From Rothia similimucilaginosa (GTDB lineage Bacteria > Actinomycetota > Actinomycetes > Actinomycetales > Micrococcaceae), in assembly GCF_029850875.1 (NCBI RefSeq), contig NZ_JAOVAM010000007.1, forward strand, positions 1 to 64,000: 64,000 nt of DNA, written 5' to 3'. Each line of letters starts with the position of its first letter. Position 1 is the first letter of the stretch. Both the position numbers and the translations under genes were made by a program. Shown piece after piece: positions 1 through 64,000 of this stretch. The notes beneath the pieces were generated by a model. The model saw nothing but the letters and a program-made list of their open reading frames with translations. It made no database searches and was not told the DNA's origin.

Positions 1-10
1 AGGGTTTCCC

Positions 11-103
11 TTATTCAGCAGCTACTGCCGGGATGACCTCGGCACCACCCATGTACGGGCGCAGTGCTTCCGGAATCACAACAGAACCGTCAGCCTGCTG
101 GTG
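11..103 (-). pseudogene. Stray copy of the serS 3' end
   Basis: This 93-bp stretch is a second copy of the last 30 codons plus the stop of serS, whose own copy lies at 182-274, in the same orientation. Translated on the minus strand it reads like the SerRS C terminus with one residue changed (Arg to Val). The 51 bp nearest the stop are identical in the two copies, and the other 42 bp differ at about ten, mostly silent, positions. There is no start codon or remaining gene body, so it is a fragment and not a gene. The abrupt change from identity to divergence suggests allelic recombination or a tandem duplication followed by deletion. Confidence 0.85.
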
Positions 104-181
104 GGACGGAGGTGGGGGATTCCGAGCGCGCGAGGCACCAAATCCCCCGCCGGAGTGGAGACTCACTCCAGCAGGAATCTT
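104..181. repeat. Hairpin-rich spacer between serS copies
   Basis: The spacer holds two inverted repeats: an 8-bp stem (gggggatt/aatccccc, about 114-147) and a 6-bp stem (ggagtg/cactcc, about 151-168). It also carries about 20 bases (156-175) matching, in opposite orientation and with a 2-base insertion, the serS sequence at about 265-283. It could end serS transcription, but no T-tract follows the stems. Confidence 0.5.
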
Positions 182-1492
182 TTATTCAGCAGCTACTGCC
201 GGGATGACCTCGGCACCACCCATGTACGGGCGAAGAGCCTCAGGAATACGCACGGAGCCGTCTGCCTGCTGGTGAGTCTCCAGGATGGCAACCACCCAGC
301 GAGTCGTCGCCAGGGTACCGTTCAGGGTCGCTACGGAGCGGGTGCGGCCCTTACGCACGTTGCCTGCCTCATCTACGGTGTCCGGGGTGCGCTCGCGGAT
401 GTTCAAGCGGCGCGCCTGGTAGGTGGTGCAGTTAGAGGTGGAGGTCAGCTCACGGTAGGTGCCCTGGGTAGGGACCCACGCCTCGCAGTCGAACTTGCGT
501 GCTGCGGAGGTGCCCAGGTCACCTGCGGCGGTGTCAATCACGCGGTATGCCAGGCCGCAACGCTGCAGCATTTCCTCTTCGAGGGACAGCAGCTTCTCGT
601 GCATCTCTTCTGCCTGCTCAGCGGGGCAATAGACAAACATTTCAGCCTTGTTGAACTGGTGCACGCGAATGATACCGCGAGTGTCCTTACCTGCGGAGCC
701 TGCCTCGCGGCGGTAGCAGGAGGACCAGCCCAGGTACTTCTTCGCGCCCTTCTCGAAGTCGAGAATTTCGTCGGTGTGGTAACCGGCGAGCGCCACCTCG
801 GACGTGCCGACCAGGTACAGGTCGTCACGTTCGAGGCGGTAGATTTCGTCATCGTGCTTGACGTTGAAGCCGGTGCCGTTCATGATTTCGGGGCGTACCA
901 GGGTGGGGGTGGTCATCATGGTGAAGCCGTGCTCGGTTGCGAGGTCGAGCGCCATCCACATGAGTGCCTGTTCGAGGCGTGCTACCTGGCCCTTGAGGAA
1001 GTAGAAGCGTGCGCCGGAGACCTTTGCACCGCGTGCCATGTCGATGCCGTCGACGAGTTCGCCGATTTCGAGGTGGTCGCGCGGTTCGAAGCCTTCAGTG
1101 GTGAAGTCGCGGGGGGTGCCGACTTTCTTAACGACTACGTAATCGTCTTCGCCGCCAACGGGTACACCGTCGATAATGAGGTTTTCGATACTGCTGATTA
1201 GTTCCTCGTATTCAGCAGTTTTTGCTTCGGAGGCTGCCTTTGCTTCGTTGACGCGGGCTGCTAGTTCCTTAGCCTGTGCAACGAGGGCGGGCTTTTCTTC
1301 CTTGGGTGCCTTTGCGACGGTCTTACCGAAGGCGTTCTGTTCGGCGCGCAGGGTCTCGTATTCGCCGATGAGTGTGCGGCGTGCGGTGTCGGCTTCGAGG
1401 ATGCGGTCGACGTGGGTTTCGTCCTTACCGCGTGCTCGCTGGGAGGCGCGGAAGACGTCGGGGTTTTCGCGGAGGAGGTTAATATCAATCAC
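182..1492 (-). CDS. serS: Seryl-tRNA synthetase
   Basis: Charges tRNA-Ser with serine in the cytoplasm (class II aminoacyl-tRNA synthetase). The 436-residue length is normal. Residues 1-105 form the charged, helical N-terminal tRNA-binding arm. The catalytic core shows TSE (230-232), motif 2 from YRREAG (260-265) to RVHQF (276-280), and motif 3 [15 protein letters not shown] (391-405). The GTG start at 1492 is supported by an AGG-type ribosome site about 8 bases upstream; the next gene upstream is pheA on the same strand. The odd point is the duplicated 3' end just downstream (11-103). Identification is secure. Confidence 0.97.
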
Positions 1493-1618
1493 TGTTTCAT
1501 CCTACCTAATCTTGCGGTGGGTTGTGAGCGGGGTTTGCGCTGGTGGGGTGCGGGTAGGTGCGGGGGTGTCTAGCGTCGGGCGGCTTGTGGTGCCGCCGGG
1601 GTGTTGTTAGCGGTGCCG

Positions 1619-2566
1619 CTAGTGGCGCTGCAGGTGTGCGGGGCGGCCGTTCGGGAAGAGCGACTCGACCCATTCGTGTGCGGCGTCGAAGGAGCCGTCG
1701 GAGTGGATGGCATCGACTTCGGTGTTTTCGTGGTCGGCGCGCGGGTAAGATCCGAGGAATTTCAGCATCGGGGAGACACGGTGCAAACCGCGCAGGGCGT
1801 CGCGCATGCGTGCCTCATAAATATGGCCGTCGGCATCGATGCTGAACGAGTAGGAGCCCATGCCTTCGCCGGTGGGGCGCGATTCGATGCGGGAGAGGTT
1901 CACGCCGCGCACGGAAAACTGTTCGAGCAGTTCGAGCAGGGCGCCAGCGCGGTTGGTGGGTAGCGGCACGGTCAGGGTGGTTTTGTCTGATCCGGTCGGT
2001 TCGGGGATGTCGGCGGTGCGGGAGAGCAGCACAAAGCGGGTTACGGCGTTCTTGTTGTCGCCAATATTATCCTGCAACACGTGCAATTCCGGGTGGTAGT
2101 TCAGCAGTGCCGGGGAGCAGATTGCCGCATCATAGGTGCAGCCCTCTTCGAGCAGATCGACAGCTGCGGCGGCGGTAGAGGAGCCGGGCAGGTAGGCGGC
2201 GGTGGGCACGTTCTCCTGCGCCCAGCCGCGCACCTGCGCCCAGGCGTGCGAGTGGGTGGAGATGGTCTTAACGTCCTCGATGCTGATGGGCTTCGCGGTC
2301 ACCAGCACGAATCGGATCGGTACGAGCACCTCGCGGATAATGCGTACACCTTCGCTGGCTGCGATAGCGTCTAGGGTGGCGCTCACGCCGCCCTCCACGG
2401 AGTTTTCGATGGGCACCATTGCAGCGTCCACCTCGCCCGCGTTCAGGCGTGCGAGCGCGTCGGGCACGCTGGTGGCGGGGATCCGTTCGGCGTCGTATGC
2501 GCCGGGGACGCTCAGCAGGGCGGATTCGGTGAAGGTGCCGGAGGGGCCAAGGTAGGTGTATCGCAT
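1619..2566 (-). CDS. pheA: Prephenate dehydratase
   Basis: Converts prephenate to phenylpyruvate in phenylalanine synthesis. The 315 residues contain a PDT domain with GPSGTFTE (7-14), VPIENSVEG (51-59) and the catalytic-region motif TRFVLLS (176-182). An ACT regulatory domain follows with ESRP (228-231), the usual phenylalanine-binding signature, so feedback inhibition by Phe is expected. There is no fused chorismate mutase, as is normal in actinobacteria. The ATG at 2566 lies six bases downstream of a TACTAT -10 element with no ribosome site between, which suggests a leaderless transcript. Confidence 0.96.
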   Translation of the reverse strand: MRYTYLGPSGTFTESALLSVPGAYDAERIPATSVPDALARLNAGEVDAAMVPIENSVEGGVSATLDAIAASEGVRIIREVLVPIRFVLVTAKPISIEDVKTISTHSHAWAQVRGWAQENVPTAAYLPGSSTAAAAVDLLEEGCTYDAAICSPALLNYHPELHVLQDNIGDNKNAVTRFVLLSRTADIPEPTGSDKTTLTVPLPTNRAGALLELLEQFSVRGVNLSRIESRPTGEGMGSYSFSIDADGHIYEARMRDALRGLHRVSPMLKFLGSYPRADHENTEVDAIHSDGSFDAAHEWVESLFPNGRPAHLQRH

Positions 2567-2572
2567 GCCACT

Positions 2573-2578
2573 ATAGTA
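2573..2578 (-). promoter_or_regulatory. -10 element of leaderless pheA
   Basis: On the minus strand TACTAT is followed by six bases and then the pheA ATG. This leaves no room for a Shine-Dalgarno site, and the start point should be at or next to the ATG. I see no clear -35 hexamer. Confidence 0.55.
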
Positions 2579-2611
2579 GCGTCTGCTGTGGAGGGGCTGC
2601 CGATTTCGGTG

Positions 2612-2663
2612 ATAGGTTACAGTCTTTGGCGGTAGTTAAAAGCCCCCAAAGTCACTAACCTAT
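2612..2663. repeat. Interspersed palindromic repeat, copy 1
   Basis: This is a 52-bp imperfect palindrome: the left arm ATAGGTTACAGTCTTTGG pairs with the right arm CCAAAGTCACTAACCTAT with three mismatches. The loop contains GTAGTTAAAA, also found in copy 2 at 10826-10880. Downstream to about 2740 lie several shorter, degenerate AAAACCTA-like motifs. The rest of the 2567-2751 gap holds nothing else I recognise. Confidence 0.8.
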
Positions 2664-2751
2664 GACCAAAAAACCTAATCCATTACCGAAAAACTTAGGT
2701 CATGACCAGAAAACCTGAGCCACCCAAAAACCTATACCGCGTCTGAAACCG

Positions 2752-3630
2752 CTACCTCACGAACTGGCGTACACGGGCGGTGTCCCAGTACTGGGCGGGC
2801 ACGCCTCCACCCATGAGCTCACGGGCGATAGCGGCAGCCTGCACGGAACCAGCCTCCGGCAGGGGCGCGTGGGAGCCAGCAATAATGACGTTGCCGCGGC
2901 GGCGGCCCTTCAACATTGCCGAATCCGCCACAATGCACACATACTCAAACACCTCAAGCAGGGCGGACGCCTCGGCCCGGGCACCGGTCAGCACCGGCCC
3001 GTCACCGCAATTGAGGATGTACAGGCCGCCGGGTGCCAGGGACTCAGCAACGGTGCGGGCGAACTCGACGGTGGTGAGCGCCTCGGGGGTGGTGTCCCCG
3101 GCGAACACGTCACGGATCAGCACGTCACGGGATGCGGGCGCGAAGGTTGCGGTGACGGCACCCGCCTCACCCACGCGGATCTTCACGCGCGGTGCCTTGG
3201 GAATGTCGAACCAGGCGCGCACGTACTCGGCGAGTTTGGCGTCCAGCTCAACGACCGTGTTGCGGCTGGTCGGGTACATGTCAGCGAAATAGCGCGCCAT
3301 GGAGCAGGCGCCGCCGCCCAGGTGAGTGATGCGCAGCTTCGCAGCGTCCAGGTGCTCCTCCACGTGCGAGGAGACGACCGCAGCAATCCAGCGCATGTAC
3401 TCAAAATCCAGCTGACGGGGCTCGCCCACAATTACGTGGGAGGACTGTACACCATTAATGAGCAGGAGCCAGCCGTCGGCGTGGTAGCCGTCGGGGACCA
3501 GCTCCGCCTCACCCGTAGAGATGGGGTACACGCCAGCGGTGGCACCCTGCATGGGGGTCTTCTCAGTATCGTCAATGCGGTTCTTCTGCGCCCTTTGGCT
3601 TTTCTTCGGTGCCCTGCTCTTTTTCGCCAT
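2752..3630 (-). CDS. Spermidine-synthase-like methyltransferase-fold protein
   Basis: A cytoplasmic protein of 292 residues from the ATG at 3630; the reading frame stays open further upstream, but that extension has no support. After a basic, Lys-rich N terminus (1-20) it shows a Rossmann SAM-binding-type core with LGGGACSMARY (103-113), the acidic strand-end VELD (127-130) and IRDVF (172-176). This matches the polyamine-aminopropyltransferase-like family common in actinobacteria, which often lacks proven spermidine synthase activity. Substrate is unknown. It may be leaderless: TAGGCT lies seven bases before the ATG. Confidence 0.75.
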   Translation of the reverse strand: MAKKSRAPKKSQRAQKNRIDDTEKTPMQGATAGVYPISTGEAELVPDGYHADGWLLLINGVQSSHVIVGEPRQLDFEYMRWIAAVVSSHVEEHLDAAKLRITHLGGGACSMARYFADMYPTSRNTVVELDAKLAEYVRAWFDIPKAPRVKIRVGEAGAVTATFAPASRDVLIRDVFAGDTTPEALTTVEFARTVAESLAPGGLYILNCGDGPVLTGARAEASALLEVFEYVCIVADSAMLKGRRRGNVIIAGSHAPLPEAGSVQAAAIARELMGGGVPAQYWDTARVRQFVR

Positions 3631-3770
3631 ACCCACTAGCCTAACCGACAAGACCCAAAGCAACAGAGCCGCCTCATCGCCACACCCCACTAGCTGCCAC
3701 CCGCACGCCCCTAGCGTACGCACCCACGGCAAACCGCCTCCACAGAGGCTAGCTGAGTAGACTAGACCCC

Positions 3771-4394
3771 ATGGGATTTGTATGTCAGGGCCGCTACGCG
3801 CTCGCACCGATTGAACCGGCTGACGCCGAAAAATACGTCAACCTGCAGCTGGACTGCATGGAGCAAACCTACGACCCGATCTACTTCGACAGGCTCGGGG
3901 AAAGCTTCACCGCCCGCCACCGCGCCGAACGCAACGAATACCTCGAAGATTTCCACCGCCACCTAGCCTCCCCCACCGTGCGCGGCTTCTTCGCCTACGA
4001 CGTACCCGGCTGGACTCCCGACGGCCGGCTCTCCTGCTCCATCGGCGCGCGCATCGACTGGGATAAGCCGGTCGGCCTGGTGCTCTCCCTATGCGAACAA
4101 TCCGCTTGGGAACTTGAACGCGCAGATAACCTCCCCGAACTGCCCGCAGGCACCCGCAAACTCACGCACCTGTACACCCTCAACCACACGCACGGCACCG
4201 GCCTCGGACAGGCACTCTACGAATCCGTCATCTACCCGGACGAAAACTCCTACCTGTGGGTCATGGCAGAAAACGAACGAGCGCTCTCCTTCTATGAGCG
4301 CCTCGGCTACCAGCGCAGCAGCATCAAATTCGCGGCACGCGGCTCCTGGGAACCCGGCCACAGCCTCCGATACACACGCATCCTCAACCCCTAA
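3771..4394 (+). CDS. GNAT family N-acetyltransferase
   Basis: A 207-residue protein whose C-terminal half matches the GNAT fold: a beta strand (LTHLYTLNH, about 130-138) leads into the acetyl-CoA loop GTGLGQALY, and the closing motif NERALSFYERLGY is typical of the family. The N-terminal about 110 residues are less conserved and probably shape the acceptor site. The acceptor cannot be predicted. TAGACT lies seven bases before the ATG, so it may be leaderless. Pta follows on the same strand after a 225-bp gap, so co-transcription is doubtful. Confidence 0.8.
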   Translation: MGFVCQGRYALAPIEPADAEKYVNLQLDCMEQTYDPIYFDRLGESFTARHRAERNEYLEDFHRHLASPTVRGFFAYDVPGWTPDGRLSCSIGARIDWDKPVGLVLSLCEQSAWELERADNLPELPAGTRKLTHLYTLNHTHGTGLGQALYESVIYPDENSYLWVMAENERALSFYERLGYQRSSIKFAARGSWEPGHSLRYTRILNP

Positions 4395-4619
4395 ACGGTA
4401 CGCCACACCAGGAGGCGACACACAAAATAACCCATCTCCCAACAGCCGCGCATCCACCCCACACGATACAGCACGCAACACCCCTGTTAGGCACCATCCC
4501 CACTACGCCTTAAGATAGAAGATGACATATAAGCTCGACGCACCCGCGCACAGGAGCACATACACCCCTGCGCAACCGCGGGACCCAGCGCCGAACATCG
4601 CATAGAAGGACAGTAAACA

Positions 4620-6710
4620 ATGACCACCGGTCTTTACCTCTCCGCTATGTCCCAGAACTCGGGCAAGTCCCTCGTTGCCCTGGGCCTAGCAGACTCCCTC
4701 ATCAAGCGCGCAGACCGCGTCGGCTTCTTCCGCCCCGTCTTCGACGGCGCAACCATCGCCGACGACCCCATGGCACGCCTCATCCGTGAACACTTCGGCC
4801 TGGCCGAAGAGCAGGTCGGCGGCGCAGTCTCCATGACCGACGCACTCGCACTCATCGCAGAAGGCGACACCGAAGAAATCTCCGCACGCGCAGTCTCCGC
4901 CTACGAGAAGGTCGCAGCACACAGCGACGTCGTAATCGTCGACGGCGTCTACCTGCCCGCCAACGCGCTCGCAGTCGAATTTGACCTAAACGTCCAGGTT
5001 GCACGTGACCTCGGCCTGCCCGTCGTCGCAATCGTTGGCGCACACGAGGCAGCCGTCGAAGAAGCAGTCACCGCAGTCGACGTGGCACGCACCGAACTGC
5101 TCGCATCTAAGGCAGACCTGCTCGCAATCATCGTCGGCCGTGCAGAACCCGAACTGCGCGAAGAAATCGAAAAGTCCGTCAAGCGCGGCGACGCAAACCT
5201 GCCCGTCTACGTACTGCCCGAAATCCCCGAACTGACCGCGCCCACCGTCGGTGAGGTTGCCGAAGCCCTCAAGCTCGACACCGAAGGCATCAAGGCAGAA
5301 GACCTCAGCCGCGACATCCACGGCATCAAGGTCGCAGCAATGAACGTCTCCAACTTCCTGAACCAGTTCGTTGACGGCGACTTCGTCATCGTCCCCGGCG
5401 ACCGCGCAGACATCGTCGCAGCAACCCTCGCATCCGCACTGGCACCGACTTTCCCCGCACCCTCCGGCGTGCTGCTTACCGGCGGCCTGGACGCACTGCC
5501 CGGCAAGAACACCGCGGTCGGCTCCCTCATCGACAACGCACCGTTCCCCGTGCTGTCCACCACCAAGGACACCTTCAAGTCTGCCCGCGCAGTCTCCCGC
5601 GTCCGCGGCACCCTCGAAAGCGGCCACCATCGCAAGCTTGCAGCAGCAATGGGCGGCTGGGATGAGCACGTCAACAAGGACGAACTGCTCGCCCGCCTCG
5701 AAATTGAGCGCCCCGCATCCATGACCCCGCTGCGCTTCCTGCACAACCTCATCGAGACCGCACGCGCAAACCGCCGCTCCGTGGTCCTTCCCGAGGGTTA
5801 CGACGTGCGAATCCTGCGTGCATCCGAAATCATTGCACGCCGCGACTTCTGCGACCTGATCCTGCTCGGCAACCCCGCCAAGATCGCAGAGATCTGCCAG
5901 GCCGAAGGTATCGAACTGCCCAGCACCGTTCGTATCATCGACATCGAAAACAACGAGTACACCGAAGACTTCGCAGCAACCTACGCTGAGCTGCGTGCAC
6001 ACAAGGGCGTCACCATTGAGGCTGCTCGCGAGCGCATGACCGACCCCTCGTACTTCGGCACCATGCTCGTCTACAAGGGCATCGCCGACGGCATGGTTTC
6101 CGGTGCCGTGAACACCACCGCGAACACCATCCGCCCCTCGCTCGAGTTCATCAAGACCCGCCCCGGCACCAAGATCGTCTCCTCCGTCTTCCTCATGCTG
6201 ATGGAAGACCGCGTTCTGGTCTACGGCGACTGCGCAGTGAACCCGAACCCCAACGCAGAGCAGCTCGCCGACATCGCGAAGGCATCCGCAGAGACTGCAC
6301 GCCAGTTCGGTGTGACCCCCAAGGTTGCTATGCTGTCCTACTCGACCGGCACCTCCGGCGCTGGCGCAGACGTGGACGTTGTGCGTGAGGCAACCGAGCT
6401 CGTGCGCGCATCGAACCCCGACTTCGCGGTTGAGGGCCCGATTCAGTACGACGCTGCTTCGAACATGTCCATTGCGTCAACCAAGCTGCCCGGCAGCGAG
6501 GTCGCTGGTCAGGCTACCGTATTCGTCTTCCCCGACCTGAACACCGGTAACAACACCTACAAGGCTGTTCAGCAGTCTTCGGGTGCTGCCGCTGTGGGCC
6601 CGGTTCTGCAGGGTCTGCGTAAGCCTGTGAACGACCTGTCGCGCGGTACCACCGTTGAGGACATCATCAACACCGTTGCGATCACCGCAATTCAGGCACA
6701 GAGCCTGTAA
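4620..6710 (+). CDS. pta: Phosphate acetyltransferase
   Basis: Interconverts acetyl-CoA and acetyl phosphate. At 696 residues it is the long form: an N-terminal BioD-like P-loop domain (SQNSGKS near residue 10), a middle DRTGG domain (about 215-330, including the VDGDFVIVPGDRADIV region) and the C-terminal PTA_PTB catalytic domain (about 370-690). The ATG is preceded by AAGGACAG. Codon choice is strongly C-ending, as in highly expressed genes. Acetate kinase (ackA), often directly downstream in related bacteria, is not in this window; a terminator follows at once and the next gene is on the other strand. Confidence 0.96.
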   Translation: MTTGLYLSAMSQNSGKSLVALGLADSLIKRADRVGFFRPVFDGATIADDPMARLIREHFGLAEEQVGGAVSMTDALALIAEGDTEEISARAVSAYEKVAAHSDVVIVDGVYLPANALAVEFDLNVQVARDLGLPVVAIVGAHEAAVEEAVTAVDVARTELLASKADLLAIIVGRAEPELREEIEKSVKRGDANLPVYVLPEIPELTAPTVGEVAEALKLDTEGIKAEDLSRDIHGIKVAAMNVSNFLNQFVDGDFVIVPGDRADIVAATLASALAPTFPAPSGVLLTGGLDALPGKNTAVGSLIDNAPFPVLSTTKDTFKSARAVSRVRGTLESGHHRKLAAAMGGWDEHVNKDELLARLEIERPASMTPLRFLHNLIETARANRRSVVLPEGYDVRILRASEIIARRDFCDLILLGNPAKIAEICQAEGIELPSTVRIIDIENNEYTEDFAATYAELRAHKGVTIEAARERMTDPSYFGTMLVYKGIADGMVSGAVNTTANTIRPSLEFIKTRPGTKIVSSVFLMLMEDRVLVYGDCAVNPNPNAEQLADIAKASAETARQFGVTPKVAMLSYSTGTSGAGADVDVVREATELVRASNPDFAVEGPIQYDAASNMSIASTKLPGSEVAGQATVFVFPDLNTGNNTYKAVQQSSGAAAVGPVLQGLRKPVNDLSRGTTVEDIINTVAITAIQAQSL

Positions 6711-6759
6711 GGTGCACGCGGCGCTGTAGCGTGAAGGCTGCAGCGTTCCGTTGACATAG

Positions 6760-6823
6760 AAATCTCCCGCACTGGGGGGGGCATGCCGTGAAGGTGTGCT
6801 CTACCCGGTGCGGGAGATTTTTT
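6760..6823 (+). terminator. Terminator after pta
   Basis: A 13-bp perfect stem (aaatctcccgcac, 6760-6772, with its complement at 6808-6820) is followed by a T-tract. The long loop contains a run of eight Gs. Confidence 0.85.
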
Positions 6824-6834
6824 GTAATTACAGG
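6817..6834. repeat. 18-bp direct repeat, left copy
   Basis: The sequence ATTTTTTGTAATTACAGG is repeated exactly at 7422-7439. The pair brackets the membrane-protein gene 6859-7296. The left copy overlaps the T-tract of the pta terminator. Confidence 0.85.
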
Positions 6835-6858
6835 GTTTCTTGTAGCGCCATTCCCCGG

Positions 6859-7296
6859 TTAGTCCTTGCGGGTGCGGCGGAGGCGCACATAGTTAATCAC
6901 GCCAAGAACAGCCATGCCTACGGCAGTCAGAACCGGGCCGAGGGCGGGCGAGAAGAGCCAGGTGAGCCCCGCCTCCACGGTGTAAGCGATGAGGCGGTAG
7001 GCAAGGTAGGCACACGCCGCCACGAAGAGCGCGTAGGCGACGATGATGCCGACCGGGCGGGGCTCGTAGCCTTCTCGCCGGGCACGGAGGGCGGCACCCA
7101 GCGCGTTACCCAGGTACAGGGCGAGAGCACCGACGACGACCACGGCGGTGAGGGCACCGTCAAAGAATGTGCGCGGGGTCAGCGGTGCGGTGCCCGCCTC
7201 AGCGAAGAGGTTGAGGATGCGCACCACGGCGTAGCCGTAGCAGAAGATGACTGCCGCACGGATGGTGAGGGGGAGGTTGGTCCAGAAGGTTTTCAT
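6859..7296 (-). CDS. Small four-helix integral membrane protein
   Basis: I do not recognise a family. The ATG at 7296 was chosen because GAAAGGGG stands just upstream; the open frame further upstream to 7605 overlaps the promoter of the next gene and has no support. The 145-residue product has about four membrane segments (near 10-30, 45-68, 82-105 and 115-135) and a basic C-terminal tail (RLRRTRKD), so a membrane location with a cytoplasmic tail is likely. It stands alone between two converging or diverging neighbours and is bracketed by an exact 18-bp direct repeat. Confidence 0.7.
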   Translation of the reverse strand: MKTFWTNLPLTIRAAVIFCYGYAVVRILNLFAEAGTAPLTPRTFFDGALTAVVVVGALALYLGNALGAALRARREGYEPRPVGIIVAYALFVAACAYLAYRLIAYTVEAGLTWLFSPALGPVLTAVGMAVLGVINYVRLRRTRKD

Positions 7297-7421
7297 GCGG
7301 CCCCTTTCGAAGTGGAGGGAGAGCTTCTGTCTGAGTATTACTCCAAGGATACCTAAGAACACCAGCATGTGATGTGAATCAATAGCATTTTTACTGGTGA
7401 ATGTTGTGCATGTGGGGCAGA

Positions 7422-7439
7422 ATTTTTTGTAATTACAGG
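7422..7439. repeat. 18-bp direct repeat, right copy
   Basis: Exact match to 6817-6834, lying about 70 bp upstream of the helicase gene. This copy is not part of an obvious hairpin. Confidence 0.85.
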
Positions 7440-7500
7440 ATTCAGTCCCCTGCCCCGTGAACCGGTGACCACCCAAGCAGCGGCAAACCACCCGGGCTGC

Positions 7501-7506
7501 TAGGCT
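7501..7506 (+). promoter_or_regulatory. -10 element of leaderless helicase gene
   Basis: TAGGCT is followed by six bases and the ATG at 7513. No ribosome site fits between, so translation probably starts on a leaderless mRNA. Confidence 0.5.
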
Positions 7507-7512
7507 GCTGCT

Positions 7513-10500
7513 ATGACCACGACTGATGAAACTCTCCCCCTGGGGCTCTACGAACATCTCAAGAGCGCATCGCTCATGAGCCGAGCCATCCCTGAAGGCG
7601 CGCAATGGCAGGAAGAAATCCTCGAAAAGGACGACTACAACATCCCCGAACTGCTCACCCAGTTCTTCGCCACCCAGCTGGCCCCCGCCCTCGAAAGCCT
7701 CAAAACCCCCGCAGACCAGGTGGAACTCGTCAACCGCATGATGGAGCTCCTACCGCAGGATGCCGAAGAGCAAAACGACTCGTTGCTGACCGATGACGAC
7801 AGCAACGTAATTCAGATGCGCGAGCTCACCCTCACTGACGCAAAAACTACACGCCCCGATATTCCTCTGAGCGACGTTGCTCTAATGACGAATACTTCTA
7901 AAGACCTGAATCTCAATACTGAAATTCAGAAAGAATTAGAAAGTGCAGACCGTGTAGATTTGCTCTGCTCATTTCTTAAAATGTCCGGCGTTAATAGTTT
8001 GAGTGAGCAGCTTAAAGCTATTAAAAATCGCGGTATTCCTTTCCGCATTATTACCACCACCTACATGGGCGCAACCGACCGCAAGGCTATCGACCGCCTT
8101 GTTGAAAAGTACGGTGCCGAGGTAAAAATCAGTTACCAGGGCGACAGCACCCGCCTGCACGCGAAGGCTTGGTTGTTCCACCGCAATACCGGCATGTCCA
8201 CCGGCTATGTGGGTAGCTCGAACCTGTCCAGTGCCGCGCTCACTGACGGCCTGGAGTGGAATGTTCGTATCTCCAACCCGATTACGCCCGGCCTGATCCG
8301 CCAGTTTGAGGGCCTCTTTGAAAGCTACTGGAAGAGCGGCGATTTCACTCTTTACACCGCCTCTGACAAGGAGAAACAGGAGCTCGACACTGTCCTGGCC
8401 AAGGCGGATATTACCGGCCGTAAAAGCAAGGGCCTGGAGTACGATATCGACTCGTCCCTGCTGGATGTGCACCCGTTCCCGCATCAGGCACGCATGCTTG
8501 AAGAAATGCAGAACGCTCGTTCTAAGGGTCGTCACCGCAACCTCGCCGTGGCCGCAACCGGCACCGGCAAAACCGTATTCTCGGCTCTCGATTACAGGCG
8601 CCTCTGCGAGCAGTCCGGCAAAAAGCTGAAGCTGCTTTTTATTGCGCACCGCAAAGAAATCCTTGACCAGGCGCGCCGCACTTTCGGCGACGTCATGCTA
8701 AAAGGTAATTTCGGTGAGCTCCTGACCGGCGGCAAAAAGCCTGAATACAATGAGGCTGTTTTTGCAACCATTCAAACATTGTCAGGTGCCGCCCTCGAAA
8801 ACTATGCACCGGACTATTTCGACGTCATCATCATGGACGAATGTCACCACATTGAAGCTGCCAGCTGGGACAAAGTTTTCAACTATTTTAAGCCCCGCGA
8901 TTTTATCGGCCTGACCGCAACCCCCGAGCGAGAAGACGGGGTGAACATCGCCGACAAGTACTTTGGCGGCTACGTGGCAACCTCTATCCGCCTGTGGGAC
9001 GCACTCGAAGACAACCTCCTCGTACCCTTCCAGTACTTCGGTATTGCCGACGGCACCGACCTGCGCCACATCAACATTCGGGGTGGCCGGTACGACGAAA
9101 ACGACCTGGCAAAACGGTACACCGACCATGAAGATGCTAAACGCCGCCTGCGCATCATCGTGAAGGAGCTACGCGAGAAGGTCGACAACCCCCTGCGCAT
9201 GAAGGCGCTCGGGTTCTGCGTGAACGTGAAGCACGCCAAATACATGGCACAGAAGTTCAACGAGGTGGGTATTCCCGCTGATTTCTTGGTGGGAGATGAT
9301 ATCTCCAAACGTCGTGATGAGGTTATGAAAAAGTTCATGAGTGACGATCATGAACTTGCTGTTATTTTCACCGTGGACCTATTCAACGAGGGCGTCGATA
9401 TTCCGAACATCGACACGCTTCTGATGCTGCGCCCCACCCAGTCACTCACCCTCTTCCTGCAGCAGCTGGGCCGCGGTCTGCGCCGTGCGCCGTTGAAATC
9501 TGTTCTGACGGTCCTCGACTTTGTGGGACACCAGAACAAGAACTTCATGGTTCACCACAAGTACCGCGCCTTTGTGCGGCAGGGTACCTTGACTGAGCGG
9601 GACATTGAGAGCCCTGAACTGCCGGCTGGCTGTCACTTCCATCTGGACGAGCTGACTCAGAAGCAGGTTCTCATGAAAATTCACGAGTCCCTGCGTATGA
9701 ATAAAAACGCCCTCATCGACACCGTCAAGAACTACCTGGAAAATATGCAGCAAAACTCTGCGGAACCCTATATTCGCCCGACCGTCGTTGACTTCATCAA
9801 CCACTACGGATTGGGACTGCCGCAGATTTACGGCCGTAGTAGCAAGGTGACCCTGCCCGGTGTCACTAAGCCCGTCGCAACGACCTGGACCAGCCTCCAG
9901 GCCGCGAGTGGACTGTACCCCGACCTGGTGGTTCCCTTCCAGGACAATATTTCTCTTGAAGTGAATAGGCGCATTAAGGCACTCAGACACGTGAACGACA
10001 GCTTCCGTATCAATGCCTACCTGGAGCTGCTGAACACGAACATCCTGGAGCAGGATATGACCGATGAACAGCGCCGCCACGCCTGGATGCTTCTGTTTTC
10101 CATCTGGCCGGATGCTAAGTGGGTAGGCTCAACCGAAAGGTTCAGCCTTGACGAAGGTCTGGCAACCCTGCGTAAGAACGGCGGAATACTGCAGGAACTG
10201 GAGAGCATCTGGCAACGCAACGCCATTCTGGACACCAACTCCACCCTGCCACTTTTTGAGGGTGAAGACATTCCACTACGCACTCACGCCTACTACTCTC
10301 GTGAGGAGTTGTTTGCCGGGCTGGCGGGTCAAGGGGCAAGTTTTGGTGTGCCAACCGGTTTCCGGGAGGGAGTCAGAACCTTCAACTCGTCAAACACTAC
10401 TGCGCTTGTGGTGAATTTGGAAAAGTCTGAAAAGCATTTCTCCCCAACCACCATGTACAAGGACTACGCCATTAGCACTGACGAGTTCGCATGGGACTCT

Positions 10501-10743
10501 CAGAGCGCGACGTCCCCCGAAAGTCCGACGGGTCAGCTCTTCCAGCATCATGAAGAGTTGGGGCATCGTATCGTTCTTTTCGTTCGCCGCAACAATAAGG
10601 ATGCTATAGGCACCAGACCCTATATGTGCCTGGGCACCGTGAAATACATTTCCCACGAGGGCTCCAAGCCGATGCATATTCGCTGGTCGTTGGACCGGCC
10701 GATGCCGGCGTCCATGTTCCAGATCGCGAAGATTGCCTCGTAG
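7513..10743 (+). CDS. PLD-nuclease/SF2-helicase protein with DUF3427-type C terminus
   Basis: A 1076-residue multidomain protein. Residues about 120-280 are a phospholipase-D-like (HKD) nuclease domain with HAK (216-218) and GSSN (234-237); the Asp of the classic HKD motif is replaced by His223. A superfamily II helicase follows: Walker A AATGTGKT (347-354), DECHH (442-446), GLTATP (466-471) and the motif VI region QLGRGLRR (651-658). The last about 350 residues match the DUF3427 arrangement seen in such proteins. The family acts on nucleic acid and is often found near defence or repair genes; a defence role here is inference. Codon use between 7860 and 8040 is noticeably AT-rich. It is a single-gene unit with its own terminator. 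Confidence 0.85.
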   Translation: MTTTDETLPLGLYEHLKSASLMSRAIPEGAQWQEEILEKDDYNIPELLTQFFATQLAPALESLKTPADQVELVNRMMELLPQDAEEQNDSLLTDDDSNVIQMRELTLTDAKTTRPDIPLSDVALMTNTSKDLNLNTEIQKELESADRVDLLCSFLKMSGVNSLSEQLKAIKNRGIPFRIITTTYMGATDRKAIDRLVEKYGAEVKISYQGDSTRLHAKAWLFHRNTGMSTGYVGSSNLSSAALTDGLEWNVRISNPITPGLIRQFEGLFESYWKSGDFTLYTASDKEKQELDTVLAKADITGRKSKGLEYDIDSSLLDVHPFPHQARMLEEMQNARSKGRHRNLAVAATGTGKTVFSALDYRRLCEQSGKKLKLLFIAHRKEILDQARRTFGDVMLKGNFGELLTGGKKPEYNEAVFATIQTLSGAALENYAPDYFDVIIMDECHHIEAASWDKVFNYFKPRDFIGLTATPEREDGVNIADKYFGGYVATSIRLWDALEDNLLVPFQYFGIADGTDLRHINIRGGRYDENDLAKRYTDHEDAKRRLRIIVKELREKVDNPLRMKALGFCVNVKHAKYMAQKFNEVGIPADFLVGDDISKRRDEVMKKFMSDDHELAVIFTVDLFNEGVDIPNIDTLLMLRPTQSLTLFLQQLGRGLRRAPLKSVLTVLDFVGHQNKNFMVHHKYRAFVRQGTLTERDIESPELPAGCHFHLDELTQKQVLMKIHESLRMNKNALIDTVKNYLENMQQNSAEPYIRPTVVDFINHYGLGLPQIYGRSSKVTLPGVTKPVATTWTSLQAASGLYPDLVVPFQDNISLEVNRRIKALRHVNDSFRINAYLELLNTNILEQDMTDEQRRHAWMLLFSIWPDAKWVGSTERFSLDEGLATLRKNGGILQELESIWQRNAILDTNSTLPLFEGEDIPLRTHAYYSREELFAGLAGQGASFGVPTGFREGVRTFNSSNTTALVVNLEKSEKHFSPTTMYKDYAISTDEFAWDSQSATSPESPTGQLFQHHEELGHRIVLFVRRNNKDAIGTRPYMCLGTVKYISHEGSKPMHIRWSLDRPMPASMFQIAKIAS

Positions 10744-10765
10744 GCTCTGAATAACCGCAGCAGGC

Positions 10766-10799
10766 GGCCCCGGATGCGTGTGCGTCCGGGGCCATTTTT
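10766..10799 (+). terminator. Terminator after the helicase gene
   Basis: A 9-bp perfect stem (ggccccgga with tccggggcc) is followed by five Ts. The 25 bases at 10750-10774, covering the left arm, are identical to 13064-13088. Confidence 0.9.
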
Positions 10800-10825
10800 G
10801 TTTTACCGTGCCGAAAAATTGTGCC

Positions 10826-10880
10826 ATAGGTTAGCGTCTTTGGTCGTAGTTAAAAACCATGGTCGAAGATACTAGCCTAT
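10826..10880. repeat. Interspersed palindromic repeat, copy 2
   Basis: The left arm ATAGGTTAGCGTCTTTGG and the right arm ending ACTAGCCTAT form a 55-bp imperfect palindrome. The loop has the same GTAGTTAAAA as copy 1. It directly follows a terminator, as copy 3 does. Confidence 0.8.
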
Positions 10881-11165
10881 GGTCCAATTTCTGCTGAGGC
10901 GGCACCTCCGAGGGCGCAGATTTATTTGACGCATAAAACATTGAGAAGCCCGAATAATGACCAACCACCGTCACCATCCTCAAAATAATACAAACGACGA
11001 CAAACATGCGGTAGGGTGGTAACTGTAGTGTTCCATAGCGCATTGACGCGTTTGCTGGGTGCACTACGGGGCTGTTTTTCTTCCGGCAGTCAGTTTGACC
11101 TGCGAAAGACGGCCTGACCAGTAGCTAAATAACACACCATCACCGACGATAGGAGCGTATCTTCT

Positions 11166-11876
11166 ATGGATTCGACCATTCTCAATCGCCGCACCCTGTT
11201 GGGCAGCGGCGCACTCATGGGCCTTGGCGCCCTGCTTGCGGCGTGCGGCCAGCAGGCAAATAACGAGGCGGCAGCCACCGCCTCCGCGGCGCCGAGTGAG
11301 ACCACCTCGGCTACTGCCGCTGCGTCTGGATCGCCTTCGGCGAGTGCAACCCCGTCTACTGTTCGAGGCTATTCGGGTGGATCGAAGGCGCCCGATGGAG
11401 AGTATCGCCCTGCTGATAAGTACGGTCCGGCACAGAATGTACCGAAACCTAATGCTCCGGAGGACGGCTACAACGAAAAGTCTCTGGAGGGTCTCCGCAA
11501 GACTTTGGACGCTTGGATCTTGTGGGGTAATTACGGTACTCAAACTGGCGATTACTCGATGGCATTCAAATTCATGTCCCCTATTTTTGAGAACGAAGTT
11601 AGGGCCTATTCAGATGTCGAGGACCTTTACAAAAGGGGTGGATGGGTCATTGGTGGTATAAACCACTATCTAGCTGACGGGAACCCATGGTCCGAGGATG
11701 GTGAAACCTACTTCTGGAAGGCGTACCGCGAGTGGGACTACGAAACCTATGTTGAATCCGACGGTAGCTGGCGCAAATGGAGTAATGACGATAAGACCGA
11801 TGATACCTTTAAATTTGAGATGAAGCACAACGGGAAAAAATGGGAAATCATGAATTATGAGCCCGTTGAGGACTAA
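11166..11876 (+). CDS. DUF6318-like lipoprotein
   Basis: A 236-residue exported lipoprotein. The signal region has a twin Arg (NRRTLLG, 7-13) and a lipobox LAAC with Cys27 as the predicted lipidated residue. A low-complexity Ala/Ser/Thr linker (about 32-68) is followed by an acidic, Trp/Tyr-rich domain (about 95-236) that resembles the actinobacterial DUF6318 family; function unknown. A ribosome site AGGAG lies about 11 bases upstream. The next gene starts four bases after its stop, so the two are probably one operon ending at the 13074-13118 terminator. Confidence 0.75.
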   Translation: MDSTILNRRTLLGSGALMGLGALLAACGQQANNEAAATASAAPSETTSATAAASGSPSASATPSTVRGYSGGSKAPDGEYRPADKYGPAQNVPKPNAPEDGYNEKSLEGLRKTLDAWILWGNYGTQTGDYSMAFKFMSPIFENEVRAYSDVEDLYKRGGWVIGGINHYLADGNPWSEDGETYFWKAYREWDYETYVESDGSWRKWSNDDKTDDTFKFEMKHNGKKWEIMNYEPVED

Positions 11877-11880
11877 AAGC

Positions 11881-13041
11881 ATGAAAAGTTATAAATTATT
11901 TAAATCACAGACTTTTGCTCTGTTATTTCTTGCTTCTTTTCCTATTTCTGCCACAGCAGCTGTAAATACCAGCGAGTGTTCGTCGGATAATAGCGCAAAA
12001 ATTTGCCAGATACAGACAACCCAAAAGAGTAATAACAAATCTGGCGGTAATCAGTCTACCGGAGGGAATATTGCTAGGGAAAATTATCCATCTCAGCAAT
12101 CCAATTCAGAACCTAGCACCTACACCACCAAAGGCGCCAACGGCCTTACCCTAATTCGTTCCAAAAGTGACTCTAACATCCTTGGCTGCGTAGGTAAGGG
12201 CGGGAAGATTGGACACGTAAAACTCAACAATCTCATCGTTCGTGACGATGGGACCTATATCGATGGTGGCCTCGGCAAGCATAGCCCCACCTCAGAAACC
12301 TGCGTTCCCAACGATACCCGCACCCTCACCAGTGCCGACAGCCCCGGCCCCACCGGCCCAACCTACGAAGAAGTCATGGAGGAAATCCGTCATGCAGCAG
12401 AATCGCTAGAACCCGGCAAGCCCACCCTGCACCAGTCCTACAACAACCCCGCAGGCACCGGACGAGCAGAAGGCGACGCCAACGTCCACAAGGGCGACCA
12501 GATCAACTTCTACGTGAACGACGGAGGCCCCTACCGCCTCGAAGCAGACATGCTCGCCGGACACGTCGAAATTGAGCTCATGCCCTCCTCCTATGTCATC
12601 GAGTACGGCAACGGCGACCAGGCAACCCACTACACCGCTGGTGAACCTTCCCTCACCTACGCTCGCGAACGTCCACGCCGAACGGATACCAGCTACGCTT
12701 ACAAGCGTTCTGGCAACTTTCACGCGTACGCGACCGTGCACTACACTGCTCGTTTCCGTGTGGATGGTGGTCCGTGGCAGATGATGATGGTGACCCCGCA
12801 GGCGACCAGTGACCCGCTGCTGGTGCGTGTGTGGTGGACCGATGTTGGCCGCGTGGCAGGTGACTGCAGCTACGACGACACCAGGTGGGGTTGTAAGAAC
12901 GACCCGACGATGGGCAAGCCGGATAACCCGAACCCCAGGTTGCGCAAGGCTGATATTCGTACTGGTCAGCGTTGGCACCTGAATGATAGCGGTGATGGGG
13001 ATACGGAATATTCGTTGCACCGCGACTGGCCCGATATGTAA
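11881..13041 (+). CDS. Secreted PKD-like protein
   Basis: 386 residues from the ATG at 11881, chosen because it begins a clear signal peptide (MKSYKLFKSQ, hydrophobic core, cleavage near ATA-A, about residue 27); an upstream in-frame ATG at 11857 lies inside the previous gene. Residues 28-95 are Ser/Asn/Gln-rich and encoded by AT-rich DNA. The C-terminal about 200 residues contain a PKD-like beta-sandwich pattern (YGNGDQATHY, SYAYKRSGNFHAYATV, FRVDGGPW). The partner lipoprotein is immediately upstream, so the two may act together at the cell surface. Exact function is unknown. Confidence 0.7.
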   Translation: MKSYKLFKSQTFALLFLASFPISATAAVNTSECSSDNSAKICQIQTTQKSNNKSGGNQSTGGNIARENYPSQQSNSEPSTYTTKGANGLTLIRSKSDSNILGCVGKGGKIGHVKLNNLIVRDDGTYIDGGLGKHSPTSETCVPNDTRTLTSADSPGPTGPTYEEVMEEIRHAAESLEPGKPTLHQSYNNPAGTGRAEGDANVHKGDQINFYVNDGGPYRLEADMLAGHVEIELMPSSYVIEYGNGDQATHYTAGEPSLTYARERPRRTDTSYAYKRSGNFHAYATVHYTARFRVDGGPWQMMMVTPQATSDPLLVRVWWTDVGRVAGDCSYDDTRWGCKNDPTMGKPDNPNPRLRKADIRTGQRWHLNDSGDGDTEYSLHRDWPDM

Positions 13042-13073
13042 ACCAACTCTAACCCAACATATAAATAACCGCA

Positions 13074-13118
13074 GCAGGCGGCCCCGGACATGTAAGCGTC
13101 CGGGGCCGCCTGCTTTTT
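13074..13118 (+). terminator. Terminator after the lipoprotein/PKD operon
   Basis: A 15-bp perfect stem (gcaggcggccccgga, 13074-13088, with its complement at 13099-13113) is followed by TTTTT. Its left part belongs to a 25-bp block shared exactly with 10750-10774. Confidence 0.93.
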
Positions 13119-13133
13119 AGACAGAGGTTTTCG

Positions 13134-13188
13134 GTAGGTTAGTGTCTTCACGGTGGGTCTTTAACCCGCATTAAAGTCACTAACCTAT
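13134..13188. repeat. Interspersed palindromic repeat, copy 3
   Basis: The left arm TAGGTTAGTGTCTT and the right arm AAAGTCACTAACCTA pair with one mismatch, and an inner gggt/accc stem sits in the loop. Further CTATCGA motifs follow to about 13230. Confidence 0.8.
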
Positions 13189-13269
13189 CGACAGGGCCGT
13201 AACCTATCGAAGAATCCCCCTATCGACAAACCCCCGCACCCATACCGCGTAACAACCCGTAACACCCCC

Positions 13270-13298
13270 TTGTGGCATACCCCCCTAGGGTATATAAT
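13270..13298 (+). promoter_or_regulatory. csoR promoter with CsoR-like operator
   Basis: -35 TTGTGG (13270-13275), a 17-bp spacer and -10 TATAAT (13293-13298) are followed by six bases and the csoR ATG. The palindrome ATACCCCCCTAGGGTAT (13277-13293) fills the spacer almost exactly. GC-rich palindromes of this kind are known CsoR operators, so binding of apo-CsoR would block the promoter and copper would release it. The transcript is predicted to be leaderless. Confidence 0.8.
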
Positions 13299-13304
13299 GA
13301 AGCC

Positions 13305-13742
13305 ATGGAAACCACTAGCAACCAGTGCTGTCACAGCACATCCACCCAGGTCAGCACCGCATCCGGCACGCCCACTGAAAACCCCACTGAGGAACCCACC
13401 GAGGCGCACACCGGCGCATGCTGCAGCGGCGAGGCACCCAAAACCCAGCACGGTTACACCTCCAACAAAGAGGCGCACCTCAAGCGCCTGCGCCGCATCG
13501 AAGGGCAGGTTCGCGGCATCGCCCGCATGGTCGACGAAGATAAATACTGCATTGACATCCTCACCCAGGTTGCTGCGGTCTCCAAGGCGCTCCACGCAGT
13601 CTCTCTGAACCTACTCGAAGAGCACATCGGTCACTGCGTAACCGGCGCCGCCGTCGAATCCGAACGCACCGGCGACCCGACCATCGCAGAAGCCAAGGTC
13701 AAAGAGGCAACCGCCGCGATCTCCCGCCTCATGCGCAGCTAA
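13305..13742 (+). CDS. csoR: Copper-sensing transcriptional repressor CsoR
   Basis: 145 residues. The conserved CsoR/RcnR core starts near residue 55 (LKRLRRIEGQVRGIARM) and carries the Cu(I) ligands Cys82, His107 and Cys111, with the 25- and 4-residue spacing of Mycobacterium CsoR. An unusual N-terminal extension of about 50 residues contains two CC pairs (8-9 and 39-40) and a His, possibly extra metal ligands. The ATG at 13305 is preferred over an upstream GTG at 13272 because it sits six bases after TATAAT. It heads the copper operon and probably represses it. Confidence 0.93.
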   Translation: METTSNQCCHSTSTQVSTASGTPTENPTEEPTEAHTGACCSGEAPKTQHGYTSNKEAHLKRLRRIEGQVRGIARMVDEDKYCIDILTQVAAVSKALHAVSLNLLEEHIGHCVTGAAVESERTGDPTIAEAKVKEATAAISRLMRS

Positions 13743-13805
13743 ACGCCCCGCACCTAAACACCGGGCGGGCCCAAGTTTTCAACCCATTATCGAAAGGAAA
13801 TCATC

Positions 13806-14021
13806 ATGAGCACCACCACCGTTAAGGCAACCGGCCTGACCTGCAACCACTGCGCTATGAGCGTCAGCGAAGAGGTCAGCGAAGTTCCCGGCGTGACCGG
13901 CGTGACCGTGGACGTCGTCAAGGACGGCGTTTCCACCGTGACCATTGAGCACGAGGGCACCCTCAGCACCCAGGCTGTTGCAGACGCTATCGTGGAGGCT
14001 GGCTACACCCCTGCCGTCTAG
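13806..14021 (+). CDS. copZ: Copper chaperone CopZ
   Basis: A 71-residue heavy-metal-associated domain. LTCNHC (11-16) gives the Cu(I) ligands Cys13 and Cys16, and the remaining sequence fits the beta-alpha-beta-beta-alpha-beta fold. It carries cytosolic Cu(I) to the CopA ATPase and may load CsoR. AAAGGA precedes the ATG. It lies between csoR and the unknown gene at 14051. Confidence 0.94.
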   Translation: MSTTTVKATGLTCNHCAMSVSEEVSEVPGVTGVTVDVVKDGVSTVTIEHEGTLSTQAVADAIVEAGYTPAV

Positions 14022-14050
14022 CGCGGTAGCCGGCTCGATTAGGAGTCATC

Positions 14051-14437
14051 ATGGCTTACCCTCCGCAGTACATTGCGATGGTTGTTGGCGCGGTTCGCAC
14101 CCTTGTCGGCACCGAAAACATGCACCTGCGCGACGCGATCACCCGCGTGGCCAGGCAGATGAATCTGGATGCGGCGCTGGTCGATTCGTGGGTGAAGCAG
14201 AGCCCCGAATATACGGCGCGTGAGGATGCGCCCGGTGCGGCACGACGTAGCGGCACGAGCGCGAATAAACGTTCCGCCGAGCACGAGCAGGGCGTGAAAG
14301 CGCGCGAGAAGGCGAACGCTTCACCGTTCCCGCGGGCTGCCGTGAAACGTGCCTACAGTGTGTCTGATCGTGGCGCGAAGGTGACCGGTATTCGCCCGCG
14401 CACGAGCAGGCCGGATGGGATGCCCGGCGACCCCTGA
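14051..14437 (+). CDS. Hypothetical protein in the copper operon
   Basis: I do not recognise this 128-residue protein. It starts 29 bases after copZ behind an AGGAG site, so it belongs to the operon. Residues 1-50 look helical and could be a small folded domain (AVRTLVG, LRDAITRVARQM, AALVDSWVKQ). The rest is a basic, low-complexity tail rich in Arg, Ala and Lys. It has no Cys and one His, so it is not an obvious copper-binding protein. A nucleic-acid or membrane-surface role is possible but only a guess. Confidence 0.6.
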   Translation: MAYPPQYIAMVVGAVRTLVGTENMHLRDAITRVARQMNLDAALVDSWVKQSPEYTAREDAPGAARRSGTSANKRSAEHEQGVKAREKANASPFPRAAVKRAYSVSDRGAKVTGIRPRTSRPDGMPGDP

Positions 14438-14583
14438 GCCGCCGCAACCCTACCCTCGCCGCCGCTTTCACAGCCGCAGCCTTACTCCCGCCGCCGCGTT
14501 TACAGCCTCGCTGTTTTATCCGCAGCTTTCGCCCTCGCGCGACACCCTCAGTACTGCACCCTAAACACTGCACCATACACTGT

Positions 14584-14615
14584 CCGGGACGGGGTCCTTC
14601 GGGGCCCCTCCCCCG
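14584..14615 (+). promoter_or_regulatory. UUCG-capped hairpin upstream of copA
   Basis: A 7-bp stem with a TTCG tetraloop (14591-14608) is extended by an outer CCGGG/CCCGG pairing. A T-rich stretch follows 20-40 bases later, just before the copA ribosome site. It could be an attenuator or an RNA stabiliser setting the copZ to copA ratio. Confidence 0.5.
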
Positions 14616-14665
14616 GCTTGGTGTACCTTTTTCTACCCCCCTTTTTTTGAGTTTAAGGAAGTATT

Positions 14666-17173
14666 GTGTCTTCTACACAGCCTTCACCAACCACCCGTGA
14701 ACCCTCATCACAGAGTGAGCGCTCTCTTTTTAATCCTGCCGGAACAACCGTAAAATCAACGGAGTCCACCCGAATTATTCACGTGGATATTCAGGGTATG
14801 ACCTGTGCATCCTGTGTGGGGCGTGTGGAGCGTAAGCTCCGCAAAATCCCCGGTGTTGACCCGGCGGTGAACCTGCCGCTGGAGTCGGCGCGCGTCATCG
14901 TACCTGAGGGCGTGAGCGACGAACAGATCGTTGAGACCATCAACAATGCCGGCTACACGGCGCACCTTAAGAACGGGCCGCGCGCGGGCGCTGGAACGAA
15001 CGCGAGCGCATCCGGCGGCGGTAACCATCACAGCACTCCGAGCATGAATGGCGGCTTCACTGACCGCATTATTTATGCGGCGATTTTGGGTGTGCCGATT
15101 TTCTTGATTTCGATGTTCCCGTCGTTCCAGTTCCCGAATTGGGGTTGGGTTGTGGCGGTTCTGACGGCGCCGGTTGCATTTTGGTGTGCTGCGCCGTTCC
15201 ACCGTGCGGCGCTTATTAATGCGCGTCATGGCTCGTCCACGATGGATACACTGGTGTCTCTCGGTGTGGTGTTGGCGTATTTCTATTCGCTGGCGCAGCT
15301 GCTCATGAACCCGGAGTTGACGGCGCATGTGCATCATGCAGACGGTAGTTTCTGGTCGATGTTTACCGGCAACCATGCGCCGCTGTATTTTGATTCGGCG
15401 TCCATGGTGACGCTGTTTCTGCTGATTGGTCGCGCGATTGAGCACCGTACTCGCGATCGTTCTTCGGAGGCGCTGCGCACCCTGCTGAGTATGGGTGCGA
15501 AGGAGGCGACTCTGCTGCGCACCGATAAGCAGGGCGTGACGAAGCAGGTGCAGGTTCCGGTGGAGGACCTCATGCCGGATGACCTGTTCTTGGTGCGCCC
15601 GGGTGAGAAGATCGCCACGGATGGTGTGGTGGTTGAGGGTTCGTCGGCGGTGGATGCGTCCCTGTTGACGGGTGAGTCTGTGCCGGTTGAGGTGCATCCG
15701 GGTGATGCGGTCACGGGTGCGACGGTGAATACGTCTGGTTCGTTGACGGTGCGTGCGACCCGCGTGGGCGCTGAGACGACTCTGGCGAAGATGGGTGAGC
15801 TGGTGGCGAGCGCGCAGGAGACGAAGGCTCCGATTGCTCGCTTGGCAGATCGTGTTTCTGCGGTGTTTGTGCCGGTGGTTTTGGTGATTTCGGCGCTGAC
15901 ACTGGTCGGTTGGTGGCTGGTTTCTGGTGACGGTGCGGCGGCGTTTAATGCGGCAGTGACGGTACTGGTGGTGGCGTGCCCGTGCGCTTTGGGTTTGGCT
16001 ACTCCGACGGCGCTGCTGGCGGGTACGGGTCGCGGCTGGCAGTTGGGCATTTTGATTCGTAATGCGCAGGTGTTGGAGGCGACGAGCACGGTTGATCGCG
16101 TGGTGCTGGATAAGACCGGTACGGTGACGACCGGAGAGATGTCTGTGGCGTTCTACGGCACCTTTGGTGACTATGAGTCGGTGGGTGACTTGTCCGGTAT
16201 TTCGTCGGATTCTACCGATTCCAAGAACGAGCGTTCCCTGTCTGTTCTGCGTGATGCCGCCGCCGTGGAGGCGCTGAGTGAGCACCCGATTGCTCGCGCG
16301 ATTGCCGGTTTTGCCCGTGAGCAGGGCGTGCTGGCGGAGGGTGCTTCGGCGCCGAGTGTGAGCGGCTTTGAGGGTGTTCCCGGAGGCGTGCGCGGCGTGC
16401 TGAGCGGCGCGGGTGAAGGCGCCGAGTATGGTACCTCCCAGCTGGTTGTGGTGGGTACTCCCGAGTACCTGCAGGCAGCGGGTGCGCAGCTGAGTGAGGC
16501 TCAGTTGGCCCTGCTGGATCAGGCTCGCCGGGCAGGTCTTACGACGGTGGTTGTCGCCCGCGGCGAGGCCCCGAACGGTGAAGCCCCGAGCAGCACCTCC
16601 GCTCTGCAGCCGGTCGGCATGATTTCGGTTGCCGACACTCCCAAGCCGGAGGCGGCAGAAACCATGGCGCAGCTGCGTGAGCTCGGCCTGGAGCCGATCC
16701 TGCTCACCGGTGACGCCCCGCAGGTTGCGCAGGCGGTCGCCTCGAAGGTCGGCATTTCGGCTGAGAACGTGTACGCCGGCGTGACCCCGGAGGGTAAGTC
16801 GCAGGTGATTGAGAAATTGCAGGCTGCCGGTCACCGCGTGGCGATGGTCGGCGACGGCGTGAATGACGCCCCGGCGCTGGCTCTTGCTGAGCTGGGCATT
16901 GCGATGGGTTCGGGCACGGACGTTGCCGCGGAGGCAGCCGATATTGTGCTGACCCGTTCGGATGTTGCTTCGGTGGTGACGGCGCTACGTCTCTCCCGCG
17001 CTACGCTGCGCACCATTAAGTCGAACCTGTTCTGGGCGTTCGCCTACAATTCGGCGGCTATTCCGGTCGCTGTGGCGGGTCTGCTGAACCCGATGATTGC
17101 GGCTGCGGCAATGGCGTTTAGTTCGGTATTTGTGGTGCTGAATTCTATGCGTCTGACGGCGTTTAGGAAGTAG
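14666..17173 (+). CDS. copA: Copper-exporting P1B-type ATPase
   Basis: 835 residues, eight-helix heavy-metal P-type ATPase in the cytoplasmic membrane that exports Cu(I). One N-terminal metal-binding domain has GMTCASC (44-50). The core shows TGES (about 334), the transmembrane copper site [10 protein letters not shown] (about 436), the phosphorylation motif DKTGT (about 481) and GDGVNDAP (about 729). The GTG start at 14666 follows AAGGAA. Residues 1-35 are a Ser/Thr-rich extension. It is the last gene of the csoR operon and probably receives copper from CopZ. Confidence 0.95.
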
Positions 17174-17240
17174 CGCCCTGCCGTTATACAGAATGAATTG
17201 CCCCGCGCGATTTCAAACGAAAAATTCAAAAACGCATCTC

Positions 17241-17312
17241 ACCGTGCTTTTTGCACGGTAAAAGATATAAAGAAATGCACCGCCCGTGTAAAGGCGGTAC
17301 ATTTCTTTATAT
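17241..17312. terminator. Tandem hairpins between copA and nitroreductase
   Basis: The first hairpin (17241-17259) is accgtgc/gcacggt around TTTTT. The second (17265-17312) has 20-bp arms with one mismatch and ends in an AT-rich stretch on both sides. It probably ends transcription of the two converging genes. Confidence 0.85.
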
Positions 17313-17445
17313 TTAGTTTTCACGGGCGGCGGCTTGAGCACCAGGCGTGAACACCTAGCTCAAACGCCCCTCCCGAAAGCCCGAGCTCAGCAGCCCGAGC
17401 TCAAAAACCCGGCAAGAAAACCTCGCCTAAAACCCGGGCAGTACC

Positions 17446-18102
17446 TTAGGCCCAGGTCACCAGGTCCTCGATGGAGCGGCGGCTCTTCGGGGCAATCTCG
17501 TGGGCACGGTAACCAAAGGTCACAGCCACGGACAGGCCGTACTCCTCCGGGTCGAACAGGCCGGCAGAAGTGAGCAGCTCGTTCACTGCTTCGTAGTTCA
17601 TACCCTCGATGGGGCAGGAGTCGATGCCGAGCATTGCGGCACCGGTCATCATGTTGCCCAGGGCAATGTAGGTCTGCTTGGACGTCCAGTCGAAGAGCGC
17701 GCGGTCGTCTTCCAGGATCTTCATGTCGTTCTTCTGGAAGCTGCCGTAGCGTTCGAGCGCAGCCTGCATCTGCTCTTCGGTGAGGTTGCGGCCTTCGAGG
17801 GTGCGGCGCATCCACGGGGTGTCGTAGCGCAGGCCCTTCTTCGCCAGCAGTACGACCAGGTGGCTTGCGTCGTCGAGGGCGCCCGCCATGCCCCATGCGA
17901 TCGGCTTGAGCTTTTCGCGCAGTTCGGGGTCCTGGATGACCAGGAACTTCCACGGCTCGGTGCCGACGGAGCTGGGCGACAGGCGCGCAAATTCGAGGAT
18001 TGCTGCGAAGTCTTCGTCGCTGATGCGGCGGTCGGGATCGTAGGCGCGGGTTGCGCGGCGGCGGGCGAAAATTTCGAGGGCTTCTTCGCGGGTTACGGTC
18101 AC
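17446..18102 (-). CDS. NAD(P)H-dependent nitroreductase family protein
   Basis: A 218-residue FMN-dependent oxidoreductase of the NfsB-like family. The N-terminal ARRRATRAYDPDRRISDED segment and the following LSPSSVGTEPWKFLVI are the usual FMN-binding elements, and a C-terminal FGYRA...PKSRR segment completes the site. The natural substrate is unknown; such enzymes reduce quinones or nitro compounds. The GTG at 18102 was chosen because AAAGG lies eight bases upstream; an out-of-frame ATG lies between. Confidence 0.88.
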   Translation of the reverse strand: MTVTREEALEIFARRRATRAYDPDRRISDEDFAAILEFARLSPSSVGTEPWKFLVIQDPELREKLKPIAWGMAGALDDASHLVVLLAKKGLRYDTPWMRRTLEGRNLTEEQMQAALERYGSFQKNDMKILEDDRALFDWTSKQTYIALGNMMTGAAMLGIDSCPIEGMNYEAVNELLTSAGLFDPEEYGLSVAVTFGYRAHEIAPKSRRSIEDLVTWA

Positions 18103-18228
18103 GGTTTCATCCTTTACATGAGGGTTTCAATACCCTGTCATGCTACACCTGCGGAGGGGGCGGGCGGTCTAATTGTGAGCCATTACGCCCAGAGCACGTA
18201 TGTTCCGAAGCAGTCAGGTTCGAAGGGT

Positions 18229-19689
18229 TTAGGCACCGGCTTTCATCCACACATCCGAGCGGGCGCGGCGACCGAAAATGACCGCTCTGATTCCCTGGAA
18301 GTACAGAATATACGCCGCCCACAAGCCGCAATACCCGGCGAGCGCATCCATGGCACCGGCGCCGACAGCCCAGTGCAGGCCGAGCATGACGGGCACGTAC
18401 ATGACGAGCATGATGAAGCAGCCGATTGCCAGGTATTTCACGTCCTGCGCGCCCATGAGGATGCCGTCCAGGGTGAATACGTAAGCGGCGATGGGCTGGC
18501 CGAGGGCAATGATGACGGTGGCGATAGTGAAAAGGAACGCCACCTGCGCGTCCTGCGTGAAAATCCAGGAGCCGAAGAAACCGATGAGCGGGCAGATCAG
18601 GCCGGTGATGACGCCGTAGATGAGGCTCATGCGGAGCAGCCGGTTTTTCAGCTGGCGCACCTTCGCACGTTCGGTTTCTACGTTGAGGTCGCGTTCGCCG
18701 AGTTCCTTGCCGAGTAGTGCCTGTGCGGCGATGGCGAGGGAGTCCAGGGCGTAGAGGAAAAGGTTAAATACGCCCATACCGAGCTGGTAGGCGGCGGTGT
18801 GTTCGGTGCCGAATCGTGCCACGACGAATACGGTCAGCAGGGAGGCGATGCGCATGGACAGGGTGCGTAGCATGAGCCAGGAGCCGAGCGAGAGCACCGA
18901 ACGCATGCCGGCGACGTCGGGTGCCCAGGGGACGGCGTGTTCGCGGGTGCCGCGCATCATGACCACACCGAGCGCGGCAGCCATGCCCCACTGGGTGAGG
19001 GAGGTGCCGGTCGCCGAACCGGCAACACCCCAGCCGACCGGGTAGATGAGCAGCCAGTTCAGCACAATGTTCACGAGCGTGCCGACCGTGGCAACCTTGA
19101 GCGGGGTGACGGTGTCTTGTAGCCCGCGGAGCGTGCCGACCTGCGCGAGGATAATCATCATCGGCGGAATACCCCACAGCGAGTGGTGCAGGTAGTCGAG
19201 GGCGTAGCTCATGGTTTCGTCGGTCGCGCCGAGGCCGCGCAGCAGCGGGTCTGCGAAGGCGTATCCGGCGATCATGAGGAGCATGCCGAGGCCGAAGGCG
19301 ACCCACACGCCGTCCACGCCGATCTGCCAGGCGCGGCGCAGGTTCTTCTCGCCGAACGCGCGCGCCACGGCGGGTGTGACGGAGTAGGCGAGGAAGTTCA
19401 TGAGGCCCACGACCGTGGTGACGAGCGTGGCGGCGATGCTCATGCCGGCGAGTTCTGCCTTGCCGAGTTGGCCGATGAGGGCGGAGTCGGTGAGCACGAA
19501 GATGGGTTCGGCGATGAGCGCGCCGAAGGCGGGTACGGCGAGGGCGAGGATGCGCCGGTTCAGCGAAGGCTCGGCGGTGTTGGCGCCGGCATTGGCGCTG
19601 GGGCTCGCGGCGGTACTCGCGGCATTTTTAGCGGGCGAGCCGGGTGCAGTATCGCCGGGTTCAGTATTCGGGTGCTTCTGTGTGCTCAT
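18229..19689 (-). CDS. MATE family efflux transporter (DinF-like)
   Basis: 486 residues with about twelve membrane segments in two repeated halves, typical of MATE proteins and closest in style to the DinF subgroup. The first 45 residues are a hydrophilic Ala/Ser-rich extension. Helix 1 begins with ILALAVPAFGALIAEPIF, a characteristic MATE segment. It probably exports cationic or toxic compounds with Na+ or H+. The ATG lies six bases behind a TAGCCT -10, suggesting a leaderless mRNA. Confidence 0.9.
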   Translation of the reverse strand: MSTQKHPNTEPGDTAPGSPAKNAASTAASPSANAGANTAEPSLNRRILALAVPAFGALIAEPIFVLTDSALIGQLGKAELAGMSIAATLVTTVVGLMNFLAYSVTPAVARAFGEKNLRRAWQIGVDGVWVAFGLGMLLMIAGYAFADPLLRGLGATDETMSYALDYLHHSLWGIPPMMIILAQVGTLRGLQDTVTPLKVATVGTLVNIVLNWLLIYPVGWGVAGSATGTSLTQWGMAAALGVVMMRGTREHAVPWAPDVAGMRSVLSLGSWLMLRTLSMRIASLLTVFVVARFGTEHTAAYQLGMGVFNLFLYALDSLAIAAQALLGKELGERDLNVETERAKVRQLKNRLLRMSLIYGVITGLICPLIGFFGSWIFTQDAQVAFLFTIATVIIALGQPIAAYVFTLDGILMGAQDVKYLAIGCFIMLVMYVPVMLGLHWAVGAGAMDALAGYCGLWAAYILYFQGIRAVIFGRRARSDVWMKAGA

Positions 19690-19695
19690 CCTTCT

Positions 19696-19701
19696 AGGCT
19701 A
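19696..19701 (-). promoter_or_regulatory. -10 element of leaderless MATE gene
   Basis: TAGCCT, then six bases (AGAAGG), then ATG on the minus strand. AGAAGG touches the start codon and so cannot act as a normal ribosome site. Confidence 0.5.
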
Positions 19702-19777
19702 CTCCCCGGCGCCGCGGCGGGTGCCTGCGCGCGGGGTGGGGCGCACTCTGCGAGATGGGCACGCGAGATGGGCGCGG

Positions 19778-20170
19778 CTAGGCGCCTCGGCCGCGCAGTT
19801 CGTCGAGGGCGCGGCGCTCCTTCTTGGTGGGGCGACCGGTACCGCGTTCGCGTTTGGCGACCGGAGGCATGGAGAGGTAGGCGGGGCGCGGGCCGGAGAG
19901 GTCTTCGTAGCAGGTGACGGCGATGGGCGCGCCTACGCGCTTGACGAGGAGTTTTTCGACTTTGAAGACGCGTTCCCAGCCGGGGTAGCGCACGCGCACC
20001 ACGTCGCCCTTCTTGAGTTTTTGGGAGGGTTTGGCGGGGGCGTCGTTGACGCGCACGTGGCCGCCTTTGCATTCGTCGGCGGCGAGGGAGCGGGTTTTAA
20101 AGATGCGCACGGACCAGAGCCAGAGGTCGAGCCTGGCGCTGGTTAGTGTGGTGGTGTCTTCTGCGGTCAT
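19778..20170 (-). CDS. hslR: S4-domain RNA-binding protein, Hsp15 family
   Basis: A 130-residue S4 protein. RLDLWLWSVRIFKTRSLAA (13-31) followed by GGHVRVND is the S4 core seen in Hsp15, which binds stalled 50S subunits carrying peptidyl-tRNA. The C terminus is basic, as in Hsp15. The ATG is six bases after CACAAT, so it may be leaderless. It lies 88 bp upstream of the MATE gene on the same strand; a functional link is not evident. Confidence 0.88.
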   Translation of the reverse strand: MTAEDTTTLTSARLDLWLWSVRIFKTRSLAADECKGGHVRVNDAPAKPSQKLKKGDVVRVRYPGWERVFKVEKLLVKRVGAPIAVTCYEDLSGPRPAYLSMPPVAKRERGTGRPTKKERRALDELRGRGA

Positions 20171-20283
20171 GTGTTCATTGTGGCGCGAGGCGGGCGGGGC
20201 ACCAAATCAGGTGCGCCCGCCTGCCCGTCCTGCGTCTTCACCGTGTCTATCGGCAGAGTTCATATAAGGGTTATTCCTGAGAC

Positions 20284-20310
20284 GGTTATACCTCCACCGT
20301 TGCGGCGCGG
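20284..20310. repeat. 27-bp repeat, left copy
   Basis: Matches 21945-21971 at 25 of 27 positions in the same orientation; the core is CCTCCACCGTTGCGG. The two copies bracket the genes 20543-20911 and 20987-21814. Confidence 0.8.
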
Positions 20311-20435
20311 TACTCGTTGACGGTTCAGTCAATCCCATCAGCGACTACAAGATCAATCACATAGGGTTTTGTGTGATATTTTCAACAAAACACATGTACT
20401 AATTTTCGCGCAAAATATTCCTGACTTGGTGTATC

Positions 20436-20465
20436 TTTGAAATACTTCTTGAGAAGTATTTCAAA
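20436..20465. promoter_or_regulatory. Perfect palindrome before crystallin-like gene
   Basis: Arms TTTGAAATACTTC/GAAGTATTTCAAA (13 bp) with a TTGA loop lie 78 bp upstream of the start. It may be an operator or a terminator of upstream RNA; no T-tract follows. Confidence 0.6.
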
Positions 20466-20542
20466 AACCACATAAGTTCGTGTGGCATTACAGGGCAACG
20501 ACCGCGACGTCTATAGCCCCCGAGACAGATTGGAAACACACA

Positions 20543-20911
20543 ATGCGTCTACGAAAATTGTTGGCAACCGGCTTGGTTGCTACCACGTTGGTAGGGATTA
20601 ATGTCCCTGCAAGTCATTCCGCTCAGTTCTTCACCGACGCCCAATGGCAGGGATTCCTTACCCTGGACACCAAGGGAAACTCCGTCAAAAACCTTGCCGT
20701 GTGGTGGGGATACGGAACTTACAACGATTCGATTAGCTCGATTCGTAGCTACAATGAGAACTACCGCGTCTGTGAACATGAGGGGTACCAGGGGGCATGC
20801 CTTGTTACGGATAAACGAGATTTCAATAATCTAAGGGGTGTTCGCGAAGGACTTGAGTGGTGGGACCCGTTTGATTGGAACGACCGCATCAGCTCTCTTG
20901 AACGACGCTAA
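20543..20911 (+). CDS. Secreted beta/gamma-crystallin-like protein
   Basis: 122 residues from the ATG at 20543, which begins a typical signal peptide (MRLRKLLATGLVATTLVG, cleavage near SHSA, about residue 27). The mature part has a single beta/gamma-crystallin-type half: VCEHEGYQGACLV and the end motif NDRISSLE match the Greek-key Ca2+-binding and I36 inhibitor-like families. Two Cys residues could form a disulfide. It is probably a small extracellular structural or inhibitor protein; activity is unproven. The lipoprotein gene follows after 75 bp. Confidence 0.75.
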   Translation: MRLRKLLATGLVATTLVGINVPASHSAQFFTDAQWQGFLTLDTKGNSVKNLAVWWGYGTYNDSISSIRSYNENYRVCEHEGYQGACLVTDKRDFNNLRGVREGLEWWDPFDWNDRISSLERR

Positions 20912-20986
20912 GACCACATGTGGGGGGAGAGAATCTCAACTCTCTCCCCCTACTTCTCATATTCTCATATAGATTGGAGGAGCACC

Positions 20987-21814
20987 ATGTCAGCTTTGAA
21001 AAAGCTCCTGGCGGCTGCCCTCATCAGCACGGTGCTATCTTCTTGCTCCTTCGGTCCTTCTCTAGAGAAGGACGAAAGCGCCCGCGCTATTTTCGACGTA
21101 GAAAATGACCGGGTGATCCTACCCCTGGATGCATACGACACCACCGGTAAGGACGAATACTTCACCAAGGCCCTTGAGCTGGCACGCAAAAAGTGTTTTG
21201 CCGAACACGGGCAGCACTACGAGATGTTTGTCCGCACCGAGGGGGCCGGCAGGAACTACGGCAGGACCTACGGATTCTGGAATGTTGAGCGCGCCCAAAA
21301 ATACGGCCTCCACGAGCCCAATGAATCGAATACGCTGGATCTGTCCTCCCCTGCGCCCTCCTCCGACCCTGGGAAAGATGTCCGCACCGAATGCTATCAG
21401 CGCGCCGTCGATGAGATGAAGCAAATTGGAGAGATACCCTTCGGAAGCAGCACGTTTACGCGTTTGGAGACCGACGCCCGAAATGCCGCAGGGGATAGGC
21501 AACTCAAAAAATCTCTCGACGACGAGTGGAAGCGATGCGTCAAGGATAAGGGCCTCACCCCCGATAGTGAGGTGACCGTTAAGGAAGAAAAGAATATTCG
21601 TCAGAGCACCGTCGCCTCCGAAGAAGAAATTCGAATCGCCACCATCCAGGCACAGTGCAATCAGGATGTAGGCCGCTCGCAGAAGCTCTACGACCTGGAG
21701 GCGCAGTACCAGAAGCCGCTCGTCGCCAAGAACCAGGCAGCCCTGGAGAATGAGCTTAAAGAATTCAAGCGCCGGGACGAGCAGTTCAAGCAGTACGTCC
21801 TCGACAACCAGTAA
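20987..21814 (+). CDS. Lipoprotein, paralogue of the one at 33018
   Basis: 275 residues from the ATG at 20987 (GGAGG just upstream). The signal peptide ends in LSSC, giving Cys20 as the lipidated residue. The mature part is hydrophilic and Cys-containing, with a helical, charged C terminus. Two stretches match the lipoprotein at 33018-33833: VENDRVILPLDAYD against FENNYITLPLDEYD, and IRIATIQAQC against IRLATIEAQC. The family is otherwise unknown to me. A strong terminator follows. Confidence 0.75.
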   Translation: MSALKKLLAAALISTVLSSCSFGPSLEKDESARAIFDVENDRVILPLDAYDTTGKDEYFTKALELARKKCFAEHGQHYEMFVRTEGAGRNYGRTYGFWNVERAQKYGLHEPNESNTLDLSSPAPSSDPGKDVRTECYQRAVDEMKQIGEIPFGSSTFTRLETDARNAAGDRQLKKSLDDEWKRCVKDKGLTPDSEVTVKEEKNIRQSTVASEEEIRIATIQAQCNQDVGRSQKLYDLEAQYQKPLVAKNQAALENELKEFKRRDEQFKQYVLDNQ

Positions 21815-21846
21815 CAGCGCATAACAGTCGGTAAGTCGACAGAAAA

Positions 21847-21883
21847 GGGTGTGTGCCGTGTTCAGTGAACATGGCACACACCC
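21847..21883 (+). terminator. Terminator after lipoprotein gene
   Basis: Arms of 17 bp (gggtgtgtgccgtgttc and its complement, one mismatch) with an AGT loop, followed by TTCTT. Confidence 0.9.
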
Positions 21884-21944
21884 TTCTTACCTTGTACCGG
21901 CCATATTGTGCCGGCTACGTTGCGCCGGTTATCCAACCCGCGGT

Positions 21945-21971
21945 GGTTATGCCTCCACCGTTGCGGTGCGG
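21945..21971. repeat. 27-bp repeat, right copy
   Basis: Same orientation as 20284-20310, with two mismatches. Confidence 0.8.
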
Positions 21972-22100
21972 CGCTCCTTCCCGAGTAGTTGCCATCCGAT
22001 AGCCCCCAAAAATCACCCTTGTGCGGTTGTTTTTCAGCATTTAGACCGTGCAGGAGCAACATAGGTCATTCACATCCTGCAGGCGTAGAATCAAGGAACC

Positions 22101-23210
22101 ATGACTGAATCCTGCACCCCCGCAACCCCCGAGCCGCGCGCCACCAACCCCGCCGAGCTGAACAACCTGCGTGCCGCACACGCCGATGAGCTCTCTTCAC
22201 GCACCCGCGCCACGAGCATCCCGACGGATTCCTGCTCCCTCTACGGCGACGAGGCTCTCGGCGGCACCGCCGGACGCACCACCGCTTGGCTGGCGCTCGA
22301 GCACGTGGGCCAGTGGGGTCGCGACGTGCTGGACGGCTCCGCCCTCGGCGAGGAGCTTTCGGAGGCGTTGGGTGAGGCAGTCTCGCAGGCGGGTTTGAAG
22401 TTCCTACTGATCCGCCAGACGGGCAGGGCGGGGCGCGTGCTGCACGGCGCGCCGGATGCATCCGGCAACCCGACCCACCGGGTGCTCTACGCGCTCTGCA
22501 CCCCGGGCGAGGAGAAGCTCTACTCGTTCAGCGTGAGCACCCCCGAACAGCTCCTCGACCTACCCCTGGGCAACCCCCAGGAGTTGATTCAGGTGACCGG
22601 CGCGGAGCTCATTGATTCCCCCGCCATTCTCGTGTGCGCCCACTCCAAGCGTGACCGCTGCTGTGCCCTGCGCGGTCGCCCCATTGCGGCGCACCTGGCG
22701 GATATCCTGCCGGGTAATGCGGTCTGGGAGTGCTCACATACGGGTGGTCACCGCTTCGCCCCGGTCGGCATTATGCTGCCCACCGGCTACACCTACGGTC
22801 GCCTCTCGGAGCCTTCGGCACTGGCGGCGTACCTATCTCTGGCGAGTCGCGCTATTCCGTCGCTGCACGGTCTGCGTGGGCGCAGCACGGATACCCCGGT
22901 GGAGCAAGCGGCGGAGGTTGCCGTACGCCTCGAACTAGAGAAAAAGGGCGAAGAAGTAACCTCTGGAGGTTTGGTTTCACGTGAAACATCGGTAGCAGAG
23001 GCACTAAGTACGCTCCTCGAGGCGGGCATTGAGCCCCCGGCAGAAACCATCGAACACCCCACCCTGGAGGCGGCACTCACCTCCCACACCGACGGACGCA
23101 CCTGGGTCACCTTCTTCGAGCAGGTCGCCCTGGAGCCGCGTCCCAACTCCTGTGGTAAGGGTCCAGTAGAGGCTTTCAGCCGCAAGTTGCTCGCGCTGCA
23201 CCAGATATAA
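22101..23210 (+). CDS. Sucrase/ferredoxin-like family protein
   Basis: 369 residues. The central part resembles thioredoxin-like [2Fe-2S] ferredoxins: CAHSKRDRCCALRGRP and CSHTGGHRFAP carry the clustered Cys residues likely to bind an Fe-S cluster. In actinobacteria the family is usually annotated as sucrase ferredoxin, with no proven role in sugar metabolism. AAGGAA precedes the ATG; TAGAAT nine bases upstream could be the -10. The terminator at 23304-23343 is shared with the converging dehydrogenase gene. Confidence 0.82.
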   Translation: MTESCTPATPEPRATNPAELNNLRAAHADELSSRTRATSIPTDSCSLYGDEALGGTAGRTTAWLALEHVGQWGRDVLDGSALGEELSEALGEAVSQAGLKFLLIRQTGRAGRVLHGAPDASGNPTHRVLYALCTPGEEKLYSFSVSTPEQLLDLPLGNPQELIQVTGAELIDSPAILVCAHSKRDRCCALRGRPIAAHLADILPGNAVWECSHTGGHRFAPVGIMLPTGYTYGRLSEPSALAAYLSLASRAIPSLHGLRGRSTDTPVEQAAEVAVRLELEKKGEEVTSGGLVSRETSVAEALSTLLEAGIEPPAETIEHPTLEAALTSHTDGRTWVTFFEQVALEPRPNSCGKGPVEAFSRKLLALHQI

Positions 23211-23303
23211 CCCCCGCGCCAACTCTAAGCACTGGGCCAGCTCTAGGCAGAGTCATTTCTAGGCAGTACCAGCTCTAGCACCCGCGCATGATTAGACAGC
23301 GCA

Positions 23304-23343
23304 AAGCCCCGGCGGGCACCTTCTCGGGTGCCCGCCTGGGCTT
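23304..23343. terminator. Bidirectional terminator
   Basis: Stem aagcccc-ggcgggcacc against its complement with one mismatch and a TTCTC loop. It lies between two converging genes. Confidence 0.85.
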
Positions 23344-23411
23344 CACTGCATCCAGAGCTCGTCATCCAGGGTCCGTCGCAGCCGGCATCTCGCTGTATCC
23401 GGCAAACAGGC

Positions 23412-25061
23412 TTATCCGGCGAACGGGTTCGGCGCGCCGATGTACTGCAGCTCGGTGTACTCCTCCAAACCCTCGGGGCCGCCCTCGCGACCCATGCCGG
23501 ACTGCTTCACGCCGCCGAAGGGGGCTACCGCGTTCGAGATAACGCCGGAGTTGTAACCGATTAGGCCGAACTCCAGACCAGCCGCCATGCGCGTAAAGCG
23601 CGGGTGGTTGCTCGTGTACACGTACGCCGCCAGGCCGTACTCGGTGTCGTTGGCGAGCTTCAGGGCGGTGCGTTCACCCTCCTCACCGTAGCCGCTGAAC
23701 GTGGCAATCGGGGCTACGGGCCCGAAAATCTCTTCACGCCACACGCGCATCGAATCGGTCACGCCGGTCAGCACGGTGGGGGTCACAAAGTTGCCCTTGT
23801 TCAGGTTCTTGGGCATGCCGCCGGTATCGCTCGGAACGTTCTCCTCAAGCTCGGGAATATACCCGCCGCAGGCGAGGAGCGCGCCCTTGCCCAGGGCGTC
23901 TTCGACCATAAAAAGTATGGATTCAACCGCTGAAGGTTGAATTAACGGTCCACAGTCGGTTCCATCGACGGTTCCGTCACCCACGACGGTTGCCTCCATA
24001 CGCTCTACGAAGGCGGCCGTGAACTCTTCAGCAATGTCCTCGTGCACAATGAATCGGTTAGCGGCGGTGCATGCCTCGCCCATGTTCCTCATCTTCGCCG
24101 CGTAGGCGCCCTCCACGGCGGCGGGGATATCCGCGTCCTCAAAGACGATGAACGGTGCGTTGCCGCCCAGTTCCATAGAGGTGCGCAGAACGTTCTGCGA
24201 GGCCTGCGCGAGCAGGGTCCGGCCCACCGCGGTGGAGCCGGTGAACGAGACCTTCCGCAGGCGCTCATCAGCCATCAGCGCGGAGACAACCTCACCGGTA
24301 CGGGAGGTAGTCACCACGTTCAGCACGCCGTCCGGCAGGCCCGCCTCACGCATCAGGGACGCGAAGTACAGGGAGCTGAGCGGAGTCAGGGAGGCGGGCT
24401 TGAGCACCGCGGTGCAGCCCGCCGCGAGCGCCGGGGCGACCTTGCGTGCCGCCATGGCGAGCGGGAAGTTCCAGGGGGTAATCAGCAGGCAGGGGCCGAC
24501 GGGGCGGCGTACGGTGGTGATTTGCAGCCCGGATTCGGGGGCGACGGCGGTGCGGCCGAAGTTGCGGGCGGCTTCTTCGGCGTACCAACGCAGGTAGTTT
24601 GCCGCGTAGGCGACTTCGCCGCGGGACTGGTCGAGGGGCTTACCCATTTCGAGGGTCATGAGCCGGGCGATGACTTCGGTGCGTTGCGTCATGAGCGTGT
24701 AGGCGTGGTTGAGGATGTCGGCGCGTTCGCGGACGCTGGTTGCCGCCCATGAGGTGCGGGCGTCGCAGGCGGCGTCGAGTGCTTCGATACCCTGTTCGAC
24801 GCTGGCGTCGGCGACGTGCGCGAGGATTTGGCCGCAGGAGGGGTTGTGTACGGGGAAGGAGCCGTTGTCGCCGGTGACCCAACTGCCGCCGATGAGCAGA
24901 TCGGTGGGCACGTAGAAGAAGGGGTAGGAGGGTCGCTCGTAGGGGTCGATAGGTTCACGCTGCGGCATGTTGATGCTTTGCATGTGCGGTTCGGTGCGGC
25001 CTCGCAGCGAGGCGGATTTCGCAGCGGTCTTCTCGGCGGAGCTTTCGGGTGAGGTGGTCAT
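23412..25061 (-). CDS. gabD: NAD(P)-dependent succinate-semialdehyde dehydrogenase
   Basis: 549 residues of the aldehyde dehydrogenase superfamily, oxidising succinate semialdehyde to succinate in GABA or putrescine breakdown. TPWNFP (195-200), FTGSTAVG (273-280), the general base Glu297 in MELGG and the catalytic Cys331 in GEACTAANR are all present. A 50-residue N-terminal extension exceeds the usual 480-500 residue length; an internal start at MQSINMPQ (residue 27) or later is possible. The substrate is inferred from family similarity; other semialdehydes cannot be excluded. Confidence 0.87.
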   Translation of the reverse strand: MTTSPESSAEKTAAKSASLRGRTEPHMQSINMPQREPIDPYERPSYPFFYVPTDLLIGGSWVTGDNGSFPVHNPSCGQILAHVADASVEQGIEALDAACDARTSWAATSVRERADILNHAYTLMTQRTEVIARLMTLEMGKPLDQSRGEVAYAANYLRWYAEEAARNFGRTAVAPESGLQITTVRRPVGPCLLITPWNFPLAMAARKVAPALAAGCTAVLKPASLTPLSSLYFASLMREAGLPDGVLNVVTTSRTGEVVSALMADERLRKVSFTGSTAVGRTLLAQASQNVLRTSMELGGNAPFIVFEDADIPAAVEGAYAAKMRNMGEACTAANRFIVHEDIAEEFTAAFVERMEATVVGDGTVDGTDCGPLIQPSAVESILFMVEDALGKGALLACGGYIPELEENVPSDTGGMPKNLNKGNFVTPTVLTGVTDSMRVWREEIFGPVAPIATFSGYGEEGERTALKLANDTEYGLAAYVYTSNHPRFTRMAAGLEFGLIGYNSGVISNAVAPFGGVKQSGMGREGGPEGLEEYTELQYIGAPNPFAG

Positions 25062-25397
25062 GGCGTGCCTTTCGGGTTGGGGCGGCCGGTGCGGTCGACT
25101 CTGACGCTTTTAATTCTAGTCCCGCGCGCTCCCCTACCCCCTCGAACCTGCCCCGCCCCCCGCACTCAAAGACCACGGGCACATCGAAGGGAGCCGCATC
25201 CGCTATGGATACGACCCCCTTCGGGTAGGTTCTTCAGGTGGATTCTCGCTCGGTGTGCGAGCGCCTATCTGAGCATTATGGAAAGCGTTGCTCGGAAGGG
25301 ATGCTCGGTGTTGCATCTGCTCTGCCCAGTGCCCGTGTTCTCACCGTTTAGCGGGCGACGGGGCGGGCACCTAGGTGGACTAGGCCCACCGGTCCTC
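25062..25397. other. Intergenic region without clear features
   Basis: Contains the upstream region of the dehydrogenase and the downstream end of the 25398 gene. A short GGTGG/CCACC stem near 25375 could terminate the latter, but it is weak. I see nothing else. Confidence 0.4.
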
Positions 25398-25880
25398 TCA
25401 AATCCAGGACTGACGTGCCTCGATTCGAGTCAGTTCCAGAGGACCGCCATCGTTGGTACCGTGGGAGCGGCCGAAGTGTACGTACGGGCCGCGGTAGGCA
25501 CTGTGGTTGATGGGGCTGGAGTACTGGCCATTGACCGTGTAGTAGAAGCTGTTCTTGTTCACCACAATCTTGCAATTCAGTGCCTGGCCGGTGGTGACCT
25601 TCTGACGCAGCTCGGCGAAGGTGTGGCCGTGCACATCTATGGATGCGCCGGCGGTGGCTTCATGTTGCCGGCACCGCGGGTGGACGATGAAGAATTCATC
25701 GGTCTTGCAGAGCAGCTGATGTGCGGGGGAGCCGCTGTGTACTGCCGCTAGCTGTGCGCGGGTGTTGGCTGCAGCGTGGGCTTCACCTACCTGGGGCATA
25801 AGGGCAGCCGGTACCAAAGTGGAGGCGCCAATGAAGCTACGGTGGCTCAGATTCTTGGAGATCTTCGGGAACGCAGTCAC
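25398..25880 (-). CDS. Secreted hypothetical protein
   Basis: I do not recognise this 160-residue protein. The N terminus has a signal-peptide shape: a basic start, a hydrophobic stretch GASTLVPAALM and a likely cleavage at AHA-A near residue 37. The mature part has three Cys residues and many His and Tyr, which suggests a small extracellular fold. The GTG at 25880 was chosen because AAAGGA lies eight bases upstream. Confidence 0.6.
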   Translation of the reverse strand: MTAFPKISKNLSHRSFIGASTLVPAALMPQVGEAHAAANTRAQLAAVHSGSPAHQLLCKTDEFFIVHPRCRQHEATAGASIDVHGHTFAELRQKVTTGQALNCKIVVNKNSFYYTVNGQYSSPINHSAYRGPYVHFGRSHGTNDGGPLELTRIEARQSWI

Positions 25881-26266
25881 CGTAGTAGTCCTTTTTATTG
25901 ATGAGTTGAGCGTAATGTGTGTGGTTGGTCATTGAATTTTTGGTTTATAGCTGAGGGTCCGGATTCCCTCAACTCAAGCTGCAACTCCATGTAGGATAAA
26001 GATTTTTATCGGTGATTCACTGCGCTCACAGGCAAATAGGGTATTACATGCACCTCATTCTTACCCACTGTGCCATACGGGTGAATGTGTTCCTCCTTTT
26101 CCGCTGTTTTTAATAGCGGTATTTCATGCGGCGTTAAAAAATTTCTCGTATAACGGAAAAGGCCGCGCCTGTAGCCCGATTGAGCCTGCAGGACGCGACC
26201 TTTTGCGTTGAGTATTTTCGCGGGTTTTCGCCGCTGTTGAAGCTGAGCTATTTTCGCTGGTTCAGC
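25881..26266. other. Intergenic region between secreted protein and crr
   Basis: AT-rich upstream part with presumed promoter elements for the secreted protein, a small hairpin CCGCT/AGCGG (26101-26119) and the crr terminator. No coding signal. Confidence 0.5.
26157..26204 (-). terminator. Terminator of crr
   Basis: AAAAGG-CGCG-CCTG arms pair imperfectly with the sequence ending GACGCGACCTTTT. On the minus strand it follows the crr stop and ends in Ts. Confidence 0.75.
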
Positions 26267-26779
26267 TTACTTCTTGGATGCCTGAGCAACGCGTTCACCG
26301 GCTGCGACGGGGCGACGGGACTCAGAGTCCTTGGAGATGTTGAACTTTGCGGTGTTGGTGATCATCACCATGGTTTCCTTAGAGGGGATGCGACCCTCGA
26401 TAGCTGCCCAGTCGACCTCGATGATGGGGGCGCCTGCCTCAACCTTGTCACCTACGTTAGCAAGCTTGGTGAAGCCGTCGCCGCCGAGCTCAACGGTGTC
26501 GATACCGATGTGGACCAGTACCTCGCCGCCGTTTTCGGTGCGGAGCATAAATGCGTGCAGGGTGTCCTGAATCAGTGCAATGGTGCCTGCAACGGGTGCG
26601 ACGATGGTGCCTGCAGTGGGGTTCACTGCGTAGCCATCGCCCATAACGCCCTGAGAGAAAACGGGGTCGGAAACTTCGCTCAGCGGCAGGTACTCACCGG
26701 TAGCAGGTGCGACGTAGACGTCTGCGGACGATGCTTCCTGTGCGGCAGCTTCCTTCTTCTTCTTACCGAAACCAAACAT
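26267..26779 (-). CDS. crr: PTS glucose-type EIIA protein
   Basis: 170 residues from the ATG at 26779, which has GGAG six bases upstream; the longer frame lacks support. A Lys-rich start (MFGFGKKKKE) is followed by the EIIA-Glc beta-barrel. His75 and the phospho-accepting His90 (VLVHIGIDTV) are in the expected places. The protein passes phosphate from HPr to a sugar-specific EIIB domain and may regulate permeases. No EIIBC or ptsHI gene is nearby, so it probably serves permeases encoded elsewhere. Confidence 0.93.
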   Translation of the reverse strand: MFGFGKKKKEAAAQEASSADVYVAPATGEYLPLSEVSDPVFSQGVMGDGYAVNPTAGTIVAPVAGTIALIQDTLHAFMLRTENGGEVLVHIGIDTVELGGDGFTKLANVGDKVEAGAPIIEVDWAAIEGRIPSKETMVMITNTAKFNISKDSESRRPVAAGERVAQASKK

Positions 26780-26955
26780 ATATGCTCCTTCTGGTCGTGT
26801 GGCGCTATGAATAGCGTGTATTTGTAGCGCTAATGCGTCCGCGTCGGATGCGGGCGTCGTTGCCTTATAGTGTCGCATCGGGCGGCGCCTGTCTGGATAT
26901 TGCAGGGTTCGCACACTCCGGTGCATATGCACTCAGAATACAACACCTGAACCTG

Positions 26956-26984
26956 CAGCTCATGAGCTGAGAGTCATTCGACTC
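26956..26984. promoter_or_regulatory. Adjacent palindromes upstream of ArsD-like gene
   Basis: CAGCTCATGAGCTG (26956-26969) is a perfect palindrome, followed at once by GAGTC-ATTC-GACTC (26971-26984). They lie in the divergent region between crr and the 27117 gene and may be operators. A TACACT -10 lies near 27051. Confidence 0.5.
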
Positions 26985-27116
26985 GAATTCTGCAAATATT
27001 CCGCAAATCTGGAACTTCAACTCACACTTCTACACTCTTGAGGTCGCGAGTACACTTAGTGAAGGAGTGGCACCCTCCCCCGAGTCGGTGCCCATAAGAG
27101 AGAAAAGGCTGAACTG

Positions 27117-27701
27117 ATGACTGAAGCGGCTGAGACCGTTCTTGAAGTATTTATTCCGGGCCCCGGCGAGAACCCGGAGGATCCGCAGGATATGGAGCGT
27201 TCCATCTTCCTGGGTGCCGCGCAGGAGGCGCTGGATTCGGGCGTGGACATTGAGGTGTACTCCACCGACTCCTACCCTTCCGCATTTGAAGAGTGCGCGC
27301 CGGTCGCCGAGCAGATTGAGATGAACGGCCGCGAGGTTCTGCCGCTCATGCTCGTCAACGGTGAGGTGAAGGTGTCCTTCGCGTACCCGACCGCCGAGCA
27401 GATTAAGCGCTTCTCCCGCGCTCACCTGGTTGCTCAGCCGAAGGCTAATGCGGCAGCGGCTGCGTGCGGCCCCTCCGGCTCCCCGGCGGCGTCAATGATC
27501 CCGAACCTGAGCCCTCTGGTGGAGCCTGCAGGTTTCGCGGCGACCCTGGCGGGTAAGGCACCCCAGCCGATTGGCGGCCCCGAGATTGGCAACCGTGTGA
27601 ACCTCATGGGCGGCGACACCGGCGACGGTATTCCCACCTCCGGTTCGGTGGCTGTGAAGTCCGGCGGCTGCGGCTGCGGTGGTTGCGGCTGCGGCAAGTA
27701 A
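27117..27701 (+). CDS. ArsD-like protein with Cys-rich tail
   Basis: 194 residues. Residues 8-105 resemble the thioredoxin-like ArsD fold: VDIEVYSTDSYPSAF and the core VLPLMLVNGEVKV...YPT align with the corresponding parts of ArsD. The N-terminal Cys pair of ArsD is absent. Instead the protein ends in GGCGCGGCGCGK, four Cys that could bind a soft metal. Residues 110-180 are a flexible Ala/Gly/Pro-rich linker. No arsA, arsB, arsC or arsR is near, so it is an orphan and its role is open. AAAGG precedes the ATG. Confidence 0.55.
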   Translation: MTEAAETVLEVFIPGPGENPEDPQDMERSIFLGAAQEALDSGVDIEVYSTDSYPSAFEECAPVAEQIEMNGREVLPLMLVNGEVKVSFAYPTAEQIKRFSRAHLVAQPKANAAAAACGPSGSPAASMIPNLSPLVEPAGFAATLAGKAPQPIGGPEIGNRVNLMGGDTGDGIPTSGSVAVKSGGCGCGGCGCGK

Positions 27702-27800
27702 ACCCACCCCTACCCAACTAAGAGCCCTGTTGAGACCCAGCACAGGAACTAACGCGAGTTCCTGCCCCGGCTGACTCTCACCTGAAATTTAAAAGAACGA

Positions 27801-27831
27801 TGCCCGCCTCCTCGTCATGAGGAAGCGGGCA
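27801..27831. terminator. Bidirectional terminator
   Basis: TGCCCGC and TCCTC arms pair with GAGGA and GCGGGCA around GTCAT. The genes on either side converge here; a T-rich stretch follows on the plus strand. Confidence 0.85.
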
Positions 27832-27903
27832 CCGTTTTCGCTTAACGAAGCTTAGGTTCGCACCCGGCAGCACCTACGGAGGCTGCGGCGGGCGAACAGT
27901 ACC

Positions 27904-28929
27904 TTACTTGATGGAGGTACCGACGGAACCGAGCTGCTGGCAAGCCTCGACCACGCGTGCGGCCATACCTGCCTCTGCAGCTGCGCCCCAAACGCGGGGG
28001 TCGTAGGTCTTCTTGTTGCCGACCTCGCCGTCAACCTTCAGCACACCGTCGTAGTTGCTGAACATGTGGCCAGCAACTGGGCGGGTGAACGCGTACTGGG
28101 TGTCGGTGTCAATGTTCATCTTGATAACACCGTAGGACACTGCGTCTGCAATCTCCTGCTCGGTGGAGCCGGAGCCACCGTGGAAGACCAGGTAGAAGGG
28201 CTTGTCGCCCTTGCCGTACTTAGCGCCTACCTCGGTCTGGATTTCCTTGAGCAGCTCGGGGCGCAGGTGAACGTTACCGGGCTTGTACACACCGTGAACG
28301 TTACCGAAGGTCAGAGCAGCCATGTAGGTACCCTTCTCGCCCAGGCCGATTGCCTCAACGGTCTTGATTGCGTCTGCAACGGTGGTGTACAGGGAGTCGT
28401 CGATAGCGCCTTCAACGCCGTCTTCCTCGCCGCCAACGGCACCAATCTCAACCTCGAGAACGAGCTTTGCCTTGGAGGTACGCTCAATCAGCTCAGCAGC
28501 AATCTTCAGGTTCTCATCCAGGTCGATTGCGGAGCCGTCCCACATGTGGGAGTTGAAGATGGGGTCTTCACCGCGAGCAACAGCCTTCTCGGATTCTGCC
28601 AGCAGGGGCAGAACGAAGCCTTCCAGCTTGTCCTTGGGGCAGTGGTCGGTGTGCAGTGCAATGTTCACGTCGTACTGCTTAGCAACCTCGCGTGCGTATG
28701 CTGCGAAGGCCAGGGAGCCAACGACCATGTCCTTCTTGGAAGCGCCGGACCAGTATGCTGCACCACCGGTGGATGCCTGGATGATGCCGTCCGAGCCAGC
28801 CTCTGCGAAGCCGCGGATAGCAGCGTTCAGGGTCTGGGAGGAGGTCACGTTCACTGCGGGGTACGCGAAGCCCTTTTCCTTCGCGGTCTGCAGCATTTCT
28901 GCGTAAACTTCGGGGGTTGCAATAGCCAT
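27904..28929 (-). CDS. fba: Class II fructose-bisphosphate aldolase
   Basis: 341 residues; splits fructose 1,6-bisphosphate into two triose phosphates in glycolysis and runs in reverse in gluconeogenesis. ALHTDHC (91-97) carries the catalytic Asp95 and zinc ligand His96, and HGGSGS near residue 250 is the phosphate and metal-binding loop. GGAG precedes the ATG. Codon choice indicates high expression. It is a single gene with divergent upstream and converging downstream neighbours. Confidence 0.97.
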   Translation of the reverse strand: MAIATPEVYAEMLQTAKEKGFAYPAVNVTSSQTLNAAIRGFAEAGSDGIIQASTGGAAYWSGASKKDMVVGSLAFAAYAREVAKQYDVNIALHTDHCPKDKLEGFVLPLLAESEKAVARGEDPIFNSHMWDGSAIDLDENLKIAAELIERTSKAKLVLEVEIGAVGGEEDGVEGAIDDSLYTTVADAIKTVEAIGLGEKGTYMAALTFGNVHGVYKPGNVHLRPELLKEIQTEVGAKYGKGDKPFYLVFHGGSGSTEQEIADAVSYGVIKMNIDTDTQYAFTRPVAGHMFSNYDGVLKVDGEVGNKKTYDPRVWGAAAEAGMAARVVEACQQLGSVGTSIK

Positions 28930-29073
28930 ATGCTGACTCCTTGGATAGATGCGACCGGTTACCGATATTGGGCCGGTTCACCGTATTTTGTTGGCGCGCG
29001 AGACGCCTCCTACTCACACTATTTTACCAAGATACGACTTATTTATCGCTAATTTTTTGTGGGTTTTTTTGGG

Positions 29074-29111
29074 TTTACCGCAATAAAAGTTCTGCCAAAT
29101 ACCGCGGTAAA
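29074..29111. promoter_or_regulatory. Inverted repeat between fba and 29191 gene
   Basis: TTTACCGC (29074-29081) and GCGGTAAA (29104-29111) are perfect inverted half-sites 22 bases apart. The right one contains the palindrome TACCGCGGTA. A regulator binding both is possible for this divergent region. Confidence 0.45.
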
Positions 29112-29190
29112 GTAGAGGTGTTAATGACTTGATGTATTCTGTGCGCAGGTCAGCATACACATCACCAGGACGCAGCGAAAGGATCCTCCC

Positions 29191-29577
29191 ATGATCAAGG
29201 CGAGCGCTAAAAATAATCCGAAACAGCTCGACGCGAAGCGTGAGAAGCGTGCCCGCCAGGCGCAGCGTCGTGCTGAGCGTGAGCACCCGAATGCGGCGGC
29301 TATTGCCCCGGTGCGCGCCCTGTTGGATGAGGTTCTGGAACGTAAGAGTCGTCATGTTTTGGGGCATGGCGATATGGCGAAATCCCTTGAGTTAATAGAG
29401 AAAATGCGTGATGAGGGTGCGAGCGACCACGAGATTGATGTGGCGCTTGCGGAGGCGAAGCTCCCCTCGGTCGTGCAGGTGGGTCGTAAGTCATTGATGC
29501 GTTGGCCGAGCTGGTGGTGGTTGAATCGTCGTGAGCGTGCGTTGCGGGCGAAGATTGACCGCCTGCTAGAGGGCTAA
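29191..29577 (+). CDS. Hypothetical basic protein
   Basis: No family recognised. The 128-residue product is strongly basic and almost wholly helical. Residues 1-35 are rich in Lys and Arg, residues 60-90 read DMAKSLELIEKMRDEGASDH, and the C terminus carries a WPSWWWLNRRERALRAK segment that may touch the membrane. AAAGGA precedes the ATG. A terminator lies 25 bases downstream of the stop. Confidence 0.55.
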   Translation: MIKASAKNNPKQLDAKREKRARQAQRRAEREHPNAAAIAPVRALLDEVLERKSRHVLGHGDMAKSLELIEKMRDEGASDHEIDVALAEAKLPSVVQVGRKSLMRWPSWWWLNRRERALRAKIDRLLEG

Positions 29578-29883
29578 CTCCCCATTCTGAATAGGTTGCT
29601 GGAGCACCCCGTTGTGGGTGCTCTTGTGCTGTGCACTGGTGGGGGAATTGATTTTTTAAACTCAGAGTTCAATTAATCTATTTCACAAAACAATGAAAAC
29701 CACACAATACAACATGAACCAAATATATTCATAAGATATGCATTATATGTATATAAATTGTTACGTGACGCGGATTATATTTAACCAAATTGTCGTGCTA
29801 TAGTCATTACAACTCACAGGCGTGTTCCCAACCACATTTCATGTAGCACGTGCTCCAGATGTAACTATTCAAGGAGGTATAGC
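29578..29883. other. AT-rich promoter region of the permease
   Basis: After the 29602-29623 terminator comes about 180 bp of markedly AT-rich DNA with TATA-like stretches near 29735-29790. TATAGT near 29809 could be the -10 of the permease gene. No coding signal. Confidence 0.5.
29602..29623 (+). terminator. Terminator after 29191 gene
   Basis: GAGCACCC and GGGTGCTC form a perfect 8-bp stem, followed by TTG. Confidence 0.7.
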
Positions 29884-31479
29884 ATGAGCACCTCACCGAA
29901 CAAGAATCCGCAGACTTCTGCAGCGGATCAATACACTAAGCCCCCCACAGACGACCCGTTTGCACACGAACAGGAAGGCTTCCACAAGGGGCTTGGCGCA
30001 CGTCAGCTCCAGATGATTGCCATCGGTTCCGCAATTGGTACCGGCCTGTTCCTGGGCACCGGTAGCCGCCTGCAGGACGCAGGCCCCATGCTCGCCGTCA
30101 TCTACGCCGTCATCGGTTTCTTCGGCTACCTGATTCTTCGAGCCCTCGGCGAGCTGATTCTTCACCGCCCCTCCTCGGGCTCCTTCGTCTCCTACACCCG
30201 CGAATTCTACGGCGAAAAGGCCGCATTCGTATCCGGGTGGCTTTACTGGCTGAACTGGGCAATGACCGCCGTTGCAGACGCCACCGCTATCGCCATCTAC
30301 ATCAGCTGGTTCGGTCGATACAACCAGTTCTTCGCAGACATTCCCCAGTGGCTTAGCGCATTCATCGTCGTTATCGTCACCGTGGCCCTGAACCTCATCT
30401 CCGTGAAGCTCTTCGGTGAGCTGGAATTCTGGTTCGCGCTCATTAAGATTCTTGCCCTGCTGTCCTTCATGGCGGTAGGTATCTGGTACCTGGTCTTCGG
30501 TGAACCCATCAACGGCGTCACCCCCGGCTTGAGCCTTATTGCAGCCAATGACGGCTTCTTCCCCAACGGCATTCTTCCCGCTCTTATCGTGGTTCAGGGT
30601 GTTGTGTTCGCCTACGCCGGTATTGAGCTGGTCGGCACCACCAGTGGTGAAACCAAGAACGTTGAGAAGGTTATCCCCCGCGCTATCAACACCGTGATCT
30701 GGCGTATCGCGATTTTCTACGTTGGTTCCGTGGTTCTGCTCTGCCTGCTCATGCCCTACACCGCATACAAGGACGCAGAGTCGCCGTTCGTGACCTTCTT
30801 CGACGCTATCGGTATTCAAGGCACCGCACCGATTATGCAGCTGGTCGTGATTACCGCGGCTGCTTCCTCACTGAACGCTGGCCTGTACTCCACCGGCCGT
30901 ATCCTCCACTCGATGGGTGTTGCCGGTTCGGCACCGAAGTTCGCCACCAAGGTGTCCCGCTCCGGCGTTCCGGTGGCAGGTATTCTGCTGACCGGTGTGG
31001 TGGGCCTCTTCGGTGTTGTGCTGAACTTCTTCGTTCCCGAGCAGGCGTTCGAGGTCGTGCTGAACATCGCATCTGTGGGCACCATGGCTAGCTGGGCGGC
31101 TATCGCAATGTCGCACCAGAAATACCTGAAGCTGGTCGGCGAGGGCAAGTACAAGCGCCCCAACTACCGTGCACCCGGCGGTCGTTTCAGCGACTGGGCT
31201 GTGATGGGCTTCCTGGCTGTTGTGCTGGTGCTGATGGCTCTGGATTACCCGGTGGGCACCTACACCCTGGCATCGCTGCTGCTGGTTATCCCGCTGCTGA
31301 TTATCGGCTGGTACACGGTTCGTGACCGCGTCAACGAGATTGCTCGCATCCGTGAAGGCTACACCGGTTCCGTGCCTGTGATTGCTGCCCGCCCCGTGGT
31401 GAAGAAGCTCGTTTCAGAGCCTCGTACCCACATTGACCTGGGTGAGTTTGAGGACGAGGACAACCCGAAGGGCAGCTAA
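29884..31479 (+). CDS. Amino-acid permease, AnsP-like
   Basis: 531 residues with about twelve membrane segments, APC superfamily, amino-acid transporter (AAT) group. IAIGSAIGTGLFLGTG in helix 1 is the substrate-binding signature, and RPNYRAPGG before the last helices resembles L-asparagine permeases. Both ends are hydrophilic and cytoplasmic. GGAGG precedes the ATG. The next gene, ornithine cyclodeaminase, hints at amino-acid catabolism, but a strong terminator separates them. The substrate could be Asn or another neutral or basic amino acid. Confidence 0.85.
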   Translation: MSTSPNKNPQTSAADQYTKPPTDDPFAHEQEGFHKGLGARQLQMIAIGSAIGTGLFLGTGSRLQDAGPMLAVIYAVIGFFGYLILRALGELILHRPSSGSFVSYTREFYGEKAAFVSGWLYWLNWAMTAVADATAIAIYISWFGRYNQFFADIPQWLSAFIVVIVTVALNLISVKLFGELEFWFALIKILALLSFMAVGIWYLVFGEPINGVTPGLSLIAANDGFFPNGILPALIVVQGVVFAYAGIELVGTTSGETKNVEKVIPRAINTVIWRIAIFYVGSVVLLCLLMPYTAYKDAESPFVTFFDAIGIQGTAPIMQLVVITAAASSLNAGLYSTGRILHSMGVAGSAPKFATKVSRSGVPVAGILLTGVVGLFGVVLNFFVPEQAFEVVLNIASVGTMASWAAIAMSHQKYLKLVGEGKYKRPNYRAPGGRFSDWAVMGFLAVVLVLMALDYPVGTYTLASLLLVIPLLIIGWYTVRDRVNEIARIREGYTGSVPVIAARPVVKKLVSEPRTHIDLGEFEDEDNPKGS

Positions 31480-31528
31480 CCCGACCGGTTGCCTGTAATC
31501 CCGGTAATATCCCGGCGAAGGCGAATGA

Positions 31529-31578
31529 GGGGTTCTAGACCCTAGCCCTAGTCTAGGAGCTCTAGACTCTAGAACCCC
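31529..31578 (+). terminator. Terminator after the permease
   Basis: GGGGTTCTAGA-type arms of 17 bp (two mismatches) surround a loop that itself contains CTAG repeats. A C/T-rich stretch follows. Confidence 0.8.
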
Positions 31579-31609
31579 CTCCCCGTACGTCTTTTCGTGT
31601 TCGCTTCCG

Positions 31610-31627
31610 TATTACATCCGTGTAATA
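31610..31627. promoter_or_regulatory. Palindromic operator candidate
   Basis: TATTACA-TCCG-TGTAATA is a perfect inverted repeat about 130 bp upstream of ornithine cyclodeaminase, followed by AT-rich promoter-like DNA. It looks like a dimeric regulator site. Confidence 0.6.
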
Positions 31628-31758
31628 CATAAAGCAAAGTATATATCTACAGCATTTCTAATACGGTGTGTCCTGCAATATATTTTGAGATAATAGATAT
31701 CCGCAGTGACCATCAGATGCACAAAGAAGTTTTGTGCAGATATTCAAAGGAGAAAATC

Positions 31759-32811
31759 ATGACTGAACGTCCTAGCGCACACGCGGTGGAATTTGTTGAC
31801 GTCGCCTCGATGGCGAAGTGGATTCAGAAGGACGGCGTAGGCAACATCATTGCCGGCATGGTCGACTTCCTCGAAGAAGACTTCAAGAAGTGGCAGAGTT
31901 TCGACAAGATCCCGCGCGTCGCCTCCCACACCCCCTTCGGCGTGATTGAGCTGATGCCCACCTCCGACAACATCACCTACTCCTTCAAGTACGTGAACGG
32001 CCACCCGTCCAACCCGGCACGCGGCTTCCAGACCGTGACCGCGTTCGGTCTGCTCGCTGACGTGGACAACGGCTACCCCGTGTTCCTGGCTGAGATGACC
32101 CTGCTGACCGCGCTGCGTACCGCTGGCGTGTCCGCCATGGTTGCTAAGCACCTGGCACGCAAGGATTCGAAGAAGATGGCGATGATTGGTACCGGCTCCC
32201 AGTCTGAGTTCCAGGCGCTGGGTATGCGCGCGGTGCTCGGCATTGAGGACCTGTCCGTCTACGACGTTGATCCGCACGCGATGGAGAAGTTCCGCCGTAA
32301 CCTGGAGCCGCTGGGCTTCCGCATCCACCTGGCTAAGGACGTGGACGAGGCTGTTCAGGATGCCGACATCATCACCACCTGCACCGCAGATAAGCAGCAG
32401 GCGAAGGTTCTGCTGGACCGCCAGGTAAAGCCCGGCGTGCACCTGAACGCTATTGGTGGCGACTGCCCCGGCAAGACTGAGCTGGAAAGCGAAATTCTGG
32501 ACCGCTCCACCGTGTTCGTTGAGTTCCCGCCGCAGACCCGCATTGAGGGCGAGATTCAGCAGAAGGACCCGGACTTCCCCGTGGTGGAGTTCTGGAAGGT
32601 TCTGACCGGTGAGGAGCCGGGCCGCGTCTCGGATGAGCAGATTACCCTGTTTGATTCGGTGGGCTTCGCGATTGCTGACTTCTCGGGTCTGCGTTATGCC
32701 CGTAAGGCTACGCAGGACACCGACCTGCAGCAGTTCATTGACCTGGTTGCTAGCCCGGATGATCCGAAGGATCTGTACTCGCTGGTGAACGTTAACGTCC
32801 CGGTGGGCTAA
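31759..32811 (+). CDS. ocd: Ornithine cyclodeaminase family protein
   Basis: 350 residues from the ATG at 31759 (AAAGGAG just upstream; an earlier in-frame start lacks a site). It is a Rossmann-fold member of the OCD/mu-crystallin family, which converts L-ornithine to L-proline and ammonia with NAD+. MIGTGSQSEFQALG is the nucleotide-binding loop, and AIGGDCPGKTEL contains the catalytic Asp seen in OCD. Its length and these motifs fit OCD better than the shorter alanine dehydrogenase-like members. A perfect terminator follows. Confidence 0.87.
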   Translation: MTERPSAHAVEFVDVASMAKWIQKDGVGNIIAGMVDFLEEDFKKWQSFDKIPRVASHTPFGVIELMPTSDNITYSFKYVNGHPSNPARGFQTVTAFGLLADVDNGYPVFLAEMTLLTALRTAGVSAMVAKHLARKDSKKMAMIGTGSQSEFQALGMRAVLGIEDLSVYDVDPHAMEKFRRNLEPLGFRIHLAKDVDEAVQDADIITTCTADKQQAKVLLDRQVKPGVHLNAIGGDCPGKTELESEILDRSTVFVEFPPQTRIEGEIQQKDPDFPVVEFWKVLTGEEPGRVSDEQITLFDSVGFAIADFSGLRYARKATQDTDLQQFIDLVASPDDPKDLYSLVNVNVPVG

Positions 32812-32904
32812 AGGGCTCAGTAACCTGACGCTGAGTAGCCTTGAGCTGGCTGGCATGTAGGTGCACCAGCTTAGGTTGCGAGGTTGAGAGTGGATAAAGT
32901 GAGG

Positions 32905-32930
32905 GCCGGGGAGTGGTGACACTCCCCGGC
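32905..32930. terminator. Bidirectional terminator
   Basis: A perfect 11-bp stem GCCGGGGAGTG/CACTCCCCGGC with a GTGA tetraloop, followed by TCCTTCTT. It sits between two converging genes. Confidence 0.9.
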
Positions 32931-33017
32931 TCCTTCTTGTGAAATTTTCGTATGCACGGATTTTCTTGGAGGCTATCCGCGGCTGGTTCGCCCGTTCTGC
33001 CTTTCAGGTGGCTGCGG

Positions 33018-33833
33018 CTACTGGTGGGTGGCGATAATTTCGCGCGCCTTCGCTATCTTCGCATCACGATCGGCCTTCAAAGCATTCAGCAACGCCTGAT
33101 TCTTCTCAATCAAAGGCCCCTGATAGGACGCCTCAAGATCACCCAAACGCTGAGCCAACCTCACCTTCTCACTACATTGAGCTTCAATGGTTGCCAGGCG
33201 GATAACCTCCTCCAACACTTTGGGATCATCAGCATTCAGACTGGCCAATTCTTTACTCGTCCATTCACCGTCCCCGGTGCGAGGCGTCAACCCTTCCTGA
33301 CGCTGACAGTCCCACCAATCTGAGCGGGCTTTCTTCCATTCAGGGTCACCCTGCGCACGCAGGTACGCTTCACTACGGATACGACCGACAGGGCGATACT
33401 TTTCCTCATCAGCCACATCAAAATAGAGCATATCCAGTTCTTCCCGATGCTCTTCGCGGCAGCTGGCCCTGACGTCTTCAGGGATGCTCTCATAAATCCT
33501 TTCCTGCTCTTCTCCGACTTTGAGGAACGTAAAATGATGCGCCACATGCTTCACATTCCAGAGACCATACTGGGCGGCCTTGCCAGAAGCCCAGCCGTTT
33601 TCTAGAATTTCAAAATCGTATCCTTTTTTCGCGTAGCACTCTTTAAGAATCAACAAATACGCCCTATATGTTATATCTTCGGCCTGGTCACTCCTGTCGT
33701 ATTCGTCGAGCGGAAGAGTAATATAGTTATTTTCAAAATCCAGCTGGGCTTTGAGGCTAGTATCTTTAGGCGCAGCGGCACAGGAACTTAAAGCTAAAGC
33801 AAAGCAGGCGAACAGAGCAGCAGATTTCTTCAT
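33018..33833 (-). CDS. Lipoprotein, paralogue of the one at 20987
   Basis: 271 residues with a signal peptide ending ALSSC (lipidated Cys18). The mature protein shares blocks with the lipoprotein at 20987-21814: FENNYITLPLDEYD near the start and IRLATIEAQC followed by QGPLIEKNQALLNAL near the end. The C-terminal 70 residues are helical and charged and may form a coiled coil. It is exported and anchored outside. Function is unknown. No partner gene is adjacent. Confidence 0.75.
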   Translation of the reverse strand: MKKSAALFACFALALSSCAAAPKDTSLKAQLDFENNYITLPLDEYDRSDQAEDITYRAYLLILKECYAKKGYDFEILENGWASGKAAQYGLWNVKHVAHHFTFLKVGEEQERIYESIPEDVRASCREEHREELDMLYFDVADEEKYRPVGRIRSEAYLRAQGDPEWKKARSDWWDCQRQEGLTPRTGDGEWTSKELASLNADDPKVLEEVIRLATIEAQCSEKVRLAQRLGDLEASYQGPLIEKNQALLNALKADRDAKIAKAREIIATHQ

Positions 33834-34036
33834 TGTTACCGACTCCTTTCAGGGGAATGACGTCGCGGTCATTCATACCCACAACCCGCAATCATTAGCG
33901 AGCCAAAGTCAGGAAATCCATCGCATGTCCCAAACTGAAATTGAGAGTGCGGTTCTCACATCTCCTGTGACTTGCATTAACACTAACATGCCTAGGTAAT
34001 TCCATGCATGGTTTAAGCCGCCCAAACCACAACGAA

Positions 34037-34073
34037 AAAGGTTCCGACGCGCACACAACGCATCGGAACCTTT
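34037..34073. terminator. Terminator after the methyltransferase gene
   Basis: AAAGGTTCCGA-GC and its complement form a 14-bp arm pair with one mismatch. On the minus strand it follows the stop at 34099 and ends in TTTT. Confidence 0.85.
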
Positions 34074-34098
34074 AAACACCTCATAAACAGCCGCCAAA

Positions 34099-34800
34099 CT
34101 ACGACGGGATCTGGCCAAACACATGGCGGCGAACCCACGCATGCATCGCAATACCCGCAGCCGTCGCCGCATTCATCGAACGCGTCGACCCAAACTGCTC
34201 AATCGACAGAGTATCCCTAGCCGCCGCATGCAACTCCTCCGACAAGCCCGGACCCTCCTGACCAAAAACCAGCACGCACTTCTTCGGCAGATCATACGTC
34301 TCCAGCGGCACCGAATCCGGAAAAATATCAATACCAATAATCTCCAGACCCTCAGCCTGCGCCCACGCCACAAAATCCTCAATCGTCGGATGATGACGCA
34401 CATGCTGATAACGATCCGTCACCATCGCACCACGACGATTCCAACGGCGACGCCCAATAATATGGACCTCCTTCGCCAACATCGCATTCGCAGTACGCAC
34501 CACCGTGCCAATATTCAAATCATGCTGCCAATTCTCAATCGCCACATGAAAATCATGGCGGCGCATATCCAGGTCAGCAATAATCGCGTCCATCGACCAA
34601 TAACGGTACTTATCCACCACATTACGGCGGTCGCCCTCACGCAGCAGCTCCTCATCCCAATGGTCACCCTCAGGCCACGGACCCTCCCACGGGCCCACAC
34701 CCACCTCAAAACGGGCAGTACCCTGCTCAGTACCCTCAACAACCTCAGCTACAGCCGTCTCAGCAGGTACAGCCTCAGCCGCCTCACGATTCTCAACCAT
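34099..34800 (-). CDS. TrmH/SpoU-family RNA methyltransferase
   Basis: 233 residues from the ATG at 34800, behind AAGG; the frame upstream to 34887 is an unlikely hydrophobic extension. The SPOUT signatures are present: NIGTVVRTANAM (motif 1), VFGQEGPGLS (motif 2) and SIEQFGSTRSMNAATAAGIAMH (motif 3, shortened here to SMNAATAAGIAMH). It transfers a methyl group from SAM to a ribose 2'-OH of tRNA or rRNA. The N-terminal about 55 residues are acidic and variable. The exact target cannot be told from sequence. Confidence 0.88.
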   Translation of the reverse strand: MVENREAAEAVPAETAVAEVVEGTEQGTARFEVGVGPWEGPWPEGDHWDEELLREGDRRNVVDKYRYWSMDAIIADLDMRRHDFHVAIENWQHDLNIGTVVRTANAMLAKEVHIIGRRRWNRRGAMVTDRYQHVRHHPTIEDFVAWAQAEGLEIIGIDIFPDSVPLETYDLPKKCVLVFGQEGPGLSEELHAAARDTLSIEQFGSTRSMNAATAAGIAMHAWVRRHVFGQIPS

Positions 34801-34969
34801 CACAACCACCTTCACGCCAACAACCAGCGCCACGACCGGCGCCCACAGAGCCATCTTACAGACAAAAACCCGCGCCACCAGCCACACACAGTAGCCAGCG
34901 GCACGGGTTCACCCGCCGCAACGGGAACGTCTTAAAAATTCACGAGGTCCTAGTCCAAGCCAGTAGAGA

Positions 34970-35551
34970 CTAGTCCAGGCCCAGCTCGTCCTTCGAGTAC
35001 GCGTACAGGCACGGAACGCCCGCAACCTCTTCCACATGCTCCTTAGCGCCGGTCGCACGGTCAACAATCACAGCAACCGCCACAACCTCAGCACCAGCCT
35101 TACGTAGCGCCTCAACAGCAGTCAGCGCAGAACCACCGGTGGTGGAGGTGTCCTCCACAGCAACCACACGGCGACCCTCAACGCTGGGGCCCTCCACCTG
35201 ACGGCCCATGCCGTAAGACTTCTGAGCCTTACGCACCACAAACGCGTCAATCGCACGGTCCTGATCACCAGCAGCACGCATAATCGCGGTACCCACCGGG
35301 TCAGCACCCATGGTCAGGCCGCCAGCAGCCTCAAATTCGATGCCGTTCTTATCCAGCAGGTCCAGCATGACCTGACCGACAAGGCGAGAAGCCTCGTGGT
35401 GCAGGGTAATGCGGCGCAGGTCAACGTAGTAGTCGGCTTCCTTGCCGGAGGCGAGGACCACGTGCCCGCGCACCACAGCCAGCTCAGAAATCAGCTGGCG
35501 CAGGCGTTCACGGGCTTCTTCAATAGGGAGGTTTTCAGAAAGCTTAGTCAT
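34970..35551 (-). CDS. pyrE: Orotate phosphoribosyltransferase
   Basis: 193 residues; makes orotidine 5'-phosphate from orotate and PRPP in pyrimidine synthesis. The PRPP-binding motif VEDTSTTGGSALTAVEALR (19 residues) and the upstream ASGKEADYYVDLR are typical of OPRT. It stands apart from other pyr genes. The ATG lies six bases after a TACACT -10, so the mRNA is probably leaderless. Confidence 0.95.
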   Translation of the reverse strand: MTKLSENLPIEEARERLRQLISELAVVRGHVVLASGKEADYYVDLRRITLHHEASRLVGQVMLDLLDKNGIEFEAAGGLTMGADPVGTAIMRAAGDQDRAIDAFVVRKAQKSYGMGRQVEGPSVEGRRVVAVEDTSTTGGSALTAVEALRKAGAEVVAVAVIVDRATGAKEHVEEVAGVPCLYAYSKDELGLD

Positions 35552-35557
35552 AGTTCA

Positions 35558-35563
35558 AGTGTA
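35558..35563 (-). promoter_or_regulatory. -10 element of leaderless pyrE
   Basis: On the minus strand TACACT, six bases (TGAACT), then ATG. No ribosome site is present. Confidence 0.55.
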
Positions 35564-35616
35564 GCGGCTCACGCGCAGGCGGCGCAGGCTATTCCCTGTG
35601 CTATTTCAGCGCTAGG

Positions 35617-37197
35617 TTATTCCACCACGCGTCCCACCGACGGCGGCAACGCGGCGCGCAACTTCGTCAGCATCTCCTCATACTCGGCGGCAGAATCCGA
35701 ATCGGCAACCACCGCACCACCGGCGGCAAGAGTCACCGCGCCGTCATCGTGCGCCACGAGCGTGCGAATCACAATCGACAGGTTCGCCGAACCATCCGCC
35801 GACACAAAGCCCAGAGCACCCGAATACACGCCGCGAGCGCGATCCTCCAGGCGCTCAATAATCTGCATGGTCGAGGGCTTCGGGGCACCCGTCATCGAAC
35901 CACCCGGGAAGCACGCCTGCGCGGCAGCCACCGCGCTCACACCCTCACGCAGACGCGAACTGACCGTAGACACCAGCTGATGCACCGTCGAATAGCTCTC
36001 CACGCCCATAAGCACGGGCACGCGCACGGACGCCGGGTCAGACACCGTGGACAGGTCATTACGCAGCAAATCCACGATCATGAGGTTCTCGGCGCGGGTC
36101 TTCTCATCTGTACGCAACCATGCCGCCGCCGCGGCATCTTCTTCCGGGGTGGCGCCGCGAGCAATCGTGCCCTTAATTGGCTTGGTTTGCGCGTTGCGGT
36201 GCGTATCCACGCTCAAAAAACGCTCCGGCGAGGAAGAAAGCACCGAAAAATCACCGCACCGCAGATACGCCGCATACGGCGCCGAATTGTGGGCACGCTG
36301 GCGGCGGTACAGCTCAAAGAAAAGCTCCGGGCTCGGATTCTGGATGCGCGCATTCGTCTGCGCGGTCAGGCACACCTCGTAGCTGTTACCCTCGTAGATT
36401 TCGTGCTGACTAGCGCGAACGGCGTCCATGTAGGCTTCCGCGGCGGGTGCTGGGAAGAGCAGAGGCTCGGTAAGCTCGGGGGCATTGCCGGGAGTATTTA
36501 CGGGAGTAGTTTCGGAGGCGCACTCCCCCTCCGGAGTCAGCGCCGCGCTCAGTAGCCGCTCCGCTGCCTCACACCACGACTCATCGCCCACCAGCCAGCT
36601 ACGCGCCGCACAACCCGGGCGGGCATGCTCATGCACCAGGTAGCGGACCGCCGGCAACCACAGAGAATCCGGGGTCGGCGCCTCATGCGCCGGCAGGTAG
36701 CCCGGCACCGGGTGGCCGTGCTCCAGGCCCATGGCGGCACGTGCCTCATAGCCGAAATAGCCCACGTAACCGCCACGCAAACCCGCGGGCAGATCGGTCG
36801 CCGCCGCAACATCAGGGTGCACGCGCGGTGCGCAGGCAAGCGCCGTCTCCAACTGGGCGAAGGGGTCTTCCGCACCGGATTCAGCCGCCGCACGCGCCGA
36901 ATCCACGCGCAAAGGCGACAGTTGCGCCGGGATCACACCCACATACGAGGCGACCGACATGGGCGACTCCTCGCGCGCCGAATCCAGCCAGAAGGAATAC
37001 TCGGCGCCACCGGTCAGCAGCGGGTATGCCTCCTCGCAGTTCACCGCGAAAGGCAGCGGGCGCACGGCAAGCTCCCGCGTCTGCGCATCCCACGGGGTGC
37101 TCTGCAGAATACTCGGCAGGGCATGCGGGGACGCAGAAGCGGGAGCGTTCGGGGTAGAAAAAATACGGTCCGCGGAATTTTCAGTCACGGACTCCAT
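35617..37197 (-). CDS. pabB: Aminodeoxychorismate synthase component I
   Basis: 526 residues. With PabA it turns chorismate into 4-amino-4-deoxychorismate for folate synthesis. PIKGT (340-344) contains the active-site Lys that marks PabB; anthranilate synthase TrpE has PIAGT there. ENLMIVDLLRNDL (370-382) and FPGGSMTGAPKPSTM are chorismate-binding signatures. Residues 1-35 are a variable extension. No pabA or pabC is fused or adjacent. The following rhodanese gene on the same strand is 27 bp upstream. Confidence 0.92.
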   Translation of the reverse strand: MESVTENSADRIFSTPNAPASASPHALPSILQSTPWDAQTRELAVRPLPFAVNCEEAYPLLTGGAEYSFWLDSAREESPMSVASYVGVIPAQLSPLRVDSARAAAESGAEDPFAQLETALACAPRVHPDVAAATDLPAGLRGGYVGYFGYEARAAMGLEHGHPVPGYLPAHEAPTPDSLWLPAVRYLVHEHARPGCAARSWLVGDESWCEAAERLLSAALTPEGECASETTPVNTPGNAPELTEPLLFPAPAAEAYMDAVRASQHEIYEGNSYEVCLTAQTNARIQNPSPELFFELYRRQRAHNSAPYAAYLRCGDFSVLSSSPERFLSVDTHRNAQTKPIKGTIARGATPEEDAAAAAWLRTDEKTRAENLMIVDLLRNDLSTVSDPASVRVPVLMGVESYSTVHQLVSTVSSRLREGVSAVAAAQACFPGGSMTGAPKPSTMQIIERLEDRARGVYSGALGFVSADGSANLSIVIRTLVAHDDGAVTLAAGGAVVADSDSAAEYEEMLTKLRAALPPSVGRVVE

Positions 37198-37224
37198 TGT
37201 ATGGCGTGCAGGCGAACTAGCGGT

Positions 37225-37557
37225 TTAGTGAACGACTGCGGGTGCTTCACCGTTTTCACTGGTCATCGGCAGGCCAGCTGCGAACCACGCACTGGTGCCG
37301 CCTGCAATGTTGTGTGCGGCGTAGCCGTGCTCGCGCAGGAAAGTTGCCGCACGGTTCGAACGGCCGCCACCGTGGCAGATGACATAGAAGTCTTCGCCGG
37401 GTGCGGGCAGTTCTGCTAGACGCTCGGTGAGGGTACCGAGGGTGATGTGCTTGGCACCGGTCGCATGGCCCCCCTCCCATTCGTAGTCTTCACGCACGTC
37501 GATGATGGTTGCGTCTGCGGGAACGTCGCGGGGGTCAACCTGGGGTACAGCGGTCAT
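37225..37557 (-). CDS. Rhodanese-like sulfurtransferase
   Basis: A 110-residue single rhodanese domain. IDVREDYEWEGGHATGAKHI is the conserved start of the fold and CHGGGRSNRAA holds the catalytic Cys with the persulfide-cradling loop and the RS pair. It probably carries sulfane sulfur in the cytoplasm. GGAG precedes the ATG. It is transcribed ahead of pabB, 27 bp from it, so co-transcription is likely. Confidence 0.9.
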   Translation of the reverse strand: MTAVPQVDPRDVPADATIIDVREDYEWEGGHATGAKHITLGTLTERLAELPAPGEDFYVICHGGGRSNRAATFLREHGYAAHNIAGGTSAWFAAGLPMTSENGEAPAVVH

Positions 37558-37790
37558 GGGGTTCTCCTTTGAATTGAACTAGGATGAGCCGGTCGGCACG
37601 GCGGGGTGCCGGGTGGGCATAGTTGTGGTTCCACTCTAGCGCTTTGGGGGTGCGTGATGCATCTAGCCCGGTATGTGGGGGCGTGAGATTCGGACGTGGT
37701 GCATACGTATGCACCTATAAGGATATAGAATTAAACACATATTGCCCGGGTCACACAGAACCCTGGGCTTTCAGAGAAAAGATTTCCAAC

Positions 37791-39251
37791 ATGTCTCACA
37801 CCACCACAGGTGCCGAACCCAAGGAAACCAAGACCTTCTTCGGCCACCCACGCATGCTCGCAAACCTGTTCACCGTAGAAATGTGGGAGCGCTTCTCCTT
37901 CTACGGCATGCAGGGCATCATGATCTACTACCTGTACTACACCGCCGACAAGGGTGGCCTGGGCCTCGACCAGGCCCTCGCCACCGGCGTTATCGGCGCG
38001 TACGGCGCAGTCGTGTACCTCATGACAATTCTTGGCGGCATCCTCGGTGACCGTCTCCTCGGCCCCGAGCGTACCCTCTTCTATTCCGCCATCGGCATCA
38101 TGGCGGGTCACATCTCCCTCTCCCTCATCCCCGGAATTCCGGGTGTGGTGATTGGTCTGCTGCTGGTCGCTATCGGCTCCGGCGGTTTGAAGAGTAACGC
38201 CGCCGTGCTGGTCGGCTCCCTCTACGCGGACAACGACCACCGCCGCGACGCAGGCTTCACCATCTTCTACATCGGTGTGAACACCGGTGCACTGATCGGC
38301 CCAATCCTGACCGGTTGGGGCTGGACCACCGGCGGTTTCCACCTCGGCTTTGGCCTGGCTGCTATCGGTATGGCTGCAGGCCTGATTCAGTACTCACTGA
38401 CCCGCAAGAACCTGCCCGCCTCCGTGCACGAGATTGCCACCCCCTTCACCAGCGCTCAGAAGCGTAACTTCTTCCTGGCACTGGTCGGTATCATGGTCGT
38501 TCTCGGTATTCTGCTGGCAACCGGCCTGATGACCGCAGGCAACCTCAAGAACTGGGTCATGGGCTTCATCTTCATCGGCGCTATCGCCCTGTTTGCTCAA
38601 CTGCTGAGCGCTAAGGACGTCACCTCTGATGAGCGTTCCCGCGTCACCGCATTCATTCCCCTGTGGATTGCTAACTCTGTGTTCTGGGCACTGTACCAAC
38701 AGCAGTTCACCGTGATGGCTGTGTACTCGGATGAGCGTCTTAACTGGAACATTCTGGGCATGGAGCTGAGCCCGAACCTGGTCAACTCCATCAACCCGAT
38801 CTTCATCATTATCTTCGGCATGATGTTCTCCACCCTGTGGACCAAGTGGGGTGAACGTCAGCCGGTGACCACCGTGAAATTCTCCGCAGCGCTAATTATT
38901 ATTGGCCTGGCGTTCTGGATCTTCCTCGCTCAGGCGGGCGTTCAGAGCGTGAACGTCGGCTGGATTGTACTGATTCTATTCGTCTGCACCATCGCTGAGC
39001 TGATTATTTCCCCGGTGGGTATTTCGCTGGCGACCAAGCTCGCACCGAAGGCGCACCGCGTGAACATGATGGCGCTGTACTATACCTCCGTGGCAATGGG
39101 CACCGTGCTGTCGGGTTGGCTGGCTCAGTTCTACAGCATGGAAACTGAGGTTCCCTACTTCACGTGGATGGGTATTATCACCATCGCGACCGGTGTGCTG
39201 CTGTTCCTGGTGCACAAGCCGGTTCAGAAGATGATGCGCGGCGTGAAGTAG
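37791..39251 (+). CDS. POT-family peptide:H+ symporter
   Basis: 486 residues with about fourteen membrane segments. EMWERFSFYGMQGIM in helix 1 is the ExxERFxYY-type POT signature and LGGILGDRLLGPERTL follows it. Imports di- and tripeptides with protons. The ATG at 37791 was chosen because the protein then begins with the conserved POT N terminus; the longer frame upstream is not conserved, and the ribosome site is weak. Strong terminator downstream. Confidence 0.92.
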   Translation: MSHTTTGAEPKETKTFFGHPRMLANLFTVEMWERFSFYGMQGIMIYYLYYTADKGGLGLDQALATGVIGAYGAVVYLMTILGGILGDRLLGPERTLFYSAIGIMAGHISLSLIPGIPGVVIGLLLVAIGSGGLKSNAAVLVGSLYADNDHRRDAGFTIFYIGVNTGALIGPILTGWGWTTGGFHLGFGLAAIGMAAGLIQYSLTRKNLPASVHEIATPFTSAQKRNFFLALVGIMVVLGILLATGLMTAGNLKNWVMGFIFIGAIALFAQLLSAKDVTSDERSRVTAFIPLWIANSVFWALYQQQFTVMAVYSDERLNWNILGMELSPNLVNSINPIFIIIFGMMFSTLWTKWGERQPVTTVKFSAALIIIGLAFWIFLAQAGVQSVNVGWIVLILFVCTIAELIISPVGISLATKLAPKAHRVNMMALYYTSVAMGTVLSGWLAQFYSMETEVPYFTWMGIITIATGVLLFLVHKPVQKMMRGVK

Positions 39252-39316
39252 CCACACAGTTGCTTGCCTACACCGCCAACTCACTGCTTCGGGCAGCGTG
39301 AGCGTTTATAGGCATA

Positions 39317-39354
39317 GGGCCCCGAATCCTTGAATTACCAAGGGTTCGGGGCCC
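39317..39354 (+). terminator. Terminator after peptide transporter
   Basis: A 16-bp arm GGGCCCCGAATCCTTG pairs with its complement with one mismatch; loop AATTAC. Confidence 0.88.
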
Positions 39355-39521
39355 CTACTGTACGCCGGGGTACATGCCCCAGCATATACACCGGTACCCG
39401 GAGCCTCGGAATGTTTGGGGGAGGTTCAGGAGGGCGGGTTTAGGGGCGTTCGGGACGTTTTCCTTAATGAGACATTCCGCGCTGATTTTCTTATTAGGCG
39501 CCTTAATATGAAAATCAAAGT

Positions 39522-39938
39522 GTGTTGCACGATACCAAAGGGTACATTCAGGCGCTCACCGACTACCGTGCAGGCGATGCCGGGCCCATCATCGAGCTCT
39601 TCATCGACGCCACACAGAAGGCAATTATCAACGCAGAAATCCTAGCGCAAGACATTGAAACCCTACGCGATGAGGTACTGTCCATTGCCCAGCCTAAAAC
39701 CCCTCTCCTGCGTTCCCTCACCGACCTGTGCTGTACCGAGCCCGACTTCACCGCACGCATGGTGGAGGAACACACGCAGGGGTTCCGAGCTAGTGCGTAT
39801 CGTCTTCTCAACCGCATGGTGGAGTTACAGATTTTGCGTGAAGAACGCGTCAAAATTCAGGGGCAAAAAGTGTGGACTGTCCCCGCTCTCAACCGCGCCC
39901 TTGACGATTTTGCGGCACGAGCGGGACGGCGCGGATAG
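39522..39938 (+). pseudogene. C-terminal remnant of a Fic-family protein
   Basis: 138 codons from GTG to stop. YIQALTDYRAGDAGPIIELF matches the helix that follows the catalytic loop in Fic (AMP-transferase) proteins, and the rest matches their C-terminal winged-helix part. The Fic motif HPFxxGNGR is absent, and upstream DNA back to the peptide-transporter terminator shows no trace of it. It is therefore a 5'-truncated gene and should lack AMPylation activity. If translated, the winged-helix part might still bind DNA. Confidence 0.75.
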
Positions 39939-40186
39939 ATGCGCCATTGGGCACGATAACCCGCGCGAAAATTCTACAGCTGTAGGCGCGTTCCAAGGCA
40001 CGAAACTGTGACGATTTATGTCTCCGCATGAACACGCATGACGAACATTAGAGTCAAATAAGGACGCATTAAGCCACGAACCGAAATCTATTAGACAGTC
40101 CTCAACCACAGGTCTAAGGTGATTCCATAACGAACCGGAAGACCCCTTCCGGGACGATCCTTCAACCCTTAGCCGAGGAGAACATC

Positions 40187-40711
40187 ATGGCACTTTACCT
40201 GGTAGAACTGACCCCCGCCCAGCCGTCCAAGGACGAAGCAACCGCACTCATCGAGACCATCAACTCATCCCTGAGCCACGGCGCCGAGATCATCGAAACC
40301 CAGGTCTCCGCAGACCACAAGATCGTCTTCGTCATCGTCGAAGCTGAGAACACCGCATTCGGCCCCGACCTCGCCGCAGCCATCGGTGAGCGCGCAACCG
40401 TCGCAGGCCCCGACGCAGTCCGCCTGGTCGGCGCAGAGCTCGAAGACATCAAGAAGCTCAAGAAGGATGCAGACTACCTGGTTGAGTGGGACATCCCCGC
40501 AGAGATTACTATGGAACAGTACCTGACCCGCAAGAAGGCAAACGCGCCCAAGTACGCTGAAGTACCTGAGGTTTCCTTCCTGCGCACCTACGTTCGCGAA
40601 GACACTGCAAAGTGCCTCTGCTTCTACGACGCACCCGACGAAGAAGCTGTTGTTCGCGCCCGTAAGGCCGTCAGCACCCCCATTGACCGACTGTTCAAGC
40701 TGCACGCATAG
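40187..40711 (+). CDS. DUF4242 family protein
   Basis: 174 residues. The C-terminal half (from about 85) matches DUF4242, the family of the nickel-binding SCO4226 of Streptomyces: YLVEWDIPAEITMEQYL and SFLRTYVREDTAKCLCFY are recognisable. The N-terminal half looks like a second, more diverged copy of the same fold. It lies 30 bp upstream of the acyl-CoA-dehydrogenase gene, so they are probably co-transcribed. GGAG precedes the ATG. Role unknown. Confidence 0.78.
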   Translation: MALYLVELTPAQPSKDEATALIETINSSLSHGAEIIETQVSADHKIVFVIVEAENTAFGPDLAAAIGERATVAGPDAVRLVGAELEDIKKLKKDADYLVEWDIPAEITMEQYLTRKKANAPKYAEVPEVSFLRTYVREDTAKCLCFYDAPDEEAVVRARKAVSTPIDRLFKLHA

Positions 40712-40741
40712 ACGTGATACTCCCCGATTAGGAGAAACCCC

Positions 40742-41827
40742 ATGTCCGAGTTCACTCTCGAACCCCTCCACGACTACCCCCAGCGCGAGCAGGTGCTCGC
40801 CCTCGCCCGAACCCACGCAGATGCTGTTGACCGCGGCGAGCGTTCCCCCTTCGAAAACCTGCGCGAAATCGCCAAAGACGGCCTGATTACCCTGGGTCGC
40901 GACGGCGGTTCCCTGGCCCCCCAGGTTTCGGTGGCTTTCGACCTTGCCACCGAGGACGCCTCGACGGCATTCTCCCTGTGGACTCACCGCTCCACCATCG
41001 CGTTCTTTGACGCTGTGGGTCGCAAGCTTCCCGCCGGCCTGGCGGATGCGACCGTCAGCGGCACTACCGCCATGGCGGCAGCGTACAAGGAGGCTTCGGG
41101 CCTGGCACCAATCAAGGTGGAGGGCACTCTTGTTGAGGGTGGCGTAAAGCTGAATGGTTCCGTGTCGTGGGCATCGAACCTGTACCCGGGCGGTGTGATT
41201 GTTCTTCCGGTGGCTGTGCAGAACGCCCCGGAGAACCACCCGGATCGCTACATTGTGACGGTTCGCCAGGACGTTGAGGGCTTGAGCATTGACTACCACC
41301 GCAATCTGTTGGCATTGAACGGCACCGAGTCTGGCACCCTGAAGTTTGAGGACGTTTTCGTTCCGAGCGAGGACATTCTGAGCGATAACATTGAAGCGTT
41401 CCTGCACGATGTGACTGCACCGTTCCTGTTGGTTCAGTCGTCGTTCTGCCTGGGTCTTGCCGCTGGTGCCCTACAGGAGGCCGCTAAGCATCTGGACGTC
41501 TCCCAGGGTGTGTTCCGTCCTGAGTTCCCACTGATTCTGGCGGAGTACCAGAGCCTGCGTGAGGAGCTGGTTCGCCTGGCGTCTGAGCCGGAGCGTGCTG
41601 AGCGTCGTGACCTGCTGAGTTTGCGTTTGGGTGTTTCGCACTTTGCAACCATTGCTACTCACTTTGAGCTGCAGGTTGTTGGAGGCGCCGGTTACGTGGC
41701 TGGTTCCCCGACTGCTCGTCGCCTGCGTGAGGCGTCGTTCCTGCCGGTTCAGTCCCCGACTGAAGGCCACCTGCGATATGAGTTGGCGCGTTATGATCAC
41801 TTGGAGAATCTGCGTGATGCTCTCTAA
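40742..41827 (+). CDS. Acyl-CoA dehydrogenase family protein
   Basis: 361 residues, a flavin-dependent acyl-CoA-dehydrogenase fold: helical N domain, beta domain (about 105-205, with SGTTAMAAAYKEASGL and VSWASNL as its flavin-contacting strands) and a C-terminal four-helix bundle. The bundle ends with GGAGYVAGSPTARRLREA. The catalytic Glu of standard enzymes is not obvious, so it may act on a substrate other than fatty acyl-CoA, like the flavin monooxygenase members of the family. Preceded by GGAG and linked to the DUF4242 gene. Confidence 0.78.
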   Translation: MSEFTLEPLHDYPQREQVLALARTHADAVDRGERSPFENLREIAKDGLITLGRDGGSLAPQVSVAFDLATEDASTAFSLWTHRSTIAFFDAVGRKLPAGLADATVSGTTAMAAAYKEASGLAPIKVEGTLVEGGVKLNGSVSWASNLYPGGVIVLPVAVQNAPENHPDRYIVTVRQDVEGLSIDYHRNLLALNGTESGTLKFEDVFVPSEDILSDNIEAFLHDVTAPFLLVQSSFCLGLAAGALQEAAKHLDVSQGVFRPEFPLILAEYQSLREELVRLASEPERAERRDLLSLRLGVSHFATIATHFELQVVGGAGYVAGSPTARRLREASFLPVQSPTEGHLRYELARYDHLENLRDAL

Positions 41828-41870
41828 GCTAATGAGCTCCGTGTAGCGAGTGTTTTTATTCACTTTCTGC

Positions 41871-41916
41871 ATCAATACCCCGTATATCCTTTGAATTGCA
41901 TATACGGGGTATTGAT
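41871..41916. terminator. Perfect 17-bp hairpin between 41827 and uraA
   Basis: Arms ATCAATACCCCGTATAT and its exact complement around a 12-base loop. There is no T-tract. A partial copy of the arm (ATATACGGGATAT) follows at about 41930. It may end the upstream operon or regulate the permease gene. Confidence 0.65.
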
Positions 41917-42084
41917 GCATTATGGGCTATATACGGGATATGGGGCCCACGATAAAAGAATACTATGCCCCAATTAACGTATCCCTGCTCATATTTATAG
42001 GCGTTTAGCTGTGACCTACACCTGTATACGCGTAGAATTATGTGGAATTTTATACACCACCATATTCATCTCAGGAGCTCCCTT

Positions 42085-43416
42085 TTGAGCATCTCTAAAC
42101 TTCTCGGCTTTGACTGGTCAATCCACAGCGACGGCCGCACCGTAAAGCCTGGTTCCGTCGTAGCACCGAGCGAGCGCCTCGCCTGGCCGATTACCATCGG
42201 CATTGGCGCACAGCACGTGGTTGCAATGTTCGGCGCGACCTTCCTCGTTCCGCTGCTGACCGGCTTCCCGCCGGCAACCACCCTATTCTTCTCGGGTGTC
42301 GGCACGGTCTTGTTCCTGCTCATTACTCGCGGACGCGTCCCCTCGTACCTGGGTTCTTCCTTCGCGTTTATTGCACCCCTGGCCGCTGCGAGCTCCTCGC
42401 ACGGCCCCGCGGGTTCGCTCGGCGGCATCGTCATGGCGGGTATCGCCCTGTTCCTCGTCGGTCTGATTGTTCAGTTCGCTGGCACCGGCTGGCTGACCAA
42501 GCTCATGCCCCCGGTCGTCACCGGTTCGATTGTGGCACTGATTGGCTTCAACCTGGCGCCCAGCGCTAAAGACAACTTCATGAAGGCACCGATTACCGCG
42601 CTGGTAACCCTGTGCTCTATTGTGCTAATTTCGGTACTGTTCAAGGGCATCATTGGTCGTCTGTCTATCCTGCTAGGCGTCATTATCGGATACATCACCG
42701 CGGTAATTCGCGGCGAGGTGGACTTCTCCACCATTCACAAGACCGTTGAGACTCAGGGCATCATTGGTCTGCCGCACTTCCAGACTCCCGAGTTCCACTG
42801 GGAGCTCGCTGGTCTGTTCATCCCCGTGATTCTGGTGCTTGTGGCTGAGAACATTGGCCATGTGAAGTCCGTTGCGTTAATGACTGACACCAACCTGGAC
42901 GACTACTCCGGCCGCGCCCTCATGGCGGACGGCCTGGCAACCACCATCGCCGGTTTCGGTGGCGGTTCGGGTACCACCACCTACGCTGAGAACATCGGCG
43001 TGATGGCAGCGACTAAAGTGTACTCCACCGCGGCGTACTGGGTGGCAGCTATCTTCGCGATTGGCCTATCCATGTTCCCCGCGTTCGGTGCTGCTATTGC
43101 GACCGTCCCGGCAGGTGTTCTGGGTGGTGCCGCAACCGTTCTGTACGGCATGATCGGTATGCTCGGTGTTCGTATTTGGAGCGAGAACCGTGTTGATTTC
43201 TCAAACCAGATCAACCTGACCACCGCTGCTGTGGCACTGATTGTTGGTATTGCGGATTACACCTGGACCTTCGGTGAGCTGTCCTTCGCCGGTATTGCTC
43301 TGGGTACCGCTGCGACCCTAATTATCTTCCACCTGATGACCTTCATCGCGAAGTACACGAAGGATACTGGCGACCCGCTGGAGCCTTATGACCCGTCGAA
43401 GTCTGAAGGACACTAG
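42085..43416 (+). CDS. Uracil/xanthine permease
   Basis: 443 residues from a TTG at 42085, chosen because AGGAG lies seven bases upstream; the in-frame ATG at 42040 has no site. About twelve to fourteen membrane segments of the NCS2/UraA family: IGAQHVVAMFGATFLVPLLTG is the conserved first core helix, and ENIGHVKSV and GGGSGTTTYAENIG hold the substrate-site Glu residues and the NCS2 loop. Imports uracil or xanthine with protons. Confidence 0.92.
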   Translation: MSISKLLGFDWSIHSDGRTVKPGSVVAPSERLAWPITIGIGAQHVVAMFGATFLVPLLTGFPPATTLFFSGVGTVLFLLITRGRVPSYLGSSFAFIAPLAAASSSHGPAGSLGGIVMAGIALFLVGLIVQFAGTGWLTKLMPPVVTGSIVALIGFNLAPSAKDNFMKAPITALVTLCSIVLISVLFKGIIGRLSILLGVIIGYITAVIRGEVDFSTIHKTVETQGIIGLPHFQTPEFHWELAGLFIPVILVLVAENIGHVKSVALMTDTNLDDYSGRALMADGLATTIAGFGGGSGTTTYAENIGVMAATKVYSTAAYWVAAIFAIGLSMFPAFGAAIATVPAGVLGGAATVLYGMIGMLGVRIWSENRVDFSNQINLTTAAVALIVGIADYTWTFGELSFAGIALGTAATLIIFHLMTFIAKYTKDTGDPLEPYDPSKSEGH

Positions 43417-43470
43417 GTTTTAGCCCCTCACGCTTGCGCCCGTTGGAGTAATGCTCCTGAGGCGCAGGGT

Positions 43471-43518
43471 GTAAAAAGCGGTCCGGATGGATTAGATTCC
43501 ATCCGGGCCGCTTTTTAC
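43471..43518 (+). terminator. Terminator after the nucleobase permease
   Basis: 20-bp arms (GTAAAAAGCGGTCCGGATGG and its complement, one G-T mismatch) flanking eight bases; followed by AT-rich DNA. Confidence 0.9.
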
Positions 43519-43582
43519 GTCTTCTGGGTATTACACACAACTGCCACCCTGCTTAGACACAAAACAGATGTAAATCAGACAC

Positions 43583-43630
43583 AAAAATTTGAGTCTAGAC
43601 ATAAATTTTTATGTCTAGACTCAAATTTTT
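43583..43630. repeat. Perfect palindrome with 23-bp arms
   Basis: The left arm (43583-43605) and its exact complement (43608-43630) are separated by only TT. The core is GAGTCTAGACATAAA. DNA of this kind can extrude as a cruciform or make a very stable RNA hairpin. Confidence 0.92.
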
Positions 43631-43637
43631 TATGTGT

Positions 43638-43657
43638 AGACATAAAAGTTTATGTCT
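43638..43657. repeat. Second AGACATAAA palindrome
   Basis: AGACATAAA-AG-TTTATGTCT, 9-bp perfect arms, sits seven bases after the large palindrome and reuses its core; a degenerate copy lies upstream near 43565-43583. Confidence 0.85.
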
Positions 43658-43715
43658 GAGTTATATCTGCAAGGGCTCACACAGCCGCTAGCGCTGGATG
43701 ACTAGTGCTAGGCGA

Positions 43716-44528
43716 CTAGGACCGTTCGGCGAGCATCGCCTCAATCGTCTGCGCCACACCATCCTCGTGGAAGGGCGGGCAGGTACGCCCCACCTTCGCG
43801 ATGAGTGCCGGCTGACCCGAGGCCATAGCGAAGCCCTCCCCCGCCCAGCAGAGCATCTCCGCGTCATTCGGCATGTCGCCAAATGCCATCACCTCGTGCG
43901 CCTCAATGCCGTGGCGTGCCGCGAACTTCTCCAAAATCCGTCCCTTATTCACGGTCTTAGAGCCCATCTCAACGAGCGGTTCACCGACCACCCCGCGGGT
44001 AACTGCGACCAGCGAACCTACCGCCTGATGCACGCGCGCTTGCAGGATATCGGGGTCCATGCCGGGCACACGGATCAGATACTTGATCACCGGGGTTGAG
44101 CCGATTCGTTCCAGGGAATCAGCAATACTCGACTCAATAACGCGGGCACCCTCAAGCACCTCACCACTGTCGTGCGGCCCCTGAATATAGACGGTGTCTA
44201 CGGTTTCCAGGGTGTAGGTGGCATCGGGGAATATGGGTTCTAGGAGTTCGTGGGTGCGGGCAATCACCGCGGGATCTGCGCCGTTGATCTCTTCTACCTC
44301 ATTCGCGCCCAGGTGATACACCACGGCACCGTTAGAGCAGATTGCGTAGGAGTCAAAGTCGGTCTGCTCGCGTAGGGGTGTGAGCCAGCGGCTTGGGCGG
44401 CCAGTCACGAAGACGATGTTGATCCCGGCGGCGCGGGCAGCCTCAAGGGCGCGCAGGGTGCGCGGGCGGAACCGGAAATCGTGCCCGATGAGGGTGCCGT
44501 CCAGGTCGCTGGCGATGAGTTTAATCAT
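43716..44528 (-). CDS. Cof-type HAD phosphatase
   Basis: 270 residues. LIASDLDGTLIG (4-15) is HAD motif I with the nucleophile Asp and acid/base Asp; VFVTGRPS is motif II, KGRILEKFA supplies the conserved Lys, and GDMPNDAEML is motif IV. The large type-IIB cap domain between them is typical of Cof proteins that dephosphorylate sugar phosphates or cofactor intermediates. Substrate unknown. Confidence 0.9.
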   Translation of the reverse strand: MIKLIASDLDGTLIGHDFRFRPRTLRALEAARAAGINIVFVTGRPSRWLTPLREQTDFDSYAICSNGAVVYHLGANEVEEINGADPAVIARTHELLEPIFPDATYTLETVDTVYIQGPHDSGEVLEGARVIESSIADSLERIGSTPVIKYLIRVPGMDPDILQARVHQAVGSLVAVTRGVVGEPLVEMGSKTVNKGRILEKFAARHGIEAHEVMAFGDMPNDAEMLCWAGEGFAMASGQPALIAKVGRTCPPFHEDGVAQTIEAMLAERS

Positions 44529-44613
44529 GCAGTGTTTGCCTTCAGTCGTGGGGTGTATCGGTACGGGATAAAGCGCGGAGCTCGTTAGACTGCGCCAGCG
44601 AGCCGGTATGCCG

Positions 44614-45162
44614 CTATGCCGCCGGTTCCGCGTAGGTGACGGTCAGAAATGCGCGACCCAGACCGTGGCCGAGCAGGTTAAAGTTCACGACGGCGGGGCT
44701 GGCGTTCTCGTCAATGTCGAGCTTCTCCACATCCACGGCGGTGACGCAGAAGATGTAGCGGTGCGGGCCGTGACCAGCCGGAGGGGCAGCACCCAGGAAG
44801 CCCGCCACGCCGGCGTCATTGCGGTGCATCAGAGCGCCGGCGGGTGCATCCGCGCCAGTGCCAATGCTGGTCACGTTGGCGGGAATGTTGGAGATAGTCC
44901 AGTGCCAGAAGCCGCTGGGAACCGGCGCATCCGGGTCAAAGCAGGTCAGTACGAAGGATTTGGTGCCCTCGGGGAAGCCGCTCCATGACAGCTGCGGGGA
45001 GCGATCCTGACCCCCTGCCACGCCGAAGAGGGCGGAGCACATCCATTCAGGGGCGGTGCCGCCGTCCTGAATGTCGGTGGAGGTCAGGGTGAATTCGGGT
45101 AGTTCGGGCAAGCCCGCGTAGGGTTCGCGGGGCAGGGGTGCGGTGCCAAGGTTGCTCATCAT
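44614..45162 (-). CDS. YbhB/PEBP-like protein
   Basis: 182 residues, phosphatidylethanolamine-binding protein (Raf-kinase-inhibitor-like) family. SPQLSWSGFPEGTKSFVLTC and FDPDAPVPSGFWHW are the ligand-site motifs and GHGPHRYIFCVTAV the later one. Cytoplasmic in bacteria; role unknown. The start may be either of two adjacent ATGs (45162 or 45159); GAGGAG is close upstream. Confidence 0.9.
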   Translation of the reverse strand: MMSNLGTAPLPREPYAGLPELPEFTLTSTDIQDGGTAPEWMCSALFGVAGGQDRSPQLSWSGFPEGTKSFVLTCFDPDAPVPSGFWHWTISNIPANVTSIGTGADAPAGALMHRNDAGVAGFLGAAPPAGHGPHRYIFCVTAVDVEKLDIDENASPAVVNFNLLGHGLGRAFLTVTYAEPAA

Positions 45163-45242
45163 GCTCCTCAATGGTGGGGTGCGGGTGGGTATGGCGACGC
45201 CGGCGGACAGAGTGAGCTATCCACCGGCGAGGCATAGATTAT

Positions 45243-46178
45243 TTAGCCGTTGAGTACGGCGTCGAGTTCTTCGCGGGTAGGCGGATTAGCGCCCGCGCGG
45301 GAAACGGTGATGCCGGCTGCGGTTGCAGAGAAACGCAGCAGGTCGGCGATGTCTTCGGCGGTCAGTGCGGCTACCTTGGTGCGCGCCTCAGCGCCGGCGA
45401 TACCGCGGTCGAGTAGAGCCGCAATGAGCGCCGCCATGAGGGAGTCGCCGGCACCGACGGTGTCCGCAACCTCAACGCGGTGTGCGGGCTGGCTAATGCC
45501 CTCAGGGTACTTCTTGGTGAAGGCGATGGGGCCGTCCTCGCCGCGGGTGATGACCATCAGCTCGGCGCCGAGGTCAAGCCATGCGCGTGCGCTGTCGTCG
45601 AGAGAACGATCCGGGTAGAGCCACTGCAGGTCCTCGTCAGAGGCCTTGACGACGCTGGAGAGGGACACGAACTTTTCAGCCCAGGCGCGGCCCTCATCAA
45701 CGTTGTGGATGAGGGTGGGGCGGCAGTTCGGGTCGTAGCTGAGCAGGGCACTGTCGCGGGCGGCTTCGAAGGCTACGGCGACCACGTGCGCGCCGGGTTC
45801 GAGCATGGCGGCGATGGAGCCGGTGTGCACTGCATCGGAGGTGTGTGCCAGTTCGGTGAGCTTCTCGGCGATGGAGTCGAGGGACCAGGTAATGTCGAAT
45901 TCGTACTCTGCGGCACCGTCGGCACCAATGGTTGCCTGGGCAATGGAAGTACGTTCGGCAGTCGGTTCGAAGGGCTGGGTCACCCGCGATGCCTGCAGGT
46001 GTGCATTGATACTTTCACCGTAGGCGTCGGGGCCGTAGTGGCCGACGAAGTTGGTAGAGTGGCCGAGGCGGCGTGTGCCGACGGCTACGTTCATGGGCGA
46101 TCCGCCGGGGTAGGTGCGGGTTTCTCCGTCGTACTGGTGGACGACATCTACGAGTGCTTCACCGATTACAGTCAACAT
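45243..46178 (-). CDS. PfkB-family carbohydrate kinase
   Basis: 311 residues of the ribokinase/PfkB family. The N-terminal YPGGSPMNVAVGTRRLG is PfkB signature 1, and DTVGAGDSLMAALIAAL near residue 250 is signature 2 with the catalytic Asp. Its pattern fits fructokinases, phosphorylating a sugar such as fructose with ATP; the exact sugar is not fixed by sequence. TAAAAT lies seven bases before the ATG, suggesting a leaderless mRNA. Confidence 0.87.
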   Translation of the reverse strand: MLTVIGEALVDVVHQYDGETRTYPGGSPMNVAVGTRRLGHSTNFVGHYGPDAYGESINAHLQASRVTQPFEPTAERTSIAQATIGADGAAEYEFDITWSLDSIAEKLTELAHTSDAVHTGSIAAMLEPGAHVVAVAFEAARDSALLSYDPNCRPTLIHNVDEGRAWAEKFVSLSSVVKASDEDLQWLYPDRSLDDSARAWLDLGAELMVITRGEDGPIAFTKKYPEGISQPAHRVEVADTVGAGDSLMAALIAALLDRGIAGAEARTKVAALTAEDIADLLRFSATAAGITVSRAGANPPTREELDAVLNG

Positions 46179-46185
46179 GGTTCCA

Positions 46186-46191
46186 ATTTTA
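46186..46191 (-). promoter_or_regulatory. -10 element of the PfkB kinase gene
   Basis: TAAAAT on the minus strand, seven bases before the ATG, with no ribosome site between. Confidence 0.5.
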
Positions 46192-46467
46192 CCTATGTTT
46201 TCCCGTGTCGTGGGGTGTGTTTTTGTGGGTATTTAAAGTGGTTTTACTTTTCCTTTTGAGGGCTTGTGTTGGCTTGCCGGGCGGGTGCAGGAACTGACTT
46301 CTACCTCTTCTGACTTTTAGCCCCAATATCGCTAATTTTGAGGCTCTGGAGGGGTTCGCACGGGTTAGACTTAAACCGACGCCGGGTCTTTAACGCCCGG
46401 CACGGTATTGACGCGACAGCACCGTCGCGCCTACCCTCCAACGACGAAGTTAGGAAGAAGGTCATAC

Positions 46468-47904
46468 GTGACGACTGCAACCGCTACCTGGGTTAACCGT
46501 GAGGCTACCGCAGAGGAGCTGATCCCTCTCATCGGTAAGCTGCACCGTGAGAACGGCGTGGTGCTGAGCATTCACGGCCGTAGCCTGGTCAACAAGTCTG
46601 TCATTGAGCTGCTGAAGCTGCACGATTTTGTATCTCACATTGATGGTGCACCTCTGAACCCCGCACACTCCCTGGAGCTGGTGCGTGCTCTGGCTGAGCT
46701 GAACCTGGGTGCATGCTCGATTAACATTGCTGCTCTGCACAAGGCTCACCATGAGGCTGGCTCCCCCGAGCTGTCCATGTGGCTGCCCGAGCAGCTGGGT
46801 TCCTCCGTGAACCACCAGGGCAACCAGCCCAAGGAGCAGGACGTTGTGCTGTACGGCTTCGGTCGTATTGGTCGCCTGCTGGCTCGTATTCTGCTGGAGC
46901 GTTCCTCCTCGCCACTGGGTTCTGGTCTGAACCTGCGCGCTGTTGTGGTGCGTAAGAACGGCGATCAGGACCTGGTCAAACGTGCATCCCTGCTGGAGCG
47001 CGACTCGGTTCACGGCCCCTTCAAGGGCGTTATTGAGGTAGACGAAGAGAACAGCACCATCATCGCTAACGGTGTTCCGGTTCGCTTCATTTACTCCTCC
47101 GACCCGACCACCGTTGACTACACCGAGTACGGCATCAACGACGCTCTACTGGTGGACAACACCGGCCGCTGGCGCGACGTTCCGGGCCTTGAGCAGCACC
47201 TGAACCGCCCCGGCATTTCTCGTGTTCTGCTGACCGCTCCCGGTAAGGGCGACATGAAGAACATTGTGTTCGGTGTCAATGACAGCGTCATCACTGATGA
47301 GGACAAGATCCTCTCCGCAGCATCCTGCACCACCAACGCAATCACTCCGGCGCTGAAGGTTCTGGATGACGCATACGGTGTGGAGCGCGGCCACGTTGAG
47401 ACCGTTCACGCGTTCACCAACGATCAGAACCTGATCGATAACTTCCACAAGGGTGACCGCCGCGGTCGCTCCGCTGTGCTGAACATGGTCATCACCGAGA
47501 CCGGTGCTGCAAAGGCTGTTTCTAAGGCTCTGCCGCAGTTGGAAGGCAAGCTGACCGGTAACGCTATCCGCGTTCCCACCCCGGACGTCTCCATGGCAAT
47601 CCTGAACGTGAAGCTGACCAAGCCCGCAGGTTCCGCTGAGGAACTGAACGAGCTGTTCCGCCGCGAGTCCATCGACGGCGAGCTGCGCCGCCAGGTGGGC
47701 TACTCGGATTCCCCCGAGGCTGTTTCCACCGACTTCGTGGGTTCCCGCACCGCAGGTGTTGTGGACTCGCTGGCTACCGTGGTGACCGATGACTCCGCAA
47801 TTGTCTACGTCTGGTACGACAACGAGTTTGGTTACTCCTGCCAGGTGATTCGCGTTCTGGAGCGCATGGGCGGCTACGACGTGCCCTCCTACCCCGCTAA
47901 GTAA
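46468..47904 (+). CDS. gapB: Glyceraldehyde-3-phosphate dehydrogenase, long GapB-type
   Basis: 478 residues from the GTG at 46468 (AAGG six bases upstream). The about 120-residue N-terminal extension before GFGRIGR (130-136) is the mark of the long, about 480-residue GapB-type enzymes of corynebacteria and relatives, known there for a gluconeogenic, often NADP-linked role. The catalytic Cys287 is in SAASCTTNAITP. A normal short gapA is not in this window. Codon choice indicates high expression. Terminator at 47937-47979. Confidence 0.92.
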   Translation: MTTATATWVNREATAEELIPLIGKLHRENGVVLSIHGRSLVNKSVIELLKLHDFVSHIDGAPLNPAHSLELVRALAELNLGACSINIAALHKAHHEAGSPELSMWLPEQLGSSVNHQGNQPKEQDVVLYGFGRIGRLLARILLERSSSPLGSGLNLRAVVVRKNGDQDLVKRASLLERDSVHGPFKGVIEVDEENSTIIANGVPVRFIYSSDPTTVDYTEYGINDALLVDNTGRWRDVPGLEQHLNRPGISRVLLTAPGKGDMKNIVFGVNDSVITDEDKILSAASCTTNAITPALKVLDDAYGVERGHVETVHAFTNDQNLIDNFHKGDRRGRSAVLNMVITETGAAKAVSKALPQLEGKLTGNAIRVPTPDVSMAILNVKLTKPAGSAEELNELFRRESIDGELRRQVGYSDSPEAVSTDFVGSRTAGVVDSLATVVTDDSAIVYVWYDNEFGYSCQVIRVLERMGGYDVPSYPAK

Positions 47905-47936
47905 GCTATCCCAGCTCATCTAACACACATATAACG

Positions 47937-47979
47937 AACCCACCGGTATATAGCCATTTGGCTATATTGCCGGTGGGTT
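47937..47979 (+). terminator. Terminator after gapB
   Basis: AACCCACCGG and TATAGCC arms pair with GGCTATA and CCGGTGGGTT around ATTT, followed by TGTTT. Confidence 0.9.
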
Positions 47980-48048
47980 TGTTTATGAGGTTATATACGC
48001 AAATAAGGGGTGTCGCACGGAGCTCAGAAGAGCTATGCGAGCGGTAAA

Positions 48049-48736
48049 TTACGTCTTACGGCGGTACACCACACCCTGATGCGCCCGCAGCGTGAAGCTC
48101 AAGGGCACCGGGCCGTTTGCCGCATCCACCAGACCGGACGGGACCTTCACGGCCACATCCTTCGAGCTGGTATTCAGGGCAGCCCAACCGCGAGTAAAGG
48201 CACGGGTATGAGCGGTCTTCTGAGCGATAATAAGGAACGCCCTGAATGGGTAGGTTCAGGCCGTAGTAGTCGTTCTCCACGTCGTTATCAGCCATGGCCC
48301 CGTCAAAGGGTGAGTTACGCATTTCGCGCACCACAGCGTCCACCCAGTGCCAACGGTAGTCGGCGTTCCACACCTGCAGCTGGAAGTGCTTAGGGTAGCC
48401 CTTCCACTCGATACGGTCGCCATTGAGGCGGTGGGCGAAGAAATCCTTACCGGAATTCGCCATTGACTGCGCCAGCGGGTAAGACACATCCAAAGAATAG
48501 ATTGGGCCGGGCTCATAAGAGCGTGTGGAGGACATGCACTTATACGCCAGCACTACCATTTGAGGTGCACGCTTCTTCAGGTAGCGTACCGCATCCAGTT
48601 CCCAGGGATACAGGATTGCGACAGAGTAGTTCTTGACCGCAAAATCGAGCTGCTGCTGGGTAATGGACTTACCGCCGTAGCGGACCCATGCACCAAACTT
48701 GCCGGGTCCGCCCATACGGGTGAGTTTATTTGCCAT
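48049..48736 (-). pseudogene. Frameshifted GHL15-like glycoside hydrolase
   Basis: From the ATG at 48736 one frame encodes about 165 residues with a TIM-barrel-like pattern (VAILYPWELDAVRYLKK, FDGAMADNDVEND), matching the putative glycosidase family GHL15. Near 48240-48250 the frame changes by one base, and a second frame continues in family style (RGWAALNTSSKDVAVKVP, GPVPLSFTLRAHQGVVYRR) to the stop at 48049. The start codon overlaps the stop of the upstream GT gene by eleven bases, showing the two were once coupled. The gene looks inactivated by one indel. A sequencing error would also explain this alone, but the neighbouring lesions argue for real decay. Confidence 0.72.
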
Positions 48737-49828
48737 CGTACTCCAGGTCGAATTCAGGGGCGCGAGGAGACAGCTTGCCCAGCTCGCGGTAGATCGTGTT
48801 GTAGCGGTCCATGACCAGTCGCAGCTGGCAGAAGCTGACAATACGGTCGTAGGCGTTCACACAGTAACGTTCGTAGATGCTGGGCTCCTCCATGAGGGGC
48901 GCAGCACCGCGAGGGAGCGAATCAGGTCAGTCAGGCCCTTAATGGGCACCACGCGGGCAATGAACACGAAACGTCACACGTGGCCACGACCCTCAGCGAG
49001 GATGTGGGCATGCGCTGCCTGGCAGGCGTAATAGGCTTCCGCCACGGACTCGATGAGCATACCGCTGGGCAGGATGACTGCGCGGTCCTTCTCGCCCTCG
49101 TTCATCTGGTCGATGGGCGCACCAATACCGTGTGCCTCTTCCAGAGCTTTAGGGTACAGGTAGGTTGCCATATCGGCGCTGGGGTAGCAGAAGCGTCCCA
49201 TTTTCAACGAACCAACCAGCGGCAGCAAGAACCAGATGATGCGGTTCTTCACGAGGTTCAGGATGACCAGCAGCTGTGCGAACGCAATGTTGAGAACGCC
49301 CAGGATGAAGAAGTCACCGAATGCAGTCGGGACCCAGTGGAGGACGAGGGCGAACGGTACGGCGAAAAGCAGTACCAGCAGCATGGTCATGAAGAAGAGG
49401 TAGAGCTAGTTGGGAGTGAACGCGGTCATGTCCTGGAACTGCGGTTCGGACATGCGTGCGCGTACAGCACGTGCTTCGGCGCACTTGAGCCGGTGCTGAA
49501 GGATTTCAGCGTGAATACGCAGGCCTTCGCAGGCGCCCGCAATCTTCTTGTGCTCCATCTGGATAGCACGGTAAAGGGGCAGGCAGGCCGCCTGACTGAG
49601 CTAAGGAACGGTAATGGACGCTGCCAGAATCACCTGGATTAGGGGTATACCATCGAGGTTGTACCGGTAAATGGTCGGGGTGACCGCGGGGAAGACGGTG
49701 GTCAGCAGTGCAACCGGAGAGACATAAAGCAGAAAGTTAATGAGTAGGCGCCATGCGCTGTTACTTTTTTTCCTCAGTACCGTGGCTGGTGGACAATCTT
49801 GCAGACTTTCAGTCGATAATCGTAAAGA
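48726..49828 (-). pseudogene. Decayed membrane/GT4 (PelF-like) glycosyltransferase gene
   Basis: One minus-strand frame reads about 285 codons from near 49828 but is broken by TAG (49601-49603), TAG (49406-49408) and TGA (48974-48976). It encodes membrane segments (LLINFLLYVSPVALLTTVF, MTMLLVLLFAVPFALVL) and then a GT4-like part (AVILPSGMLIE, RFVFIARVVPIKGLTDLIR). Near 48897 the frame shifts, and the last part (EEPSIYERYCVNAYD to DGK) ends at 48726. The FIARVVPIKG stretch is typical of PelF-type GT4 enzymes. Part of the GT core appears deleted, and no start codon is clear. It is a pseudogene of an exopolysaccharide-type enzyme. Confidence 0.7.
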
Positions 49829-50186
49829 TTAGGGGCAGTGTGTTTTTGGTTGGTAGCACCGCATCACGTGCCGCAGGGTGGGGGTTCGTCATGATGATGG
49901 TGCCGGGTCCCTTTGGCTTACAGTGAGCTTGCCGCGATGCCGCCGGGAATCAATATACTCCATATATCGATTAAAACCTTAGGTTTCCTTAACCCTCTAC
50001 CTGATATTTGGCGGGATTTAGAACAAAGTCTCACACTGCATTTAGTGTAAAACGCATCGTTCGTTGTCAGAGAAGGTTTTTCTGCATAGATTTTGCGACA
50101 TCCCACCCACTGCATAAAAGCATCCCGGCCCCTTCAACAGCGAAGGAACCGGGATGCTCTACGCGACCCTAACGGGTCTTAGTTCA
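49829..50186. other. Intergenic region with no clear gene
   Basis: The left part may be the lost 5' end of the membrane/GT4 pseudogene. The right part contains the gdh terminator 50120-50157. Nothing else is recognisable. Confidence 0.45.
50120..50157 (-). terminator. Terminator of NAD-glutamate dehydrogenase
   Basis: GCATCCCGG and CCTTC arms pair with GAAGG and CCGGGATGC around AACAGC. Confidence 0.9.
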
Positions 50187-53100
50187 TTAGGATGCGCTCG
50201 AAAGAGTACGCAGAGCCACGGACACCACAGCCAGGCGCGGGTGACCGGTAACGTCCGGAGCAGCCTCGCGGATCTCCTTCAGAACGCGGTCAATGTTGCC
50301 CACGCGGGTCGGGTGCTCCTCAACCCAGGTTTCCAGAGCCTGCTGTGCACCTTCTACAGTGGAGAAGTCGCCCTTGGCGCCCTCTGCCACGGACAGTGCC
50401 AGCTCTGCAGCGGTCTCGTAGAGGCTGCCGCGCAGTGCCTGACGTGCCAGAATCTCCCAGCGGTCGTTGCGGGGCAGGTCGGAGATGAGGCCGAGCAGCT
50501 CGTCCACCTTGAAACGGTCGTAGGTTGCGAAGTAGACCGGTGCCAGCGAGGTTGCCTCGAAGTCGTGGTCGCGTGCGGAACGGATAACGTCCATCAGGGC
50601 GTAGCCCTCAAAGCCGCGAATCCAGATGACTATGAGTTCCTCAGGCAGGCCCCATGCCTCGCCTGCATCGCGCTTTGCACGAACACGGTCACGGGAAGTA
50701 CCGGAGAGGTACTCGGGCAGGTTACGGCGCATCTCGACGACGGAACCGAAGGTCTCCAGTAGCTCAGAGATGCTGGTGCCAGCGACCACACCACGTTCGG
50801 TGATGAACCAGCGGACGGCACGGTCCAGAACGCGCTGGTTATCGCGCAGAACGGTGAACCATGCATCCAGCGGGGTCTTCGGGGACAGTTCACGGTGTAG
50901 CTTAGCTGCGGTGCCCAGCTCGAAGAGCTCGCGAGCCACAATGAAGGCGCGTGCGACGGAATCGATACCAACGTTGAACTCCTCCATCACACGGTATGCG
51001 AAAGTGATACCACCGATGTTGACCAGCTCGTTAGCGACGCGGGTGCAGAGGATTTCCTTACGCAGCGGGTGCGAGTTCAGGTGCTGGCCGAAACGCTCAA
51101 CCAGTGCTGCCGGGAAGTAGCTGCGCAGCACGCCCTCCAGGTAGGGGTCGTCCGCGAAGTCGGTCTGTTCCAGTGCGTGAGTGAGGTAAATCTTCACGTA
51201 CGCAGCCAGCACAGACAGCTCGGGGCGAGTCAGACGCTCGCCGGTGGTCTCCAGACGTGCATCCAACTCCTCATCGGTGGGCAGGAACTCGACGGCGCGG
51301 TTCAGGCCGGCGTGCTCTTCCAGGTCGTGCATGAGGCGCTTGTACAGGTTGATGCCCAGGAAGGAACCGTGGAACTCACCCTGCAGCAGCACGTTCTGCT
51401 CAACGTTGGTGCCGAGTACCTTGCCGCCAACCTCGTCCTGCAGGGACTCGATGAAGGAAGCACGCTCTTCAACGGGTAGTTCACCACGTGCCACGAGGCG
51501 GTCCACCAAAATCTTAATGTTGACCTCACGGTCACTGGTTTCCACACCTGCGGAGTTGTCGATTGCGTCGGTGTTGAGGATAACGCCGTTGAGCGCAGCC
51601 TCAACACGGCCCAGCTGAGTGAAACCGAGGTTACCGCCCTCGCCAACGATCTTGGCGCGCAGGTCCTTACCATTGACACGCAGTGCGTCGTTAGCCTTGT
51701 CGCCTACCTGTGCGTTGGTCTCGGTGGATCCCTTCACGTAGGTACCGATACCACCGTTGTAAATCAGGTCTACCGGTGCCTTGAGGATGGCAGAAATCAG
51801 CTCGGTCGGTGCCAGCTCGGTGACGGACTCGTCCAGATCCAGAACCTCGCGTACCTCGGGGGTGATCTCGATGGACTTCAGGCCGCGAGAGTACACGCCA
51901 CCACCGGCGGAAATCAGGTCGCGGTTGTAGTCCTGCCAGGAGGAACGGGGCAGGTTGTACAGGCGCTGACGCTCGTCGAAGGATGCTGCCGCGTTAGGGT
52001 TCGGGTCCAGGAAGATATCGCGGTGGTCGAATGCTGCGACCAGGCGGGTTGCCTTGGAGCGGAGCAGACCGTTACCGAATACGTCACCGGACATGTCGCC
52101 AATACCGACTGCGGTGAACTCTTCGGTCTGAGCGTCGTGGCCGAGCTCAGCAAAGTGACGCTTGACGGACTCCCATGCACCGCGTGCGGTGATGCCCATT
52201 GCCTTATGGTCGTAGCCGACGGAGCCGCCGGATGCGAAGGCGTCGCCCAGCCAGAAGCCGCGCTCCAGGCTGATTGCGTTTGCGGTGTCGGAGAATGCTG
52301 CGGTGCCCTTATCCGCTGCGACCACCAGGTAGTAGTCGTCAGCGTCGCGTGCTACAACACCCTCGGGGCGGACAACAGTCTCGGATCCGTCAGCGCCAAC
52401 GGAGAGATTGTCGGTGACGTCCAGCAGGGAGCCGATGAAGACCTTGTAGGACTCGCGACCCTCGGTGATCCATGCATCGCGATCCACTGCGGGGTCGGGC
52501 AGCTGCTTGGGGAAGAAGCCACCCTTCGCGCCGGTGGGGATAATGACGGAGTTCTTCACCATCTGTGCCTTGACCAAGCCCAGAACCTCGGTACGGAAGT
52601 CGTCACGGCGGTCGGACCAGCGCAGGCCACCACGTGCGACGCTACCGAAGCGCAGGTGAACACCCTCAACGCGCGGGGAGTAGACGAAGATCTCGAATTT
52701 GGGGCGGGGCAGGGGTGCGAAGTCAATCTCCTGCGGTGCCACCTTGAATGCGAGTGCGGGGCGGCCAGCAAGGTATGCGTTAGTGCGCAGGATAGCGCGA
52801 ATGACCTTACCGAGGGAGCGCAGATAGCGGTCAGCATCCAGGGTGGGAATCTGGTTCAGTTCCTCAACCAGGTCGGCTTCGATTTCCTCGCGGCGTGCGT
52901 TGCGCTGCTCATCGTTGAGACCGTTGTTCGGGTCGAAGCTGACCTCGAAGAACTCGACCAAGTGCTTGGTGATGGCCGGGTTAGCGAGCAGGGTGTTTGA
53001 CATGAAGGACGGAGTGTAGCCCAGGCCCAGCTGAATCAGGTAATGGTTCAGGGCACGGAACAGACGTACTTCCTTCCAGGTCAAGCCCTCAGCTAGAATC

Positions 53101-55076
53101 AGGCGGTCCAGGGTGTCGGACTCGCGCTCACCGAGCAGGTAGGCGTTCAGTGCATCCTCGTAAAGGGAAGCCACAGCGTTCGCGTCTACACCTTCGGGGA
53201 ACTGGACCCCAAAGTCGTAGAGGTAGCCGTAGTCTTCGCCATCCTCAGGCTTGAACTCGTAGGGCTTCTGATCAACAACGACCAGACCCATATTCTGCAT
53301 AACCGGCAGCAGCTCGGTGAGGGTGTGAGGTGCGGACAGGTAGGTCTTCAGTCGGGTAGTGTTGGCTTCGCCGGCTTCAACCTTGATTGCGGCGGGCTTC
53401 TGGCCCGAGAGAGATTCAAGAATCACGATATCCTCGATTGCTTGTTCTACTGTGTAATCGGCTCGGTAGGCTGCACTCGTCGCATCTGCCCAGGCTGATG
53501 CGAGTCGGCGGCCTTCCGCTCCGGGTTTCCATGCCTCAATAGCAGCTGCGGTTGCTTCCACCCAGGAGCGGGCGGCTTCTTGCAGTCGCTTTTCGAGAGC
53601 TTGATGATCCGTCTTCGGCACATCATTAGGGTTGGTGAGCCGAATGCGGAAAAATAGACGCGCCAACGATGAGGAGGACAGGTACACTTCATGGTCGATG
53701 GCACTAAGATCAAATTCCTGTTGGAAAACCTGTTGGATTCGCGCACACACGTTCGTGTTGTAGCGGTCCCGAGGCAGGTACACCACGGCGGAAATAAACC
53801 GGTTGAACTGGTCTGCGCGCAGGAACAGACGGGTCTTGCGGCGCTCCTCCAGGCCCATAATGCCGCCGAAAGTTTCGGTCAGGTCATTAGCGGAGGCGTG
53901 GAGCAGTTCCAGGCGCGGGTAATCTTCCAGGGCACCCAGAAGCGCCTTGTCAGAGTAAGAACCGGGATGGTAGCCGAGGCGGCGGCGCACCATGGCGATA
54001 CGCTCACGCACCAGCGGAGTCTCAATGGCGGGCAGGGAGTACGCCTGGCGGGTAAACAGACCCAGGATGACGTACTCACCGATGACTCGACCGTTCAGGT
54101 CGAAGCGGCGCACACCAATGTAGTCTAGGTAGTCGTTGCGGGCAACCGTGGAGCGGGAGTTCGCCTTCGTGATGTACACGGGGCGGGGGAACAGTGCACG
54201 TTCGAGAGTCTCACCAGAGAGCTGAATGCGGTTACGGCCCTCGGTGGTACGTAGAATACCGAGCGCCGAGCCGGGGCGGTCCACCAGGGAGATAGCACCG
54301 GAAGAGCCGTCCAGAACGCGCTCTTTGACACCCATGAACACGAAGTTGCCGCGGGTCAGCCAACGTAGGAAGTCCTGTGCCACCTCCACGCGGGAGGCAG
54401 GCTCCACACCGCGCGGGTTGGCGGCGTAGGATTCCTCGCCGTGACCCAGGGTGGCACCACGCAGCTCGTACATTACTTGAGCCATGTCGAAAACGCGGGT
54501 GACCATGGCATCCAGGTCGCTGTGGCAGGCACGCACGTCAGCAAGGACGCACTCAACTTCCTTCTCGCAACGGCGCTGATCTTCCTCAGTGAGGTAGCGG
54601 GTCAGGCGGACTGCAATCCAGGATTCAATAGCGACCGTGGCGCCCTCGGGGGCGTTCTCACTGAGCTTCAGGGAGGGCACGCCCAGGGTAGCGGTATCAC
54701 CGCTGGCGAGGTTGCCACGCATGCCGGTGCCGCGCAGGCTCAGGATGGCACCTTCCGGATCACGTTCTACGAGGAAGGTGGGGTGAAGAATGGTAACGAA
54801 ACCACCAAAATTCGTTGCGAGGCACGCAGTCAGGGAGCTGACAATATGCGGCATGTCGTCGGTCGTGACGTATAGGGTGGTGTTGTATTCGTCGTTGCGG
54901 GCAGCAACAACGGGGGTCTTAGGCATGCGGATTCGAGCCAGCGCACGGTGGGTGCGAGCTAAATCCTCTAACTCTGCCGGGGTGAATTCTTCACGCTCGT
55001 CTTCGGGACTGTTCAGGAAATACTGCTCGACCCATTCATCGGCGCCAGCGAAGTGTGCCATAGCCTTGTCAGTCAT
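50187..55076 (-). CDS. gdh: NAD-specific glutamate dehydrogenase, large type
   Basis: 1629 residues from the ATG at 55076 (a TTG at 55082 with GGAGG five bases upstream is an alternative). This is the 180-kDa class known from Streptomyces and Mycobacterium (about 1600-1650 residues), which oxidises glutamate to 2-oxoglutarate with NAD+. Long N-terminal regulatory ACT-like regions (about 1-500) precede the catalytic part. There, GGLRWSDRRDDFRTEVLGLV and TGAKGGFFPKQLP contain the substrate-binding Lys, and VGIGDMSGDVFGNG starts the nucleotide-binding domain. The gene is complete with no frameshift. It is divergent to aroE. Confidence 0.96.
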   Translation of the reverse strand: MTDKAMAHFAGADEWVEQYFLNSPEDEREEFTPAELEDLARTHRALARIRMPKTPVVAARNDEYNTTLYVTTDDMPHIVSSLTACLATNFGGFVTILHPTFLVERDPEGAILSLRGTGMRGNLASGDTATLGVPSLKLSENAPEGATVAIESWIAVRLTRYLTEEDQRRCEKEVECVLADVRACHSDLDAMVTRVFDMAQVMYELRGATLGHGEESYAANPRGVEPASRVEVAQDFLRWLTRGNFVFMGVKERVLDGSSGAISLVDRPGSALGILRTTEGRNRIQLSGETLERALFPRPVYITKANSRSTVARNDYLDYIGVRRFDLNGRVIGEYVILGLFTRQAYSLPAIETPLVRERIAMVRRRLGYHPGSYSDKALLGALEDYPRLELLHASANDLTETFGGIMGLEERRKTRLFLRADQFNRFISAVVYLPRDRYNTNVCARIQQVFQQEFDLSAIDHEVYLSSSSLARLFFRIRLTNPNDVPKTDHQALEKRLQEAARSWVEATAAAIEAWKPGAEGRRLASAWADATSAAYRADYTVEQAIEDIVILESLSGQKPAAIKVEAGEANTTRLKTYLSAPHTLTELLPVMQNMGLVVVDQKPYEFKPEDGEDYGYLYDFGVQFPEGVDANAVASLYEDALNAYLLGERESDTLDRLILAEGLTWKEVRLFRALNHYLIQLGLGYTPSFMSNTLLANPAITKHLVEFFEVSFDPNNGLNDEQRNARREEIEADLVEELNQIPTLDADRYLRSLGKVIRAILRTNAYLAGRPALAFKVAPQEIDFAPLPRPKFEIFVYSPRVEGVHLRFGSVARGGLRWSDRRDDFRTEVLGLVKAQMVKNSVIIPTGAKGGFFPKQLPDPAVDRDAWITEGRESYKVFIGSLLDVTDNLSVGADGSETVVRPEGVVARDADDYYLVVAADKGTAAFSDTANAISLERGFWLGDAFASGGSVGYDHKAMGITARGAWESVKRHFAELGHDAQTEEFTAVGIGDMSGDVFGNGLLRSKATRLVAAFDHRDIFLDPNPNAAASFDERQRLYNLPRSSWQDYNRDLISAGGGVYSRGLKSIEITPEVREVLDLDESVTELAPTELISAILKAPVDLIYNGGIGTYVKGSTETNAQVGDKANDALRVNGKDLRAKIVGEGGNLGFTQLGRVEAALNGVILNTDAIDNSAGVETSDREVNIKILVDRLVARGELPVEERASFIESLQDEVGGKVLGTNVEQNVLLQGEFHGSFLGINLYKRLMHDLEEHAGLNRAVEFLPTDEELDARLETTGERLTRPELSVLAAYVKIYLTHALEQTDFADDPYLEGVLRSYFPAALVERFGQHLNSHPLRKEILCTRVANELVNIGGITFAYRVMEEFNVGIDSVARAFIVARELFELGTAAKLHRELSPKTPLDAWFTVLRDNQRVLDRAVRWFITERGVVAGTSISELLETFGSVVEMRRNLPEYLSGTSRDRVRAKRDAGEAWGLPEELIVIWIRGFEGYALMDVIRSARDHDFEATSLAPVYFATYDRFKVDELLGLISDLPRNDRWEILARQALRGSLYETAAELALSVAEGAKGDFSTVEGAQQALETWVEEHPTRVGNIDRVLKEIREAAPDVTGHPRLAVVSVALRTLSSAS

Positions 55077-55334
55077 TGACAATCTATCCTCCGAATATCG
55101 GTATCACTTCACTGTGACGGTGTCTGTGTAGTCTCACGTGCGCGCTCCAGCGCACAAGTAGTTATACCAAGCTTATACCTTTGAGATGTTTAAGTCAGAT
55201 ACATTGTGCTCTTAGGGGTATAAATTATTTTTCTCTTCTCCCCAACTCCAGCACATATTTGGCACCGGTTCAAAGACATGAAGTCCCTTATGGAATAACG
55301 GAACACCAGGGTTCCGTCTCGAGGAGCGGACGTT

Positions 55335-55340
55335 TAGAGT
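55335..55340 (+). promoter_or_regulatory. -10 element of leaderless aroE
   Basis: TAGAGT, six bases (GGGAAT), then ATG at 55347. Confidence 0.5.
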
Positions 55341-55346
55341 GGGAAT

Positions 55347-56261
55347 ATGAGTTTGCGTACTGAATCTTTCCTGGTGGGCCTCATCGGTGACGGCATCACC
55401 TCCTCCCTCACCCCTCCTATGCATGAGGCGGAGGCGGACGCGCACGGGGTGCGTTACCTGTACCGCCCCATCGACCTGGACGCCTTGGACCTGGACGGGG
55501 CTTCCGCCCCGGCGCTTCTGGATGCGGCAGCACTGCTTGGCTTTAACGCGTTCAACATCACGCACCCGTGCAAGCAGTCAGTCATGGAGCATCTGGACGA
55601 GCTTTCGGATGCGGCACGCGCCTTGGGAGCGGTCAATTGCGTGGTGATTCGCGAGGATGGCACATTCTACGGCGATAACACCGACTACTCGGGGTTCATT
55701 GCGGCATTGAAGCGCGGTCTGCCACAGGTGACGGAGGATCCAGCGCGTCTGGAGCACGTGGTGCAGATGGGTGCTGGCGGTGCCGGTAGCGCCACGGCGT
55801 ACGCACTGTGCCGTCTGGGGGTGCGCCGCCTGAGTCTCTTTGAGCGTGACGCGGCGAAGGCTCAGGGGCTTGCGGAGCAGCTGGGTGGGCTCCTCCCGCA
55901 GACCCGAATCGAGGTGCTGAGCGACGATGAGCGCCTCATTGAATCTCTACTGGAAGCTCAGGGTTTGGTGAATGCAACCCCGGTGGGTATGCACGTGCAT
56001 CCGGGCATGCCGTTGAGTGAATCGGCACTGAGCGCCGGGGTATTGTGTGAGGGCTTGTGGGTTGCGGATGTCATCTACCTGCCAGAAGAAACGCAGCTGG
56101 TGCATGCGGCGCGTGCCGCCGGGTGCGAGGTGCTGACGGGTGGCTACATGGCGGTGGGTCAGGCGGTGGATGCGTTCCGCCTCTTTACCAAACTAGAGCC
56201 GAATGCTGAGCGTATGGCGGCGCATTTTGAGGCACTGATTGCGGCACAGCAGGGGGCTTAG
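55347..56261 (+). CDS. aroE: Shikimate/quinate dehydrogenase
   Basis: 304 residues. Reduces 3-dehydroshikimate to shikimate, or oxidises quinate/shikimate in the reverse direction. Catalytic Lys76 in ITHPCKQSV and Asp113 in GDNTDYSGF are present, and MGAGGAGSATAY is the nucleotide loop. The N-terminal GLIGDGITSSLTPPMHE, with Gly-Asp-Gly in place of the usual biosynthetic pattern, resembles the quinate/shikimate group (QsuD type) of corynebacteria, so catabolism is possible. The MHS-family transporter lies directly downstream on the other strand. Confidence 0.9.
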   Translation: MSLRTESFLVGLIGDGITSSLTPPMHEAEADAHGVRYLYRPIDLDALDLDGASAPALLDAAALLGFNAFNITHPCKQSVMEHLDELSDAARALGAVNCVVIREDGTFYGDNTDYSGFIAALKRGLPQVTEDPARLEHVVQMGAGGAGSATAYALCRLGVRRLSLFERDAAKAQGLAEQLGGLLPQTRIEVLSDDERLIESLLEAQGLVNATPVGMHVHPGMPLSESALSAGVLCEGLWVADVIYLPEETQLVHAARAAGCEVLTGGYMAVGQAVDAFRLFTKLEPNAERMAAHFEALIAAQQGA

Positions 56262-56275
56262 AAAACCACATACAA

Positions 56276-56318
56276 GTGGGGCTGGATAGTCATCTAATAG
56301 TCATCTATCCAGCCCCAC
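56276..56318. terminator. Bidirectional terminator
   Basis: A perfect 14-bp stem GTGGGGCTGGATAG/CTATCCAGCCCCAC with a 15-base loop between converging genes. Confidence 0.9.
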
Positions 56319-56354
56319 CTGTATTTATTCTATATACGAAATATATTGTATGGG

Positions 56355-57647
56355 CTATGCATCCAGTTCCGCAAGGGACTTCTTATAACCCTCACGAGCC
56401 GTCAGCGCACCCAACGCCACGAGCACACACATGGCGACCGTGAACACGGCGGGCAACACCGCATTGTGCAGGTCGGCACCAGCGAGGCTCGTTGCCACGG
56501 CGGGTGCTACGCCTCCGGAAATTGCGAAGCCAATCTGGGTGCCCAGCGCCAGACCGGTCACGCGCACGCGAGTGGGGAACATCTCCGCGTAGAAGGCGGG
56601 CCACACGCCATTCGCCATGGAGTAGAGCGCACCGTGCATGAGCACACCGTAGGCGAAGATACCCACCCAGTTACCCTCGGCAATCGCGCCAAGGTACGGG
56701 AACATCACCAGGGAAGAAGCAACCGCACCGGTAATGAACACGGGCTTACGACCAATCTTGTCGGCAAGCATGGCGGCGAGCGGAATCGCAATCAGACCGA
56801 GGGTATTGGAGGCGACCGGCACCAGCAGCATGGTGCTGCGATCAAGGCCGTAACCCTTGGTGGCGAAGGAAAGCGCGAAGGTCGTGAAGACCATGTTCAC
56901 GGTGTTGACCATGGCGCACACGGCGATGGTGAGTACGGCCCGCTTGTGGTGCTTGAAGACCAGCACGAGCGGGGATTCGGTGAGCTTTTCACGCTGCAGG
57001 TAGGCGGGCGGTTCAGAGAGGGTGCGGCGAATCAGCCAGGCGGTCACCACCACGAAGGTGGAGAGCCAGAAGGGTACGCGCCAGCCCCAGGTGAGCAGCT
57101 GTTCGTCCGGCAGGGCGGCGAAGGGAATGAACACAGCAGTCGCCAGCAGCGAGCCGAACTGGGTGCCCTGCAGGGTCCAACTGGTGGTGAAGGCACGCTG
57201 ATGCTCGTTGGCATGCTCCAGGGAGATGGAGATGGAGCTTGCCTGCTCACCGGCGGCGGAGAGGCCCTGAAGTATACGGCAGATGACCAGCAAAATCGGT
57301 GCGATAATACCCGCTTGGCTGTAGGTTGGTAGGCAACCGATGGCGAAGGTGGCGCTACCCATCAGGAAGAGCGTGAGCATCAGGACGAATCGGCGGCCAT
57401 AGCGATCACCGAGGGGTCCAATGATCATGGCGCCGAAAGGTCGCACAACGTAGGCGACGCCCACAACGACCATGGATTTGAGAATGCCAATGGCTGCGGT
57501 GTCTTCGGGGAAGAAGATACGGTTAAGCACGATTGCGGCAGCGGTGCCGTAGACCGCGAAGTCGTAGTATTCGAGGGCGGAGCCTATCCAGCTGGCGAGG
57601 GCGGCTCGTCGTGGTGATCGGGCGGGCGCGTCGGTGCGTCGGCTCAT
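56355..57647 (-). CDS. MFS transporter, metabolite:H+ symporter (MHS) family
   Basis: 430 residues with about twelve membrane segments. ASWIGSALEYYDFAVYGTA at the start and GDRYGRRFVLM in the first loop are signatures of the MHS group (ShiA, ProP, KgtP). The substrate is a small organic acid or osmolyte; the neighbouring shikimate/quinate dehydrogenase makes shikimate or quinate a reasonable guess, but this is inference only. GAAGGAACC precedes the ATG. Confidence 0.88.
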   Translation of the reverse strand: MSRRTDAPARSPRRAALASWIGSALEYYDFAVYGTAAAIVLNRIFFPEDTAAIGILKSMVVVGVAYVVRPFGAMIIGPLGDRYGRRFVLMLTLFLMGSATFAIGCLPTYSQAGIIAPILLVICRILQGLSAAGEQASSISISLEHANEHQRAFTTSWTLQGTQFGSLLATAVFIPFAALPDEQLLTWGWRVPFWLSTFVVVTAWLIRRTLSEPPAYLQREKLTESPLVLVFKHHKRAVLTIAVCAMVNTVNMVFTTFALSFATKGYGLDRSTMLLVPVASNTLGLIAIPLAAMLADKIGRKPVFITGAVASSLVMFPYLGAIAEGNWVGIFAYGVLMHGALYSMANGVWPAFYAEMFPTRVRVTGLALGTQIGFAISGGVAPAVATSLAGADLHNAVLPAVFTVAMCVLVALGALTAREGYKKSLAELDA

Positions 57648-57891
57648 GGGTGGTTCCTTCGGTGCTATACCCGTTGGGATGGGTGGGGTCGCGGCGTGGG
57701 CGGCCCGCGTGGTCTGTCAATGTGCTCTTTTAGTGTAAGGAGCACACCGCCCATTTTCCATAGGGTTACCTAAGTTCCCAGGGTTTGAAGTAGGTAGAAA
57801 CACGGAGACCGTGCGAACAATAAAGAAATTTGTAATTTCAAAAATACGCGACAGGACTTTCACATCCCAACCCACATAAAGTGAATATCAC

Positions 57892-57953
57892 CTCGGCAGG
57901 AGTGTGCCTACCGAGCAGTCACGCCGACCAAGATAAAGCTGGTCGGCGTTTTT
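57892..57953 (+). terminator. Tandem hairpins ending in a terminator
   Basis: First hairpin: CTCGG-AGG/CCT-CCGAG around AGTGTG. Second: perfect CGCCGACC/GGTCGGCG stem (57922-57948) followed by TTTTT. It would end plus-strand RNA entering the phage island, although no upstream plus-strand gene is present. Confidence 0.75.
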
Positions 57954-57969
57954 AGTGTCCAATTCATTT

Positions 57970-58023
57970 GCGGTAGCCCCGAACTATAGACTTCCCGGGA
58001 GGTTCATAGTGCGGGGCTACCGC
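57970..58023 (+). promoter_or_regulatory. Long hairpin upstream of endolysin
   Basis: GCGGTAGCCCCG pairs exactly with CGGGGCTACCGC over a 54-base span, with further inner pairing around CCCGGG. It ends about ten bases before the endolysin ribosome site, so it could control translation. Confidence 0.65.
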
Positions 58024-58043
58024 CTTTCCGAAAGGATTTTATT

Positions 58044-58694
58044 ATGTCCAAGATTGATCAGGCGATTGCATGGATGGAGCAGCGTAAGGGCAAGGTGACC
58101 TATTCGATGAATTATCGAACTGGCCCGCATTCTTATGACTGCTCATCTGCGGTTTACTTTGCACTGCGAGATGCTGGCCTGCTCCCGCAGAATATTGCTA
58201 TTGGTAATACCGAAACGCTCTTCCACGATTTGGAGAGTAATGGCTGGACTCAGGTTCGACCGGATGCATCGGGTAATTACCCGGCACGACGTGGCGACGT
58301 GTTTATTTGGGGTCGCCGTGGATACACCAGCGGCGCAGCTGGTCACACCGGCATTTTCTATGATGACCACGACACGATTATCCATTGCAACGCTGGTCAT
58401 AATGGTATTTCTATCAATCCGCACGACACGATTTGGTCGTACAACGGTAGTCCGGCGATCACTATTTATCGTCCCCCGGCAGACGTAAACGAAGAAGAGG
58501 TTATCTATCGCGCAGCTAAGAATGCAATGAATGCAATCTATGACGAACCTTTCATCCGCAAGGGAGATCTCGCAGAAAAGGCATTCGGCAACCGCCTCAC
58601 TGGCCTGCGCGGCGTAATCCACTGGTTCGACAACTCCATGTTGCACCTTCAGCAGCGTCTCGATGATGCAGAAAAAGCTGTGCGTGCGCTCTAG
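58044..58694 (+). CDS. Phage endolysin (Amidase_5-type) with C-terminal domain
   Basis: 216 residues. Residues 1-145 match the peptidoglycan amidohydrolase family PF05382 (Amidase_5, as in pneumococcal phage lysin): AWMEQRKGKVTYSMNYR, catalytic Cys33 in YDCSSAVYFALR and His101 in AGHTGIF. A second domain (150-216) has EEVIYRAAKNAMNAIYDEPF and is closely similar to the separate 74-residue protein at 60518. No signal peptide, as in holin-dependent lysins. GAAAGGA precedes the ATG. Confidence 0.85.
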   Translation: MSKIDQAIAWMEQRKGKVTYSMNYRTGPHSYDCSSAVYFALRDAGLLPQNIAIGNTETLFHDLESNGWTQVRPDASGNYPARRGDVFIWGRRGYTSGAAGHTGIFYDDHDTIIHCNAGHNGISINPHDTIWSYNGSPAITIYRPPADVNEEEVIYRAAKNAMNAIYDEPFIRKGDLAEKAFGNRLTGLRGVIHWFDNSMLHLQQRLDDAEKAVRAL

Positions 58695-58987
58695 TTAGAT
58701 TTATCTACTGAAACCAAAGAGATAACCATCAGGGTGTTTGGGGGAGGGTCTCTAGGCCCTATCCCAAACACCCATAAAACTTTAAATATAACGCATTCAA
58801 TAAATTACAAAATTTTACCTAATGAATATTTATCGATAAATAAACCAATATAAGTTAATTTACGAATTAAATAGCATCATCTACCTTCAAATACACCTCC
58901 CCCCTAACCTAAATATTAAATGTCGATTTAGAACATTGAAAAGTATCTGTTTACTCTTTTGACTAGGCATAGTATTCAGGAGAAACC
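58695..58987. other. AT-rich gap with hairpin
   Basis: GGGTGTTTGGG pairs with CCCAAACACCC (58732-58773), probably an RNA end of the endolysin gene. The following about 200 bp are the most AT-rich in the island. No coding signal. Confidence 0.6.
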
Positions 58988-59680
58988 ATGAAACACCTAC
59001 CCCGTCCCTGCGCAGGGTGCAGGGAGCCAACCAGTTCCTATAGAGAGGACTGCCGCACCTGCCAGGCGCGACGCCGTGCTATACAGACGCACGATAGTCC
59101 CTATCTAATGCAGGGGCATTCAATATGCCCTCGGTGTTGGCGTACGGCAGGTCTCTCTCTACCGGCAAGTAGTGTACGCCCGGAGAACTACGGGCAACCG
59201 CTCGTAATAGAGAATCAATGGAATCCCATCTATTCCATCTGCCGTGCATGTATCCACGCGCCAGAAGGTACCGTTCCTCTTGATTCACCGCGGGTCTATC
59301 TTCCTGTCAATCCTAGAGCTCGACGAACTTCAAAGCAGCGAATTTACCCTTCGCGAGCAAATCCGGTTCTTTTTCTTCCGCTTTCTCATTGCACGCGTTG
59401 CGAGAAGCCAATAGATGTGGATTCTCGACATGCCGGGCATCCCTTATGCCGCAAGCACTACCGGCAAAAGAAGCGACAGAATGCGCACCAGGATACTGAA
59501 GCTCCAATCGGCAAGAAGAGCGGACAGGATGAGTGGGCCGTTCATGATGCTGGTTTAGCATCATTCCTACACGCACGGAGAAAACGCCTGTCACATGCTT
59601 CAACTTCCCTGCCAAGAAGCAGAAGCAGAGCAACTCTTTGTAGAGCCAACACTATGGTTCACGCACCTTCCGCACTGTAG
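58988..59680 (+). CDS. Cys-rich zinc-ribbon-like protein
   Basis: 230 residues, no family recognised. Three Cys clusters suggest zinc binding: CAGC...CRTC (about 8-22), CPRC...CRAC (about 48-86) and HCTRC...CRKH (about 133-158). The C-terminal 70 residues are basic and low in structure. It is an AT-richer gene than the flanking chromosome and lies inside the phage-derived island. GGAG precedes the ATG. Nucleic-acid binding is a guess from the composition. Confidence 0.6.
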   Translation: MKHLPRPCAGCREPTSSYREDCRTCQARRRAIQTHDSPYLMQGHSICPRCWRTAGLSLPASSVRPENYGQPLVIENQWNPIYSICRACIHAPEGTVPLDSPRVYLPVNPRARRTSKQRIYPSRANPVLFLPLSHCTRCEKPIDVDSRHAGHPLCRKHYRQKKRQNAHQDTEAPIGKKSGQDEWAVHDAGLASFLHARRKRLSHASTSLPRSRSRATLCRANTMVHAPSAL

Positions 59681-59723
59681 CGGATATCAATAATTCACTC
59701 ATTTAGCAGAGAGGCTACATCAT

Positions 59724-60323
59724 ATGGCTACCATTTCGTCTGGCGAGCAACTGCAGCAGCATCTAATCGCTCTAACTGTGGGCACACCAGTGAAGGACTC
59801 AGACCGTCAGTGTCTACATCGCACAAATTTCCGTATTCCACGCCATCAGGCATTATTGGATGAGCTGGCAGATTACGTAGCCGGTGGTTCACGTACTGGA
59901 GGAGCATCCAGCACCAGCCGCTTTGGAAGTCGTATACCTATTTCTGCTAATGCATTAGAAATCCAAGAGTCTATTCGTGCCGTTGTTATGCCCTCATTCC
60001 CAGGTGCACCGCTGAAAAATCAGGTTTCTGCGTGGATTCACAATCACCTACATCAGGAGCTTCATGATGAGGCGTTGGCAACGACGACCAGTTGGATTCG
60101 GGCCATTGTTGCGTTGCGCCATCCCAGTCATGATTTGCAGGGATTTTGTCCTAACTGCGGGCAGCAGGAAGTCATGAAAACAAGCTGCGACGGCTCAACA
60201 TCAATACGCCGACCTGCACTGTATTACACCGCTGAAAGGGCATCTTGTCGTTCTTGCTCTGCTATGTGGGAAGGTTTAGAGGGCATGAAGGCCTTAGCTC
60301 TGCTACTTCATAGCCAGGACTAA
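59724..60323 (+). CDS. Phage-type protein with C-terminal zinc ribbon
   Basis: 199 residues. The helical N-terminal two-thirds and the final CPNCGQ...CRSCSAMW (about 145-180) resemble the actinophage DUF7341-type proteins, in which a zinc ribbon closes a helical domain. Function is unknown even in phages. It starts 43 bases after the preceding Cys-rich gene, so they are probably co-transcribed. A terminator follows at 60441. Confidence 0.6.
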   Translation: MATISSGEQLQQHLIALTVGTPVKDSDRQCLHRTNFRIPRHQALLDELADYVAGGSRTGGASSTSRFGSRIPISANALEIQESIRAVVMPSFPGAPLKNQVSAWIHNHLHQELHDEALATTTSWIRAIVALRHPSHDLQGFCPNCGQQEVMKTSCDGSTSIRRPALYYTAERASCRSCSAMWEGLEGMKALALLLHSQD

Positions 60324-60440
60324 TACTGTCCGCATTAAACTTCTGCCTGTGAAAATAGGTAAGCGTTCCAGTAGGATTACATCATTTTCCCAGGCAGATA
60401 AAGCTACCGCAGGAAGCTGTTATTTCACTGCTGTAGTTCA

Positions 60441-60469
60441 CCCCGTCAGGTTTATCCTGGCGGGGTTTT
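60441..60469 (+). terminator. Terminator inside the phage island
   Basis: CCCCG-T-CAGG pairs with CCTG-G-CGGGG (one wobble) around TTTAT, followed by TTTT. Confidence 0.85.
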
Positions 60470-60479
60470 CTGTTAAACC

Positions 60480-60496
60480 GCAGCTATCATAGCTGC
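60480..60496. promoter_or_regulatory. Palindrome before 60518 gene
   Basis: GCAGCTAT-C-ATAGCTGC, 8-bp perfect arms, 21 bases upstream of the ATG. It may be an operator or a translational hairpin like the one before the endolysin. Confidence 0.55.
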
Positions 60497-60517
60497 CCAA
60501 CCGCCAAGGAGATTATC

Positions 60518-60742
60518 ATGGCACCTATTTCTGAAGCATCCGCCTACCGCGCAGCACATCGAGCCCTAACCGATGTGTATAACGAGCCCTTTGTTCGAGA
60601 GGGTCATCTTGCGGTTGCTAAATTTGGCAATGCTACTGTCAACACTCGAACCGTTGTGGAATGGTTCGATTATCAGGTGATTCTCATTGCTAAGCGTATT
60701 GAAGATATCGAGAAGCTCGCAAAGTCAAAGCGCCGTGCTTAG
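60518..60742 (+). CDS. Free-standing copy of the endolysin C-terminal domain
   Basis: 74 residues. Nearly its whole length aligns with endolysin residues 150-216: shared YRAA, EPF-R-G, FGN, WFD and D-EK, by eye about 40 percent identity. It has no signal or membrane segment. The stop overlaps the GTG of the holin-like gene by eight bases, so translation is coupled. The role of the shared domain is unknown; wall binding, oligomerisation or holin contact are possible. AAGGAG precedes the ATG. Confidence 0.75.
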   Translation: MAPISEASAYRAAHRALTDVYNEPFVREGHLAVAKFGNATVNTRTVVEWFDYQVILIAKRIEDIEKLAKSKRRA

Positions 60743-60947
60743 ACACCGTCCGGAATGGCGTAAGCAGCTGTACGCGGTCATTCCAGCTACCACTGCCGTC
60801 CTGCAGACCTACGGAATCCTCACGCAGGAGCAGGCTAGTGTGTGGGCTGGTCTCGCGATAGCCCTCTGGGGTTTGTGGATAGCTTGGGCTAACACCGACC
60901 ATACTTGCAAGCCCCGCAATACTACGCATATCCCTCCTCATCAGTAG
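60735..60947 (+). CDS. Holin-like protein
   Basis: 70 residues from a GTG that overlaps the preceding stop. A basic start (LRHRPEWRKQ), one or two hydrophobic segments (LYAVIPATTAVLQTYGIL and WAGLAIALWGLWIAW) and a charged tail fit actinophage holins, which form holes that let endolysin reach the wall. Its place in a coupled pair beside an endolysin supports this. The longer frame from 60687 would overlap the previous gene further and is not preferred. Confidence 0.65.
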   Translation: MLRHRPEWRKQLYAVIPATTAVLQTYGILTQEQASVWAGLAIALWGLWIAWANTDHTCKPRNTTHIPPHQ

Positions 60948-60955
60948 GTCCGTCA

Positions 60956-61009
60956 CATACCGTGGGGGCGGTGGAACATATTTCGATTCCCCACCGCCCC
61001 CACCGTATG
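60956..61009 (+). terminator. Terminator after the holin-like gene
   Basis: 19-bp arms (CATACCGTGGGGGCGGTGG and its complement, one mismatch) with a 16-base loop. It closes the phage-derived island on the right. Confidence 0.82.
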
Positions 61010-61053
61010 ATGTACCTGTATAAGTTCCAGCCACCGCATTCCGAAGAGGTACT

Positions 61054-62034
61054 ATGCCGTCACCCCGCACCAGCATTATCATGCCGGTCTACAACACCGT
61101 AAACACTGTAGTTCGGGCTATCGACTCCGTACTCTCTCAAACCGACCCGGACTTTGAACTCATCATCATCAACGATCAAAGCCCGGATGATTCTCACCGT
61201 GTAATTCAGGAGTATCTCCAGAAACTCCAGGACTCACGCATCTCGTACCACCTTAACGAAAAGAATCTGGGACTAGCTGGTGCGCGCAACGTTGGAATCA
61301 GCCATGCGACCGGCGAATGGCTCGCTTACCTCGACTCTGACGATGCATACAAGCCCAACTTCCTAGAAGTCATGCACGCCGCCGCAACCGATGACGTCGA
61401 TATCGTCGGTTGCGCCCACGACATCTACTACCCGGACGGATCAACCCAGTACCGTCTCATGGGCGAGGACGGTACCTTTAGCGGTGATGACGCGCTAGCA
61501 CGGGTTCTTAGCAGTCGCATCGCGCCCTTCGCATGGGACAAAATTTTTCGTCGCACCACACTCAAAGACATCCGATTCCCTCTCTTTAACCGAGTGGAAG
61601 ATGCCGGATACAGCATCGCGGCCTGCACCGTAGCCCGCGCACTGAAGATTATCCCTGATTCCCTGAATCTCTACTCCGTTAACCCCGAATCTATCACTTG
61701 GGGTTCTACTCCTCCTTTCGAAGATCTAGTCGCCTTCATGGATTACGTGGATGCGACAGTAGATGCTCCCCACGCCGGCAAGAAGGTTCGGACCGCGCTT
61801 GCCATCTCGCGCATCATCAATTTTGTGAACAGCGGTAATAGCATCCTGCGACAGAATCCTCCCGGGGGTAAAGAATTCCTACATCGCTGCCGCCAAGAAA
61901 TTACACCCCATACCCTATACCTTGCGATGTCCGCCGGTTCCGTCTATGGATTTGCAGGTGCGCTCTTCAAATATTTCCCCAAAATCTATTACCCCATCTA
62001 TCGGACATATATTAAGCGCACCTACGGAATGTAG
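61054..62034 (+). CDS. Family 2 glycosyltransferase
   Basis: 326 residues. GT-A fold: SIIMPVYNT (6-14), the nucleotide-binding DSDDA near residue 92, and an acceptor region after it. It probably adds a sugar to a cell-surface polysaccharide or teichoic-type polymer, working at the inner membrane surface. GAGG precedes the ATG. The next gene is a paralogue starting 42 bases downstream. Donor and acceptor are unknown. Confidence 0.88.
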   Translation: MPSPRTSIIMPVYNTVNTVVRAIDSVLSQTDPDFELIIINDQSPDDSHRVIQEYLQKLQDSRISYHLNEKNLGLAGARNVGISHATGEWLAYLDSDDAYKPNFLEVMHAAATDDVDIVGCAHDIYYPDGSTQYRLMGEDGTFSGDDALARVLSSRIAPFAWDKIFRRTTLKDIRFPLFNRVEDAGYSIAACTVARALKIIPDSLNLYSVNPESITWGSTPPFEDLVAFMDYVDATVDAPHAGKKVRTALAISRIINFVNSGNSILRQNPPGGKEFLHRCRQEITPHTLYLAMSAGSVYGFAGALFKYFPKIYYPIYRTYIKRTYGM

Positions 62035-62075
62035 CCCTGTTCTTATCAGCCCCGTTTTCAAAGGTTCCCGTCTTT

Positions 62076-63068
62076 ATGTCTGCCACCCCTCGCACTAGCG
62101 TTATCATGCCGGTCTACAACACCGCCTCCACCGTCATTGCGGCGGTCGAGTCGGTGCTGGCGCAGACCGACCCCAATTTTGAGCTTCTGGTCATGATTGA
62201 CGGCTCCCCGGATCATTCGGCGCACCTGATTGCCGAGTATCTGCAGCAGAACCCGGATGAGCGCGTGCGCGTGTTCAATAACCCCAAGAATCAGGGCCTG
62301 TCTGCAATGCGTAACCAAGGTCTCGACCACGCACGTGGCGAGTGGGTGACTTTCCCCGATTCTGACGATGCTCTCTACCCGACCTTCCTGGAGCGCCTGC
62401 ACTACCACGCCGAGCGTACTGGTGCGCAGGTGGTCAATTGCGCCCACAATATGGTGGCAACCAATGGTGCTAACAGGAAGCGTCTGAAGGGCTCCCCCGG
62501 CACCATGACTGGTCAGGAGGCGGCATTTGCTCTACTCAAGGACGAGCTGTCTCCTTACGCCTGGGATAAGATTATTCGCCGCGAACTATTTGAGAACGTC
62601 AGGTACCCCCAGATTGAACGTGCTGAGGACGAATGCGCGCTACTGGACTGCTACCTGCGAGCACAGAGCGTGACCATCATCGATGAGCCACTGTACGCTT
62701 ACGCTGTGAGCGCGGCAAGCCTGACATGGAGCCGTATTACTCCCCTATCTGAGACTGCCCGCCTGCTGGAGTATTTTGAGAAGTCTCTGCAGCGTACGAG
62801 CACGTATCATCTGCCTGCCGGTCAGGAGGCGCTGACGATTGCCCGGGTTCTTGCGTACCTGAATAATGCGCAGCAGGCACTGATTGTGGGCGGTGAGAGC
62901 GCACCGGCTGTACTGGCGGGTTGCCGTAGTGGTTTTACGGTGCGCGATGCACTGCTTGCGTTGCCCATCCGCCCGGTTTTTGGTGCCGCCGGTCTACTGT
63001 TGAAGACCAGCACGACACTGTACCGTCTGCTGTATGGTGCGTACGTTAAGCGGGTCTATAACCTCTAG
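62076..63068 (+). CDS. Family 2 glycosyltransferase, paralogue
   Basis: 330 residues. N-terminal half aligns with the preceding gene (SVIMPVYNT, SVLAQTDPNFELL, ARGEWVTFPDSDDA), and the C terminus ends in the similar YGAYVKRVYNL. The pair probably arose by tandem duplication and now adds different sugars or linkages. No ribosome site as clear as that of its neighbour is visible. The acyltransferase gene follows after 61 bases. Confidence 0.87.
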   Translation: MSATPRTSVIMPVYNTASTVIAAVESVLAQTDPNFELLVMIDGSPDHSAHLIAEYLQQNPDERVRVFNNPKNQGLSAMRNQGLDHARGEWVTFPDSDDALYPTFLERLHYHAERTGAQVVNCAHNMVATNGANRKRLKGSPGTMTGQEAAFALLKDELSPYAWDKIIRRELFENVRYPQIERAEDECALLDCYLRAQSVTIIDEPLYAYAVSAASLTWSRITPLSETARLLEYFEKSLQRTSTYHLPAGQEALTIARVLAYLNNAQQALIVGGESAPAVLAGCRSGFTVRDALLALPIRPVFGAAGLLLKTSTTLYRLLYGAYVKRVYNL

Positions 63069-63129
63069 AATTCGGGTGCATGCACCCATTTTTCATCACA
63101 CTCACACACATTGATTGGAGCGGATTTTC

Positions 63130-64000
63130 ATGTCCTCCAAACCTGCATCGGCGCAGGTGGCGTTCTCTCAACCTGCGGATGCTCAGCCTGAGTCTCAGGT
63201 GCCTGCCGCGCGCCCCAGACCTGCGCGAAAGGTGTATCTGGACCTCATTAATGTTCTCGCCATTATCTGCGTGGTGGCGTTGCATGTGCGGTTCAACTAC
63301 CGGGTGGATTATGATTCGCCCGGTTGGGTTCTCGAGAATATCCTGTCGGGTACCGCGGTGGCTGCAGTGCCGCTTTTCTTCATGGCCTCGGGTATTACCC
63401 TGCTGAATTTCACGAACCGTGAGAGCGTCGGCACGTTCTATAAGAAGCGTTTCACGAAGATTCTGATTCCGCTACTGGTGTGGGGTCAGGTGTACCTCTT
63501 TGCGCGCAGCTGGTTTAAGCACACTCCCCTGCCCACGGGTGAGGAGATTCTGGCGGTGCTGTTGGCACCAAACAAGGTGGGCGTGACCCTCTGGTATTTG
63601 GAAGCACTCATCGGCGTGTACCTGGTGTTGCCGATCTTCTCGTACGCCCTGCGTGGTGCCGGTGAGAAGAAGGTGCAGCTGGCGTGGCTGATGGCGGCTT
63701 TGGGTCTGCTGATGCCCATTGCGACTGCTTCTCTGCAGAAGATTAACCCGCAGTTTATGCCGGAGTTCTCGGCACCCATCGTGGGGTATGTGGGCTTCTG
63801 CTTCCTGGGTTACGCGCTGGCGAATACGGAGTTTAGCCTGCCGTGGCGTCTGGTCATCTATGTGCTGGGTGTTGCCGGTTCGCTCACGCATATTCTGGTG
63901 GGCCCGTACCTGGTGCTGAACCACCAGGGCCTGGGCGGTTTGGCGACCGAGTACCTGTCTGTTCCGACGATTTTCTGGGCTTCGGCGGTTTTTGTATTCT
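63130..64000 (+). CDS. Acyltransferase family 3 protein, partial
   Basis: Open frame from the ATG at 63130 (GGAGCGG upstream) to the end of the window; no stop is reached, so 290 codons are seen. After a hydrophilic start of about 35 residues, YLDLINVLAIICVVALHVRF is the first membrane helix with the His typical of OafA/WecH-type membrane acyltransferases. FFMASGITLL and several further helices follow. It probably acetylates a surface glycan made with the two GT2 enzymes upstream. The rest of the gene lies beyond the window. Confidence 0.85.
   Translation, partial: MSSKPASAQVAFSQPADAQPESQVPAARPRPARKVYLDLINVLAIICVVALHVRFNYRVDYDSPGWVLENILSGTAVAAVPLFFMASGITLLNFTNRESVGTFYKKRFTKILIPLLVWGQVYLFARSWFKHTPLPTGEEILAVLLAPNKVGVTLWYLEALIGVYLVLPIFSYALRGAGEKKVQLAWLMAALGLLMPIATASLQKINPQFMPEFSAPIVGYVGFCFLGYALANTEFSLPWRLVIYVLGVAGSLTHILVGPYLVLNHQGLGGLATEYLSVPTIFWASAVFVF

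Follow-up and report, generated by a model that had tools for sequence, protein, structure and literature searches.

A free-standing copy of a lysin domain in a Rothia lysis island

The 64,000-nucleotide stretch of Rothia DNA analyzed here (the window, from genome G000) carries a small set of genes that we interpret, with a probability of roughly 0.4, as a prophage-derived lysis island in which a duplicated C-terminal domain of the endolysin is a separate subunit that pairs with the lysin. The observations behind this interpretation are the homology of the two domain copies, the gene order, an overlap of reading frames, the insertion of the island, the phage-type relatives of its genes and the recurrence of the lysin and the extra domain at the same site in another genome. 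Helical pairing, translational coupling, function and continued expression of the island are what we infer. Features lie on the plus strand unless stated otherwise.

The endolysin gene (58044..58694) is an open reading frame of 216 residues with an Amidase_5 catalytic domain (PF05382; Pfam E 3.4e-54, 183 bits against a curated cut-off of 21), the only Amidase_5 match in the window genome, followed by a C-terminal domain. With the catalytic triad of Pal (PMC8586454) as the reference for lysin catalytic residues, the catalytic Cys33 is present, and Cys33, His101 and His114 are conserved in the alignment. Matches of the lysin to tail proteins correspond to common hydrolase domains and score below its endolysin matches, and the gene was not counted as a tail gene.

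The C-terminal domain (residues 155–215; 58506..58688) recurs in a 74-residue protein encoded at 60518..60742, which we call the orphan. BLASTP aligned the two with 25 of 61 residues identical (41%, E 1e-17), and the score lay 29 standard deviations above 500 shuffles, so the similarity is far above chance. By this sequence comparison the orphan is homologous to lysin residues 155–215 and comprises nearly the whole second domain of the endolysin, as the original prediction had proposed; no further copy of the domain was found in the window genome. The structure prediction suggested at that time yielded an all-helical AF2 model of the orphan (helix 43–73) at low confidence (pLDDT 74, pTM 0.47). 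A fold search with this model gave no match in the PDB and none of significance in BFVD, and a similarity to histone H2A (sequence profile against the PDB, E 0.036) was judged to be due to chance. The heptad pattern is clear in the window lysin (p 0.0004) and unclear in the window orphan (p 0.25).

The orphan is followed by the holin gene (60735..60947), for which a GTG at 60735 is by eye the most likely start and overlaps the orphan stop by 8 nt; the longest open reading frame begins at a TTG at 60687. The product matches PF23809 Phage_holin_9 (8.6e-10, 39 bits against a cut-off of 27, scored with the longer TTG start) and phrog_565 (4.4e-12). The overlap makes translational coupling of orphan and holin plausible. 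Two further genes, for a zinc-ribbon-like protein of 230 residues with weak profile matches only (58988..59680) and a phage-type DUF7341/DUF7340 protein assigned by profile matches (59724..60323), lie between lysin and orphan, so that lysin, orphan and holin are not contiguous: the predicted lysis trio is present as genes, and its adjacency does not hold. In tblastn against phage records the holin and the zinc-ribbon protein had no match, and the DUF7341 protein matched one record weakly (E 8e-3).

Upstream of the lysin, a hairpin and T run resembling a terminator (57921..57949) were found by RNA folding and in the sequence and are absent from the consensus-scan list. A strong leader hairpin with 27-nt arms (inverted repeat I1, 57970..58023) stands just 5' of the lysin ribosome-binding site, and positions 57915–58046 have a fold z of −7.15. 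Inverted repeat I3 (58732..58773), 3' of the lysin, is a possible terminator. RNA folding also gave a terminator-like hairpin 5' of the orphan (60440..60466), likewise found by the consensus scan, and a small hairpin ahead of the orphan ribosome-binding site (60480..60496). The consensus scan itself did no better than shuffles (two promoter-like signals against 4.0 expected and three terminator-like signals against 3.1), and no known RNA family scored above its gathering score in the leaders.

The island is an insertion between chromosomal genes

Genomes were compared at one per species. Relative to sister genome G034, in which homology ends at 57790 and restarts at 61000, the cassette is an insertion of ~3.2 kb (57791..60999) between MFS and glycosyltransferase genes; homology to G021 and G009 ends at 57793, and three sister genomes do not have the island. 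The flanking genes, both outside the island, encode an MFS transporter named by eye (56355..57647, minus strand) and a GT2 glycosyltransferase (61054..62034). All five island reading frames in the window are open, and profile scans found no integrase, capsid or tail gene among them, in line with the original prediction. The lysis genes sit outside a complete prophage, in a ~3.2-kb chromosomal insert whose five scanned genes include none of the integrase, packaging, capsid and tail genes that such a prophage would place around them. No attachment site (flanking repeats or tRNA) was found at the island; one tRNA was seen, in G025 only. When eight proteins were scanned against PADLOC, the HTH protein gave weak matches (best 1.3e-4), the zinc-ribbon protein matched a short piece of an ATPase profile (4.4e-4), and the others, including the orphan, had none; a defense-system reading was dropped.

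Related gene sets occur in other Rothia genomes

In the Rothia metagenome-assembled genome G015, the same site holds a lysin and an orphan. The G015 orphan (120 residues) lies directly upstream of the G015 lysin, in a leader context similar to that of the window (GCCAAGGAGA), and the zinc-ribbon proteins of the two islands share 47% identity. The trio is not confined to complete prophages, but no holin match was found in G015, so that with its holin it is seen in the window only. The orphan keeps its own start and ribosome-binding site in both G000 and G015, and the two orphans are not mutually closest. In the G015 lysin the catalytic Cys is replaced by Tyr, and the enzyme is predicted from its sequence to be inactive; in Pal, the mutation C34A abolished nearly all activity (PMC8586454). 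The model of the G015 lysin has a helix at 192–244, and the heptad pattern is clear in the G015 orphan (p 0.003), not in the G015 lysin (p 0.32). Between G000 and G015, pN/pS is 0.42–0.44 for the lysin and the zinc-ribbon protein, with synonymous sites saturated, and the orphan, at 0.68, shows the weakest constraint among the genes compared.

G010 and G001 carry HTH, ImmA and holin genes next to the same kind of glycosyltransferase genes as at the island. The HTH-ImmA pair diverges from the holin, and a promoter-like block, seen by eye, is conserved between both genomes. No lysin was found in either; downstream of the G010 holin there is a brief stretch resembling a lysin C terminus, a possible scrap (tblastn E 0.076). 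Omega between G010 and G001 is 0.17–0.36 for HTH, ImmA and holin (0.17 for ImmA), and these genes look maintained on that measure. Synonymous divergence of the element (0.62–1.54) does not exceed the values for most genes on its flanks (1.00–2.51), which is consistent with vertical descent. HTH and ImmA genes are present in G015, G010 and G001; at E 1e-5 nothing in the window genome matched ImmA, and no HTH-ImmA element was recognized there. The four genomes show three different gene sets, and signs of decay (the G015 lysin, the possible G010 scrap) coexist with signs of maintenance (omega). The proposal of a domesticated lysis module has partial support at most: the regulatory and holin genes of G010 and G001 look maintained, but that lysin and that scrap are what decay would leave. 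ImmA-like genes of G029, G032 and G027 were set aside, their regions having no other cassette genes; stops reported in the G029 match were not taken as decay because the G029 reading frame is open.

A second lysin C terminus is rare among Amidase_5 loci

We surveyed 97 Amidase_5 loci, of which 94 could be tested and some are closely related, with phmmer over flanks of up to 8 kb; tblastn scans within loci had missed the known G015 copy, and their negatives were discarded. A second lysin C terminus occurred in five loci: the window, G015 twice (L005 and L026) and two of another kind, namely an identical 43-residue fragment (L127) and a domain common to a surface protein (L136). The arrangement is rare among these loci, as predicted. 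For a lysin accessory domain with a gene of its own there is a precedent in the standalone SH3 protein of Drexlerviridae (PMC13164509). Near the prophage lysins of G006 and G024, phmmer found no second C terminus.

Relatives of the DUF7341, ImmA and holin genes occur in Rothia prophage regions (those of the DUF7341 protein in G006 and G034), and the G006 and G034 regions have terminase genes. In the G034 and G011 regions an Amidase_2 endolysin lies directly before the holin and overlaps it, which is the place of the orphan in the island. Profile scans upheld the by-eye names of the G034 and G011 endolysins and of the G034 and G006 terminases; proteins 3' of the G006, G024 and G025 lysins and after the small protein of G024:C66 had no family match and were not counted as holins. 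The search for the trio in phages and genomes, suggested with the original prediction, recovered the pair in G015, and neither the window orphan, the G015 orphan nor the G025 lysin C terminus had relatives in named phages. IMG/VR, in a scan that requires an exact back-translated pattern, returned no relatives of the orphan.

Interpretations of the island

In the subunit reading, the island would be a prophage derivative between the MFS/GDH side and the glycosyltransferase cluster, with no other recognizable virion or integration genes. Its lysin would be a Cys/His peptidoglycan hydrolase (Amidase_5) whose C-terminal helical domain ends in a long helix, and the orphan would be a second copy of that domain that arose by duplication and is produced separately, from a gene immediately ahead of the holin and probably translationally coupled to it. 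Most likely the orphan would pair with the C-terminal helix of the lysin to give a heteromeric endolysin, the extra helical subunits setting its stability, wall targeting or activation, and the holin would open the membrane; the arrangement would be the gene-duplication counterpart of endolysins with an internal-start C-terminal polypeptide. Co-assembly is no more than a reasonable proposal from the low-confidence helical model and the PolaR precedent (PMC10417112), and a role of the orphan in lysis timing or lysin assembly, as first suggested, is conjectural. The homology of the copies, the same-site pair in G015, the scarcity of second C termini in the Amidase_5 survey, the helix models, PolaR, the two-polypeptide endolysins, the Amidase_2 endolysin-holin order and the DUF7341, ImmA and holin relatives in prophage regions favor the subunit reading. 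Against it stand the low-confidence orphan model with no fold match, the unclear heptads of the window orphan and the G015 lysin, the orphan pN/pS, the Tyr for Cys in G015, the missing lysin in G010 and G001, the three sisters without the island, the absence of a promoter or terminator excess and the fact that the two orphans are not mutual closest copies.

The main rival, a serious contender if short of even odds, is a decaying prophage remnant without present function, in which internal deletions removed all of a prophage but its lysis end and some early genes, and the orphan is the C-terminal remainder of a second endolysin that stood before the holin. The orphan does occupy the endolysin's place in the G034 and G011 prophage regions, the kinds of gene match those of G006 and G034, three sisters lack the island, and the G015 lysin, with the Pal mutant as a guide (PMC8586454), and the G010 stretch look like decay; the five open frames of the window, the pN/pS of lysin and zinc-ribbon protein, the orphan's own start and ribosome-binding site in two genomes and the omega of HTH, ImmA and holin speak against it. 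It is distinctly unlikely that the island is a domesticated host lysis switch whose repressor and ImmA-type protease control the holin (in some species the lysin), for programmed lysis, release of DNA or vesicles, or a lysin aimed at neighbors. The divergent gene order with its conserved block, the apparent vertical descent and the ImmA omega suit such a switch, but the window version would have lost its regulator, the gene sets differ among the genomes, and selection on the lysin and the zinc-ribbon protein may date from the phage era. An inhibitory orphan, acting as a decoy that binds the wall or poisons dimers and so shields the cell from its own lysin or that of an incoming phage, seems very improbable: a free binding or oligomerization domain without catalysis could compete, and the G015 lysin is predicted to be inactive, but the overlap with the holin gene suggests lysis rather than protection and PADLOC gave the orphan no match. 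A broader proposal, in which Rothia keeps a phage-free lysis switch of HTH repressor, ImmA, holin and in some cases lysin by its surface-polysaccharide genes, with a duplication-born two-gene heteromeric lysin in at least one species, is unlikely.

If the orphan pairs with the lysin, gene duplication can give rise to heteromeric endolysins just as internal starts do, and Rothia has a natural two-part lysin; should the island be maintained, it would be an instance of host-owned lysis genes in a genus of human oral bacteria. If neither is so, the related species hold a clear record of a prophage worn down to its lysis end.

Comparison with known lysis systems

In PlyC, catalytic and binding subunits are encoded by separate genes, and the catalytic chain is not known to include the binding subunit as well. 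The island resembles PlyC in having a separate gene for a non-catalytic subunit and differs in that the Rothia lysin retains its own copy, at residues 155–215. CTP1L is reportedly an endolysin of the two-polypeptide, one-gene type; in the island the second copy does not arise by internal initiation within the lysin reading frame and has its own gene 1.8 kb downstream. The DLP12 lysis module of E. coli K-12 is said to consist of defective-prophage lysis genes kept in the chromosome, and it shares with the Rothia island the chromosomal location of phage lysis genes, whereas host and genes differ.

Two-polypeptide endolysins are common, according to PMC9430671, and there an extra C-terminal polypeptide beside the full-length endolysin can join the active complex, which is the parallel we propose for the island; that polypeptide comes from an internal start, whereas the island has a separate diverged gene (41% identity) before the holin, with pairing predicted. 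In the Drexlerviridae (PMC13164509), the standalone SH3 protein of the lysis module is a proposed auxiliary lysis factor, and like the orphan it is a lysin accessory domain made as its own small protein beside holin and endolysin. It has an SH3 fold and occurs in 188 of 522 phages of Gram-negative hosts, whereas the Rothia domain is modeled as helical, is duplicated within one cassette and lies outside a phage. The endolysin PolaR, which has been assigned to a Rothia prophage, carries an Amidase/PGRP catalytic domain, unlike the island lysin, and the accessible text of PMC10417112 mentions no separate copy of its helix. Its free C-terminal helix and its dimerization, as that text describes them, resemble the predicted helical C terminus and the proposed pairing of the island lysin, and the host is again Rothia.

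The orphan domain copy and its cassette

The window, contig C11 in a genome of 2.05 Mb, carries five open genes at positions 58044-60947 of the + strand: the endolysin (58044-58694), a zinc-ribbon-like protein, a DUF7341/DUF7340 phage-type protein, the 74-amino acid orphan (60518-60742) and a holin. The first, third and fifth were identified by profile matches, the zinc-ribbon-like protein by weak matches, and the orphan by its homology to the lysin C terminus. The original prediction that the orphan represents nearly the whole second domain of the endolysin is borne out, with residues 155-215 of the lysin aligning to it with 41% identity across a stretch of 61 residues (E 1e-17) and an alignment score 29 standard deviations above 500 shuffles. 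The best holin start, judged by eye, is a GTG at 60735, giving an 8-base overlap with the orphan stop codon. The catalytic domain of the lysin (58044-58480) lies near Enterococcus-type lysins (up to 69%).

Strong hairpins precede both the lysin and the orphan, and a hairpin is also found before the orphan of G015, a Rothia metagenome-assembled genome. The hairpin at 57970-58023, just 5' of the lysin ribosome-binding site, is very strong, and together with a terminator-like hairpin upstream of it gives a z of -7.15. A consensus scan found promoters and terminators no more often than expected by chance.

The cassette is an insert, with related genes in three other Rothia genomes

Homology to the sister genome G034 (aroE 95% identical) ends at 57790 and resumes at 61000, and in G034 the glycosyltransferase genes directly adjoin the MFS gene. 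In G021 and G009 homology runs to 57793, and the MFS side carries neither the cassette nor these glycosyltransferases. From these breaks and the adjacency in G034, the cassette is, on genome comparison, a ~3.2-kb insert in the MFS-glycosyltransferase gap. A flanking repeat or tRNA was looked for at its ends, and none was found.

We read the neighborhood in 11 of the 34 other Rothia genomes, reaching G015, G034, G021, G009, G030, G007, G003, G024 and G031 through the aroE/MFS side and G010 and G001 through their holin, so that the sample is non-random. Cassette-related genes occur in 3 of the 11 (G015, G010 and G001) and are absent from 8. The remaining 23 genomes were covered by genome-wide searches, which across all 35 genomes included the domain, Amidase_5, the zinc-ribbon protein, DUF7341, the holin and ImmA. 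An aroE match was obtained in 30 of 35 genomes, G010, G001 and G029 being among those without one; both G010 and G001 nevertheless have the GDH gene of the aroE/MFS side.

When the lysin alignment was used as the query, a lysin of this kind was detected in G015 (contig NZ_JAUNVZ010000001.1), in an island likewise placed between MFS and glycosyltransferase genes. It contains a zinc-ribbon-like protein 47% identical to that of the window, HTH and ImmA genes, and a 120-amino acid orphan with the lysin, 55% identical to the window lysin, directly 3' of it; the holin search of the 35 genomes gave no match in G015. A further motif is common to the C termini of the G015 orphan and lysin, and G025 has two occurrences of it in an Amidase_2 endolysin, while a small G024 protein has one. 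At the domain boundary of the G015 lysin, an in-frame GTG with AGGGGG just upstream (L005 9640-9670; by eye) is a possible internal start.

In G010 and G001, two Rothia species, HTH and ImmA genes lie divergent from the holin beside glycosyltransferases (L061 8213-9591 and L062 8894-10258, respectively). Their ImmA is 59% identical to that of G015 and their holins 44 and 41% identical to the window holin; reading 19 kb around them by eye revealed neither a lysin nor a phage structural gene. A 21-residue stretch 3' of the G010 holin (L061 9606-9668) is similar to the last part of the G015 orphan, including the PGILPLL motif (tblastn E 0.076); the likeness is suggestive only, and the stretch is possibly a scrap of lysin C terminus.

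Signs of maintenance and of decay

The catalytic Cys, present in 17 of 18 aligned lysins, is replaced by Tyr in the otherwise well conserved G015 lysin (L005 9314-10126), and in the endolysin Pal the C34A mutant is described as practically inactive (PMC8586454). Decay is also suggested by the three gene sets found among four island genomes and by the absence of the island from close sister genomes. Against it, all five window reading frames are open, and pN/pS between the window genome and G015 is 0.42 for the lysin, 0.44 for the zinc-ribbon protein and 0.68 for the orphan, with 0.55-0.59 for the holin among the window genome, G010 and G001 and 0.25 for the MFS control, synonymous sites being saturated or nearly so in several of these comparisons. 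In the comparison of G010 with G001, omega comes to 0.17 for ImmA, 0.36 for HTH and 0.32 for the holin (synonymous divergence 0.62-1.54), compared with 0.09-0.37 (dS 1.00-2.51) for the seven flanking gene pairs that gave finite values, the eighth being a saturated paralogue pair. Given these values and a promoter-like block that precedes the holin and is kept between the two genomes (by eye), the holin switch of G010 and G001 looks vertically kept.

Free-standing lysin C termini are rare among the loci compared

Using phmmer, we compared lysin C termini with the other reading frames of the same locus in 97 Amidase_5 loci, which included the window, G015 (twice) and many related streptococcal and enterococcal loci; three C termini were too short, leaving 94. 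A second C terminus was found in five: the window, two G015 loci on one contig, L127 and L136. In L127, an IMG/VR contig, a separate reading frame (10478-10675) has a 43-amino acid stretch identical to the lysin C terminus, and the L136 match is a domain common to the lysin and a surface protein. No second C terminus turned up in the loci of the G006 and G024 prophage lysins. Amidase_5 occurs in 7 of 35 Rothia genomes, four of which gave strong matches. The domain profile matched 4 of 395 family genomes (an even draw, genus included). All four belong to the genus, and the first part of the profile matched the window genome and G015 only. No orphan relatives were found in phage records, or in IMG/VR by an exact back-translated pattern scan. 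The predicted unusualness of a free lysin accessory domain holds for these loci. Such a domain has a precedent in the standalone SH3 protein of Drexlerviridae, which likewise belongs to a lysis module (PMC13164509). No published account of such a Rothia island was found among the papers listed in searches of the open-licence PMC literature.

A putative helical lysin subunit

Structure prediction of the shared domain, proposed with the original prediction, gave an all-helical AlphaFold model of the orphan (pLDDT 74, pTM 0.47) with no fold matches in the PDB. The model of the G015 lysin has a 53-residue helix in the C terminus, at low local confidence. Two of the four domain copies show clear heptad spacing; the remaining two, the window orphan among them, do not. 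PolaR, an endolysin attributed to a Rothia prophage, has a free helix at its end and forms dimers (PMC10417112), and endolysins with an extra C-terminal polypeptide, which can be required, are common (PMC9430671). The latter are the closest likeness to the proposed mode of action, but the second copy here is a separate gene and not the product of an internal start, their defining feature. On the helical models, the PolaR dimer and the two-polypeptide endolysins, we take the orphan to be a putative duplicated helical subunit that would pair with the lysin, while its overlap with the holin gene would set the relative amounts of both products; we infer both the pairing and the coupling.

Cassette gene kinds in prophage regions

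DUF7341 and ImmA genes are present in prophage regions of G006 and G034, which contain terminase genes, and the holin in those of G034 and G011. There an Amidase_2 endolysin directly precedes and overlaps the holin, the position taken by the orphan in the window. Lysis genes retained from a defective prophage are known from DLP12 (PMC7918800). The small protein 3' of the lysin in G006, G024 and G025 had no holin family match. In G024:C66 (L024 7138-9247), a small protein bearing the motif of the lysin C termini stands beside a small holin-like protein that had no family match. This region also has an RHH-like gene, named by eye and with no Pfam match, and a ParA-like gene with PHROG and Pfam matches, and is perhaps a plasmid-like element.
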